Shown here piece by piece: positions 1 through 64,000 of a DNA stretch of 64,000 nucleotides; the first letter of the stretch is position 1; the number at the start of each line of letters is the position of its first letter. The notes under the pieces are model-generated. The model was not told the origin of the DNA. It saw only the letters and a list, made by a program, of their open reading frames with translations, and made no database searches. This DNA is from Polychytrium aggregatum (Eukaryota > Chytridiomycota > Chytridiomycetes > Polychytriales), in assembly GCF_025602895.1 (NCBI RefSeq), contig NW_026516307.1, forward strand, positions 1-64,000, in the 5' to 3' direction. A program made the position numbers and the translations under genes.

Positions 1-2565
1 GTTGGCGGGACTCAGGAGGATGGCAGGGCCGGTTTGGGGGACATAGAGCATCACGATGCGCTTCTCGGAGGTCATGACAAAGGCACAGTCGGCGATCGAG
101 TGGCTCAGGCTCTGGTTGACAAGCTCCTCGAGGGCATTGAGGTCGACATAGACGCCGTTGACCTTGACCTTCTGGTCGAATCTGGAGTGGTGCATGCGGA
201 GGGATGATGTGGTGAGATGGGAATGTGGTGAGAGGTGATGTGGGTGAGAAGTGTGTGAGGTCGATACATGGCAATTGGATGAGTGTTGGGTGGGTGGTGG
301 TGAGGCAGGAGATGAATGCCACATCGCAGCCAACATACCGACACAGTGCCTCTGCATCGCACTCACCTTCCAACCACAGTGAACTCGTTCTCGCTGACCA
401 TATCGACCCAGTCCATGGTGCAGACACGAGGAGAGCCGTCGCCGAGGAAGCCAAAGTATCCAATCTTGTTGTCCGGGTCGGCGTTGACAAAGCTGGGATG
501 ATCCTTGACCGGATGGTCGGGATCGACAGCAAAGACAAGGACGCCGCTGTTGGAGAACCTTCTGTCGATGAAGTTGCCGTGCTCGTCGATGATATGGCAG
601 CGGACTCCTGGCTTGGAGAGCTTGTACACAAGTGTGGGAGGGACTTCGGTGGCATCGGCTGGGAGACTGAAGTATGCTCCGGCACCTATCAAACCAGACT
701 GACAAAGCATATCGTTGCTGGAGTCAGTCGAATGGTTTAGGACCACATTAATTTTACAATTTGATTATGTCTTACCTCACTTGAACCATAAACGGACTGA
801 ATCTCGGCATTTGGGAAGCGGCGTCTGGCTTCACAAACGACGCTTCGAGGCACAATTTCGGACCCAAGAAGGATCTTTCTTGTTCTTCGCCAAACGATGT
901 GCCTGTTTTCCGACACTCCGACTCCGATGATCAATTTGAGGAACGAGGGAGGCTGATAATATAACAGAGCATCTTGGTTAGTCACAGCTCGATACAAATG
1001 GAATACTGCGTAGTTCCCTACATACCAATCCCATGAACTCGAGACCATCGTTGAGCATCTTGGAAACGCTTCGGACTTTCTCGACAGGATTTGAAGTTGT
1101 ATCTGGAATCCATGCTGACCCTCGGAGGTTGAGAGTTGCCAAGAAGAGACCCAGCGTCATAGTGAATGACGGTGCCTGTGGAAATGGAGAAGTAAGTTGA
1201 TGATCAATTATGTTTTCGGGTGTTTGCGAAGGGTTCGTACCTGGGAGAGTCCGATGCTAATATTGATGATCCCAATCGATTTATGAAGGGTGATTGAACC
1301 AAAGTACGAATACTTGTATCTGATACACATTTATGAACAGAGAGTGGTCAGTGATCTCCGTTGAATCGCTTCGGACTGTGCTCAATACACTGTCTCGATC
1401 CACTTACGTCTTGGGGATGCCTGTCGAGGAGCAACAAGAACCACCATGAGCATCATGCATATCCTGTGATGACCCACAGACACTTGCTCGATCGTGCCAT
1501 GCCATCAGATGCGCCACTCATATGGTGTATCAAGCACTCCGCCCAGACACATAGCTGGCGGATGCTCTGACAGCCATCCATACCTGTCGTTCCAGAAGTC
1601 GAGAGATAGGTGACGAATTCATCGAGAGGCTCGCACGCCTCAAGCGAGGGCAGTGGGATGTCGTCCAGCATCGGGAATGTCGATGCATCCACAAGAGTCA
1701 CTCCCTGTGTGCGTCCGGGCTTGACGCAGTGGTGCAGGATATACTTGATCGAGTATCTGGATGGATGCAGCCCTGTCAGCTGCTGTTTATCAATCGACAC
1801 CCTCTCTGCCGCCATCATCACTTCTGAGGTCGAACTATCTCACAGACAATAGACATGCCCACAGACGATCCAGACATGCCCACAGACCACACACCTGTCG
1901 CACACAGCCTTTCGGGCAGCCGGAGGCAGGTTGAGACCAAAGTTGATTGTCTTCCTGGATGGTGGTCAGGAACGAGCGAGGAGAGTCGGGAGGATCACAG
2001 AGCCAGAAGGGAGAATCGCAGAGTCAGGGCATCACAAGCCAGGACAGAGCATGAACGATGGCACTGGATCGACAGTGCTGGTGGCGGATGTGTGGAGCAA
2101 GCAAGCAGCAGACGACAGATGCAGCGGGACTCGCCCTCGATCGCATCCAAGCAGCACTCACTTGCCAAGCATCCACACTGCAAGGGAATAGAACACCCAG
2201 TTGACCTCGGACTCGCAGAAGGTGCCAATGACCTCGTGGTCTTCATCGTCCCAGCCGGCGAGGGCCCTGAGCCCCTGGGCGATCGAGTATGCTCTCCTCC
2301 ACACCTGGCGATAGGAGTGTCGCTCGGAGGCACCGCTCTCGTATGTGTTGATCAGGAGGGCATCGGGCTCGTCGCGGGCGCCGTTGATGAGACACTCGAT
2401 GGGATGGAGCCAGGGACCAAGGGAGTCGGCTGGTTTGGAGGGTGCCGTGCTTGACGGCTCGGGCTGGGTTTGCTGGACAGGGCCTTTCGAGGTTGTGTCA
2501 TCCACATCCATATCGACATCCACATCCATCAACGACTTGGCCGGGAGACTGGAGCTCGAGGCCAT
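1..2565 (-). CDS. NRPS-like / acyl-CoA synthetase adenylation-domain protein (3' end cut by window)
   Basis: Member of the AMP-binding (ANL) superfamily, which activates a carboxylic acid as an acyl-adenylate. The start is placed at the ATG at 2565 (MASSSSLPAKSLMD), followed by a Ser/Asp-rich leader and the N-terminal adenylation subdomain ending at a donor near 2160. Further exons carry the phosphate-binding core YLSTSGTTG (about 1590-1610), the SVYGSSEV A5-type motif (about 770-790) and the hinge/lysine region RFDQKVKVNGVYVDLNALEE (about 130-200). The protein is read from several exons separated by short introns and runs off the left edge, so carrier, reductase or thioesterase domains cannot be judged. 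The substrate is not predictable from what is visible. Family is confident; the NRPS-like versus stand-alone ligase distinction is open. Confidence 0.72.
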
Positions 2566-3256
2566 TTGGTGGCGGATGCGACGGAGCAGGGGAGATCGGG
2601 GGAGGAAGAGGACGAGGAGAGGGAAAGGGGCAGGCAAGACGAGATGCGGCGGGATGGAGTGGGATGTGGGATGTGGGATGTGGGGTGTGGGATGGCATGC
2701 AGATTCACCCCCTCGCCGATCGGAATGGCCATGACTGGTTCGGGGTTCGCGTCTGTGGAACCTGGGGCGAGTGGTCCACCTGCCACTCTGGCATGGGCTG
2801 TCGCTGCTCGGCTGTCGCTGGTGGCATCTGTGGGTGTCTGTCTCTGCTCCGATAATGCAGTAACACAGGCTAATGCAGTAGCACCAAGGACTAATGCAGT
2901 TCCACAACCGATGGGTGGCGTGGGCTGACCTGCCTTCCATCCACCCACCCAACAGCCCTCCTTCGGCATCCGCGAACGACCGGAAGGGAAGAGCAGTCCT
3001 TCAATCCCTCTCATCCAGGGTCTCGGCGTATCAGCACAAGCCAAGCTCTGTCCTCTTCTCTGCAACTCTCCGAATCATGGAATCAAGAGGTGCAAGAGTC
3101 GATTACCATCGATGTCACTCGTCCAATTGTATTTGGAGTCGCATCCTCCAACGATCGAAACCAAACCCCGAATGGGGACAGTGTGAGCAGGCCCCAAGTT
3201 CAGTTCGTGACAGATAGGATGAGAAGACATGCAGCATTCGTCGGGGATCAGCTGCA
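2566..3256. other. Intergenic region upstream of the adenylation gene
   Basis: About 690 bases between the start of the adenylation gene and the 3' end of the next minus-strand gene. It holds a short G-rich tandem tract around 2660-2695 built on GGGATGT/GGGATGTG. No reading frame here looks like a conserved protein, and those present are arginine/proline-rich shadows. It presumably contains the promoter of the adenylation gene. Confidence 0.5.
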
Positions 3257-5211
3257 CTAGGCCAGAATAAGCAAAACCATCCCAAATGTAAGGACGGCAT
3301 AGAGAATGCCGCCGAATATGGCGAATGGCTTCTGGAAGCTCTTGAGCGACAGCATCAACGGATCAAGATTCGGCATCAGCAACAGTACACTGTACACAGG
3401 AAGGACGATGCTGGGGTTGGAGTGAACGGTACTGCAGTTATAAGCGAATACTTCGCTCGTAGTCATGAATATCGGGAAGGCAACCAGCAGCGGCAGCAGC
3501 AGGATAACGTGTCGGAAAGTAAAGTAAATGAGTGTTGCAGCACATCGTCGACGCTCGCTGCCAAACGGCCCAGTGCCTTGATGCGTGCGTGCATTGTTTC
3601 GCGGGCTGTCTTCAGGCTCAATCAATCGCTGTTCGAGGTGGACGTAGGCCAGGTCGAGCAACAGGACCACTGTGACCACGATGAGGCTGGCCACTGGGAT
3701 GAGGGCAATGTCCGGGAAGATGAACACTGAGACGATGCACATGAGTGTGTGGAAGATGGCGAGGACCGCAAGATCGATAAAGTTGGCGTATCCATAGACA
3801 AAGCGGGGTCTAGCAGGAGGATCGTTCGAGAATGCGGGATGGCCGATGGAGGTGACTGGCACTGTGTCGGTGGCTCTGGCAGAAGAACCCACAGCAGCAT
3901 CGGCATCGACGGACTCGGATGTTCCAGCAGTCGACAGAGCCGAGTTGGCAGGAGGCCCGGCAAAGTACACCAGATCGGCGTTGGAATGCGACTCGGACGA
4001 GGCAGAGTCGGGGACACTATTCGAGGCATGTGTGTTGGTCGCAGCGAGATTGCCGGGCGGCGCTACCGGGACTTCATACATCGGGAGCTGCTCGGGGTGC
4101 TCCCTATCGGCGAGTTCGATATCCTCGTAGGATGGAGGTACTGGCTTGAGTAACGACACGAACAGGTCAGGCGGGTATCTTGGCCATCATGGTGGGATCG
4201 CTTCATCTCATAATGGAATAATACCGCATTCATCGCAGCCCAAGGGACGACGGCCGAAAGACCTTGGAACACCATGTAGTATGCGAATCGGAATGGTGAA
4301 TTCCATGGCAAAGTCGAGCCAGAAATGAGTGTCATTATTAAAACAGCAGCTAATGCAGCAACTGATTTGGTAACCAGCCAAGCCAAGCCAATGAGCAGAT
4401 CCTTGAGGACACGCTGGATGGTGCGAGTACCGATCTTGATCCGACGCTTGAAGATCGATCCAACGAGAGCAATGATGACAACGGAGCACCCCGCGGATAC
4501 AGCTGTGGCGATACCGATGGTGGAGAAGGATGTGGTGACCATGAACCAATCAAAGAACGAGGCATAATACTGTCCCGGTATCACAATCGAAGTCGCAGTG
4601 CCGTATGAGTTGGTAGGTGTGGCAGAAGCAGTGGGCGGAATCGAGGCTGGATCCAGCAGGAGGACTTGGTTTGCAAAAGCCGCCACGTTGTCGCCGAGAT
4701 GCTGGAGGACACCCGGTTGGATGTAGGTGGAAAATCGACCCATGGTGCTGTGGACAGAGCGAGGGTCTATGGGGGTCAGCTCGATGGCGCGAAGTGACTG
4801 TCCAAGTGGAATGCAATCCAAGATGGTGAAGTTGTCGTCGCTTGCCATGGCTTTCTGGGTGAGGGAGTTACCGTTTGGATGGGGCGCGGTTCTGGAAAAG
4901 AGACTGGGGGCCCAAGAGCTGGTGGACCGCACAAGTGAATACTTTCCGGTGCTGTCGAATCCTTCCATGTTGACCAGCACATTGGTTTTGCTGAAGTCGA
5001 GTTGGAACCTGGACGGGGCTTGCATAAACTGACCGGCTCCGCTTTCAAGAGCGAATACATCGACAAAGACAAACAAGAGATTCCATTGCTTCAGGTTGAG
5101 GAGGTCCGATCGTGAGACAAAGTTGTTGATGAGCTCCATAAAAGCACAAGACGCAGCCTCGTCGTTCTGGGTCATGTGGCGAGAGCGCGGCACAGGATGC
5201 AACGACATCGG
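3257..5211 (-). CDS. Polytopic membrane protein of unknown family with large N-terminal ectodomain
   Basis: I do not recognise the family. The N-terminal half (about 5200-4600) is hydrophilic and could be a luminal or extracellular domain. It is followed by hydrophobic segments consistent with seven or eight TM helices, for example FFDWFMVTTSFSTIGIA, LLIGLAWLVTKSVAALAAV, IDLAVLAIFHTLMCIV, IPVASLIVVTVVLLLDL, FRHVILLLPLLVAFP and FAIFGGILYAVLTFGM. An 80-nt intron at 4145-4224 (donor GTATTATTCC, acceptor ACTCAAG) joins ...AAMNA to PVPPSYEDIEL in phase. A Ser/Ala-rich linker lies between the third and fourth TM. The true start is uncertain: the frame stays open to 5418 but enters a duplicated sequence, so an ATG near 5211 or a missed 5' exon is more likely. 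A 7TM receptor is possible but unproven. Confidence 0.5.
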
Positions 5212-5375
5212 AACATTCTGTGTGTGCGCAGAAGGACACGACACCCTCGCACCAACGCGGAGTGGAGACGCGTTTGGCGACACAGGGCCGTGGTGGCTGA
5301 GCAAGTGGCTGTGTCGCACTGCCACCCGATTCGATCGGCCTCGCCACCCACAGCCCCGAGGATGTTCCTGCACAC

Positions 5376-5832
5376 GCGAATGGATTGCATCGAGGGTTGT
5401 GTTTGTCCTGGCCAGCATGCCTCAGTTCCTCCGTTGTGCCGATCCCGATCCAAGTAATCCCATCTCACGTCGGTCCACACTCTCCATCTCATCGCCCACT
5501 CTGTCATCCTCGCTCCAATGAACGGACTGAAATCGAATCAAATCCTATGAAATCAACTGGAATGAAATACAGTCGGGTGGATCTGCCTCGGTTTATTTGG
5601 ACTATCTGTTCCCGCTCCGGAGGGCCTCGTTGTCGAACAACCAGTGATGATCGCCGTCGATCCGATCGAGCTCTCGACAAGCACAGCCCGGCCAAGATCG
5701 TGCTGATTCCGGCCACGACCGACTCGCCGTCGATACAAGCCACCAATCCATCAAAAACTGCCCAGCCCGACGCCGGCCAGCATTGGCTTTCATAGCCACA
5801 TTGAGCCTCACAATGTCTCGCCGTCTCATTTC
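5376..5832 (+). pseudogene. Truncated duplicate of the 3' part of the single-TM gene at 42652-43500
   Basis: Reads in plus orientation as an inverted copy of 42615-43205. It covers the last intron and last exon of the minus-strand gene there, through the stop codon and about 37 bases beyond it. Relative to the other copy it lacks 156 bp. In the full copy that segment runs from one GTTC to the next, removing the TM segment and basic region. It also has a roughly 25-bp extra block near 5455 and a one-base loss in the AGCACAGCCCGG stretch that shifts the frame. No intact protein can be read from it. Identity elsewhere is nearly complete, so the duplication looks recent. Confidence 0.85.
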
Positions 5833-7004
5833 CTCGCACATGGCACATTATCCTGTTCAGTAACGCGATCTTGTCTGTACTTCGTTCGGACAGCACTGCA
5901 TAGCTGCTTGCCAAATCAGGCACCGCGCGCCGCACACGGTTTCACGGACGCGAGTTTTGGCGCCATTGTGTGCCGTGGCTCGGACTGTGGGGAGCCTGCT
6001 TTCTCTGTGCGGCTTCTGTTGTGACACAATTCTGTTGCGCTGTCCTCGCCGGGCCGGGCGAGAGCGCACCGAGAGCGCACCGAGAGCGCACCGAGAGCGC
6101 ACCGAGGCCACGCCGCCGGATCGCCATTTTTCTTCGGCTTTGCCTCGCCGTCGCCTTTCGATTCCATCCCGAGCGCAACCTGAGTGAACGGAGGGCCTTT
6201 TGGAACAGGTAACGCTCCCAGATGGCTTGATACTCTGGCTTGATACTTTTGATATTTGATTTGATGCTCTTGATGCCTTTCATACCTTCGATTTGATACC
6301 CTGGCTTGGCTCTCTGGCTGCACATACGGACGACCCAATGTGGCCGCCCTTCTGCGTCCATATCCCCTCTTGCCGCCTGGACATCCTCGGATCCCCCTCC
6401 CCATGCCGCTCATGCTCGATCGCCCAATCCGTCTTTGCCATGTCCGACCTTTGTTTATCCCCGAGTGCCTTACCGTCGCGGCCGTCGTGGCCGTCGTGAC
6501 CTTCGTGGCCGCCGTCGCTCTGCTGGGCATTTCCGTCTGCTCCTCGCTCCCACCGCCGTTTCTCTCCCGCTCCTCTTCCCCGCTGGACCCTGTTGGCTGC
6601 CTTCTCCATCGCCCTTCCCTCGGTCTCGTCTGTCCTTGGCTTCCGTTTTCCCATCGTCTTCTGCCCCGGCGAGCTTCAGCACCATCCATACTAATATCTT
6701 CTCTGCCGCTCACGCTTCTCTCCAACCCAACCTCCGCTCAGGTGCGTTCCTGGCTGTTGCCATCATCGGCCCTGCGATGGCTTCCGATCGCATCCCGCCA
6801 TGCTTCTGTTTCCGTTCTTCTGTCTTCTGTCCTCTGTTCCGTCGCTTTCTGATTCGCAGCCCTGTCATGCCGCACTCTTGATTATCGCTGACACAACGCT
6901 CGCACCGCCTCCCTACAGACCCCTGTTCGCCCCTTCACTAGAGTGGAATCAAACCCCCCCCCAAAGGCCTCAATCCCCCCCCTTTCCCAGAACCTCTAAG
7001 CACT
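5833..7004. other. Argonaute upstream region with pyrimidine-rich tracts
   Basis: About 1.2 kb without a convincing gene. It contains an 11-bp tandem repeat at 6060-6105, a run of TTGATAC/TTTGATxC-type motifs at 6220-6300, then a long C/T-rich stretch (6340-6990) ending in two poly-C runs just before the Argonaute ATG. Long open frames on both strands here are low-complexity products of base composition. Probably promoter and 5' UTR of Argonaute. Confidence 0.5.
6060..6106. repeat. 11-bp tandem repeat, four copies
   Basis: The unit GAGAGCGCACC is repeated four times without interruption, followed by a partial unit. It lies in the Argonaute upstream region. Confidence 0.9.
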
Positions 7005-10000
7005 ATGCTCCAGTTCCCCACCCGACCTGGCATCGGTGGCTCTGGACGGCCCATCCAGGTCCGCTCCAACTTCTTCCCCATCCTGACCCTTCCGAACCAA
7101 AACGTCCACCAGTACGAGGTCACGATCTACCCCGATGTTCCTCCCGCCAAGAACAGAAGGGTCATCCGTCTCTGGGAGGAGGCTTCCATCATCGCCGGCA
7201 CCCTCAACGGCGTTCGACCCATCTATGACGGACGAAAGCACATGTTTACATCCAGACCCATTCCCATGGAGTCTGATTCCGTTGTTTACTACTTGGACTA
7301 CTATGAGGACGAGGATTGGAAGAGGTTCGTTTGGCGTTGCTGGTGTGCTGTTGCCGCATGTTGCACCCGTGAGCGCTCTCCCAGTACCTCCTGATGAGCC
7401 CCGGGGCGAGTTCCCGTTTTCCCCACACTCGCCTCGCTGGCCCAAACGCTCACAATATGTCTCACCAACTTCAAATCGGCTCTGCTGTGCATCCACCCGA
7501 CCCCATATCACGCCCTTCCCTCGGCTGTTCCATTGCCCCTCCATCGACCGCCTTGATATCGCCCACTTGATCGACGTCCCCTCTCGGTCGGTCGGTCGCT
7601 TTCAGCCCTAGCCTCACTGGCACTGGCTCTCCGACCAAGCCCAGAAGCCCAGTTTCGCCCCAGCCTGTGCCCACCCTGTCGACTACCGACAACACCTCGA
7701 CGGATCTGGTCGATGGTCGCAAGAGGTTCGTGGCGCGTCAGCAGACAGGCGCAGCTGTCCATAAACCGAAATTTAGGGGTCGCTTTCGCCGGGTCACCCC
7801 GTGCTTATTGCCAGCGTTCTTATCGGGCTGCTCTTTACGATTCCTCCCTGCCGCAGCTCCAAAAAGTTCAAGCTGACCATTGCCAAGATTGGCGAAATCA
7901 ACATGTCCCGCCTCAGCCTGTTCTTGGATGGCCGTCTCTCGGAAACTCCTTTGGATGCCATCGGCGCCCTCGACATTCTCCTCCGCCACCGTCCCTCTCT
8001 GATGTACACCACCGTCGGCCGCTGCTTCTACACCTCCGATTCGGCCGCCATGATTGCGAACGGTGCTCAGCTCTGGCAGGGATTCCACCAGAGTCTGCGT
8101 CCTGCCCGCGGCCAGATGCTGATCAACCTCGATGTCTCCGCCACCGCCTTTTATCAGACGGGTATGTGTTGCGTTCTCGACGATCTAGCAAGCAGCTTAT
8201 CTTGAATCCTTCATCCACTGTCCTTGGCCCTCTTTTCCTCTTCGTCTATGTCATTCATTCACCTGGCCCCCATCTCGACGTCGATCAAACGCCATCGAGC
8301 CGTGCCACTTTCGATCGTCTCCGTTTGTTAAACTGCTCTGCTCACCCCACTCCCCCTTCCTTTGTCTACCCAGGCCCCGTCGTCGAGATTGTTGCCAAGA
8401 TCCTCGGCAAGCAATCCGCCGGCGAGCTTCGCTCCATCCTCTCAGACAAGGATCGCCAGAAGCTCGAAAAGACCCTCAAGGGCCTCAAGGTCGTCGTCAC
8501 CCATCGTGGCCAGGTCCGCCGCAAATACCGCATTGCCAAGCTCACCAGCACCCCCGCCAACCGCACCATGTTCGTCGTCGGTCAAGATGCTGCCACGGGC
8601 GCGACCGGCACCGAAGAGTCGGTTGCCAGCTACTTCCAGGCCAAATACAACCGCCACCTGTACTTCCCTCATCTGCCGTGCTTGGTTGTCGGCGATCCGA
8701 GCAAGCACGTCTACCTTCCGCTGGAGGTTTGCGAGATCATCCCGGGCCAGCGTCATCTGCGCAAGCTGAACGAGCGCCAGGTAAGCAAATGTTGCCATGG
8801 TCGGCTGTGGTCCGATGCCCACTGCCCGCGACGTCCTGTGTGTGCTCGAAATCGCTTCAGCGATTGCTTGCGACTGCTCAACAGCCCCCAGTTGCCTGCT
8901 ACCTCTGCCCCTACTGCCTCCTGTCTCCTGCCGCTGGTCTCGCTTGTCTGCAACAACATTCTCTGACCCGGTTCTTCATTCGTGCTGCGTCGGTGTTCAT
9001 TGCGTGCGCAGACGGCCGAGATGATCAAGTTCACTTGCCAGCCCCCGCACGTCCGCTCCAACAAGATTTCGGCCGGCATCACCATTCTGCAGCAGCGCGA
9101 CAACGACTACCTCAAGGACTTTGGTGTGCAGATTGGCCACGAGATGGCGATCGTTAATGCCCGTGTGCTGCCGGCGCCCTCGATCTCGTACCATCCCGCC
9201 TCCAAGGAGCCCGTCATCACCCCACGTGAAGGCGCCTGGAACCTCCGCGACAAGATGGTGGCCCAGGGTGTCATCATCCGCTCTTGGTCCGTCGTTGCCT
9301 TTGGCTCTGAGGCCGACTACCCCGTCGGCGCCGTCCAAAAGTTCGTCACGCTTCTGGTGCAGACCTGCGAAGAGTGCGGTGTCTTTATCCAGAACCGTCA
9401 GCCTCCGATTTCGTATGCCAACCCGCAGGGCAACGTCGAGAAGACCCTCATCGACGCCTACATGGTGGCCGGCAACTCGTTCCAGGAGCGGCCCCAGCTG
9501 ATTGTCTGCGTGCTGCCCAACACGGGTGTGCCGCTCTATGCCGAAATCAAACGTGTCTCCGACACGGTCATTGGCATTGCTACCCAGTGCATTCAGGCCA
9601 AGCACATGTTTGCGGCCAAGCGCCAGTACTGTGCCAACGTCTGTCTCAAGATCAACGTCAAGCTCGGCGGCATGAACTCGTACCTCTCCAACACGCAGCT
9701 TCCCTTCATCAGCGAACGCCCTACCATTGTCTTTGGCGCCGATGTAACTGTAAGTGGCTTTGGATCGTGTGTTCAGCATTGCTCGCGCCCCCCCCTGCCT
9801 GCAAGTTGGCGGTCGGACGTTGCTGTACTTGTCGCCCATGATACTCACAATCGATGCTCTTTCTGTCATGACCAATGATCACGCTCCCCACTCACGATCT
9901 GCTCGCCAATCCAGCACCCCGCCCCCGGATCCTCGTCCACCCAGTCGATTGCTGCTCTCGTTGGCTCCATGGATGCCCAGTGCTCGCGCTATGCCGCCGC

Positions 10001-10820
10001 CATCCGCGTTCAAAAGGGCCGCCAGGACAGCATCCAGGATCTCACCGGCATGGTCATTGAGCTGCTCAAGACCTTTTACCAGACCTGCGGTGCCAAGCCC
10101 GATCGCATTCTCTTCTATCGCGACGGCGTTTCCGAGGGCCAGTTCGGCGAGGTCCTGCGCAACGAAGTCGAGGCCATCCAGCGCGCCTGCTCGGTCTTGG
10201 ATCCCAACTATCGCCCGACCATCACCTACGTGATTGTCCAGAAGCGCCACCACGCTCGCTTCTTCCCTATCCGCAAGGAGGACTCGGACAAGTCCGGCAA
10301 CGTCCTGCCCGGCACAATCATCGAGACCGGTGTCACCCACCCGTCCGAGTTTGACTTTTACCTGTGCTCCCACCCTGGTCTCCAGGGCACCTCCAAGCCC
10401 ACGCACTACCACGTTCTCTACGACGAGAATCGCTTCTTCCCCGACGCCCTGCAAGAGCTCACCTACCGACTGTGCTACCTGTACTGCCGTGCCACGCGCT
10501 CGGTGTCGGTCTGTCCTCCTGCCTACTACGCCCACCTGGTCGCCGCCCGTGCTCGTTTCCACGCCACGGGTGAGGGCTGGAGCGAGAGCGCCAGCGTCAG
10601 CGAGGCTGGCAGTGTCTATTCCATGACCGGCGCCATCGCCTCACCCATCGGCCCTGGCGGCGCGACCTCGGCCAACGACGTCACCATGAAGCTGCGCAAG
10701 AAGATGAGCACCATGAGCCTGAACTCGGTCGCCAGCAGCGGCATGAGCAGCTTTGGCGAGCGCGTCATGAACTACGGAACTGTCAAGCCCGAGCTGACCA
10801 AGGTTATGTACTTTATGTAG
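7005..10820 (+). CDS. AGO: Argonaute (PIWI-clade AGO) small-RNA effector
   Basis: Binds small guide RNAs and silences complementary transcripts. Exons at 7005-7324, 7857-8161, 8374-8780, 9012-9749 and 9915-10820 join in phase to 891 aa, the usual AGO size. Order: N domain ([18 protein letters not shown]), DUF1785/linker ([15 protein letters not shown]...VGRCFY), PAZ ([17 protein letters not shown]), MID ([10 protein letters not shown]) and PIWI ([47 protein letters not shown]). The catalytic aspartates are D588 and D660, and the terminal histidine is near 797. The position of the glutamate finger (human AGO2 E637) is Asp628 here. A Ser-rich insert of about 60 residues sits before the conserved C-terminal MYFM. 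The first intron (532 nt) is long for this window. No Dicer or RNA-dependent RNA polymerase is nearby. Confidence 0.96.
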
Positions 10821-11303
10821 TTTCGCTTCCGTCTTGCGTCCACGACCCATGCTTTCCTCCGCTTGCTCCGTCCTTCATCAACCCTCCTCCCCACCCCTTC
10901 CCGCTTTATTTCGTTTGTTTCCTTCCTGCTCGTCTTTTGTGTTTGTTTTTTACCCCCCCCCCTCCCCTCTCTTTTTCTTGTCTGTGCTTGCTTTGGTATC
11001 TTCGTTCCCAGCTCTATTTGTCCTCTCGCTGAGGATGCCTGCTCCGCTCGTCGCCCGCCTGGTGCCCTTGTTGCTGCTTGGATCTGACGGCATGGCCACC
11101 CCCTCCAGCTTGCCCGATGAGAGCGCTCGTCTGGATCCCGTCCCTCCTCGTCTCGCCTAGCCTCGCCCTCACCCCCTCCCCTCCTCGCCCCGCTCTGTCC
11201 CGCTTCCCTTTGCGCCGTGCCTGTGGCGTGGCGTGCCGTTCGTTCGTTCGGTGCATGATCATCTTTTATAGCGTGCATATACATCTCTATATATGGTCCT
11301 ACT
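10821..11303. other. Convergent intergenic region, pyrimidine-rich
   Basis: About 480 bases between the Argonaute stop and the stop of the SAS-6-like gene on the other strand. It is C/T-rich with poly-C and TTTT runs, and contains TATAGCGTGCATATACATC-type AT-rich sequence near 11268-11295. Likely the two 3' UTRs. No gene seen. Confidence 0.5.
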
Positions 11304-14300
11304 CTACGTGTTCACCCAGTCAAACCGGTGTCCTTCTGGTCCCGACAGGAGCGCAGGGGAGAAGCCACGCCCCAGCCTCGGCGCTCTCTCGGCCCCTGTT
11401 TGGTGCGAATGCGATGGATAGGGACCCTTGACGGCTGCACCGCGCCGATCGAAGTACCCCGTTTCAAGTTGCTGACTGGGATCCCGAACACCGCCAGGAG
11501 AAGTGGGTCTGCTTGCCGTCTCCACGGTCGATCGTGCTGTGACCGGTGCCCAATTCGATGCCGCCGAACCTGGTCGGCTCCATGTCACTCCTCTTCGTTT
11601 TGTCGTCATTGGTGTCCCAGCCGGGCTCGTGGCCGGTGGCACCAGCGGCGACGCAGACTTGAGAATCGGCGATACTGGAGCGGGCCGGGCAATGGAAGCA
11701 ACAGGACGCAGGGCGGGAGACAATATCGGCGACTGCCTCATTGACACTGCCGTCAATCCTGTTGCTGCTGCTGCTGTTGCTGCTGCTGCTGACCGCCTCG
11801 ACATCCGAGAGGATATCGGAGCCGCCGCCGCCGCCTGGCCAGATCGACTCGGTGCTGACTTGGGTCGCTCAGGTTTGGTTGGGCTCATGGGAATCGCGGG
11901 GGACTTGCGGTCCTCTCGGATCCGATCTCGGGCTTGGGCCGCCGGTCGACTGGGCGATCGACCTCTCGGGCTCGGCGATCGATGTCCTTTGCTCGGCGAC
12001 CAATGTCCTGGGCTCGGAGACATCCTCGTCTGGTTTCGGTCGCCACTACCGCCATGGTTGTTACTGCCTCGACCGCTCCTACCCGACTCCATCGTCTCCG
12101 ACAGGGCTGAGAGCGGCCGGGACACCCGCGACACTAACGAGGGGGACGAGGGTGCCTTCTTGGTTTCGTGGGCGCCTGGCACTGGTTCCTGGATTTGGAC
12201 GACCTTGGGAGGCTTTTTACGACCTCGTCTGTGGTCCGTGCGTCTTGTGGGATCCACCGACGACCGCAGGATGCTGCCCCCCACGCCCATGTCGCCGTAG
12301 CTGAGCGGGTAGCTCGATAAGCCAACCTCCTCACGCTTCCAGTGGTGCCGGTAGTCGCTCGTAGCCCGGGTAGTGGCTGCTCTGGATACTCCGCGGCGCC
12401 GAGGCGGCCTGAGAATGTCCTTGAGCTGAATCGGGATGCGGGTCGGATGCATCAGGATCGGATGGGCCGGAGCGTCGTCCCAGTGGTCTCGTCGTATGCG
12501 CTCGGGCGACGGCAGCCGCGTAGAGCCCTTGCCACCTAAGGCCGACATTTTGGCTCCAGGCGTCGGCATCGACATCGACGCTGATACCGATTGGAGCGAG
12601 GCCGGGATCTTGGTGAAGGTCGGAGGGACCGGGATCTTGTTGAGAAGAATGGCCAGAGTGGGGTTGCGTCGCCGAATGACGCCGCACAAAAGATCGAGCC
12701 TTGCCTGCGTCGCATCAACCTCGGTCTGCAGCGGGTCGTCCGGCAAGTGAGTCCTTTGATGCAAATAGCACAGCGGATTGTGTTTTCGCTCCCCTGCATA
12801 GTTTGTCAGCCGGATCCTCCTGGACACACAGCCACAGCCCTCCCCCCCTCAGCCGACATCGCCAGTAACTTGCCTTGATCCGCGCATATCGGCTCTGCAC
12901 TTGTTCCTTGAGAGACTCCACACAAGTTTCGGTAAATTCCAGCTCCAGCAGTGTCGTCGTGGTAAAGAGGACTTGCTCGCTGAATCTCAAGACGGCTCGC
13001 CGTGGCTGGGGCGGATTTGGGTCCGGCCGCTTCCAGCCAAAGGTCTCCTGCTCGGCGTGGACTCGCGGCACATGCTGGATATCAAACTCTGACTCGTACC
13101 TATTTGTGATGCGGTTCTCGCCCAAATATGGCCGTCATACACGAGTCGATCATCGAAAAATAAGTGCAAATTGTGTGTGTATGAGAAGAGAGTATGGCGA
13201 GAAGCGCGACCAAGCGCATCCAGGATAGCGAGTCGACGACGATCCTGCGGACAGAAGCTGGCGAAGACGCACAACCAGAGTGGCAGACATGACTTATCAA
13301 CTTTGATGCAGCATCGATCGAATCTGTCGCCATTCTTGCGGCCGCTTCGCCCGCTGGCTTACCGGTCAGGGGCTTCCTCCAGACCGCTCAGACAGTCGCC
13401 GGCAATCACACCCAAAACGCCTCCAATGCCTTCGTCTGGGTGGAATCCCAGTGTCTCGCACTTGGCCGCATCACCTTCCTTGGTCTTTCGGCAATGGCGG
13501 AACGGCTCGTCGCTTGGTGAAGTGTCTGCATCGCTTCCCCGGAGAACCTTCAGACGCTTCGTCAGATCAAGGAACTTGTTGCGGGTGATGTCCTGTGAAG
13601 TAAAGTGGAAGAATATATCGTCGCTCTTGGTGATGGTGAGGAAGTATACGGCGCTTTCTCGGCTCTCTCCCTGTGCAAGATAAATGGATGCCAAGTGATA
13701 AGGCCGGCGTGAGCAAGCTTGCTCTCGGTGTTGTCGCTGTGACTCGTGGAAGGATGTTTGTCCAGGAAGATGGGTGCAGGCATGCCTTGTCGATGCTATG
13801 GTGCCAGCGCCCGTCATCACCTTTGCATGGATAGTGAATACCAGCCGCTCGCGGACCGGCTCTCCTTCGCCATGCACTTTGCATTCAGCCGACTTGGAAT
13901 AGATGGCTTCGCGTTGTAAGTCCAATGTCCGGAAGAGCGGCGGTTAGTTTGCGCACCCAGCACTGCGTATCTTGCCCGTCCACGGACTTCGTGCTCGGAT
14001 CACACGCACCTTCAACATCGTCCTCTCGAGGCTCCGTCACCATCAGAAACAGCTTCAGACGCATGTTTCGCTCTTCCATCGACAGGATGCGGCCTGCTGC
14101 CGCGGGCCGGCCGTTCTCGTAGAGGCCTTTCTGCACTCGCGGGCTCAGCAGCGATTGCGTGAGCTCGATCCAAGTGTGCGCCTGACGAACAGGCACGGGC
14201 TCTTCGTCACAGGCGGCCAGAATCAAGAGCTCAGGGTGATGCTTCGAGACTAAATCGACGGTCTGAACAAGCGAGGTCCGGAGCAGCGAGTTGTGGTTCT

Positions 14301-15353
14301 GAGATCAAGAGAGAGTCCACAGACGGCCATCAGTACATCTTGCAGCGGCACGGCCATGAAGGCCGGCTCAAATCGTGCGCCAGTAACTCCCCTCTAGCAA
14401 CGGGGCTTCACGCGGGAAGCGATCAAGTCAAACCTTGATCCGGTCGTAGTCATATCGGATATCGGCGCTGATGTTCTCCCAATCGGTTTCGCGGAAATCG
14501 ACCGACATGAGCTTGATACGTCGGTATTCCAGCACGACCTCGAAGAAGGTGAGCGTGGCGGTCCGATCGACGTTGTTGATCTGCAAGTACACCCCGAATC
14601 TGGAGGAAGGCACCAGCGAGCCGCGATGCGTTACGTTTCCGAAGGAGGACTGTGGGAATGCGACAGTTGGTGGGAATGGCCATTACCTCTTGGGGCACAC
14701 CAGGCACTCGCGCACACGGTCGCAGATGGTCTCGCCGAATCCATCGAAAGCCTCCTCCATTTCATGCGGATCCAGCCGCCAGCCCTGCGATTGGATGTAT
14801 GTTCTGAAGCTGAAGGGCGTCATCTCCAAGGTCCAGTGGAAAAATATGTCGGTTGTGGGGCTTGCCAGGGTGACGACATGGCGCTTCGGGAAGGTCTCGG
14901 ATGCGGGTGGGAAGACGTTGATGCGCACGGGCAGCGTCTGTTCGGACTCGTACGAGTGTGATGCGATGCATCCGGCCGTGAAGAGCACATCGATGTTCCG
15001 GATCCATGCTGCCGTGCGAGGTGGGAATCCGGGTCAAAGCGCGAATGGCGACATGAGGGCCGGTCAAGCAGCAGTGCCATTTGCTTCGGCTTCTCACCTT
15101 TGCACTCTGCGTCCAAAGCGTCCGCGCTGATGCCCTTGATGCCCTGCAAGCTCTGGGTGAGATCGACACGTCTCGAGAAGGACGGGATGATGTGGCCATG
15201 CACAACGATTCCGGGCTTGGTTCGGGGAACAAGCTCGCCGGCATCATCATAGTCTGATGCCGGTACGGCTCGGGGATGCAGCAACTCGGAGCCGTCGCGG
15301 ACAGCAAAGGGATCGCCAGGCCGCCTCCTCAGCGATGTAGCTAAGTTGCGCAT
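11304..15353 (-). CDS. Protein with two tandem SAS-6-head-like domains and disordered tail
   Basis: Tentatively related to the centriole cartwheel protein SAS-6 (PISA/XRCC4-like head fold). From ATG 15353, spliced exons give a first head with IDVLFTAG, LPVRINVF, TTDIFFHWTLEMTPFSF, FGVYLQINN, ATLTFFEVV and ending YDYDRIK (about 15000-14430). After a linker a second head reads KSAECKV, RLVFTIHAK, KSDDIFFHFTSQDITRNKF, YESEFDIQHV, AVLRFSEQV and ending SRYARIK (about 13910-12875). The two align with each other along their length, including the shared R/D-RIK ending. The remainder (12735-11304) is Ser/Pro/Arg-rich and disordered, with SPS repeats and an Ala-rich tract, and no long coiled coil is visible. 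The junction into the tail appears to use a GC-AG intron (AAG|GCAAGT). SAS-6 relatives normally have one head plus a coiled coil, so function is inferred only. Confidence 0.5.
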
Positions 15354-15531
15354 GGAGTGCAGTAGCAGCCCACCGGATGTACCAAGGCGTGGAGGCGAGC
15401 AGCGGTGGTGCGTGCGCTCTCCTGAGGACTTGCAAGCCCGCCATGACTTGCGGGTGCATGAGCCCGCGCCCCAGTCCAAGTGAGCGGATCCATCGGCGAC
15501 AAGAGGTTTCTGATCCCTTCCGCGCGCGATC

Positions 15532-16987
15532 TTGGCCCGGCTTTCGCCCTGGATCTGGAATGCATCGGCCGTCTCCTCCTTCGCCAACATGCTGTCGCCG
15601 AGACTGACCCGGGCATCGCCGCATATTCGGATCAGACGCTGCTTCCACACCACCGGACAAACCCAACGAAGCCTATCGTCGCTTCACCCGGATGCCGACC
15701 ACCCGTTCGGGCTCCAGATCGAGCGCAACCTGTCCAAGAGCCCATTTGCAGATGCGATCGACGTGCTGGTTTCACCCACCTCGGGTCGCGGCATCTATGC
15801 GATGAGGAACATTCCTGCGGGTGAAAGCATCATCGTGGAGAACCCATTTGCGGAGGTCCTGCGAGACACCGAGGTGACCAGGGGCTTCTGCGCCGATTCT
15901 GCAGCAATCTCGGAGGGAGGGAGTGTCATTCGGCGGGCTTGGATCACTCTGTTCGCCCCAGCGGCCCTGCTTCTGGAGATGCACCGGTGCCTCGCTGTCG
16001 GGTGCCCCGGGAGCTATGCGGATCACCCTTTCTTCTAACATGGGTTGGGCACCTCCTTCCAATCGCAAGAACCGATGCCATCGCTGCTGGAAACCAAATG
16101 TCCCCAGCTCGCCCCAGTGCACATGCGACCTCTCGCAGTTGAGCATGGAATACAAAGCCGTGAGTAGCTGCCGCACTTGATATCCTCTGCTCGGAGTGGG
16201 CTTTCTGCTCTCCACTTGCGCCGTCCTATCGACAGCCGAGCTGGGCCTCATAGTTCCTATCTTGTGGTGTCCTGTCTTGTCTTGTCTTGTCTTGTCGGCA
16301 TCGGCATCGGCATCGGCATCGGCATCGGCATCGGCATCGGCATCGGCATCGGCATCGGCATCGCAGTTTTTCGACACCAGACCCCGTTACCAGGAGCTCT
16401 GCGATCTCCAGTACCGGCACATAGAAGAGGACGGCTCCTTCCCGATCCTGATCACCAACATCATCGGGCGCATCCTACATGATCTGACGACCAAGGGCAG
16501 CTTCGATTCGATGGTCCTCATCAACCAGCTCGTCCACGGCAACGAGATCGAGCCGGCGCACATTCCCGAGACCTGGCAATCGTCGTACCGGCGCATCCAG
16601 GAGTGCATCCTCACCGAGCCCGGCCAGGCCGAGCTGTTTTCTCTGCCCTGGTACGCCCGCAAGATGACCATGCTGAATCTGAACGTCTTTCGGGTCTTTC
16701 TGCCGGACCAGGCCGGGGCAGCCCTGTATATCCTGTCGTCCTTTCTCAACCACTCTTGCGTGCCTAACGCCCATCCCTTCTGGAGAGACTCGAACGCCAT
16801 CGAGATCCAGACTGTCAGAGACATCCGCAAGGGCGAGGAGCTGCTCATCTCGTACACCGACATTGATCAATTCAAAAGCGATCAAGAGCGCAACGGCTGG
16901 CTTCAGCACATGTACGGGTTCTCATGCCGGTGCCAATTGTGTCAGCGCCTGGCCCACTCCAAGAATCGCCTGACCCGCAACCAGTGA
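15532..16987 (+). CDS. SET/MYND-domain (SMYD-like) protein lysine methyltransferase
   Basis: Transfers methyl groups from S-adenosylmethionine to protein lysines. Exons 15532-15873, 16070-16159 and 16367-16987 join in phase to 350 aa. The SET N-terminal part begins at SPTSGRGIYAMRNIPAGE. It is split by a small cysteine-rich MYND-like insert (CHRCW...CTCDL). It resumes with the hallmark SFLNHSCVPNAHPFW and GEELLISYTDID, and ends in a post-SET CRCQLC. The first 50 residues are Arg/Ser/Thr-rich with few acids, which could be a mitochondrial presequence, although the start could also be the Met at 15589. Intron 2 carries an 11-unit GGCATC microsatellite ending at the acceptor. The gene is divergent from the SAS-6-like gene, with only 178 bp between starts. 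Substrate unknown. Confidence 0.88.
16273..16362. repeat. CTTGT and GGCATC microsatellites inside intron 2 of the SET gene
   Basis: About five CTTGT units (16273-16296) run straight into eleven perfect GGCATC units (16297-16362). Four bases later comes the splice acceptor CAG at 16364-16366. The tract is open in several frames, which creates spurious Ser-Ala, Gly-Ile and Asp-Ala repeats. Confidence 0.95.
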
Positions 16988-17474
16988 TCCCAGACGGGCT
17001 CCTTTGATGTGTCCATGTATCGGCGAGCCCAAAGGAGCTGGGAGGGGGTCGCAAACAGCTGGGTTGTATTTTGACAATCACACGGTTTCCGCCAATTGTC
17101 TGGCCCCGTTCCCGATTTCCGGGCAGCTTCGGAACCAGCGAGGGACCACCAGTGGGCTAGCAGCAGTGACAGAACAGCGAAAGAAGTATTGGGCGCTTGA
17201 AAGACAGCCACGCAGACAGAAAGCGTCTATAGGACTTGTTATGGAGAAGCGGGGGGTGAGAAAGATCGAGAGCGGGTGCGAAAGACCGCTGACGACCCCA
17301 AGGCGTGGGAATAGAGGGCAGTAAATTGTCGCAGCAGAGACCACCGTCGGCAAAGGAAACCTCGCAACTGGAATCACTTGGAATAGACACCATTGGTGGT
17401 TGGTCGAGCCGGCGGTGCAGATATCGGACAGCCGGGTTGAGAGAGCCGCTTCATAGCCGACAGTCAGAGCTTCG
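16988..17474. other. Convergent intergenic region
   Basis: About 490 bases between the SET gene stop and the Afi1-like gene stop on the other strand. No conserved reading frame and no obvious structured element. Presumably the two 3' UTRs. Confidence 0.5.
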
Positions 17475-20400
17475 CTAGGACGATTTGGGGTCTCGGAAGG
17501 AGCCCGAGTTGGACCTCTGCATCCCGACTGCGCGGGGTGCAGTAGACCCTTTGGTTATCACAATGCGCTCGCCAGCGGGCTGGCCGGCAGCAGTGCCGTC
17601 GACAGGGCCGTATTGATTCGGATGCTGGTGGTGGACGATGGTATGGGGCTTTGCGACGTGGGTCGAGCTGCTCAGCTTGACCGGCGTTATCGTCTTGATC
17701 GTTGCCGTGGCTGAGGACACAGAGAGGGAGCGCTTGACCATCCCTGGCTGCGCCGACACTACAGCGGTCTGTGGAGCCGCCCGTGGTGCAGGTCCCGCGT
17801 GCGTTGTAGCTGCTGTCGCCGTGTTCTTGCGAGTGAGCGGTTGGCCATACGACGCCTCGGATGAGTGAGGTATTTCAACGGCGGGGCCAGGGCGAGTAGG
17901 TTCGACATGTGCGCTCGGTGGGCCCAGCTCAAAGGCGTGGTCGATGAAGGCCTCGATGGACTCGCCTCGCTCCGAGCCAGGGGTAGGGTACTTGTTGATC
18001 GGCGTGGTGGTCAGCGGGGAATGAGTCGTCTGAGAAATCGGGGTCTCGACCTGTTTGATGCTCAGTTGACGCATGACCGGGGGCGCAAAGTTGGTCTTGA
18101 TGAGAACCGGGGAGGGCCGGCTCTCTGGGGCGCGACCTGGACCCGGAGTGGTCGACAGTTTGGGCGTAGGTGCGCCTGTACTCGACTGAGACTGCGAGCG
18201 GCGGATTGTGATCGGAGTAACAACCTTGGCAGCCTTGCTCACAGGCCGCTCGGACTTGAGGACAGAGGCATTTCCTACGCCCGTTCGTCTGGAGAGCGAC
18301 TCGAAGGAGGGATCATGCATTCCGCTTGAGAGAGGTGGCGGCGTAGGCACATAGGCGTGTTCGCCGCTCTCGGCCATGGTTTTGGCTTGCACCTCGGCAA
18401 AGGTCATGTCGCCTCCAAGCTTGTCCTTGGAGAACGAGAAGGTGGTGTCCGATGCGCTGCGCTGGATCACCCGCTGGGTCTGGGTTGGTGTTCGCATCGA
18501 CATCGGCGTGACCGTTTGCTTGACGGCTACGCTGAGTTTCTTGGGAGTCACCGTCGGCAAAGAGGGTACGGGCGGAACAGGGCCAGCAGGGGCGGTGTAC
18601 GAGTTCTGGGTGTTGATGCTGCGGCCGCTCTGGACGCTGTTCGAGCGGGAGCGATTGGCTCGGGACAGCGAATCGTCATCGAGTTTGCTTGCGCCATGCC
18701 CTCCAAGGCTGTGGAGGGAAGTCGAGGACGAGGAGCTCGCAAAGACTGGCTTTGCAAATGCCAGCGCACTATCATCGTGGTCGCTGTCAAGCTGCTTGGG
18801 CTCTGCATACTCAGATGGCAGGTGGGCAGCGGCTATGCTGGGCGAGTGCCAGGCCTGCGGCTCCATCGTGACCATCTGGATACGCGGGGATTCTCGGTCG
18901 CGCTGGTTGAGGTTCTCGAGCTTGGTCTTGAGGGCGTCCTGCCGCTCCTGCTGGGCCTGTAGGATCTTCTTGACAACCTCGCTCATTTGCTCGGACTGTG
19001 CGCTGTCAGCCGGCGGGTTGTTGAGTGAGGCGTTGCTTCCCTGGTCCGACCCCTTGTCCTTGCGCTTCCACGAGAACCATTTCGGCTTGCCCTTAGCATC
19101 CTTGGACTCGGCTTGACCGGGGCGCGGCGCTGGTCGGATGGACGAAAGCTGCAGCTGCGGCGACTGATGCCCAGGGGTAGACATGAGGGGAGCTGGGCTA
19201 TGCTGGGCTGGCCCAGTGGCATTCACGGACATGGCAGCGACAACATAGTCAGGCAGAGCACCATTGGCGCCCTTGATGTCGTCTCCCGATCCAGCGCTGA
19301 CGGGGGAATGGAGAGAGCTTTTGATAGCGGCTCCGGCCTTGATGCTGTTCTGCCAGGACAACTGGCCCTCTCCTTCCAGGTAGTAGGCCGTGGCAGGTTG
19401 TGCAGGGGCTTGGTATCCCGGATAGGCCTCGCCTTGGTCAGGGACAGGCGGGGGGACAAACTCGGGCTCGACTTGGGGCCCGGTCTCGGACCGGGCAGCC
19501 ACAACCGATGTTCGCTGGGACGTAGGCTCTATCTTGGTGGTCGAAATCGAGGCTTGCAGGACTTTTTGGAGCTCCTGGGCGTGCTCACCCTCGATCAGCA
19601 TGCTGACCGTCTGGCGCATCCGCGACGACATGCCAGAGGCACGCGAGATTCGAGCAGCGGAAATGCGATTGATCTGAAGCGGCACGGCAAGCGATCCCGG
19701 CTGGCTCTGGGTCACGTTTGCTTGGAGGTTAGACCCCGAGTGCGACGCAGTAAGTCGGCTGGGCTGGACGGTCACCGGCGCCTGTGTGGCCTGTGTGGCC
19801 TGTGTGGCCTGTGTGGCCTGGAAGCTGGTGGTCTCGACAGGAGCATCTTCCTCGAGCGAGAGGCTCTCGTTCGAGTCCGTCTCAAAGTGCTCGGGTTCGG
19901 CGATGGCGATCTCTCGCGCCGTGCGTTTGTAAGCCAGGTAGATGAATGGGTTGAGCTGCTGGATGAACTTTGAGCCGTTCTAGAGGGTCGGCAAGTCACA
20001 GCAATGGAAACAGTCAACAGGGAGAGCACGCTTGCGCCCGAACCACGCAAACGAGGGAGGGCCTCGAGGACAGACGTACCGCATGCCACTCCAGGCGACC
20101 AAATATCTTGACGGTGGATCGGCGGACCTCCCAGCGCGGATGGAACAGTCCGGTGGCGATCGGGTACAAGCCACCCATGGCCTGCGGTAGAAGTGCAAGC
20201 AGCTCCAGCACCGCTGCGTCGCTGCCTGCACAGATCTCATCCTGCAGCGCCACAAAGATCTTGACAGCCTGCGCCTCGGTCAGACCGCGGCCGATCTTGA
20301 GGCAGGAGATGACGAAACGCGGGTCGATGCCATGGATGTTGCGTCGCAGCAGATCTGTCTGGAAGGACTGTGTGGGATATGCGCGGGGAGGGGGCACACG

Positions 20401-23400
20401 AATAAGAGCCGACGAGCAAGGTCCGGAAATGCGAGGATGTGTCCTGGTGAACGGCAGCAGCAGCAGCTCGGCAGCTCAACGGCGCGCAACCATGCCCACC
20501 TTCTTGAACCTCTGATAGCTTGTGGTCTTCCTCCAGCCTTCGATTGTGTTTTTGAGCATCATCACCTCGCGTTTCTTGGCGTAGTCGTCGACAAAGTATG
20601 TGCCAAAGCCGACGCTGAGACCCTCGGTGGCTGTACTGCCGCGCAGATCGCGTTTGTTGAGGCCAATCTCGGTGGTGCCGTCCTCGGATAAATCACGCTC
20701 GACGGTGGCGGCGACATCGAGGATGCGGCGAATGCGGTCGTAGAAGCGCTGCCGGATGTACATCTCGCCCATGTGGGACTGAATCAGGTTGGAAATCTGG
20801 GCGGCGTATGGAGGGGAGTACCGGGATTAGAGAGTAGTCCGCAGCCAAGGCTGCCTCGGACGCAAGATTTGATGGCAGCCAAGAACGGACCTCATGGATG
20901 GCAATTAGACATACCTCTTTGATGAAATCCGCGTCTCCTTCCCAGGCACCGGCCTTGAACCACTCCACATCCTTGGGGAGCGTGGGGGGCTCGCGCTCGC
21001 CGCTCAGGATCTCCAGCTTGGGCGACACCTTGATTTTACCGGTGTTGATGTCGCAGAGCACATCCCACCAGCCCGTCTGCTCCTCAAACATTGGGTTGGT
21101 GACGCCGGCAATGTAACCGGGCCTGGACAGCGGTGATATGCTCAATTAGATCGCGGGACAGCCAACCGTTGCGATCTCGGACACATTGCCGGCGTTGTAG
21201 CGCCACTGGATGACCGATACTTACACCGACAAAAGCGTGTCCAGTCCGGCCAGTCCAATATAGGGGAAGCAGCGTCCAGAAATACCCTTCAGAAGCGAGC
21301 CGCCTCCGCTGATGAGCGCACACGCAGCGAGAACGTAGTTGGCGACATCGCCGGCGGGTCTTTGGTAGCCCATGAACAGCACGCGCTTCTCGGTCAAGAG
21401 GGCATTGAGCAGCACAATCAGTCCGTGTGTGGCGCTTCCGCAGTCCAAGTGAGGGTGCCAGTAGTAAGGGACGCCGTTTTGGTACTGGGTCTGGTCGTTG
21501 ACAGGCGGTATCATGATCCCAGATGCCAGGAGCGTTGAGACAAACTTGGCGGTTGAGAACTGCGGATGAACCAAAGTGTGAGGGAAGCACGTTTGGAAGT
21601 TAGCACTGCGGGTATCGGACGCTCGGTGCACAGAGGCGAATCGGCTGCTTACGTCGCCAATCTCCTCTGGCAGGGCCGCCAAAGGGACTCTGATGGGCAC
21701 TCGGACTCCGTGAAAGTCCACCCGGGCCTCGAAATACAGCAGATCTTTGTTGAACTTGCTCTTCTGCTTGGTGCGCTCGATTGTTCCGATGTTGGCCTGA
21801 AGCGAGTGGCTGCCGGGGTTCTTTTTTTTGATGCTCTTCATGCGGTTGAGGATGAAGTCGCCACCCTCAGGCTTCTTGTCGGCTCGGTCGCTCCGTTGGC
21901 TTCGGGGCAGCGAGAGCGTGCGCGTACGCTCTTCGGCCTCGTTGAACTTTTCCTCAAACAGAGTGCGGTCCTCGGAGTTACGGATGATCATGCGCTCGAT
22001 CAGACTCAGACGGGGCATTGGGGACAGGTCCATGTTGTTGATTGAGGTGAAGAGCTCGGCGATGATGTCCTCGGTCGGGCTGTTGAAGAAGGCTTCAAGA
22101 GCCATGATAAGGAGAGGCTGGAGCAGCAGGCGGAGGCGTCGGAAAAGTGTGAATTACACGCGACAATGCCGGTTCAGAGCGAGCCAGCATCTGGATGGGC
22201 AGGTTCGGCAAAGGAATACCGTCTTGCATTAGGGATGCGCATACCTTGAACACATGCACCCACTGATGGCGCGAAGCCACAGCCATAGCCTTGATTTGAG
22301 CGCCTCGTCGTGCGCCGGCAATATGCTTTGTTCGAACGAGGTTCAGGACATACATCAGGGGCTTGCCTTGCTTGCCCGAGGGTGGGGGAGGGGGCAGATC
22401 TGGGACGGAAGAACCATCGATGTTGGTCAAGCTGATTGCGGCTGGTGGATGGGGCTGGATCGATGAATTAGACGAGGCATACCTTCTTCTGGCGCATACC
22501 GCCCTGTGGTCGAGATGTGCTCGTCGATGTGATTGAGCATCAGGATTTCGTCGTCCTCATTCTCAAAACGGAAGCCTGTCGGAACGAAGGCGGTGGTGAT
22601 TGTGACGGTGACGATGACGGCGATGGGGAGTTTTCCCGTTGGAGTCAGCATCGAAGCAACGGCGGCAGCGTGTGGTAGCATGTACATTCAACGATTGCAG
22701 CAAGAGTCGCAGGAGCAGAGAGGATCCAACCTCACACCGCAAATAGTAATGATAGATTTGCTACTGACCGTAGATTGTCTTTTCTGAAAAGACGCACACA
22801 CATAGGGGCTCGACAAGCTGGTATTCGGTGTAAACGTCGGTGCTGAACGCCCATCGATTGCAATTGTCGGATGAAATGCGTCAGCGCTTTCGGTGTGTGT
22901 TTGAGTGAATCATGGCAGGGTCTGGAGAGCACCCATACATCGCCGCAGCCGCCTGCTTACATTTCCGCGAGCTTTTGCGAGCATCCTTCGACCCACAAGC
23001 CGAGACGCTTGTGCTCGAGTCTTACGACAGTAAGGCCCGACGGCGTAATCGGGACCCACTCTGTAGCGGGACGCAAGCGAGAGGGACACATGGTCAGAAT
23101 CGGCGAAGCGCAAAAGAGACCAAGATCAATACTCGAGACGGGACTGGGTCGTCTGACGGAAGTGAGCAAACGCGATAGGCTGAGGATGAATGGGTGCCGG
23201 CATCGATACCTCGGTTGGCAGGGTTCCAGCGGTAGGCGTGAACTCCAATCGTCGGACGGACGCTCCTACATCCAGAAAGGCATGCGAGGTGAGCATAGCC
23301 AAAGCAAAGCCCAGACAGACAGACAGACAGTCAGTCAGCGCCAGAACAGAAGATGGGTGCCAGGGGCAGGCACGACGCAGAGGCGGCAAGTAATGAGAGG

Positions 23401-24059
23401 ATTGGATCGAAGGGTTGTTGGGTATCCGCGATGCTTGAACGAGCCGCCCACGAGTGTTTCCGACAAGATAGATATCTGCGGCACTCACAGACTCGAGTTC
23501 TTGGCGACCAGGGGTCGATATTTCTGGTCCTGGGGGAGGAAAGAGCCTGACGATCAGAGCGAGATTCATGGTGCCGATGCCGAGCGAGCCACGGCCGGGA
23601 AAACATACGCTATCGGATGGCGTTGGCTGGTTGATGAAAAACATGGTCCAGTCTTCATCTCGAAGATGAGCCCCATCGGGCAGCATCAGTTCAGCCAGGA
23701 TGCTGGTAGGGGGGGGGCAAGAGCCGGGAAGAAAGCGACAGGGGTGAGCGTGAGGTGTGAGAGCCGAGCCAGCCGAAGGTATCGGCTTTATCGAACCGTT
23801 CACACATGTATCTCTGTGGCGGCAGCACGCTGTCACAGTTGTAGCTGTAGTTGCAAGGTGGCCGTTTGCTCGAGTATACGACGGTCGGCAGCCCTCGAAG
23901 TCTCAAACAGCACGTCGTGAGAAGGGCGATGCTCTACTTTTCATGCGTTCCGGTCTTGGTGGGATACTGATGAGTCAGCGATGCGCCCTTGTCGATGTCA
24001 AAGTCGGCGACCATGATATGGTCGACGTGGGCAAACGAAGCCCGCTGGGGAATCTCCAT
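17475..24059 (-). CDS. AFI1: Afi1/SPA-type DENN-domain protein (polarity, Arf docking)
   Basis: Related to yeast Afi1, which docks Arf3 and stabilises polarity. Start ATG at 24059: [25 protein letters not shown], the canonical Afi1 N-terminus, continuing after introns to [37 protein letters not shown], the run [18 protein letters not shown] and [18 protein letters not shown]. The DENN core follows ([59 protein letters not shown]). Later exons give [16 protein letters not shown], a helical segment about [19 protein letters not shown], and [18 protein letters not shown] last exon of about 790 codons (from 19975) is Ser/Thr/Pro/Gln-rich and disordered, an unusually long tail. It includes a coded ATQ repeat from a 9-bp minisatellite at 19784-19819. 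About ten introns; several 5' exon borders remain unresolved. Confidence 0.85.
19784..19819. repeat. 9-bp coding minisatellite (ATQ repeat)
   Basis: Four copies of GGCCTGTGT on the plus strand. Read on the minus strand inside the Afi1-like gene they encode consecutive Ala-Thr-Gln triplets in the disordered tail. Confidence 0.9.
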
Positions 24060-24681
24060 CGCGGGCAGGCGGGGCAGCGCAGGGGCGACAGACGGTTGGA
24101 TGGATGGATGGAGGCGAGCGGCAGATGAGACCGAGGCGGTGGGGAAAGATCAGGAGAGAGAGAAGAAAGGCAGGCGAGAAGGCAGGCGGGACAAGGACGC
24201 GGCCCGGGCACGTGGACGGCAGCAGCAATGCTCAGTCGCGGCTGTGTCGCGGGGCAGGTACATAGAGCGGGTGCGGCCTGGGACAATCATACCGCCGAGC
24301 GGTGGTTGGATTAGCATTCGCGCGAACGGACCGAGGAGTCCTGCAATGCCATGCGATGCCGTGCGATGCCGTGCGATATAATGCGATATAATGCGATAGA
24401 ATGTGATATCACGGGAGGCAATGCGTATATCATGCAGGCCACGTTGATCCGCATCGACCCGCATCGATCCATGTCAATGCATGTCGATCTGTGTCGATCC
24501 ATGTCGATGCGGCCGGCCGGGCATCGAAATAGCCCGTCGGTCTGCTGGACCCACTTGTCGGGCGTGCATGCGTCAGCGCAGAATGTCAGCAGCAGCGCCC
24601 GAGGAGGAGGAAAGCCGCAGACGGCCCTGGATGTATTTGTCATCACAAGCCAAATTTATATTCACGCGGCACCCATCCTCG
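24060..24681. promoter_or_regulatory. Divergent spacer between AFI1-like and ECM4-like genes
   Basis: About 620 bases between two divergent starts. It holds two degenerate tandem arrays: 24340-24410, built on GCGATGCCGT/GCGATATAAT, and 24440-24510, built on CGATCCATGT/CGATCCGCAT. Purine-rich sequence flanks the Afi1 side. No known binding site can be named. It must contain both promoters. Confidence 0.55.
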
Positions 24682-26327
24682 ATGCAATCCGCACTTGCGA
24701 TGCGTCCGCTGCTCTCTGCCCTCCACCGCCCCACCATCCGACATTTCCCCTCTCGAGTATTTGCTGCGACCATGAGCACCTCTGCAACTGCTGCCAAGGC
24801 CGATGCCGCCCTGGTAAGCGGTCCTGGGTTGCGGCTGGCTCCATGGTGTCTCATCTGCGACAAGCAAAGAACCGCTTATCTGATGCTTTGGCTTCGCTCC
24901 TGTCGGATCTTGTTCATGTTTGGCCTTGCTCCTTGGATCTATCTGGCTCGCCCTTTGGGTCTCTCCAGTACAAGTGGGCCAGCAACGACGGCGAGTTCCG
25001 ACGACAGGTCTCCAGCTTCCGAAGCGCTGTCCAGAGGGACTCGCAGCAGTATCCCGTCGAAAAAGATCGCTACCATGTCTACATCTCCAAGGGTGAGGCT
25101 GGCGAGCCGGCCGGTCGTTGCTGTTGCTGTTGCTGTTGCTGTTGCTATTGCTATTGCTATTGCTATTGCTATTGCTATTGCTATTGCTATTGCTGTTGCT
25201 GTTGCTATTGCTGTTGCTGTTGCTATCGCTGTTGATATTGCTGTGATCTTGCCGCCAGCAGGCTGACCCGCTCCGTCTCGACACAGCCTGCCCCTGGGCT
25301 TCGTCCGTCTACATGACCATCCTCCTCCTGGGTCTCACGGACTCCATCACCATCACCACGGTTGATCCCGTTATGCCCAAGGACGGCTGGTTCTTCTCCA
25401 ACTTCCCCGGCTCGGATCTGGATCCCATCTTCAACGCCGAGAACCTGCGCCAGATTTACCACACCGTCCTGCCCGACTATCAGGGCCGCTATACCGTCCC
25501 CATCTTTCTGGACAAGGCGACCAAGACCATCGTCAGCAACGAGAGCATTGAGATCATCAAGTTCTTGAACTCGGAGTTTGGCGCCTTGCGAGTCAATCCC
25601 TCGGTCGACGACCTCTATCCCGAGTCCCTCCGTGCCGAGATTGACGAGATGAACCAGTTCATCTATGACAACATCAACAACGGCGTCTACAAGGTCTGTG
25701 GGTGTGGCCAGCATGAGTCGTACGGCTCCTCTGCCGACTGGCTGATGAGGCCTTGATAGGATCCGGGGGCTGACACTGCGTCGGACTGTGTATTCTGCAG
25801 ACCGGATTTGCCACCGCCCAGGCTGTCTACGAGAACCACTGCAAGAATCTGTTTGAGTCTCTCGACAAGGTCGAAGCCATCCTCAGCAGCCAAGAGTTCC
25901 TCGTTGGTACATGACGGCTGCATCGGCAGCGAGCAATTGTTGTCACTCTACCGCAGCCAGCCGAGAGTCGTTGCTCGCCGGCATCACCACTCCGTGCCGC
26001 TAACTGTCCTCTCCCATCGGATTGTTGCCGTGCTGCGATCCGCCAGGTGGCCGCTTCACTCTTGTGGATCTGCGTCTCTTTGTGACCATCATCCGCTTCG
26101 ATCCCGTATACCACGGCCACTTCAAGTGCAACCTCAAGCTCATTGAAAAGTCCTACCCCAACATCGTGCGCTGGGCACGCCAGATCTACCAGACCTATCC
26201 CGTCATCGACAAGTCGATCGATATGGTCCACATCAAGGCACACTACTACAAGAGCCACATCCAGATCAACCCCAACCAGATCGTTCCGCTGAACAACGGC
26301 ATGGATCTGACCGTCCCGTACAAGTAA
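24682..26327 (+). CDS. ECM4: Glutathionyl-hydroquinone reductase (xi-class GST, Ecm4-like)
   Basis: Reduces glutathionyl-hydroquinones using GSH through a Cys-Pro-Trp thioredoxin-fold site. Exons 24682-24813, 24969-25092, 25287-25693, 25801-25906 and 26047-26327 join in phase to 349 aa, the normal size. Family hallmarks are all present: DRYHVYISKACPWAS (catalytic Cys), GRYTVPIFLDK, IVSNESIEIIKFLN, NNGVYKTGFATAQ, LVDLRLFVTIIRFDPVYHG, FKCNLKLI, MVHIKAHYYKSH and NPNQIVPL. Residues 1-30 are Arg/Ser/Ala-rich without acids and look like a mitochondrial presequence; an internal Met (MSTSATAAK) could give a cytosolic form. The acceptor of exon 3 was placed at CGACACAG, which restores the SKACPW motif. 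The preceding intron is mostly a TTGCT-type microsatellite. Confidence 0.93.
25117..25242. repeat. (GTTGCT/ATTGCT)n microsatellite inside intron 2 of the ECM4-like gene
   Basis: About 21 hexamers alternating GTTGCT and ATTGCT, with GTTGCT at both ends and ATTGCT in the middle. It fills most of the 194-nt intron 25093-25286. Confidence 0.95.
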
Positions 26328-26955
26328 AGTGCGGATGCGGCACCGGGACTCGCCGCTCCTGAGCTTGGGGCCTCAAGAGTAACCGTCACAGCAGCCTCGT
26401 CCCGATGGGCTGAGAATGCGAGCCCATGATCCGTTGTTGCGATCCGTTGTTGCGATCCGTTGATGTGAGTTGTGATCTGTTGTTGCGATCCGCTGTTGCG
26501 AGCCGAATACAACTCAGTATCTGTCCACTTGTCGACGGGCCCTGACCCTGCTCGATCGTAATCCAAACCTCGGAAGCGGAGGGGCGGCGGCGGCGGCGGC
26601 AGTTGCGGTTGCGGTTGCATCGGCCTCCAATGCTGCAGGCCGATGCAGGCCGATGCAGCACATGTCAGGATCTCAGCGCTGTCTGCTGGCTGCCTCGTGA
26701 GCGACATGGGCCAGCTCTTCTCGGCTGTTCTCGCCGGGCCTCTTCCCGGCGTGTCTCCCGCGCTGACTGTTGGTGAGTTGGAGGTGATTCACGCTGGGTC
26801 ATCTGCCGATATAAATATCAGCCAGGTTCCACCATCCAGCGCACATTGCTCCCAGCACTGTTACCTTTGCTTGCCTCACCATCTCCAGCACCTTCTCCTG
26901 CAGATCGCATCGATCCCGCAACTCCTTCCAAGTCGCTCTTCCTGCTCCCGCCACC
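26328..26955. other. Intergenic spacer, promoter of the universal stress protein gene
   Basis: About 630 bases between two plus-strand genes. It contains a degenerate array of GATCCGTTGTTGC units at 26428-26500, a GGCGGC run near 26585 followed by TTGCGGTTGCGGTTGC, and two GCCGATGCAG units near 26638. A TATAAATA sequence at 26810-26817 lies about 140 bp before the next ATG and is a candidate TATA element. No gene seen. Confidence 0.5.
26810..26817 (+). promoter_or_regulatory. Candidate TATA element of the USP gene
   Basis: TATAAATA lies about 140 bp upstream of the ATG at 26956 in an otherwise GC-rich spacer. Position and sequence fit a TATA box, and a stress gene would suit one; the transcription start is unknown. 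Confidence 0.4.
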
Positions 26956-28067
26956 ATGATTTCCGACGACGCTGCCGCCCCTGCTCAGGTTGCTCTCGAG
27001 AGCTCTGCTGCTCCGGCCGCTCCTGCTCCTGCTCCTGCTCCCGCTCCTGCTCCCGTTCCTGCTCCTGCTCCTGCTCCTGTCGCGACGCTTCCCGAATCTG
27101 TCCATGAAGAGATTGTCAAACCCAACCTCGAGCAGCAGCCCAAGCGAATTATTGCCATCGCCATCGACAACTCGAGTGAGTAACTGCTGTCGCCCTTGTT
27201 CACGCTCGTGGTTCTCAGCACCGTTACTGCCAGTACATCACCGGCTTCTCCTTCCCTTCCCCGCCTCCTTTCCTGTCTGTGACTAACACGGACTTCTTTG
27301 TCGCCGTGCTCTAGATCACAGCGCATATGCCTTTGACTGGGCCCTTGAGAACGTCGTTGACGTTGCCCGTGACCAGGTTGTCCTTCTGAACGTCCGCCCC
27401 TTCCCCGGAGCCAGCCGCCCGACGGCATTCTCGTACATGGACTTTTCCGATCGCATTGACGAAATCGAGGAGGCCGTAAGTGTGCCCGTGTACCAGTTCA
27501 CCCTCCAAACCCCCTTTGTAGCATTGACGGAGATATGCGTTGGAGTCCGGAGGCTGGTGTCTACGCGACTCGCATCGTTATCTGACATAGTTCCCTCCCC
27601 ATCCCTCCTCCTTTGCTTCTCCTCTCCCCCCCCCATCATTGGATGACAGAACAAGCTCGAGTCCCACTCGCTGCTGAAGCAGTTCGGTGGCCAACTCCTG
27701 AAGCGTAATATCTCCTGCCGCGCCATCGCCTTGCGCGGCGATCCGCGCGACGAAATCATCGTCAAGCTGGAGGAGATCAAGGCCGACATGATCATCATGG
27801 GCTCGCGCGGCATGGGTGCTTTGAAGAGGTCAGTCACTCAGCCAGGCGGTTATTTAGCCAGGCAGCCAAATAGTCGAATGCTCTCGCCATCGCAGATCCG
27901 CGCCGCCCCTGGCCTGGTGGTGGCAATTTGACTCCAAGGTCATTGCCAGATGGTGTACTGACCTGTCATTGGATGTCTTTCTCGTTCACAGGGCTTTCAT
28001 GGGTTCCGTCAGCGACCACCTCGTCCACCACGCACCCTGCGCCGTCGTCGTCACTCGCACACCTTGA
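26956..28067 (+). CDS. Universal stress protein (UspA family)
   Basis: Single-domain USP of the ATP-binding alpha/beta type. Exons 26956-27175, 27315-27475, 27650-27828 and 27992-28067 join in phase to 211 aa. The N-terminus is an Ala-Pro repeat leader of about 45 residues (poly-AP, low complexity). The USP domain then runs KRIIAIAIDNS-NHSAYAFDWALENV, DQVVLLNVRP, LLKRNISCRAIALRGDPRDEI and DMIIMGSRGMGALKRAFMG, ending in HHAPCAVVVTRTP. The nucleotide-binding G-x2-G-x9-G-S pattern is intact (MGSRGMGALKRAFMGS) once the last intron is removed. Such proteins act in stress and energy responses; the specific role is unknown. Confidence 0.92.
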
Positions 28068-28976
28068 ACCGCACTCCTCTCTCCATCGAGACTGGGTCTT
28101 GATGATTGATCCATCCGATTGATCCGTCCCATCGGTCCATCCGATTGATCCGTCCTATTGATCCATCCGATTGATCCGTCCGATAGATCCATCCCATCGA
28201 TCCTGTCGACAGCTATCAAGCATTTTATCGATTCTATCGACGGCTATCGAGCATTCTGTCCATCTTTACTTTCTTGTCACCACCAAATTTACCCACTGAG
28301 TTGTAACTAGTTCTCCCTTCCTCCCTCCCTCCTCGTTTTCCAAACTTCTTTTTGGGTTTGCACTTGATCCCGAATGGACTCCTTCCTTATTCCACTCCAC
28401 CAAGCTAATCGAGTTCATGCACCACGTCCCCAGCTCCTTCTGCCAACACGAAACTGGAGCGTCAATATATGATATGATGCACATATTGCACCTACCTCTA
28501 CAAAGTGGTTACCGCAGCACAGATCTCGCATCAAGGAACGAACCGACTCGGTTCGGCTGATGAAGAGCGGGTGGAAAGGCAAGTGCCTTCGCCCCTGAGA
28601 TATATTCATGAAGTGTACGGGCAGAAGAGGCTGCATGAGTCGTGATTGAAGAGGGAAGAGTGAGAGAATAAATATGCCAACCAGCTCAAACCCACGGTAT
28701 ATCCCATCATATTACGGTTCGTATTCTTTCCTCACCCTCCTCTCCCTTCCTCTGCCAAGAGAGGCTGTTCGGAGACTCCCCGTGTGGCCCAGCTCGACAC
28801 GGCCTCCATAAACAGATGCCACGGACCAAGACAACGGGGGGAAGAGGGGCCCGGAAAGAAAGCCAGTCAAATGCTTGGCCAGGAGACGACATGCATAAGT
28901 GCTGCGCCGCGTCGGCCATTGGTCAAACGAGAGAGGAAGGACTGTTGAGCCGAGGCTAGCATCGACACTCAGTAAT
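28068..28976. other. Convergent intergenic region with a GATC-rich array
   Basis: About 900 bases between the USP stop and the MFS gene stop. Bases 28095-28210 form a degenerate 15-16-bp array (GATTGATCCATCC/GATTGATCCGTCC variants, about eight units), followed by two CTATCGACGGCTATC-like segments at 28205-28255. The rest is mixed sequence with no recognisable protein or RNA. Confidence 0.55.
28095..28210. repeat. Degenerate 15-16-bp GATTGATCC array
   Basis: About eight diverged units of the form GATTGATCCRTCCNAT in head-to-tail order, starting just after the USP stop codon. Confidence 0.85.
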
Positions 28977-31900
28977 TCAGATCAGTTCCAATCGACGGTG
29001 GTTGATTTCATCGTCAATGTAAAGAGAGACGACGTAGGTGAAGATCTGTCCGTCGAAACGACATAGTGGTCAGCGTCTTGGAACGCGGAGGGGTTTGGGC
29101 AGCACAACAGCACAACAGCACAACAGCACAACAGCACAACATAGGCGCCATCCAAGCTCTGCATGAGCGGATCTGGCCGGTACTCACCGCTGACAGGGCA
29201 ATGAAGTAAAACTCAAAGTGGTAGTCGAAGGGGAAGACCCGACTCGAGTCCAGAGACCAGCTGAAGAGCGTGCCACCGATGATGGGACCAACCATTCTGT
29301 CGAGCGAGAGCACAGGTTACCAAATCAAACCAAATCAAACCAAATCAAACCAAATCAAACCAAATCAGGGGCGAGGGTGGATCAGCAGGGGCCGCCCGCA
29401 TATCAGCGACCCTGTTGTCGGCGAGATCGAGACACAAGGCCGCGACTGTGCACCTACCTAGCCATGGCTGCAAAGGTCTGGGCAAGTCCGTTGATGGAGC
29501 CTCTGGAGCGAGCGGTGGTGCTATTGGCGACCATGATGAATGTGCTTGTCATGGCTGCATGGTTGACATCAGAGCATTTCAAGGACAACAGAGGGCCGCG
29601 GTGCAGAGCCGACAGGTCGTTGTAGAATGGCGACAGTCGCATTAGAATCAAGGGTGCAAATGCGTGTCTCGCAATGACAGAGTCGATCACAGCGCCACAG
29701 GAGTCTCCAGGCATCCGGGTATATACTTCAAGCAACTCGGGTCCTTGCCCAGAGCGACCGTGGTTGCAGCCGTGGCAATGTTGGAAGGGCCTCAAGCGCG
29801 CCTGACGAGCTCGAGGCACAGCAGTCTTACCTTGGAACCCAAACATGGTCCGCAGTCCTTGGAGGATAAAGAGCATCGTCCACAGCGACCACTGGATGGG
29901 CTTTGTGCCATCTTCGTCGCTTCCGATGGCTTGATCGACTCCAGCCGTCACATAGAGCCAAGACACCGACGGCAGGATCAGGAAGGCCGGAATGGTCATC
30001 AAGATGCCGGTCCTGAAGGTGAGCAGCGCACCGAGCCGCCGCTCGATTGGAGCGTAAAGCCAGAGCTGATAGACGATCAGCGTCAGACCGCCAAAGGAAA
30101 AGACAAAGCCGATCTGGGTAGTGTCAAAGTTGACTCCGCCTTTGGCGTAGGGCAGCCGCAGATACATAGGCAGCGCTTCGTCCCACTGGATGTAGAATCC
30201 CGAGATGAGGGCATACAGGGCAATGCTGATGAACACGCGCCGGTCCTGCATGAGCGTCATGACCGAGTCGGGTTGATCGTATGACGGGCGGCTGAAGAGC
30301 GACCGCGGTGCAAAGGTCGAGTAGACAAAGCTACGCCAGGCCTGGCGGATCTTGTATCGCCAAACTGCAAAGATTGAGGTCGAGGGCGGTACGGGGACAT
30401 CGATGATGCTTTCGTCACGGTCGCCGTATCCAGCCGAGGACGTCGAGTGCAGGCGATGCAGCCGCGAGCTGTCTAGACCAGAGCCCTGGCGGTAGGAGAG
30501 CCGGCGGATCTGGTTGAAGGGATTCAGTCGCTCCCAAGGTGACTGGGTCTCGGACGAGCGCCTGGCGTTGGGATCAGATATGAGCTGGCGGAACATCGAG
30601 TCGGTATCGCTGGCTGTACTTTCAACCCGATGGAGGGCGGGGCCTTCGACCGCAAGGGACTCGGGGAGATGCTGGACATTTGGGCCCTCCAGTAGCTGGT
30701 TAGCCTCGGCATCGCTGAGTTCATCCGACTCGGAGCGGTCGTCGATGCTCAGCAGAGCAGTCCGAGGGGGCAGCGTCTCCTTGATAACGAACCAGGCCGC
30801 GCAAAAGCCCGACATGGCAATCACGAAACCGACGATGCACGGGAGCGAGTACGGATATCTGTCAAAGAAGGATCCAGGTGGGAAGTACTGGGGATATTTT
30901 TTAGCTGGGAGACACAGCAGCCCACCTGGCAGGCAAGGCGTATGGGGGGGGGAGATGGTCAGCGGTTGTTGCCCGACACAATGCTCGTGAGCTAATCGCT
31001 TTGCGCTCGGCCGTCCGTGACCAAAATCCAAAAGCCGTCGCTGCTGAGAATGAGGTCGACACACAGTCATGCGAGATGGGCTCTGAGACACCCACCGACT
31101 GCAGGGCCAACAATGAGTCCAAAAGCACGATTGAGTCCGAGAAGCGCAAAGCCCTTGGACTGGTTGGTTTCGTCCGTGATCTCGCTGAAGGGGGTGGGCG
31201 GTTGGACGAGTGTAAGACGCCGATCGATGATGGTAAGCCAGAGAGATGAGGCAGAAGTTAGAACCAAGTAGAGGTTGTCAGACAAAGATGCTGGCAGGCA
31301 AGCCAGACATCCACTGTGACTTGTCGCAAACATTAGGTGAGAGAGCGGCGGTGCTGGCTGTGGAGCACCGTCGCCCGGCCGTGGACGCATGTGGCCGAGC
31401 CAAGGATGCATGCGGCCGAGTCAGGTACCTGAGATAGCTTTTGGTGACGCCGACGACACCGTTGATGGCGCCGCAGAACATGCGCAAGACCAGGGCCGCA
31501 TGGTAGTTGGGCGAAAAGCCAAAGGCAAGACAGGTGATACTGGCGCCGAACAGGCCCATCAGCAGGACGGGACGACGACCCTGAATAGCACGAGACAGTG
31601 GCGGCGGAGAGGGATGCACGCAGCAGATAAGTCAGCTCGTCCAGAATCGGCCGATAGTGGAAGAAGCAGGACACGAGCAGCAGGACATGGCAGCAGGTCG
31701 ACATTCATCGAATATCGAGCGAGGCAGGCAGGCCACGGCGTTTGGCCGCAGACGAGCAGCGCCGGTACTTTACCCATGTATCCGACAGCCGGCCCCACGG
31801 GTAGGAGCAGAACAGCTGGCCGAGCATGTAAGAAGCGACAATATAGCCACTGCAAGAGGACTGTGTTAGCACTCGGAGGATGTGGCGGATAAGGTTACGG

Positions 31901-32292
31901 CAAGCGAATGGCATTGGAAATCCCCAGGGCTTGCAAAGGGACCCCTCGGACTGGAATGCCCACCTCAACCGTCCGATATCTTCTTCCCGCTTGGCCACGC
32001 CAAAGTCCTCGACCATGAATGTGACAAAGGGCAAGAGCACTGTGGTGACGAAGCTGGAGACACACGATTGGTGGGGATGAGCTTTGGCAGAGCGTCCAGG
32101 CTACGGGATACAGCAGATGCACGGATGGGCTCTGGCGACAGATTCGGCGACGCACCTGTTGCAGAAGAGGACGATGGAGACCACAATGACGCCCATCCAC
32201 GGCAACGGAGTGGGCTCGCGCTTCTCCTGGACGGCAGGCAGCAGCGGGGCCTGCTCGGATGGATTCGATCGATGATGTCTTGGCTGGCTCAT
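28977..32292 (-). CDS. Major facilitator superfamily transporter (YCR023C/ZIF-like)
   Basis: Secondary transporter of the MFS. Start ATG 32292 (MSQPRHHRSNPSEQAPLLP, an acidic-dileucine-like leader), then TM1 MGVIVVSIVLFCNR. Family motifs: the loop 2-3 signature split by an intron (YPWGRLSD...GRRPVLLMG) and RMFCGAINGVVGVTKSY. A TM5 motif-C-like stretch follows (NRAFGLIVGPAVGG), then TM6 and a long acidic/Ser-rich central loop (about 30840-30340). The second half has FISIALYALISGFYIQWDE, IGFVFSFGGLTLIVYQL, MTSTFIMVANST, RGSINGLAQTFAAMAR and MVGPIIGGTLFSWSL. The last exon encodes IFTYVVSLYIDDEINHRRLELI. Roughly ten introns, of which two (29050-29185 and 29300-29460) hold microsatellites. The substrate is unknown; zinc-induced-facilitator-type relatives exist. 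Confidence 0.83.
29093..29141. repeat. AGCACAAC 8-bp microsatellite in an MFS intron
   Basis: About five to six tandem AGCACAAC units in the penultimate or last intron of the MFS gene. Confidence 0.9.
29321..29367. repeat. CAAATCAAAC 10-bp microsatellite in an MFS intron
   Basis: Four perfect CAAATCAAAC units plus a partial fifth, within an intron of the MFS gene, next to the exon encoding MVGPIIGG. Confidence 0.92.
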
Positions 32293-32687
32293 GGGAGAAG
32301 CTGGGCAGTGGCGATCAGAGAAGAACTTGGGCTGTTGGGAGTTTGGCTTGGGCTGTTGGGGGCTTGGCTTTGGGTGTGGCTGGGGATGCACAGACGGACT
32401 TTGCGGGATCTTCCAGGGCGAAGCAGGATCTTCCAGGGCGAGACAAGATCTTCCTGGGCGAGATGGGATTGCTGTTGATGCAGAGGAGGAAAGAGCAAGC
32501 CCGCGGACTCGATCGGCAGACCAAGAGCCACCCACCGACTCGCCCGCAAGGATCGGTTCGGCGCAGGAGGCGAATCGGCGCCAGGCGGCCAAGGCCAAGG
32601 CGATTGGAAGATTCGGATCTGCGTGCGCGTGCAGCGCCGAATCGGGGCCGTGCGCAGCAGTAACGCGACGCGCGTGCGGCGGTGCGC

Positions 32688-32742
32688 TGTGTCAGCACTG
32701 TGTCGGCACTGTGTCAGTGCTGTGTCAGTGCTGTGTCAGGGC
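32688..32742. repeat. 12-bp tandem repeat (TGTGTCAGTGC)
   Basis: Four to five head-to-tail units that alternate GTGTCAGCACTG, GTGTCGGCACTG and GTGTCAGTGCTG. Confidence 0.85.
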
Positions 32743-32872
32743 GTGGTGCGCGCCACCCTGCACAGTGTGTCTGCACAGACCGCTGTGGCGGTGTCGGACA
32801 CGTGTCGGATTCGCACCAATGCCGCACCCAAGTCGCCATCGGCCCGTGGGAACTCCTGGGTGGGAGCGAAGT

Positions 32873-32930
32873 ACCAGCACCACCAGCACCACCAGCACCA
32901 CCAGCACAACCACCACAACCACCACTGCGG
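32873..32930. repeat. CACCAGCAC trinucleotide-like array
   Basis: A run of ACC and AGC trinucleotides (CACCAGCAC units) turning into CACAACCAC. Low-complexity, non-coding in context. Confidence 0.9.
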
Positions 32931-33025
32931 CGTCTCAGCTGAATCCATATCGCGTGTTGGCTACTTTCGCTCCGGCGGCCGCTCGGCCGGCATTGTGCCT
33001 GTCCTATCAGCACCTCCCTCCCCCA

Positions 33026-36000
33026 TCATTTCTGTTCCTGAGTCGCTGGCTGCTCGCTCGCGTCTCCAGCCACTTTCTCAGGCCGGATGGCCTGCTCCGG
33101 TGTCAGATCGCTCTCCGAGTCGATTTCGTGGAGCGCCGGAGCTTCGACGATCATCTCGGTATGCACCGAGCTGCGAAGATTCGATCGCTTGTAGGACGAC
33201 GCCAAGTCAACCCCCGCATCCGACTCCTGGGCCACCTCCGAGCTTCGTCCGGAGTAGTCCGAGATCCGGGCCTCCCGGTATCCAACTGCCCCAAACGAGT
33301 TTTGCTTGAGGGGGCTGGCAATCATCGGTGTTGTCGCTGAGCTTGCGATATAGGGCGGCAGCGGCGGCCGAAATCCGCTCGAGGGCATTGGTGTGGCCAT
33401 TTCGCTATTGCCAAAGCTGGGTCTGGTTCGTTCAACCGGCAGCATCGGCACCAAGTTCGTCAGTCACCACTCCAAACTCAGCCACAGGACAGCGTCCACC
33501 CCAAAAAGAAAAGCCCGCATCGCACGCCCCAGAGGCATCTATCGCTGTTGTGAGCCGAGTCACTTACTTGGTCCCGCTGATCGGCGTGATGACGCTGGTC
33601 ATGCCTCCCTCGTGCGAGAAGCAAAAGCCCGTATGGGGCGTCTCCGTCAGCCCGTCGGTGCCCATGAACACGATGGAGGATGCCTTCATTTGCTTGTCGA
33701 GCTTGTTGATGGACATGGTCGAGATAGCGAGTTTCTTTTTGGACGCACCGGTCGCCCGCGGTGTTCCGGCCAGATCGGCTCGGTTCCGCGGCGACTTGTT
33801 CGAGATCGAGACGGACCGAGCGAGCGAGTCCGTCTGGATGTTGATGCCCATCACGCTCTTGTTCACCATTGGCGAACTCAGCTCCAGGGTGGATGCAAAC
33901 CCATCGGGGGTTCTCAGCGGTGTCGGCGTCGTGGCGCTGGGTTGACTCTGTCCAAATGGCGTAAGGTTCGACGGCGTCGAGTCGGATTTGACAAACTGCG
34001 ATCTTTTGGTCTGAAGCAAAGTGAGCGGTGCCGGCCCCTTATGCTTGGCGCTCGGCGAGCTGATAGACTCTCCGATGGCCGTATTTGTAATCGGCTGGGG
34101 CATTTCAGCAGAGAGCTTGGATATGCGTGCGGCCTCTGGTCCAAGAGCCGCTTCTTTGGGCGCGACGGAATCGTCCAAAGCGGCCAGGGCTTCCGGCGCA
34201 CCGAACGGCACTTTGATGGCACCGGATGTCTCTTTGATGACGCCCGATGGATCCCGCATGATGCCAGACGACTCCTTGATCATGCTCGAGGGCTCTTTGG
34301 CCAGAGCCGCCAGGTCTTTCTGGATGCTCGTCGAGTCTTTGACCAGCGAGGACGTCCTGCGTGACATCACGCCATCGCTTGCTGCTCGACTTTGAATTCC
34401 TGTGGCCGACGAGACCTCCTTGCGCATCGACGGCTCGCTTCCTTCTCTGTATGCTTCTCCACCCGCTGGCTGCGGCTCCTCGACGGCCTTGTCCTTGACG
34501 GCCTTTTCTTTGGCGGTCTTCCGTGCTAGCGTCTCCAAAAGCCCTGCCGAGCTCTCCGTGATCTTGGCAAGCTGCTCATCTGACACAACATCGTCGACCT
34601 CTGCGCCGTCAGCATACCGAGCTTCGATGTCCAAATCAACGACGTCGCCGCGTTTCCATAGATACGCCTGGATTTCCTGCACGATGTCGGTATCCGAAGG
34701 CCAGAATAGCTGCTGAATGAACTTGAATGTGATCCGGGGCAGCAACGCCGTTGTGACCATCAGAACCAGGATGGCATAGAAGTTGAGCTGGCACCACAAG
34801 TACTGCAGCTGCCCAAATGACGTGCTGTCGGGGTTCGTGGTGTCCATGAGCGCGTACACCAAGAATATCCCGAGTGAGCCCAGCAAGCCGAGAAAGGTGA
34901 CAAAGGTCCAACCGAAAGTGCTGAGGCCGATGTAGATGTTGGTGATGATCACCGCAGCCACACCCATGATGCTCCCCATCGAGTCATGGTCGCCGACGTA
35001 GCCCTCGGAGTTGTTTGTGGCGTCAAAGTACAGTAGAACAACAAAATAGTAGCACACAATCGACTGGTAGGCGCCATCGAATATGTAGCTCCAGAAACGC
35101 TCCATGGTGTAGAGCGACTGACGGATTCCCTTCCCGTAGAGTTGTGGCACCTGCATTGCCAGAGCATCGTTGACGTCTTGGTCAAAGATCCCGAGGAACA
35201 TGTTTGGCAGCACCGTGAAGAACGTGTTGAAGAACATGCCGACAGTAAAGTTTGTGATGTAGTCGGCAGTGAATCTGTGTCCAAAGGCGATCGACGCCGA
35301 TAGATAGCCAGATGAACAATATTAGCTCCACAGCCATGGTTAGCGGGACAGACGACGGTTAGTGGGTGGGTGGCTGCCAGCAGGCAGAGCACCCGTGGCA
35401 CTCAAGTCGTGAGGTGTTTCCGAATCCTGCAGCCCAGAGGCACTTCCAAGTCGTTCCAGGCGCCGCATCTCGGAGATAGGATGCCGCCCCCATAGACTTA
35501 CCCGCAGTCAAACTGGTACCAAAACAAGATGAAAAGCCAGACGACGTTCTTGTAAAAGTACTGAAAGGCCATCTCAGAGGTTCGGACGTATGCCCACCCG
35601 CCATGCACCAGTAGCAGCCGCGACAGAAACCGAAACTGGGCGATTGCATAGTCGCTCGCCATGACTGCCTGTAATCCTTCCTTGCCACTGATGCCGATGC
35701 CGATATCGGCCTCCTGGATCATGCTGACGTCGTTTGCGCCGTCTCCGATGGCAAGACACATGGCCCCCTGTCGATATTCACGTCGAAGCATGTCAGTGCA
35801 CGGACTTGGACTTGGGTTTGGGTTTGGGTTTAGGCTCGGAAATCCCGCGACTCTATCGCGAGCACCCATGCAGCTATAGTGAACCTCGCTCTATCATCGG
35901 GGACGTGGACAAGGACACGTACCAGTCCTGTTCGCACGAGCGAAACCACCTTGGCTTTCTGGAGAGGACTGACGCGGCAGCAAACGACCGCACAGCAGCG

Positions 36001-39000
36001 GCAACCTAGCTCCAGCAAATACGAGCGACATTGGGGACTCAGGGCATATCGCAGAGACTCGCCGTCGATGACGAGGGCATGTGACTCGCCCTGGATGATC
36101 GACCCATCGGGGGCCCAGAAGGTCTGCAGAGCCTCGAGCAGCTGGTTGTACGTGCTTTCCATCGTGTGCGCCCGGATGGCGATAAGGGTCATTGATTTTT
36201 TGAGAAGGTTGCACGAGAATCCAATGTTGATCGCAGTCTCCATCTTGTCGCCCTGATGTGTTATCGAGGGAGGGAAAACAGGATTGTAGGCATCCATGGT
36301 TATGAGGAATTCGTGGGTGGAAAAACACATACCACCACCGCGCCAAAGCATCCTGCTGTCTCTAGAGACACCGAGTTTCGCGGATACAGCCTTGGTTCAT
36401 CGTCCTTCGAGTCATCGCCACCGCATTTACACCCACACCCGCCACCGCGGTGCTGCAACGGAACATGAGGAGACATTTGATCTGGGTCGTCCTCGCTTAC
36501 CGTCAGAACCCAGATTTTGATGCCAGCCATAGCTAGGGTAGCTATGCAGTCCGGGACTCCATCTTGCAGTCGGTCCTCGATCGCTGTCGCCCCCATGAGA
36601 ACCATGTCCTTTTCGATTTCGGCGCTGATCAAGTCCACCTCTTGGTCACGGTTGACGATCAGGGCCTGTGCTTGCGCAAACCGCGCCGCCCACGGGCGAT
36701 AGATGTGCTCGGGTATGATCCGGTATGCGAGACAGAGGGTTCTGAGTCCGTCGCTGGCAAACTGTTCCAGATGCACCGATGTGATTTCTTTAAGCTCTGG
36801 ATCGACCGCGGACGACAGTCGCTCGTAGATGATGCTGTCGGCGCCCTTGCACAGCAGCACGAGCTCGCCCTCGGGCCGCTGCACAATCACCGACATTCTC
36901 TTGCGATCCGAGTTGAACTCGAGGATGTGGAGGACAGTGTAGATGCGGGACTCGCCCAGCAAATTGACCTCGACTTGGTTCTCGACTCTGTTCAGGAACG
37001 TGAATCCCATGTCCTTTGCGGCCGAAACCAGCGCCGCCTCGTCGGGTGACTGTGCGTTGTACTTGATCCCTCCGTCGCGCAGCTTCTCGGCTAGGACGGT
37101 GTGGCACACCGCAAGGAGCGTAAAGAACTCGCGGATCTTGACGGCCTGAACGTCGTTTTCCTCCAAGTCGGCAAAGATGTCTTCGTCCACGAAACTGAGC
37201 TTGGGCGAGATGTACTTGGTGTCGAACATTGCCTCCATCTTGCGCCTCATGTTCTCCTCGGTCCGCTTCCTCACTTCTTCCTGCTCCTTCTTCATTGCGG
37301 CGATCGCGGCCGGTGACTCGTGCTGCGCGGCGGCGCCCTCCATAGCATCCGTAAAGACGCATCCGTAGCTGAGACCGTTGATGCTGCACTTGCGAAACTC
37401 CATGACGTTGCATGTCAACGTGCCGGTCTTGTCCGAGAAGATATATTCGATTTGTCCTGTGTCGTGCGATCACAGAGCGAGTCGGGTCGTCGCAGAGCGT
37501 GCCAGGTAGTCGCAGAGTTCATTTCCGCTCGTGTCAGTGCGCAAGTAATGACGAATGTTGCGAATATGTCTCCCGCAAACCCACAGCGATGCCACAAATG
37601 CACAATGCGCGGGTGTCAACAAAGTACGCAGGCCACCTACCAAGGTCATCGCATAGGTTCCAGCACTGCGGCACGACCGACTTGTCGGACTCGGGGTCAT
37701 ACATGTCTTCGTCAAAATTGATAAAGAGTGACTTTGGAATGGCAGATGGGGCGTAGAGCAATCGACGTTGGCAGGCAAGAGTGGTAATAGAAAGTCGTTG
37801 AAGAGTCAGAGGGATGCGACGGCGCAGAATTCACTGTCTCGGTTGTGATTTCTTGGGTGTGATTTCTCGGCGGTCAGATGCAAATGCTTCTCGAAATCGA
37901 AAGCGACCGACTCTACACATTCGCAAGCCGTACCTGCACGCTCTTGGCAATGTCAATACTGATGTAGAGAGCGATTGGAATGATATTCTGGAACATGATC
38001 ATGCAGTTGAAGAAAGTCAAGAAGGCCGAGAAGGCTGGCGAGCTCGATAGAGTGTCTTTTCCTCCCTCGGGGGCAAAGGGCGCATCCTCGAAAATGAAGG
38101 ACCCGGCATAGACACCTTGAATGATGCCGCATATGGTGCACATGGCCACCAAGACCAGGAAATTGAGCAGAACCTACAGAGAGTCAATGACAGTGTCGGC
38201 CGGAGCCGGGGGAGGATCGGAATATGTGTGAGGGTGCTAGCTTCCCTTTGCATTCTGCGCGTTCCTACCTAGCCAAGGCCCGAATCTGCAGCCGCTCATG
38301 TCGGTAAATATTCCACCAAGTCACGCCAGCGCGCACACCTCACTGTCTGCTACTCGGCGATGGTGTGGCACTGACCTGAACGTTCATCTGGATGTCAATG
38401 CGGCTCCGCTTCGATGGTGTGTCGCCTGAATTCATCATTATCTTGGACTCGGCTCCGGTGAAGACCACCATGCCGACGAGCCACTGAGTATTGCGGAGGA
38501 CACAGCCACGGAGCATCGTCGAGTTGATAGTGATGGGGATGACTTTGCTCTTTGAGCCCTCTGCATTGTCGACGCTGTCGGCCGACCCCTCGGTAGAAGC
38601 CGGAGGGGCGATTTTGGACCACCGTCCGCGTCTCGAGGCCGTGCTCTCGCGGATCGATTTGACCGCCGGATTCAGCGTCGCTGCGCCGTTGAGCTGGTAC
38701 AGATTCGGCGACGGTGGCTCGGTATCGAAAAAGCACTTGAGCTTTGTGCAGTCGCTCGGGGCTCGGATCGAATTGAAGTCGGGCAGGGCAAATCGCACCT
38801 TGAGGTTGGTTTCGCCGTCCAGGTTCTTTGTCTCGACATAGCAGATGCCGTTGTCTTCGCTGGTGGCGAGAATGACCAGGTCGGCCGGAATAGAGTCGTT
38901 GTTGCGCAGGAATATAAAATCACCGACTGGCGTTGCCAAGCCGCATGGATCAAGTCCGTTTGCGATTCAAGGCACGACGGGAGCGTCAGTGGCCGCAAAT

Positions 39001-39957
39001 CAACACACCGCATGAGTGCCTGATGGCTTCGACGCAGTGCTCCACTTGCGGCAAAAACCGTCTGGCTACATGGATGGATTGCATCGCGTGTGTCGGCAGC
39101 AGTGTGAGATACTCCGCAAAGACAACGAATCTCACCGTTGATGTCTTCCCAGTGACAAAGCCTCCAGCAGTGCTGGTCTTGGCCCGGCTTGAAGTCGGGA
39201 GGAAGCGCATTCGGATTGTCGCTGTCCTCGTTCCTGGCGATAAAGGGCGGATAGTGACTCTCCTGGCGCGCGCTGCGGTGGACAGTGTGCTGGTATTTCT
39301 TGTGAATGTTGTGGTTGGCCCAGTTGTGAAGCTTGTATGTCTTGGCCTTGTTGACGCTGTTGTCGGCTCGGTGGCGTTTGACATCTTCAAGGCCGTCCTA
39401 TTGAACATGGCGGCGGGGTCAGTCAGAGAAAGTCTGTGGTGGTGGGTAGTTGTTCCATCGCTCCAACAGCGGCGACGCTGGCTCGATCGACATGGACTCC
39501 CACGCGCAAGACGGCGGACTCAACGCGGCGAAGTTCTCAAGACCATCACCTTTACTGCCGTGACGGCGATGATGAAGGCAATCGGCGCCGCAGTCAAGAC
39601 GGGCGAGACGTTCATGAAGGGTCCAAACATTTGCAGAATGACGAGGCTGATGAAATAAAAGTTGGCGACGCTGCGGAACTGCTCAAACAGATTCTTGGGC
39701 AGGAACGAAAACATGGTGTATTTCGATGTTCGGACCTTATTGCGCGGGAATATCTTCATGGGCTGGCCCGTTTTTTCGTCGCCGTACGGAGGAGGCAGCT
39801 GCATGTTCACAAAGATTCGCCGCTTGTCTGTGTCGCCGGGCTTGGGGTGAGGGTCGACGTTGCTGGCCTTGCCAGATTTGTCCTTTCCGGCATCGGTATT
39901 GGGTCCATTGCTGGCATCTTTGGGGCCCTGGTGCATGGCCCGGATGCTGTCGGGCAT
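33026..39957 (-). CDS. P4-type ATPase, aminophospholipid flippase (Dnf-like)
   Basis: Moves phospholipids to the cytosolic leaflet. Start ATG 39957. An N-terminal disordered segment is followed by [32 protein letters not shown] and [16 protein letters not shown], the P4 signature. Later come the actuator loop ([18 protein letters not shown]), TM3-4 with [14 protein letters not shown], the phosphorylation site [16 protein letters not shown] and the N domain ([34 protein letters not shown]). The hinge [21 protein letters not shown] and the C-terminal TM bundle ([34 protein letters not shown]) follow. After the TM bundle comes a tail of about 400 residues, Ser/Thr-rich and disordered, with repeated short KE-S/T segments, ending at 33026 after a final intron joining SGTK to PSFGNSEM. 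About eleven introns. Probably plasma-membrane or endosomal, working with a Cdc50 subunit. Confidence 0.93.
35806..35834. repeat. Telomere-like TTGGGT run inside a P4-ATPase intron
   Basis: Three consecutive TTTGGG/TTGGGT units flanked by TTGGAC and TTAGGC. It lies in an intron between the exons encoding the [12 protein letters not shown] and [11 protein letters not shown] segments. Confidence 0.8.
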
Positions 39958-41058
39958 TTTGAGCCGATATCCAAAGATGCACGAAACTGGTGGCCACGCG
40001 CAAACGCACTGAGTCGAGAGCGTCGTCGGGGCTCCGAATGCAAGCGGTTATCCGAAGCGCACAGAGCGCAAGGAAAGGGATTTGCTCGACAGACGAGCGC
40101 TCTGGCTGGGGAATGAAAGCGACCAAGGCCGCTGGGTGCTGCGAGTACCGCCAGGCAGTTGACCCATCGGTGTGCTTTTTTTCCGTAAGGGTGAGTGGCT
40201 TGGGGTGATGTAATGTCCTGCCAACGTCGGATCCAGCGAGCCGATTCAGGCCCAATCACATCCACTGAAACCAGCAGCTCGCTTCCCGCAGCATTGCGGG
40301 TGTTGGCCGCGAGCATGCACGAGGCGGTCGCTCAGCACTGGCGGGCTCGTCACCGCTGACGAGGTTGATTGCACAATCTCTGCGGCGGCTGCAGGAGCTG
40401 TTGCAGCAAATCACATGTACCATGATGCTCTGGTTGCCCATCCGACCTCGGCAATACGGAGCAGAGGTGTCCGTGCATATATGTGTGGCGGAAGTATCAA
40501 CGATGCACAGGGGAGTCAGATTTGCTGCGCTGGTCGACGGCGGTGCTCTTGTACATGATATGCAGAACAATCGGGACACCGTTCGATTTGCATTTTTGCC
40601 AGCGGAGTACGTGATTGCCTGTCCAACAACGCCATAGCGGATCACTTCCAAGCGAAGTCCGTGGGCCGCTCTCTGATCTTCGTAATCGCTCTCCGATCCT
40701 CGTAATCGCTCTCCGATCCTCGTAATCGCTCTCCAGTCTCCATGACCGCCATGCACGCAGCAATCATGTTGCGCGCCGCATCGGCATCGCGATTCTGCAC
40801 AGGCACACCCTTGGTGGCTGATCAGAAACCCGGGCTGGATTTCAGCACGTGATTTCCGAAATTGGGCAAATGACATCCCGCCCCGTTTCATGGCTCGCGA
40901 CGCCGCTTGCCATCCGAACCAGCGTTGCTCGCATCGCTCTGGAAGCATCTGTCGTCCAAGTCGAATCCACTGGGACATCTGGCAGGTGGAAAGACCCTAC
41001 TCGAGATCGATCCCGCTGAGCATCTGGACCAGCAACGCGGCCACGCAGCCACGCAGCC
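39958..41058. promoter_or_regulatory. Divergent spacer between P4-ATPase and RTT109
   Basis: About 1.1 kb between two divergent starts. It contains a 20-bp tandem repeat at 40681-40734 and otherwise no recognisable gene. Open frames on the minus strand (40256-40978) are interrupted and lack any family motif. Both promoters should lie here. Confidence 0.55.
40681..40734. repeat. 20-bp tandem repeat, three copies
   Basis: The unit CGTAATCGCTCTCCGATCCT occurs twice perfectly and a third time nearly complete, preceded by a diverged half unit. Confidence 0.93.
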
Positions 41059-42471
41059 ATGACCGTCGACTATACAGGCGATCTGAGCCAGTTTGTCAGC
41101 ACCTCCATTCAGAAATATGTTCTGGGCAGCCACACCCTGCGTGTAGACTGCATCGCGGCAAGACTGGATCCGCCAGCGCAGCTATTTGAGGAACCATCCA
41201 CGTCGCAGCAGCTGGATCGGCTGGTGCTCATCTCCAAGGTCGGTTCGTCTCCGCTGATTGTCTTTGGCATGAAGGTCTCCGAGTTTGTTGTCTGCGAGAC
41301 CGGGTCCGACTCGGCTCGGTCTGTGCATGCCTATATCGAGAAGATCGACTCGACCGGATTCTTCGACCACAGCCTTGCTCGCTCTGAGGCCTCGGCGGGT
41401 CAGGATTTCTATTCGATATCCCGGTCGACGCTGTTTGGCTACATCCAGCACCTCTACGATCGCTACAAGTCGCAGGCTCCGGAGATTTGGGTCCACACAT
41501 TCGCTCGCTCGATGCCTGAGTACCTGTTCCCAGACTCCAAGCTCAACCCTGGAAAGTACCGCGCCAGTAATCCCGGCGCCGGCCTCGTTCGGTGGTGGAA
41601 GTCGACTCTGGACCAAGCCATGGCCAAAATGGATCCGCAGCCGATATCCGAGGCATTCTGGCTCGTCCCCGGCGAGGGCGAGGCGCTCGCCCGCCGCTTC
41701 TTTGAAGCCCCCGGATGTGTTCTCAAATGGAACTGGGGGCTGCCTTGGCCAGCACATGGGTCCGCGGCAATGCTGGTTCCCCGGTTCCCGGACGACCCGA
41801 AAGGCCGCATCATCGCCGATTCCCTGAGCACTGCAGCCAAACCATCCGGAAAGCCAACGCTGACGGTCAAGTCCCTGGTCAACATGCTCGAGTGCTCAGG
41901 CGAGTCGTCGAACCAGACCACTTGCTATTTTGTGGTGCGCATGCAAGCCGCCCACAACGCCGACGAGCCGAGTTGCGGTATGGATCACTCCAGAGAGGGA
42001 TGCACCGACTCAAACCTGTGCGATCACAAGGCATTCGAAGCCATCACCAAGGAGCTTGGGAGTGGATGCTACAGTAGCCAACAGAATGCAGTTCAATCCA
42101 GCGACCGCCTGATCAAACTGTTCCGCGAGACCCCGGGCACCACATGCTCCCATATTCGCATCGAGAACGTCCCCAAAGCAAAGGGTTTGGATGAAACTGC
42201 GGTCAACTCAAGCACAGCCCCAGCAACGACAATCACCAGTCTTCAGGGTTTGATCAAGAAGAAGAGCAAAACGGCGCCAAATACTGTCGTAACCAGCAGC
42301 ATTCCCGACGGAAGTGCAACATCCTCAATAGCGAGCACCTCCGTTGTAGAGTCCCGTTCCAACGATATCCAAAGCCTCGTGAAGCGCAAGCAGCGACCGC
42401 CAATGCAGACCAATCCGGACAGCGAGCCAGCCAAGCGCATGAAGCCTGGGGCGGGCAATGATTGCGAGTAA
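41059..42471 (+). CDS. RTT109: Histone acetyltransferase Rtt109 (H3K56)
   Basis: Fungal acetyltransferase that, with Asf1/Vps75 chaperones, acetylates H3K56 (and H3K9/K27) on new histones. Single exon, 470 aa. Family landmarks are in order: AYIEKIDSTGFFDH (core acidic strand), WVHTFARSMPEYLFPDS followed by NPGKYRASNPGAGLVRWWKS, FWLVPGEGE, and WNWGLPWPAHGSAAMLVPRFPDDPKGRIIADSL. The segment 250-340 has several Cys/His (CGMDHSREGCTDSNLCDH) and sits in the region that follows the HAT core; whether it binds metal is unknown. The tail (360-470) is Ser/Thr-rich with two KKK/KRK clusters (LIKKKSKTAP, LVKRKQRPP), likely NLS or histone-contacting. Lack of introns is unusual in this window. Confidence 0.92.
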   Translation: MTVDYTGDLSQFVSTSIQKYVLGSHTLRVDCIAARLDPPAQLFEEPSTSQQLDRLVLISKVGSSPLIVFGMKVSEFVVCETGSDSARSVHAYIEKIDSTGFFDHSLARSEASAGQDFYSISRSTLFGYIQHLYDRYKSQAPEIWVHTFARSMPEYLFPDSKLNPGKYRASNPGAGLVRWWKSTLDQAMAKMDPQPISEAFWLVPGEGEALARRFFEAPGCVLKWNWGLPWPAHGSAAMLVPRFPDDPKGRIIADSLSTAAKPSGKPTLTVKSLVNMLECSGESSNQTTCYFVVRMQAAHNADEPSCGMDHSREGCTDSNLCDHKAFEAITKELGSGCYSSQQNAVQSSDRLIKLFRETPGTTCSHIRIENVPKAKGLDETAVNSSTAPATTITSLQGLIKKKSKTAPNTVVTSSIPDGSATSSIASTSVVESRSNDIQSLVKRKQRPPMQTNPDSEPAKRMKPGAGNDCE

Positions 42472-42651
42472 ATGATGGGGGCATGGATAATATGGACGGA
42501 CTGTCCGCAGAGTATCCGTGGAAATATATATACATTACTATACATAGCGAGAAGAGCAATAGAAACGAGAGACATGGCCGTGGGCACACAATAAGAGGTG
42601 TTATGGTGGGGGGCGAAATGAGACGGCGAGACATTGTGAGGCTCAATGTGG

Positions 42652-43510
42652 CTATGAAAGCCAATGCTGGCCGGCGTCGGGCTGGGCAGTTTTTGATGGA
42701 TTGGTGGCTTGTATCGACGGCGAGTCGGTCGTGGCCGGAATCAGCACGATCTTGGCCGGGGCCGTGCTTGTCGAGGGCTCGAGCGGGTCGACGGCGATCA
42801 TCACTGGTTGTTCGACAACGAGGCCCTCCGGGGCGGGAACAGCCCGGCGCTTTCCAGCAATCTTGGCAGCTCTGGCCGTCTCGGCTGCCACACGGGCCTT
42901 GGCTGCGGTGCGGCGGGCCTCGAGCCACCTTCCGACTCCAGTACTGCAAGGATCGGTAATTGTGCGCCGGCAATAAAACAGAAAACCTATCAGAACAGAT
43001 AGTCCAAATAAACCGAGGCAGATCCATCCGACTGTATTTCATTCCAGTTGATTTCATAGGATTTGATTCGATTTCAGTCCGTTCATTGGAGCGAGGATGG
43101 CAGAGTGGGCGATGAGATGGAGAGAATGTGGCCGGGATCGGCACAATGGAGGAACCGAGGCCTGCCGGCCAGGACAAAACACAACCCTCGGTGCAATCCA
43201 TTCGCACACCAGCCGGTCAGTGCAAGGGCCCATTCACGGACAACAACAGCAACGACACCGGTCTTGTACCTACAGTTGATGACATCTTGCGAGGACCAAC
43301 TTGAGCTTGGTGACGAAGGGTCACCAACGATGACGACCGAGCTGCCAGCGCCGCTGGAACCACTGGGGCCCTTGCGTTTGTAGAGAAAGTGATCATCCTC
43401 GCGAAGGGAATCGGCAGGGTGCTCGGCTTGAGGAACGCTCGCTGGGTCGACGACAAACTTGATGAGCATCTGTGGCTGGATTGTGTTTGGCAGGTGCGAG
43501 TTGCCGGACT
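42652..43510 (-). CDS. Single-TM protein of unknown function (parent of duplicated fragment); 5' end unresolved
   Basis: I do not recognise the family. The last two exons are clear. An exon ending at about 43275 carries PQMLIKFVVDPASVPQ, LREDDHFLYKRKGPSG and SSWSSQDVIN. A GT-AG intron (donor T|GTAGGTACAAG, acceptor AAATACAG) joins it in phase to a membrane segment GWICLGLFGLSVLIGFLFYC. A basic-Ala stretch follows (EARRTAAKARVAAETARAAK), then a Pro/Ser/Thr/Ala-rich tail ending DAGQHWLS. So it is a type I or II one-pass protein with a short basic juxtamembrane region. The frame stays open upstream to 43913, but that stretch is low-complexity; the true 5' exon, possibly a signal peptide near 43789, is unclear. 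A broken copy lies at 5376-5832. Confidence 0.6.
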
Positions 43511-44161
43511 GGCTGGCTGACTGATAGGCAAGACGGGTGCTAGAGGAGGACCGAACAGAACTGGAATGGGCTGGGCTGATGCGGCTCGACCAGCAGCGGC
43601 TGGGGTTATGTAGGCCGATGTGCGAGACCATCCGTGGGACTCGATGTGGTGAAGCCGACCGATTCGAGCAGCAGATCGGAGCGGCGCGTCGGGATTGGAC
43701 GGCTGGGTGACACCGATTGGTGGCGGTGCGATGCGGCGAGCCACAGCATAGCCACAATGCAGCCAGAGCAGGGAGCTTGATACCACCATGACCCTGGCTG
43801 CTGCCTGGCTGATATTCGGCCAAGCGGCTCGTCCTCATGATGATACCACTTGTGGTGATACCTGCCACAACGCATACCGTGCGGCGGGTGTGGTGCAGAG
43901 CCGATCCCAACACGCAGCTTTGGCAGCATCGGCGGGTGCCCGGCTCTCTGAATCGACAGCGATGCCGACTGCCGCCTCAAATCCAGAAGATCGTGGGTGT
44001 ATTGTGTTTGGCAGAGGCCAGCAGGAGCATTCCTCTCTGAGCCTGAGTTAGGATCATGTGGGCCAGTGTCTCATTCCCCCCCCCTGAGTAAAGGGGATCA
44101 CAGCCGACTGCTGCCTACTGCAGTCTGGACAGGCATTTGGATCGATTGTCGCGATGGACGC

Positions 44162-46531
44162 TCAGTGCGAGCAGCCCGAGGAGCATTTGGAGGCATACAC
44201 CGGCTTCTCGGCCTTATCAGAGCCTTGCTGGAGGTTGACTTTCTTGGGAATCAGGCCTGTGCAACACAGATTGCACGAGTCAGAAGATTAGCAATGTTGA
44301 TCGTCTCCTCGGCGATTTCAAGCAGCTTGTGTTAGATACGCCGTCACTCACCCAAGGTCTGGAACATGAGCTCGTCATCCGTGAAGGTGTTGTTGGGAGT
44401 CGTCAGCAGCTTGTCTCCGGTGAAAATGGAGTTGGCACCAGCCATGAAGCAGAGAGCCTGCTCGGCGTGGCTGAAGCGAACGCGACCAGCGGATAGCCGA
44501 ACCTGGTCATTGGCAGCGGTTATGTCCGTCAGTCACATGTGCGCTTGTTTCTGCGTATAGCAACAGGGGGCACCTCCCTCGACCGGCGCGGCCACTTTCC
44601 TTTCCCGTGGCGTGATCAGGAACCTACCATGGCCTTAGGCATGATGATGCGTGCGGTCGCGATCATGCGGATCATCTCCCAGATGCTGACGGGCTGAATA
44701 TCAAACAATCGACATGGATGGTGGATTGAGCGTTAGTTGTGGCGTCTGCAACCCGGCTGTCGCTACAGAAGCTCCGGCCATGAACGACCGGGAGTCGACG
44801 CGGGCGAACAGCAGCAAATGCAGCAGTGCGATAGAGTCGGTTGAGTGCTGGAGATACTCAAGAACACAGGAGAGGACCAGCCAAAAGCTCTCAAGCAGGA
44901 CACTCACCTCCTGCTTCTCCAGAGGAGTGCCCTCGACAGCAAGCAGGGCGTTCACTGGCACACTCTCGGGGTGCTCGGGCATGGTCGCCAGCTGCCAGAG
45001 CATACCGACGCGGTCCTCGGGGGTCTCGCCCAGACCAATGATGCCACCGGAGCAGACAGAGATGCCGGCATCCCGGACGTTGGCGATGGTGTCCAGGCGC
45101 TCGTCGTAGGTGCGGGTGGTGATGATCTGGTGGGGGAGGGAACATGACACGCCAACACAGCACGGTCACGGACCAACACAGCGGGTTTGGAATGAGTCAC
45201 CAGCCAGTCACCGGGGCGCTGCCTGACGAGGCTTGAGCAACGGGAGGAGGGCGAACCTACCTTGGGATAATATTCGCGGCTGGTGTCGAGGTTGTGGTTG
45301 TAGGCGGTGAGGCCGGCGTTCTTGAGGGCCTTTGCCTGCTCCTCGTTGAGCATGCCAAGCGTGCAGCACACTTCCATGCCCATGCCACGGATCTCGGTGA
45401 CGTAGTTCAGGATGGTGTTGAAGTTGGTCTTGCGGCCATTGAGATCTCTCCAGGCGGCACCCTGGAGAAACGCACGGTGGTTTTTATTGGCGACGAGGTA
45501 TGTGTGTAAGGAACAGATGGAGAGAAGCACGAGACTCGGAGCATCAGCATGGAACCACGATTCAAGGAAGCGGGCTATAGTAACTCCTGAGCGACCGCTC
45601 TTGGAAAGGGCTGTCTACCAACACACTATCGGAGTAGCGTAGCCAAACCATCGGATGCGGACAGCGGAGCGCAGGAACAAGACCTGCAACATACCATGCA
45701 GAAACGGCTGCTGCCGGCCTCCTTGGCTCTGCGGGCAGCCTGCAGAACACTGTCCTCGGTCATGAGCTTGCTGGCCTTGACCGCTGTGTCGTGCTTGGAC
45801 GACTGGGGGCTATATGAACAAGAAACGTCAGTACGGAGAATCTGAGGGCGATGATCAAGTGCCGAAGCGCTAGCACCAAGGGTGTGCATGCTGTGGCGAG
45901 GGATTACCAGTACGAGCAATCCTCGGAGCAGCCGCCGGTCTTGATGCTCAAGAGCGTGCACTGCTGGACCTCGCGAGCACCATGGTGTTTTCGGTGCACG
46001 TTTTGCTGGATACGTAAGCATTATGGAGAATGGATACACAGTCGCAGTGATCGGCAGCAGTCACGGTGTCGTTGGAAGCATCGACAGCGCCATGTGAGGT
46101 GACCGACAGTCAACATAACGGCGGAAAACCACGTTAGTCGCTTGGAAGACGGTATGGCTCACCAGGTCGAGAGCAAACACATTGCAGGCATATGCAATCA
46201 ATCGGCCAACAGCATCGCCGAGATCGCTGAGAGCAGCCAGCGACACGAGTCGGGGGCGAGTCGAGGTAACAATGATGGTGCACTGGCAACGGCGCTGCTG
46301 CAGGGTACGTACGCCATGGTACAGCAGATCCATGATCGGCGAGTCGTAGATCTGCTTAATCTCGGTCTTGGTCCAGTCGTTTCGGAGCGGGGATTCAGCG
46401 TAGTGGGCGGCGCCGTTGTCTGGGGTTGCCGCAGTCTGGCCAATGGTCGCGAGCCGGGTGCTCAGGGTGGTCGAGAAGGTCCGGGCAAGAAGCCACGAAG
46501 GACGGGTCTTGATAACGGCGAAGCGAGACAT
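44162..46531 (-). CDS. BIO2: Biotin synthase (radical SAM)
   Basis: Inserts sulfur into dethiobiotin, the last step of biotin synthesis, in mitochondria. Start ATG 46531 with a presequence-like leader ([19 protein letters not shown]). Spliced exons then give [26 protein letters not shown] and [25 protein letters not shown], with the radical-SAM C-x3-C-x2-C split by an intron. They continue [101 protein letters not shown] and [19 protein letters not shown]. The short C-terminus ends in KCSSGCSH, a Cys-rich tail. Seven or so introns. It is divergent from BIO3-BIO1 across 1.1 kb, so co-regulation is likely. Confidence 0.95.
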
Positions 46532-47084
46532 GGCTGAGGCGAGGTTTGGATCAAGATGGGATGGGATCGGGAAGGGATGGGATGGGATGAGTGGAGCGCG
46601 GATAATGGGAAGAGGCAGATCGGAAAGCCTCGGGGGGAGTCTCAGGGCGATGGTCGAACAGGAACACCACGGGCGGGTGGGCAGATTGGGCGGCAGATAT
46701 ATGCGCGGAAGGAGCGACCCGCGAGGCAACGGGACGTGGCAGCCGGAAGACGGAACAGGGGGGCTGCGCGGTGGGGCGTTCTGTGGGACTGGGATGCCTG
46801 GGGCGAGCGAGAGCGGGCGAGGCGGCTGTGGGGAAGAGTGATTGAGAATGTAATTGTGGATGCCGCGATGGAGATGAGGACGAGGGGGACGGCGATCGTG
46901 TGAACATCGTATCAAAGGCAATAGCGAATCGCAACAGTGAATTGCAGAAGCGAATGTGGTCATGGTGGCGGCGTGATTGCAGGAGATAAGGCAAGTGGGT
47001 GAGCATGAGCACGAGTGAGCCGTCCCATCGTGTCGCACTCGGCGAGCAAATCAACCATGCGGATTGGATCCCGAACAGAGCGCT

Positions 47085-47145
47085 TTCGACTTTGTCTTTG
47101 TCTTTTGACTTTTGACTTTGTCTTTCGACTTTTGACTTTTGAATG
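47085..47145. repeat. CTTTTGA/CTTTGT tandem array
   Basis: Alternating CTTTTGA and CTTTGT/CTTTCGA units, seven to nine in a row, on a pyrimidine-rich strand. Confidence 0.85.
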
Positions 47146-47227
47146 CGCCGCTGCTGGCTCGCAGCCATCGAACACGGATGCGAGTCGGCAGCGGATTCCC
47201 CTGCTGGTCTTCGTGGACGGCAACACC

Positions 47228-47300
47228 ACTATCATCCCATCCTTCACATCCCGTCCTTCGCATCCCATCTTTCGCATCCCATCCTTCACATCCCATCCTC
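47228..47300. repeat. 15-bp CATCCCATCCTTCAC array
   Basis: About five units of 14-15 bp (CATCCCATCCTTCAC, CATCCCGTCCTTCG, CATCCCATCTTTCG variants) in the biotin spacer. Confidence 0.88.
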
Positions 47301-47666
47301 GCTTGCCACATGCTGCACCCGGCCTGTTGAGCCGCCATGACACCGAATGACACGGAACGGCGCTCGGGTCCACTGCTGCGCACCGCCGTGCAGCCAATCG
47401 CCGCGCGGCCCTTGCTGCTCGCGCCAAACCACGTGTCCGTGTTGCGTGCGCAGTGATGCCAGGCTCCCTTGGGGCTGGGGATCTGGTGCCGTTGCCTTCC
47501 CCCAGCCTCCATCGCACCCCGACAACAACCCACGGTGAGACCCGCTGTGCAGCAGATCCGATATCGGATTTTTTGGGGGGAGGGCGTCGACCTGTGGGCT
47601 TGCTATATCCCGCTGCACCGATCCTCACTCTCCCCCATCCACTTTCCTTTCACTGTCGCCAGAGCC

Positions 47667-50600
47667 ATGCCGCATCCCGAGTCGGCGCGCTGGATCAACT
47701 CCATCTCGAGAAACCTCCCGGTCTACCAGATCTTCGCTGCCAACACCGATGTCGGCAAGACCATTTGCTCAACGGCGCTGACCAAGTCAGCCCTGGCTCT
47801 GAATCGCCAGGCCTTCTATCTAAAGCCGATCCAGACCGGATTCCCGCGGGACTCGGACGCCAGGTTGGTTGCGGTTGCATCCCAGTCCGCCCTGGTGTGC
47901 CCTGGTGTGCGGATATCGAGTCCCACACGGCTTGGGAGCTCCGGCAATCAATGATCTTTGGTGTACTGGGCTTCTCCCAAATCACAGCATGCTATCTGTG
48001 ACGATGGCGGTACCGATCGGCAACTGACGCGGTCGTACGTGATAGACATGTCAAGATGTTCTGCTCCGGCGCAGAAACCGCCACTCTATACACCTACAAC
48101 GAACCAGTCAGTCCCCATTTGACCGCTATCTGGGTATGCCATGCCCAGCACGGCACCGTCTCGATGAAACCCATTGAGGCCGCTGCCATCCAAGCACATA
48201 GCGTGCATCGACCGCGATCGCTCACTCTGGCTCCTCTCTGCATAGGAAAACAAGCCCATCTCGGATTCGCAGCTGCTTGAGTCGGTCCAGAAGTTCCTGA
48301 ATGATGTATCGGCCCAAACGGCATCCAGGTCACCGTTCGTCATCGTAGAAACAGCCGGCGGTGAGGGCTTGCAGCAGAACACGGGGGAAGGGCGCATATT
48401 CCATCTGTGGACTTGCCGAATCGTCTCGCGGGTCCATCGGCCTGCTATTGATCGACCCTTTCTGGCGGCCGATCGCCTATTCATGGCGGCTCCTCTGACC
48501 ATCGCCCTGTAATGTATTGTGCCCAACAGGCGTCAACAGTCCGTCGACCTCTGGCAACTTGCAGTCCGATGTCTATCGTCCGCTGCGACTGCCCATTGTC
48601 CTGATCGGCGACTCGGCGCTCGGCGGGATCTCAACAACCCTTTCTTCATACGAAGCCCTTGTGATGCGTGGATACACCGTCTCGTCCGTTCTCATGTTCG
48701 ACAACAAACAGTACAAGAACCACGACATCATCGCTCGCAATGTCGATGCTCCTGTCGATCTGCTCGCAATCCCGCCAGAGAAGGAAAAGGAGCATCTGCA
48801 CGATGCCACCAACATGATGGTTTATTACGAAACGGCCGCTCAGCGATTGGGGCCCATGGTCTCGCGGCTGATCGACGAGCACGACAAGCGCATCCAGGAA
48901 TTGGAGGGCATGGCGGAGCGCGGCAAGCGGTCCATTTGGTGGCCTTTCACCCAGCATGGCCTCGTTCGAGAGACCACCGTCATCGACTCGGCCTATGGCG
49001 ACTACTACACGACGCTCAAGCAGCCCTCGTCGGCTGTTTCTGTCGCAGGCACACCCTCGGCAGCATCTGTGCAGCTCTTTGATGCCTGTGCCAGTTGGTG
49101 GACGCAGGCTCTCGGCCACGGCAACCCCAAACTGGCTTTGGCTGCCGCCCATGCTGCCGGTCGATACGGCCACCTCATCTTCCCAGAGGTTGTCCATCGC
49201 CCGGCGCTGGAGCTGGCCGAAAAGCTGCTGAAACAGCTTGGCGACTCGTGGGCCACACGCGTCTTTTACACCGACAACGGCAGCACCGGCATGGAGGTTG
49301 CCCTCAAGATGGCCTTCAAGACCTTTGAGAAGCGCCAAGCCAAGCTGCTGGGAGAGGACCCTGCTGCGGCGCCCACCAACAAAGCTCTCGAGGTCATTGG
49401 CATCAAGGGTGCATATCACGGCGACACCATTGGCGCTATGGATGCCGCGGACCAGAGCGTCTTCAACGACAAGGTCAACTGGTAAGTGTGCGCATCAACA
49501 GACCGATTCGAGCCGGTGCTCTCCGACACCCCGGATGGCTGCGATCGCCGTGCATGTCGCCCGCGCTCGGTCGTGATTACGGCTTCTGCTTGTGCCAACG
49601 CGGATAGCTGAGTTGCCGATAGACGTTGACGGCGTGCATAGCGTCGTGTCTCGCCTGTCGCACCATTTATTGGTTCGCTCGAACGCACCTTGCTGACACA
49701 CCCAACCAACTAACGGCATCGTCAACTCGCACACGACCCACCGGTTTCATTCGGAATTCAAGGTACAAGGGTCGCGGCTTCTGGTTTGACCCTCCCACGG
49801 TCGTTCTCAAGAACGGCGAGTATCTCGTGCGGCTTCCTGAGTGCATCAAGAATGCAGGCACGCCCGAAATCGCCGCCGATCTCGTCCTTCCAACCCGAGA
49901 CAACGTCTTCTCGACTCTGCGCGATGGTTCGGCTCTGGCTCGGCTGTATCGAGAACACATCTCCGCGCGCCTCGCCAGCGCTATCGAGTCCGGCCACCAG
50001 TTCGGTGCCCTCACCCTGGAGCCCGTGCTCCTCGGCGCCGGTGGCATGCAGTGGATCGATCCTCTGTTCCAGCGTGTCTTGGTCGAGTCGGTGCGCGCGC
50101 TGCCAAAGACCCATAGGCATGCTGCTGTGCCCGTTGTGTTTGATGAGGTGTTTACGGGCCTGTATCGCCTCGGCTATCCCTCGGCTGCCCGCGAGCTGCT
50201 CCAGACTCAGCCTGACATTGCCGTCTATGCCAAGAGCCTGACCGGCGGTGTGACTCCGCTGTGCGTCAATCTGACGTCCGAGGAAGTTTACCTGAGCTTC
50301 CTTGGTGACGAGAAGCTCGAAGCTCTCCTTCATGGCCATAGCTACACGGCCTATCCCGTTGGATGCGAGCTCGGGACGCGCTCGCTGGATCTTCTCGAAG
50401 ACCTCTACAAACGTGGAGCCATCCGCGACACCTGGAGTGAGAAGGTACGTCGGCCAGCGATTGCTGCGTATGCGATCCTGAGCTGCGCTGCATATCGAGT
50501 GCGCGATCGAGGCAAAGTCTGCTCGGCCGACAGAGTATCGAATCCGGTGTGTGTTGGTTCGATGATGCGTCTAACGCCACGACTCGGCTTCATACACCCG

Positions 50601-51183
50601 TCAACATGCGGACGTCTGTTGTCCCCTCCCATGATATTGGGTGAAACACTCGAAATCGCCATGCAAATCAATCGTCACTTTGCGGCCCGGTTGTGTCCAC
50701 CCCAGGAATGTCTGGCCATATCGCGACTTCCAAACGTCGACGGCGTTGTTTCACTCGGTACCGTTCTGGCGGTGGAACTCGCTGCCGAGGATGGAAAGGG
50801 TAAGTGTGTGCGGGAGGGAGGGGTGAGTGCTCTGGTGCACAGTTAATTCGACTGACGAATGGAGCCCGGCATGGCTTCGGTCTTGACCAATAATATCGGC
50901 ATCCGTGCCTCTTGTCTACGGCTAATGTACCATTGTCCTCGGCTCTGATACACTCGCAGGATACGGCTCTTGCTCTGCCCAAGCTATCGTGGAATCGCTT
51001 CGGACCGAGCACAACGTCTACGCCCGTCCCCTCGGCAACGTTGTGTATTTCATGTCGTCTCATGTCACGCCTCAACAGGATGCCAATCGCGTGATTGAAA
51101 CCGTTCGAGCCCTGATCCAGTCTCCGCCCATCGGAGACCCGTCACCCCGACGATCGACGCAGGAGGCAGCCCGGCTTCCATGA
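47667..51183 (+). CDS. BIO3-BIO1: Bifunctional dethiobiotin synthetase / DAPA aminotransferase
   Basis: Catalyses KAPA to DAPA (PLP, SAM amino donor) and DAPA to dethiobiotin (ATP, CO2). Exons 47667-47863, 48046-48133, 48246-48360, 48530-49481, 49763-50444, 50706-50799 and 50960-51183 join in phase to 783 aa. The BioD half has the P-loop-like FAANTDVGKTICSTAL, YLKPIQTGFPRDSDARHV, YNEPVSPHL, VIVETAGGVNSP and PIVLIGDSALGGISTT. The BioA half has WWPFTQHG, DACASWWTQALGHGNP, HLIFPEVVHRPALEL, RVFYTDNGSTGMEVALKMA, IKGAYHGDTIGAMDA, PVVFDEVFTGLYRLG, the PLP lysine in DIAVYAKSLTGGVTPL, and GHSYTAYPVGCE. The domain order matches the fused enzymes of plants and filamentous fungi, which are mitochondrial. 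No clear presequence is visible at the chosen start. Confidence 0.96.
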
Positions 51184-51613
51184 TCGCTCAATTGCTCGTC
51201 ATGAGCAGCCGGATTCGCGACGTCACGGTATCGCGCGGCACGTCATGCACGTCTGGAATACAAAGAACAGAAATAACTTTGCGGTTACTATCTTGAAAAA
51301 TGGTGAATGACCAAGTGGGGGTTGATGCCCCCCCCCTTTCCTTCCTCCCCAGGAATTGCACACAGAGTCAGTAGCCAGAATGAGAGTGTCGGCTGATGCC
51401 GAAGCAAGATGCTGTCCCGACAGCCCACTATTGGTTCTCGGAAAACGTCGTCTATTGAATTGCTGTGCAAAGCGCTGTGTCCACAAGATCTAGTGTTGAG
51501 AGAGAAAGAGCGAGGCGAGGCGAGGCCGAAGGATCTGTGCTCTCGTTGGAGGGGGATTTGCTCGGACAATAGGGCCCCCCAACGATACCACCGAGCGGCA
51601 GCCCGAGAACGGC
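51184..51613. other. Convergent intergenic region
   Basis: About 430 bases between BIO3-BIO1 and PMCA stop codons. Includes a C8-9 run at 51330 and GGCGAGGCGAGGC near 51512. Presumably both 3' UTRs. No gene seen. Confidence 0.5.
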
Positions 51614-54600
51614 TCAGGTTCGCTTGTGGCCGCGAATAGCATTGTATGTCGTTGTGCTTGTGCGCGAGAGGTGTGGGTGTGTCTCCACGAGACTGAGGTT
51701 CGATCGTGCGACGGACGTTCGCTCCAGCTGATACCCCGAGAGGCCCAGCGGAAGCACCTTTGGGGAAGCTTCCTGGGACCGGAAGCAGATGAAGATTCCG
51801 TTGGGAATGAGGCGGATGATGGCTCCCAGCGGAATCGAGATGAATCCGATGACGATGCAGGCCGCCCATTGCACCCCGCTCAAAGGCGTTGTCTGGAAGG
51901 CCACGGCACCGAACTGGACAATGAGAGCCTGGCCAATGGCAATGAAGATGACGATGCCGATTGCGATCGGGTTTCGGAAGAAGTTTCGGAAGACGTTGAG
52001 CTGGTTGTCAATGCGGCAGCAACTAGGGGAGGCGAGAGCAAATTTTGTGTGGCCAACAGAGTGAGGAGACGGATGGGGAACAGATGGATGGAGACCAGAG
52101 AGCAACAGAGTATTGTGACAGTGAGTGCGTGCTGCCCAAACGTCGAGACGGATTTCCTCATGTGCGCCACTGCACCCACTGACAGCGAGATCAACGCTGT
52201 CCAATATGCCAACTCCGGCCCGCAGACCCCCCCCTTCTCTCTCTTACTTGATCAGGTTGAAGATCTGCAAGAACACAAAGGTGTTGAAGAGAATGGTCTT
52301 GAGAACGACTTTCTCGGCGCTGATGATGGGATAAAGTGGGTCCGTGACCAAGACCGAGGAGTTGAGGATCCCGCCAGCATTGCGAAGCTCTGGCAGAGTG
52401 AAGAGCGTGGGCCCCGCGAGCAAAATGGAAAGATTGACAGCGATCTGGAAGCCCGACTGCAACAGAATCATCTTGCACATGCTGATGTTGATCAGCGATG
52501 CCGCTTTGCTGTCCGGATTGCGATCGAGCAAGTCGCGGCTTGGTGTTTCCGTGGCATAGACCAGGGCAGCAAGGCTGTCCATGATCAAGTTGACCTGTGT
52601 GCGTGGTTGCCGAGAATATGGTATAGTATGTTAGCGACGAAGCCTCACCACAGTGGCTGCTCAGATGCCCAAGCGCAGGCTCAAGCAGGCTTGATTTCTC
52701 ACAGTGCTCTTGGGGCGGGGAGAAGTCTTTGCTTGTTGGTTTTGCTCGCCATTGGGTGCATCGGCGCGGCGCAATGACATACCCAGAGCAGCTGCACGGC
52801 TGTCAAAGCCGAGCCCTCGTTTGCATCCATCAAACTACTTATGAACGACACCACGACTGCAGTGATGTTGACCGTCAGCTGGAACATGATGAACTTTTTG
52901 ACGGCGTCGTTGACGCAGCGACCCCACTCGAGAGCCTTGACGATGGACGCAAAGTTGTCGTCCATCAGAATAATAGACGAAGCCTCCTTGGCCACTTCGG
53001 TGCCGGCGATGCCCATGGAGAAGCCAATGTCGGCCATCTTCAGGGCCGGACCATCATTCGTGCCGTCGCCCGTGACTGCGACGGTCTCGCCAAGGTGCTT
53101 GAGCCTACCGACCAGCAGCTGCTTGTCGGTCGGGCTTGAGCGAGCGAGCACCTGGAGTCGCGGCAGGATGGCGTCCATCTCTTCCAGACTCAGGTTGCGA
53201 AACTGCGCCCCCTCCATGATCACCCCGCCGCGACAGTAGATGCCACACTGGCTTGCAATTGCCTTGGCGGTGATGATGTTATCGCCGGTGACCTGCAACA
53301 CAGACGATCGATGATGTAGAGATGCAAGAGCGATGTAAATCAAGCGAGCACCAACCGTCTGCCCGTGCTCGAGGGGGGGCAATGTGATTCCACTTGACGA
53401 AGGTGCAAAAGCAGAGTCGCTGAAAAGTCATACCATGCGAACAAACACCCCAGCGCGCTGGCAGTCTCGAACAGCCTCCTTGACACCAGGGCGGAGCGGG
53501 TCCTCGATTCCAACGATAGAGGTGCATATCAAATCGCATCCGCCCAGCTCGGCCAGAGCGAGGGGATGGGCCAGAACCTCTTCGTCTGTCAGAGGCGTGT
53601 CTTGGAACTCAAGGTCGATAGTGCCGTCGTCGATGGGGATGATCACACCGCCGTTTTCTTCGATCTGTCGATCAATCTTTTGCTTCCATTCCTCATGGCG
53701 GGCCTCTCGGATCCGTTCACGAATCGATCCGCTGATCCAGGAATCAAACTCTGGCTTGGACCACTCGCGGTAAGCCATGCAGATGGTTCGCAGCGAGAGC
53801 TGTGCATAGCTTTTGATCAGGCGCTCCATGTCGTGGATGTGGTTCTCGTCCAGAGGCTCGATCCGTGGGGGCTCCACGTCGTCCAGTTGACTCAGGATGG
53901 CAATACGGCTGCAGTACTTGAGCACAATCTCCGAGGCACCCTTGACAAAGACTCGGTACACAACGTGATCACCGTCCTGCGCCATGATCAGCGTCGTCAT
54001 GGACTTGCGCTCGGACGAGAACGGGTAGACGTGCACGATTCGGTTGGCGGGATCTGCTCTGAGCTGCGAATAGTCCGAGCCCATCTTGACAATCCAGTCG
54101 AGCAGTGCGGTCTCGGTCTTGGAGCCCACAAAGCCCTTCTCGCCCGTTTTTTCGTTGTAGCCCTCAAACGCAGACGAGTTTAGAGCGGCGTTTTCGATGA
54201 CCAGCCGAAGCAGGCGAGCACCATCCAGCCCACGAAAGCCAACGCCTTCCACCTGGCCAACCCGGCTGGGAATGTCCTTGATATCGGCCTTGCCAAAATG
54301 CAGGTTACATCCGATAACGCCTCGGACAACAGTCATTTTGTTTTGAGTGAGAGTGCCTGTTTTGTCGGAGCACACCGTCGTTGCGTTCCCCATGGTCTCG
54401 CACGCCGAAATGGTTCGAACAAGGTTTCGGTCCTTGAGCATCTTGGTTGTGGCATAGGCGAGTGCCAGAGTTACGGCCAGCGGCAGACCCTCCGGCACGG
54501 CCACGACGACGATTGTGATGGACGAGATCAGGATGTTGATGATTGCAGTTGCTGTCATGGTGGCGTTTTGCTGCCCTGGGGCAGAGCCAAACCCGGTTGT

Positions 54601-56216
54601 TGACGTGACGGTGATGAAGTATTTGATGAGCAGACAGAGGAGCATCAGAAGTGCTGTTGCAGATCCAAGTTTGGCAATGTTCTCGGTAACGCCGTCAAGC
54701 TTTATCTGAAGCGGGGTCTCCTCAGTCTCGGTTCGCATTGCTGATCGCGGCGCCGGAGTCGATAGTTCCACAGCGGCACAAAGAGTCGCAGGGAAGTGCA
54801 GCAGATCACAGAGTAAGGAGAGTTCCAAGTTACTCATATGCGCGGTATGCATTCGGAGCGCAACGGCAAGTCGCGGAGATTCCTGCGATCGTGCATCATA
54901 GCCTGGGCTTCCTCAGCATCTGCCCTTGTCGTACCCATCATGATCCTTCCGAAAAACGAGTTGGCTCCAACACCCGTGACGATATAGCGGCCGGTGCCTT
55001 CGAGGATTTTGCTGCCGCTGAGAAGTAGACAGTCGCCCTGCGGCGACTTTTTGATGGCGTCACTTTCGCCCGTGGCCGACGATTCGTCTGACTTGAGCAG
55101 ACCGCTCAAAACCAAACCGTCGGCGACGATCACATCGCCGGGTTCGAGGACCAGGATTTCTCCAACCAGTATGCTGCGCCAAAGACGAAAAATCATCCCC
55201 AGCGGGCCCAAAGATGGATCGACGTCAAAGATCTGAGCGAGTTGTCTACGAAGCCAAGTCGATGCGCCACGGAAAGGACGGACTTAAATCTATGTATTTG
55301 CAGTGGGATACCTGTAAACCGAAATGAGCTTGGTCTCTCCTCCGCGGATGGCCTGCGAGTGGAGGTGAATAAACCGAATGTCAGACTGAGGCTCCGACAC
55401 TTTATATCGCAGCATTCGAGAGCAGTGGCGAGCCATCTCTGGACGAGCCCTCTCAACCAGACGGCTGTCCATATTACCTTGACGACCTTGTCGTCCTTTT
55501 GGGCATTGAGCTTCCGGAACTGCTTCTCCTTCTGGTAGTCGTTGATGCTCGCGGCCATGACGACAATCACGACAGCAACAAGGATTGCGAACCCCTCGAT
55601 CCAGTGGGTCATACCCTCGGTGTTGCTGGGCGAAAAGTCCTCGTACAGGCCAACGCCAAGCGACACGACTGCAGAGATGGACAAGATGATCTGTGGGTGA
55701 AGAGGCGCATCAGGAGGTGAGTGCTATGCCCTCGAGACGCTCTGTAGACGTCTTTTCAATTTGATTGCATCAGCCCAGGACACGGCTGGATCATCCCCGA
55801 GTCGAAATACGCGACAGCGCGCGGCAAATAATGCATGATATCCGATGTATGGTCTTCCCACCCAATACACAGGAATGCCAGACACAATCGATCGTGTGCC
55901 GACTCACCATGATCTTCTCTGACAGCGCCGCAAGCATCAGCTGGCCGAGGGACTTGGAGACAACGGGAGGAAGGGTGTTTTCTCCAAACACGCGCTTCCG
56001 CTCGTCGACAGTGCTGGAAGTAATACCCTGGCTCACATCGATCTTGAGGGCCGAGACCACCGCTTCAATGCCGCCGAGGGTCTGCAGATGCTCTGGGTTC
56101 TTGGAGGGATTGAAGATGGTGCTGAGGTCGGCGGCAGACAGCTCAAAGGTCATTGACCCGAGCGGACTGGGTATATCGGCCGAGTCCTTCAGCTCTTTGT
56201 ATGGCTCAACCTTCAT
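51614..56216 (-). CDS. PMC1: P2B-type Ca2+-ATPase (PMCA/Pmc1-like)
   Basis: Pumps Ca2+ out of the cytosol into vacuole or across the plasma membrane. Start ATG 56216 ([17 protein letters not shown]); N-terminal [20 protein letters not shown] then [11 protein letters not shown]1-2 are [21 protein letters not shown] with [16 protein letters not shown]. The actuator domain holds [13 protein letters not shown] and [15 protein letters not shown]4 has [20 protein letters not shown], phosphorylation [18 protein letters not shown], the nucleotide domain [13 protein letters not shown] and [15 protein letters not shown], and the hinge [22 protein letters not shown]5-10 include [28 protein letters not shown] and MQAFC-equivalent segments. 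The C-terminal tail after TM10 is only about 60 residues, with no obvious basic amphipathic calmodulin site. About ten introns. Confidence 0.94.
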
Positions 56217-57165
56217 GTGGGAGTCGGCTCGGGCTATACTGGCTTTGGTTCTGGTCAGGCAGACCGTCGCGCAGCAGGCAAGTCAGTGGGTTGGTATGGC
56301 TTCAAGATAATATGGCCGCGTGGCTAGAACAAGCGCCTATGTGCACCCAGTATTCAGAGGTTCTCAATGAGGGCAAAGGAAATTGACGAAAGGGAGAGTA
56401 GGCAAATACAGTGCAAAGATGAAATTGCTTTGGAGTTGGTCAAAATGGGTCAGATAGATGCGAGATTGTCCCGGATCGCGCGACAAGACCAAGGACAGGC
56501 CTTAATTTCAGCGAATGACTGAGGGCAGGAAGTCGTGCTCGCTGGGGGGGGGGCTTTTTCTCCGATCCTGTGGGATGGTGGGCGGACGGCGGCTCCTGGC
56601 AGAATCGTCGGCCGGGACTCTGAATCATGAGCGCGGCATGATCACCTCCAAGATTGTATGTGGCCCGCGGGAAGCAAGAACGAGGTACGACGCTGTGCAT
56701 CAGTCGCACCGCCGGCGAAACGATGCCGGATGCTGCCGGACGACCGGGTGTCGCTGCAGGACCCAATCGCGCATATCAATTGAGCGAGGGGCATCGCAGC
56801 CTGGGCCAGCATAGGATCTCTTGGCTTTGGGGCGCAATATCGAGAACATGAAATGCACTTCCATATCAAAGCAATACCGGCGCTGTCCACACATTTTTCA
56901 AGCTGCTGTGCAGTCAGGCTCGTCAAGGTCTTGAATGACGCTCCTGCGACTTTCCCCGCAGGCTACTAATGTGGTGAACAACACCGAGGAGCGACTGCAC
57001 CAACTCTGCATGAACTAATGGACGAATTACTGAAGGAGCTAATGTACTCACTGACTGCACTGATCTCATTGATCTCACTGATTTCACTGATTTCACTGAC
57101 TGCACTGACTGCACTGACTGCACTGACTGCACTGACCACCGCGCGAAGGGCCAAACGGACAGTAG
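56217..57165. other. Intergenic region with a 9-bp array
   Basis: About 950 bases between the PMCA start and the stop of the F-box-like gene. It includes a 9-10-bp tandem array at 57050-57136 and a G9 run near 56550. Open frames are short and featureless. Contains the PMCA promoter. Confidence 0.5.
57050..57136. repeat. 9-bp ACTGACTGC / ACTGATTTC array
   Basis: About nine units: ACTGATCTC, ACTGATTTC twice, then ACTGACTGC-type units (CACTGACTG) four to five times, directly 3' of the F-box-like gene. Confidence 0.9.
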
Positions 57166-58851
57166 CTACTCCTGGTAGATGACGATGAGTCCAGGATGGA
57201 ACTGGCGCACCGCATCGATGACTCCCTGGACGTATTCATTCGTCGCCGTTTTCGCGTCGACTGCGATCGTTTCCAGCTCAGGAAGCCCCGAGAACGAAAT
57301 GCAGTTTAGCAATTTCGGCGTTATGGACGGCGGAAGCTCCAATCTCTTCAGGTCCGAGAGCTGTTTTGGGAAGTTCCGGAATGACTTGATTTTGGTGCAC
57401 TTGAGGAACCCAAAGCACTCGATGTTGCTCACAACGGGCGGGAACCCGTGCAGATTCTTGAGCCCTGGGGGGAATATCAATTTGGAGATCCGCCCGCTGA
57501 AGGTTCGCGGCCAGCCGCTCATGTCGTGCATCTCGGTGCACACGGACATGTCCAGGCACTGGATCCAGTTTGTGATTCCGGGAAACCCGTCCATGCTTGT
57601 CAGAGAGGATGGCAGCGTGATCTTCTCGAGAGATCCCATCATTATCGGAAGACCTTGCAGATTGGTGAGCTGTTTGACGTGTCGCATCAGCAGGCTCGTG
57701 AGTAGAGGAACGTTAGGCGGAAATCCAAAGAGATTCGTGACGTTGGGGGGAATATTGAAGGTTTCCAGGCACCAGAAGCTTGCAGGCAGCCCCATAAGGG
57801 ATGTCACTCGAGCGCAGTGATCGGTGTGGAGGCGCTTGAGTTGTCTCATGGATGCCGGAAATCCAACGAACGACTCGACACACTCTGGAAGCTTGAGGAC
57901 CTCGAGAGCCGGCATGGAGGGAAAGTCGCCCCAGTCCCACACATGGCCCTGCGAGTCGTTTGTGATGGCGCTGAGGGTTAGGACCCGACTCATGCGTCGT
58001 GGCCATCCGACAATGGACGAGAACGTGCAGTTGCCCAACGAAATGCTCTGGACTAGATCGTTCTCGAGGAGGAATCGCTCAAAGGGCAGCAGGCGGAGCA
58101 GCTGCGACTGGATAAAGAGCGGGTGGCGCTTGGGACGGACGATAAGCAGGGTGACGGGTCTTTCGGGGCCTATATCGTCGAGCAGGCGGGCGCTGTCGAG
58201 GAACGAGAATGTGGTTTTTGGTCGAGCCTCGAGCGAGGCAAGACTGGGAAGGTTCAAGGACGCACTTGCGAATCGGCTCGGCATGGCGTTCTTCTCCTTG
58301 CAAATTCTCTGGACTCGGAGCCGCATGGCGTTGTTCAAGCATAGAGCATCCCACATCTTGAGCTCGGTCTGGTGTGCGGCCAGGGAGGGCGGATACGGAT
58401 AGCCGTCCTGGTCCCGCTGCCGACTCAAGAAGCAAACGAGGCCCTTGAGTATCTCCACCTCGGTGGAGACTGGAAGCCCGAGGCCGCGGAGACAGCCGGG
58501 CGCGAGGGCCATCGAGCGACACAGAGCCGGAATCCAGGGCGACCTGTCGGTGGCCTCAAAGAGCAAGTGCAGAGCCTTCGAGAGTCGGGAGAGTCGGGAG
58601 AGGGAGACCAGGTCAAGACGGCCGAGGATGCCCTCTCGAACAGTACTTTCGAAGCCCGGGTTGCAGAGCACCTGGACGAGGCCACCGGCTCTGCCCAAGG
58701 CCGACGTTGCAGGCTCGCTGGTCTCGGAGGCAGCATACGGGAGCGGGGTCTCGCCGGACATGGACAGGAATTCAGCCTCATAGTCTCTATCAAGGTATTC
58801 CTCGGCTCCGATGCCGGGTTCATCATCGCTGATATATGGCGAATACTCCAT
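57166..58851 (-). CDS. F-box-like / leucine-rich-repeat protein
   Basis: Single exon, 561 aa from ATG 58851 (MEYSPYISDDEPGIG); the frame also allows a start at 58935. The acidic N-terminus is followed by EGILGRLDLVSLSRLSRLSKALHLLF (about 75-100), an F-box-like helical signature. From about residue 270 a series of 22-24-residue leucine-rich units carries a conserved (G/N)(F/L/W)P, for example SFVGFPASMRQLKRL, SLMGLPASFWCLETF, NLFGFPPNVPLLTSL, NLQGLPIMMGSLEKI, SMDGFPGITNWIQCL and NLHGFPPVVSNIECF. F-box/LRR proteins recruit substrates to SCF ubiquitin ligases, but F-box identity here is weak and the function could be other scaffolding. LRRs are confident. Confidence 0.65.
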   Translation of the reverse strand: MEYSPYISDDEPGIGAEEYLDRDYEAEFLSMSGETPLPYAASETSEPATSALGRAGGLVQVLCNPGFESTVREGILGRLDLVSLSRLSRLSKALHLLFEATDRSPWIPALCRSMALAPGCLRGLGLPVSTEVEILKGLVCFLSRQRDQDGYPYPPSLAAHQTELKMWDALCLNNAMRLRVQRICKEKNAMPSRFASASLNLPSLASLEARPKTTFSFLDSARLLDDIGPERPVTLLIVRPKRHPLFIQSQLLRLLPFERFLLENDLVQSISLGNCTFSSIVGWPRRMSRVLTLSAITNDSQGHVWDWGDFPSMPALEVLKLPECVESFVGFPASMRQLKRLHTDHCARVTSLMGLPASFWCLETFNIPPNVTNLFGFPPNVPLLTSLLMRHVKQLTNLQGLPIMMGSLEKITLPSSLTSMDGFPGITNWIQCLDMSVCTEMHDMSGWPRTFSGRISKLIFPPGLKNLHGFPPVVSNIECFGFLKCTKIKSFRNFPKQLSDLKRLELPPSITPKLLNCISFSGLPELETIAVDAKTATNEYVQGVIDAVRQFHPGLIVIYQE

Positions 58852-59694
58852 AGCGATCGAGGACGCGGGAGGGGCTTGCACGAAGAGCAACGGCAAGTGC
58901 GTCCAAGGCCAAGATGGAGAAATAGAAATACGCACCGGTGGCGGCTTCTGCGGGAGGTGGCGAGCGACGCAACATGGCAGCGGGCTGGTTCGACAGCGGG
59001 TGTTGCTCCACAGGAACGATGAGTGCTGGTGTGGCCAAGCAGAGCCGCAAAGCTCCGGGCGAGGCGGGCTGATGCGGCTGGAGGACCGTCCCGCTCATAT
59101 TCCCTTCCCTTCCTCGGCCTCCGATTGCCCAACACCCCCCCCCACATGGTGCTCATGGCAGATCGCGTGGGGCAAGGTGGATCGCCGCTTTCCCCATGAT
59201 CAAGATCTGTTCGAGTCCTTCAAAACACTCTGCGAATAGGGCACGTCGCATGAGCGATCTGCGAGACTCGGTGTTCATCTTGGTGGCATATTTATGGGCG
59301 GATCGTCGAAACAGCATCATGCCATCAATCCGCCCAAGATAGAGCAACCGTTGTAACTTGGAGGAGAAGGAGACGAACGGCGGTGTCGGGTTTTTGTACC
59401 TCGGCGGCGTGGCGCAGGGCGATCATGCGCAGCCACTCACGTGGCGGGGCGGCGTTTGACACCCACAGAGCAGCCACACAGCAAACGGCCGTGGATGATG
59501 GAGGCGCTTGAATTCCACCGAAAACAGGAGAATGTGCTATTTCGTCGCGCGAGCGATGTATATGGGCATGATACAGATCAGGATGGCGCCCGCATTGGAT
59601 GCCCGAAACGACGAGCTCGGCGCTCGTCCCAAATCCTGGCGAGGCTGTACGATGCTGCGGGACTCGGATTGACGGTTCTCCGGGGGGGGGTCCC
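58852..59694. other. Intergenic region upstream of the F-box-like gene
   Basis: About 840 bases between the F-box-like start and the PPCDC stop, both on the minus strand. G/C homopolymers at 59680-59690 and 59140-59148. No credible gene. Confidence 0.45.
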
Positions 59695-61665
59695 TCAGCC
59701 TTCCAAGATCTCGTAGATTCTCTGGGCGACTCTGTCGACGTTTTCCATCGCACCGATGCCTAGAACAGCACGTTTCGACCCAGGCAGATCAGCAAGTGAC
59801 GAGGAACGCGCGGCCTCGCGACACAATCAAGCAGCAACGGCAGCGGCCTAAACGACGTAAGCCGCAACGAATGCGACATCCAAACTGGCGAGCGAAGCGA
59901 CTCTCACCTGTATCGCCACACGCCAGAGTCTTGGTAATCGGTGGAATAATGATGTAGCTTGCTTCGGCTGCGAGAACATCCAGATGCTTTTGAGTGAACG
60001 GATGAGTCCACATGTGGGTGTTCATAGCCGGACAAACCACCACCGGTCGACTGGGATCCCAGGCTCGCAAAGTGCATGTCTACGATGGAAGGACAGTGGA
60101 TCGTCAGCGGTGTAGTGCGTTCAAACGGCCGCCAAACTCCAACGACAAAGTAGCTCAGAAGCTGTCCGCGCCGGTCGACGATGGGTCTCCAGAGCACGAC
60201 CAACCGGCAAACAGGGGTTGCGGCCTGTCAAGACGCGCTTGGCTGTTCGAAAATGAGCCGGCCCACTCACCAGCAGATTGTCGCATATTCCAGCCGCCAG
60301 TTTGGCAAGGGTGTTGGCATCCAGCGGGGCCACAACCATGATGTCGGCCCAGTTCCGAAGTTCAATGTGCAACACGGGGTCGCCCATCTGACTCCACGCC
60401 TGCTCCAGTGTGGGAGTGGCAAAGAGAGTAACGAGTAAACAGAATCAGAGACAGGAAATCAGCTGCGGCGGCAGGGCAAGGCGGGGCGATGGCGACATAC
60501 ATTCCATTCATCCACATCGGTCACCACAGGGACAGAGATGTCTTCTTTTTTGAAGAAATGGAGCGACGGAGTGGTGGCCACGACCCGGATTTCAACAAAG
60601 TCCTGGGGGCCAGCAAATTTGGAAAGAGTCAGCGTCATGGCACTGCAACCGTGCAATCGCTGAGGCTTCCAAGCAGAGCGAGATGCAGTCCAGGCGCTGC
60701 TCGAACACTGGAGCTGGTCGCAGCACGGCAGCCGCCAACAGGCCCTGTTCGCACTGCAACTCACGCCAAAGATTTTCCGCAGCTCGTTGATCAGCATGGG
60801 CAACTTGACGGATGCCACGGAGCCTGTGGTGCCGATTAGGATCCTCTTCTTCTGTAGCATCGGCACCGAAGACAGCCCCAGCGGCTCAGGGCGTATGATG
60901 GAAAGCATCAGGGGCTTGGCCGGGCGCATGGGGTTGAGGGTGCGCTGATAACGCACGTTCGGAGGCGGATCGTGGTTGTGCTGGCCGCTGTGGATATAGT
61001 TGTAGGATCCGTCGGCCTCGACCCGGTGGATTTGCCGTGCGGGACACTCTTTGATGGTCAGGACGCCGCTGCATCCGTGGGTCGTGCATTTTCTGGAATT
61101 GCCATGCGACAAAACAAAGGCAGATATGAGAAGCGAGACGCGGGATCCGTGCTGGTGCCGAATGCAAGCCAAATGCATCTGTTGGCCGGAGCATAGAACA
61201 GGGGAATGCTGGTGGGCGACGCTCGGTGGGACGCTCGGTGGGCGGCAAAGGGTGATGGCGGCTCGATCTCAAAGGGCCGGCCGAGACTTGCTTTGTGCTG
61301 TCGGACGAGCCGTTGTTGGTATGGTTGACGATCTTGCGCAGAGCGCCACAGTCGCTGCAGACCATGACGCCGAGGCACTTTGCGTTCTTAACATAGGTGC
61401 CCGATTTGCGGGTGTTTGTCTTGGTGACCCTCCATTGCCACTGCGAGTGGTTGCAGTTGGGCGGCACGGAGCTGAAATGCAGCTGGATGTCGCCGTTGGG
61501 CAGGAGCGGGAACTCGGGGTCGCCAGCGGCCGCCGGAGCCGGCAGGATGTCCTGCAGCGAGCCGGTGGCCGACGAGATGATCGGCAGCGACTGGGCTGTG
61601 GAATGGTGCAGGGCCAGGCCAGTGGCATGGTCATGCTGGGCGTGGAAGGCCATCGGGTGGTTCAT
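59695..61665 (-). CDS. PPCDC: GCM-type zinc finger fused to phosphopantothenoylcysteine decarboxylase
   Basis: The C-terminal half decarboxylates 4'-phosphopantothenoylcysteine in CoA synthesis (FMN-dependent HFCD family; Hal3-like). Exons (minus) 61665-61292, 61092-60765, 60602-60501, 60399-60271, 60079-59908 and 59759-59695 join in phase to 389 aa. Residues 75-166 match a GCM-type fold: WQWRVTKTN, KCLGVMVCSDCG (C97, C103, C106), C127, C132, C141, and GQHNHD (H163, H165). That gives eight potential ligands for two zinc ions. Residues 207-389 are PPCDC: KKRILIGTTGSVASVKLP, EIRVVATTPSLHFF, ADIMVVAPLDANTLAKLAAG, RPVVVCPAMNTHMWTHP (substrate-clamp PAMN) and ACGDTGIGAME (active-site Cys). The two halves share one exon with no stop between. 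Intron 1 uses GC-AG (AA|GCAAGT). Size and motifs of the PPCDC part are normal. Confidence 0.88.
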
Positions 61666-61937
61666 TGCTGGGCCGGGCAAGCTGCAGGCTGGCCAGATGG
61701 GATGTGGTCGGTGGGCAAGAAAGGGCGAAAGTGGCCAGACTGTCGCCAGCCGCCAAGAGCCGGGAGGTGGCCGGCTGGCGCGTGGCCGGCCACCATGCGG
61801 CTGGGCTGCGCACGATCTGCGGGCCAATGATCTGGCGAATGATCTGGCGAATGATCTGGCGAACAGTCCGGTCAATGACCTGGCCAGCCCCAATCCACCA
61901 CCCAGCCATCCTCTCCTTCCATCCAGCCCTCTGCACC
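61666..61937. promoter_or_regulatory. Short divergent promoter between PPCDC fusion and pICln
   Basis: 272 bp between two divergent ATGs. It contains a 12-bp array (GATCTGGCGAAT, about four units) at 61812-61880. Confidence 0.6.
61812..61880. repeat. 12-bp GATCTGGCGAAT array
   Basis: Two perfect and two to three diverged GATCTGGCGAAT units within the PPCDC/pICln spacer. Confidence 0.85.
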
Positions 61938-63276
61938 ATGCCCATCCAGATCTACCAAGGCCTGCCCGAGCTCTTCTCGTCATCGAACCCGCTCAAGCGG
62001 GACTTTGATCCTTCTGTTCCGCAGCCCATCATCCGCTTCCACCACAAGAACGTCCGTCTCGCCTTCAACCCCGACCCTCCAGCGCTCTCGCTCGACACTT
62101 CCAAGAAGGGCGATCTCTATGTCGTCGAATCGTACGTTCACACACTTGTTCCACCGACCCTGCTTCTGCTCCGCACAGGAGCCCCATGATATGCGAAATG
62201 TCCTTGATAGCATAGTCGAAGCTGACCCTGCACACACTCTGTTCTGCTCCCGGATCCACAGCGAGCTGATCTGGCACGACCCCGAGAGCTCCACCTCGAT
62301 CGCCATTGACTATCCCTCGATCCTGGTGCATGCACTCTCCCGCTCCGGCGATCGAGTGGATTCGTCGCCGTGCATCTACTGCCAGCTCGATGGCGCCGAG
62401 GTCGTCGATGCCGCCGGCTATCGCATTCCCACCATCCTTCCGTTCAAAGAAGTCGAAGAGTCTGCCGATCTCGACACCGCCGCCTCTGCCCAAGCGATGC
62501 AGGTCGAACCCAGCCACGGCAACAACGCCAATGACGATGATGCTGACGAAGAGGCTGGCGAGGAAGCCGGCGACGATGACGAGTACGAAGACATGCACGA
62601 TATGCCGTGCTTCGAGCTGAGACTGATTCCCGACGATGCTACTGCACGTAAGCCAAACTCCGTGCCGCCCAGGCCGCCATTGTTTCCGTTTCAAATTACT
62701 TGCCTCGAAGGGCTCCTGTGGCACTCTGCGGATATTACTGACCTCACTGTCACCCCCCCCCGGCGGCTCTTGACTGACACTGTCTCCCGTGCCAGTTGAT
62801 AGCATCTATCTTGCGCTCTCTGAGTGTGCGTCACTTCATCCTGACAAGAACGCCGAAGAGGACGGAGATGAGGATGAGGGCGAAGGTGAGATCGATCGTG
62901 CTGACCGGCCGAGGCGGTGTCGATCGTGGACTAACTTTGTCGCTGCACAGACGGGGACGGCTGGATCTATGGTCCGAGTGATGATATCGAGCTCAGCGAG
63001 GTGGGCGAGGTAAGCGCACACCGATAACCACGAACCTGGTCACCCTCTCGCCCGAATGTGCATCGCCTTTGCGTCCGCCTCGAGACCAAACCGATCGAGC
63101 AATGCCACCGTCCGGGTGGATGTATCCTATGGCTAAGCTGTTCGTCTTCACCCACTAACCAGGCTGCCATGCGCCATATCGAGGCGGTCTTCGATGTCCA
63201 ACCCCGCAAGAAGGGCAAGCTCGATCACGAAAACCAGTTCGACGATGCTGACGGCGACGCCGATCCCAGTCGCTGA
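61938..63276 (+). CDS. CLNS1A: pICln, methylosome/snRNP assembly chaperone
   Basis: pICln binds Sm proteins and PRMT5 and organises them for methylation and snRNP assembly. Exons 61938-62131, 62262-62647, 62796-62885, 62951-63009 and 63163-63276 join in phase to 280 aa. A PH-like domain opens the protein: LSLDTSKKGDLYVVESELIWHD, SIAIDYPSILVHALSR and SPCIYCQLDG. An acidic insert follows (DDDADEEAGEEAGDDDEYED), then CFELRLIPDDATALDSIYLALSECASLHPD, a second acidic segment, and a C-terminus with DGDGWIYGPSDDIELSEVGE and MRHIEAVFDVQPRKKGKLDHENQFDDAD. All are standard for pICln, and the C-terminal acidic region is the Sm/PRMT5 contact in relatives. Start chosen at MPIQIYQGLPELF. Confidence 0.93.
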
Positions 63277-64000
63277 TTGTGCGCTTGCATCCGCGAATGA
63301 AAAGAAGCGACCGTCGCTCAACTTGTGCATGGGCTTTTGTACCGGCCACGCACTTCGCAAGCAATCGGGGATCCCGCACCTCACAACGCTACTGCCCTTG
63401 CGAGGATGCTTATGGTCTTCTGGCGTGGCCATTCGCTGCAGCTCCCAAGCGCCACCCGACGCTCGAATATGCGAGCAAGGTGTTTGGCTCAATCAGTTTC
63501 AAACAATAAAGCCATCGTCATATCCGCCCACGCGCCAAAAGAAAATCAGGACATCTCGACTCCGAGATCCAAGCGATGCTCCGATGCCGCTTTCCGGCCT
63601 TGCATATTGTCGTCACATCCATCACATCCATCACACCCATCTCTGCGTTGCGGCGACGCGGCAATCAAGTACGCTGATTGAATTGTCAAAATCGCACATG
63701 TATTTGAAGAACTGAGACCATCGAGTTCGATCAAATCGGTCGCTTTTGTGTGTTGAAGCCGAGAGAATTTTGTGAGGCCGCTAAGCGCAAGAGCAATGGA
63801 CTACAAAAGACAGTGCCGGCTTGAAGAATCAAAAGAGAAGAAGAAGAGTAGGAGAAGGAAGCGGAAGGTAGGCCGAAGGTGGAACCACCCGAGTCACAGC
63901 TGGCGGGCTAGCGACGGACTGGACATTGAAATGGTCCCAGAGGGGTTTGGCATCTTCAACTACTGGACTCGTCTCTCGACCAAGACATCGACGCCGTCCT
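63277..64000. other. Right-end region without a recognised gene
   Basis: About 720 bases after pICln. It contains a CATCACATCCATCACACCC run near 63615, an A/G-rich stretch AAAGAGAAGAAGAAGAGTAGG at 63830-63855, and at the extreme right an open minus-strand frame. No family is recognisable. A gene may start beyond the edge. Confidence 0.4.

Follow-up and report, generated by a model that had tools for sequence, protein, structure and literature searches.

Gene model and surroundings of the locus

The window, i.e., the whole 64,000-nucleotide (nt) stretch of DNA analyzed, carries on its minus strand a complete coding sequence (CDS) of 1,170 nt that has no internal stop, keeps its frame at all five exon junctions, and is predicted to encode a GCM-like zinc domain joined to phosphopantothenoylcysteine decarboxylase (PPCDC), an essential enzyme of coenzyme A (CoA) synthesis in the vitamin B5 pathway. 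The features of the locus are as follows (window positions).

59695..61665, minus strand: whole CDS of the predicted GCM-PPCDC fusion gene, with the start codon ATG at 61665 and the last base of the stop codon TGA at 59695; 389 amino acids (aa) encoded in six exons
61666..61937, no strand: 272-bp stretch that separates the ATG of the fusion gene from that of the divergent pICln-like gene; likely a shared promoter
61292..61665, minus strand: exon 1 (374 nt), which encodes the N-terminal end and, of the GCM-like domain, the first half (Cys97, Cys103, and Cys106), from the CDS model
61093..61291, minus strand: intron 1 (199 nt), of the GC-AG type (GCAAGT...CCAG) in the window, with GTAAGT in the other haplotype (C135:367464)
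60765..61092, minus strand: exon 2 (328 nt), which encodes the other half of the GCM-like domain (Cys127, Cys132, Cys141, His163, and His165), the linker, and the start of PPCDC (Pfam Flavoprotein, 18.5 bits)
60852..60959, minus strand: 36-codon linker between the two domains (NVRYQRT...PMLQ, residues 170 to 205), with its range taken from exon coordinates and residue numbers
60501..60602, minus strand: exon 3, PPCDC, from the CDS model
60271..60399, minus strand: exon 4, PPCDC, containing HIEL (from residue 279) with the catalytic-type His, from the CDS model and motifs
59908..60079, minus strand: exon 5, PPCDC, with PAMNTHMW from residue 328 and the start of ACGDTG from residue 364, from the CDS model and motifs
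59695..59759, minus strand: exon 6, PPCDC and the stop codon, from the CDS model

Introns 2 to 5 are all of the GT-AG type, with donors GTGAGT, GTATGT, GTGAGT, and GTGAGA and acceptors CAG, CAG, TAG, and TAG, respectively. The ends that the initial annotation had assigned to the locus (59695 and 61665) proved to be the exact ends of the complete minus-strand CDS. The same annotation had described a single stop-free frame leading from the zinc domain into PPCDC within one exon. This description holds for the second half of the GCM-like domain and the start of PPCDC, which share exon 2 and one open frame comprising GQHNHD, the 36-codon linker, and the first PPCDC strand KKRILIGTTGSVA, but it fails for the first half of the domain, since KCLGVMVCSDCG sits in exon 1 (61665-61292), in a frame other than that of GQHNHD. 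Nor does one exon contain a complete PPCDC, as had been proposed: the enzyme spans exons 2 to 6, and exons 1 and 2 each contribute part of the GCM-like domain. With these corrections, a fusion is credible at the level of the gene model, the protein itself being a prediction.

Several other features were recorded in the surroundings. On the plus strand, from position 61938 onwards, a divergent gene of several exons encodes a pICln/Voldacs domain (E value of 2.6e-30); its first intron, judged by eye, starts with GTACGT. A HAT_KAT11 histone acetylation domain (5.9e-28) is encoded at 41059-42471 on the plus strand; histone acetylation enzymes consume acetyl-CoA. Two open reading frames (ORFs) with P-type ATPase domains lie on the minus strand (33564-35237 and 53428-54852), the first of which also has a phospholipid-translocating ATPase C-terminal domain. 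A 589-aa ORF at 57166-58935, minus strand, gave no Pfam match at an E value of 0.001, and a short tandem repeat next to it (about 57045-57136, by eye) differs by two bases between haplotypes.

Intron 1 differs between two haplotypes

The assembly comprises 64.7 Mb in 418 contigs, one of which (C135) carries the region again, at 99.7% identity over 9.2 kb. Matches to chitin synthase (26 at the exon level) and to the intraflagellar transport protein IFT46 (14 matches) were likewise mostly paired on two contigs, with equal or near-equal scores. Because of this pairing, we take the assembly to be that of a diploid genome in which both haplotypes were retained. The presence of chitin synthases alongside IFT46 would suit a zoosporic fungus, in agreement with the chytrid implied by the initial annotation. 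Between start and stop codon, the two alleles differ solely at window position 61290, where the window has GCAAGT as the intron 1 donor and C135 has GTAAGT, and both encode an identical 389-aa protein. The C135 haplotype is also longer by 15 bases at about position 61767, within the stretch presumed to be a shared promoter.

GC is the commonest non-canonical splice donor, and a site that reads GC in the window but canonical GT on C135 provides good support for use of this donor, although the difference may possibly be a one-base assembly error. If intron 1 is left unspliced, the two halves of the GCM-like domain fall in different frames, and translation of exon 1 in the C135 allele would end at an in-frame TAA formed by GTAAGT itself. 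The heterozygous donor would offer a natural test both of GC-AG splicing and of fused versus unfused product.

The C-terminal part is a complete PPCDC

Residues 207 to 385 matched the Pfam Flavoprotein family with an E value of 1.1e-33 and 116.5 bits (cut-off, 22.7 bits), and the PPCDC part matched human PPCDC (1qzu; 3.7e-63) and Arabidopsis AtHAL3 (1e20; 7.2e-57) almost from end to end. All of the expected PPCDC motifs, namely, HIEL from residue 279, PAMNTHMW from residue 328, and ACGDTG from residue 364, occur in one chain. The moonlighting of yeast Hal3 as a phosphatase regulator had been invoked as a parallel in the initial annotation. That parallel did not hold up: we found no V[TSK]F anywhere in the protein, and its C-tail ends in YEILEG and is not acidic, so that both the yeast Hal3 motif and the acidic tail that would signal a Ppz regulator are missing here.

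The N-terminal part resembles the GCM domain beyond the candidate zinc ligands

The zinc domain extends over residues 56 to 168. The spliced protein matched the Pfam GCM model (PF03615) at model positions 8 to 130 of 140, with an E value of 0.0024 and a score of 18.3 bits, which misses the curated cut-off of 25 bits; the exon 1 frame alone scored 15 bits, and splicing thus lifts the match. In an hmmscan of the spliced protein at E values up to 10, in which filters drop most weak matches, GCM and Flavoprotein were the only families reported, without WRKY or FLYWCH. Mouse GCM1 (1odh) came top in a search of 177,635 PDB sequences, with an E value (0.19) that is non-significant taken alone.

We then compared the domain with shuffled sequences. 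The local alignment to the 1odh segment scored 73, which was matched by none of 3,000 full shuffles (z of 8.6) and by none of 3,000 shuffles in which Cys and His were kept fixed (z of 7.4), indicative of a similarity that extends beyond the ligands. For the global alignment, the corresponding counts were 0 of 3,000 (full) and 1 of 3,000 (Cys/His-fixed). Taken separately, the first half of the domain was equalled in 1 of 3,000 shuffles and the second half in 21 of 3,000, the latter being weak. Eight Cys/His ligand candidates occur in GCM order (C97, C103, C106, C127, C132, C141, H163, and H165); seven of the eight fall in the same columns as in 1odh, and C127 is offset by two residues. In 1odh, the corresponding Cys and His are the zinc ligands. 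The domain is taken here as a divergent relative of GCM, uncertified as a family member. At the level of the gene model, the earlier proposal of a fused gene and of the identity of both domains is supported.

A resemblance of this kind leaves room for a fusion protein that is indeed made and whose zinc domain acts as a structural or protein-interaction module, DNA binding having been lost. We regard this as somewhat unlikely, although it survives best among the alternatives. Consistent with it, the alignment to 1odh retains the Cys/His pattern while much of the remainder has diverged, and a simple pattern scan yielded no convincing nuclear localization signal, the only basic triplet lying at residues 206 to 208, at the very start of PPCDC. 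The GCM-site consensus is ATRCGGGY, and this sequence is not in excess within the window (7 matches versus 8.1 expected by chance); none of the matches falls within 61666-61937, and the nearest one lies just downstream of the fusion gene (59588-59595). What speaks against a purely structural role is that the similarity exceeds Cys and His (z of 7.4, as above) and includes Trp and Asn/Thr in the N-terminal strand as well as CLGV.VCS. Given that the full-length fusion protein is made, we would put binding to DNA or chromatin at about an even chance.

One protein or two

Frame continuity across the linker is by itself weak evidence for a fusion, with an open in-frame linker expected by chance at a probability of ~0.11 from the local base composition. 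The GC content of the linker at codon position 3 is in excess in the coding frame (29/36 versus 23/36 and 16/36; permutation P value of 0.006). Its codon score, from a simple scheme trained on 5,907 bases and applied to overlapping windows, was above that of 97.7% of local non-coding windows, and only 5.3% of 150 coding windows scored that low. Together, third-position GC excess and codon score lean toward a coding linker, short of being decisive. On paper, an in-phase intron of 105 nt is also possible at GTGCGT, mostly within the linker, and the fusion would be unbroken either way.

The linker is also where PPCDC might be made alone, i.e., from an internal start at Met187 or nearby, by means of an exon 2 transcript or of leaky or re-initiated translation, in which case the GCM half would serve as a leader, form a product of its own, or belong to a minor isoform. 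Three in-frame Met codons are available in exon 2 (60929, 60908, and 60860), and a start at 60908 (Met187) would yield 203 aa, close to the PDB chains of human and Arabidopsis PPCDC (206 and 209 residues, respectively). The chance level of frame continuity and the low codon score of the linker are likewise compatible with an internal start, as is the dependence of the common frame on splicing of intron 1, failing which the halves are out of frame and exon 1 of the C135 allele meets its TAA. Conversely, the third-position GC of the linker is coding-like, and the second half of the GCM-like domain continues in frame, stop-free, into PPCDC. Moreover, a purine at position -3 favors translation initiation, and the base at -3 is G for Met1 and C for all three exon 2 Met codons. 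An internal transcript would also need a promoter inside the GCM gene, whereas the only obvious intergenic promoter precedes the GCM half, in view of the divergent pICln-like gene located 272 bp upstream of Met1. Overall, an internal start as the source of PPCDC appears unlikely, and these sequence features suggest that a full-length fusion protein, translated from Met1, is probably made.

Copy number and searches elsewhere

No other PPCDC was found in the assembly: the family search gave 4 matches and the protein search (E values up to 10) gave 10, all of them from the two alleles. Similarly, a search for other copies of this GCM-like domain returned 4 matches, from both alleles only. As the genome searches score the best candidates exon by exon, divergent copies may escape them, and the gene is single-copy at that sensitivity. 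With no second PPCDC found, the fusion gene is the sole candidate source of the enzyme that we found. The family model for PPCS (PF04127) gave no match in the genome at an E value of 0.001, for which introns or divergence are perhaps responsible, and that for PanK (PF03630) gave 8. The GCM family model, when run against the genome, missed both halves of the fusion gene itself; it returned two sub-threshold matches, on contigs C268 (E value of 0.19) and C13 (E value of 1.7), which were not counted as GCM.

Beyond the assembly, viral contigs gave 4 pattern matches with the exon 2 query and 5 with the query for the first GCM half, none of which was confirmed. One of 16 pattern matches, in a contig labeled as a Planctomycetota metagenome-assembled genome (MAG), was a PPCDC, and tblastn with the whole fusion protein gave no GCM match in that contig, which makes it uninformative as to the fusion.

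These searches also bear on whether the zinc domain derives from a mobile element, by capture of a transposase-type WRKY/GCM/FLYWCH module. Work by Babu et al. in 2006 reportedly concerns a link of WRKY-GCM1 zinc fingers with transposons, which would be in keeping with such a capture. However, no other copy of the domain was found in the assembly, WRKY gave 0 matches in the genome (in a search run without a positive control), and Pfam assigned GCM and Flavoprotein only; we therefore deem capture improbable. An artefact of assembly or gene modeling, to which the non-canonical GC donor in the window might point, is very improbable, as the 9.2 kb recur on a second contig (99.7% identity), there with GT at the donor site, and all five junctions are in frame.

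Proposed role of the fusion protein

The explanation that we favor, with somewhat better than an even chance of being correct, is that one gene gives rise to a two-domain protein, in which a GCM-like zinc domain is joined to a complete PPCDC and would provide it with an arm for binding DNA or chromatin. The N-terminal GCM-like domain would hold two predicted zinc sites. Since one chain carries the whole catalytic set, the PPCDC half should work as an ordinary homotrimer, and each trimer would then display three GCM-like domains. Most likely, the gene would have originated when a neighboring or inserted GCM-like gene was fused to that for PPCDC within what is now exon 2.

The zinc domain might serve as a DNA- or chromatin-binding arm on the enzyme, or on the full-length share of it. 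Two uses can be envisaged: (i) CoA synthesis may be tethered in the nucleus near chromatin, where acetyl-CoA is consumed; or (ii) the enzyme may act on gene control in a manner sensitive to CoA status. A study in fission yeast (PMC3472395) reports a link between CoA and chromatin. A more elaborate possibility, which we consider decidedly doubtful, is a metabolic transcription factor, whereby substrate, FMN, or CoA intermediates on the PPCDC trimer would alter gene control or feed CoA synthesis at chromatin, with the GC/GT donor acting as an allelic switch between fused and unfused product. Returning to the two-domain protein that we favor, if its arm binds DNA, it would create a direct physical link of CoA synthesis with gene control, in a gene for which no second copy was found. 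Even if the arm binds no DNA, the architecture is unusual for PPCDC.

Comparison with known systems

Among the best-ranked matches listed for open-licence PMC papers, none described a GCM-PPCDC fusion, and no open-licence PMC paper combined "GCM domain" with "chytrid." A GCM domain fused to PPCDC is thus an architecture for which we found no description, credible as a gene and unproven as a protein.

The GCM domain is a kind best known from animal transcription factors. With the animal domain (PF03615; mouse GCM1, 1odh), the fusion domain shares the order of Cys and His (CLGV-V-C, a second Cys, a later Cys pair, another Cys, and HxH) as well as Trp and Asn/Thr in the N-terminal strand. It differs in that it lies below the Pfam cut-off, is joined to an enzyme, and has other spacings, namely, C-x4-C for C-x2-C and C-x2-C for C-x3-C. 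Among fungi, GCM-like is one of 78 retained transcription factor gene families in the table of Shelest 2017 (PMC5415576), so that fungal GCM domains as such have precedent. In contrast to the fusion gene, that table has GCM-like alone, and its combined families pair DNA-binding domains, none of them with a CoA enzyme.

On the enzyme side, the fusion protein resembles eukaryotic PPCDC (human MDS018/1qzu and AtHAL3a/1e20) along the full length of the enzyme, likewise has the catalytic-type His, PAMNxxMW, and CGD on a single chain, and differs by an additional N-terminal part of about 186 to 206 residues that contains the zinc domain. Yeast Hal3, Vhs3, and Cab3 similarly combine a PPCDC domain with a long N-terminal extension. 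According to a published account of these proteins (PMC9604783), the Hal3-type extension is predicted to be highly disordered and has a BBxxxVTF-type motif, accompanied by an acidic C-tail, and other fungi mostly lack a PPCDC extension, with exceptions such as Ustilago maydis. Unlike the yeast proteins, the fusion protein is missing the BBxxxVTF-type motif and the acidic C-tail. The same account (PMC9604783) has yeast PPCDC drawing its His from Hal3 or Vhs3 and its Cys and PXMNXXMW from Cab3, whereas the fusion protein carries the full catalytic set in one chain.
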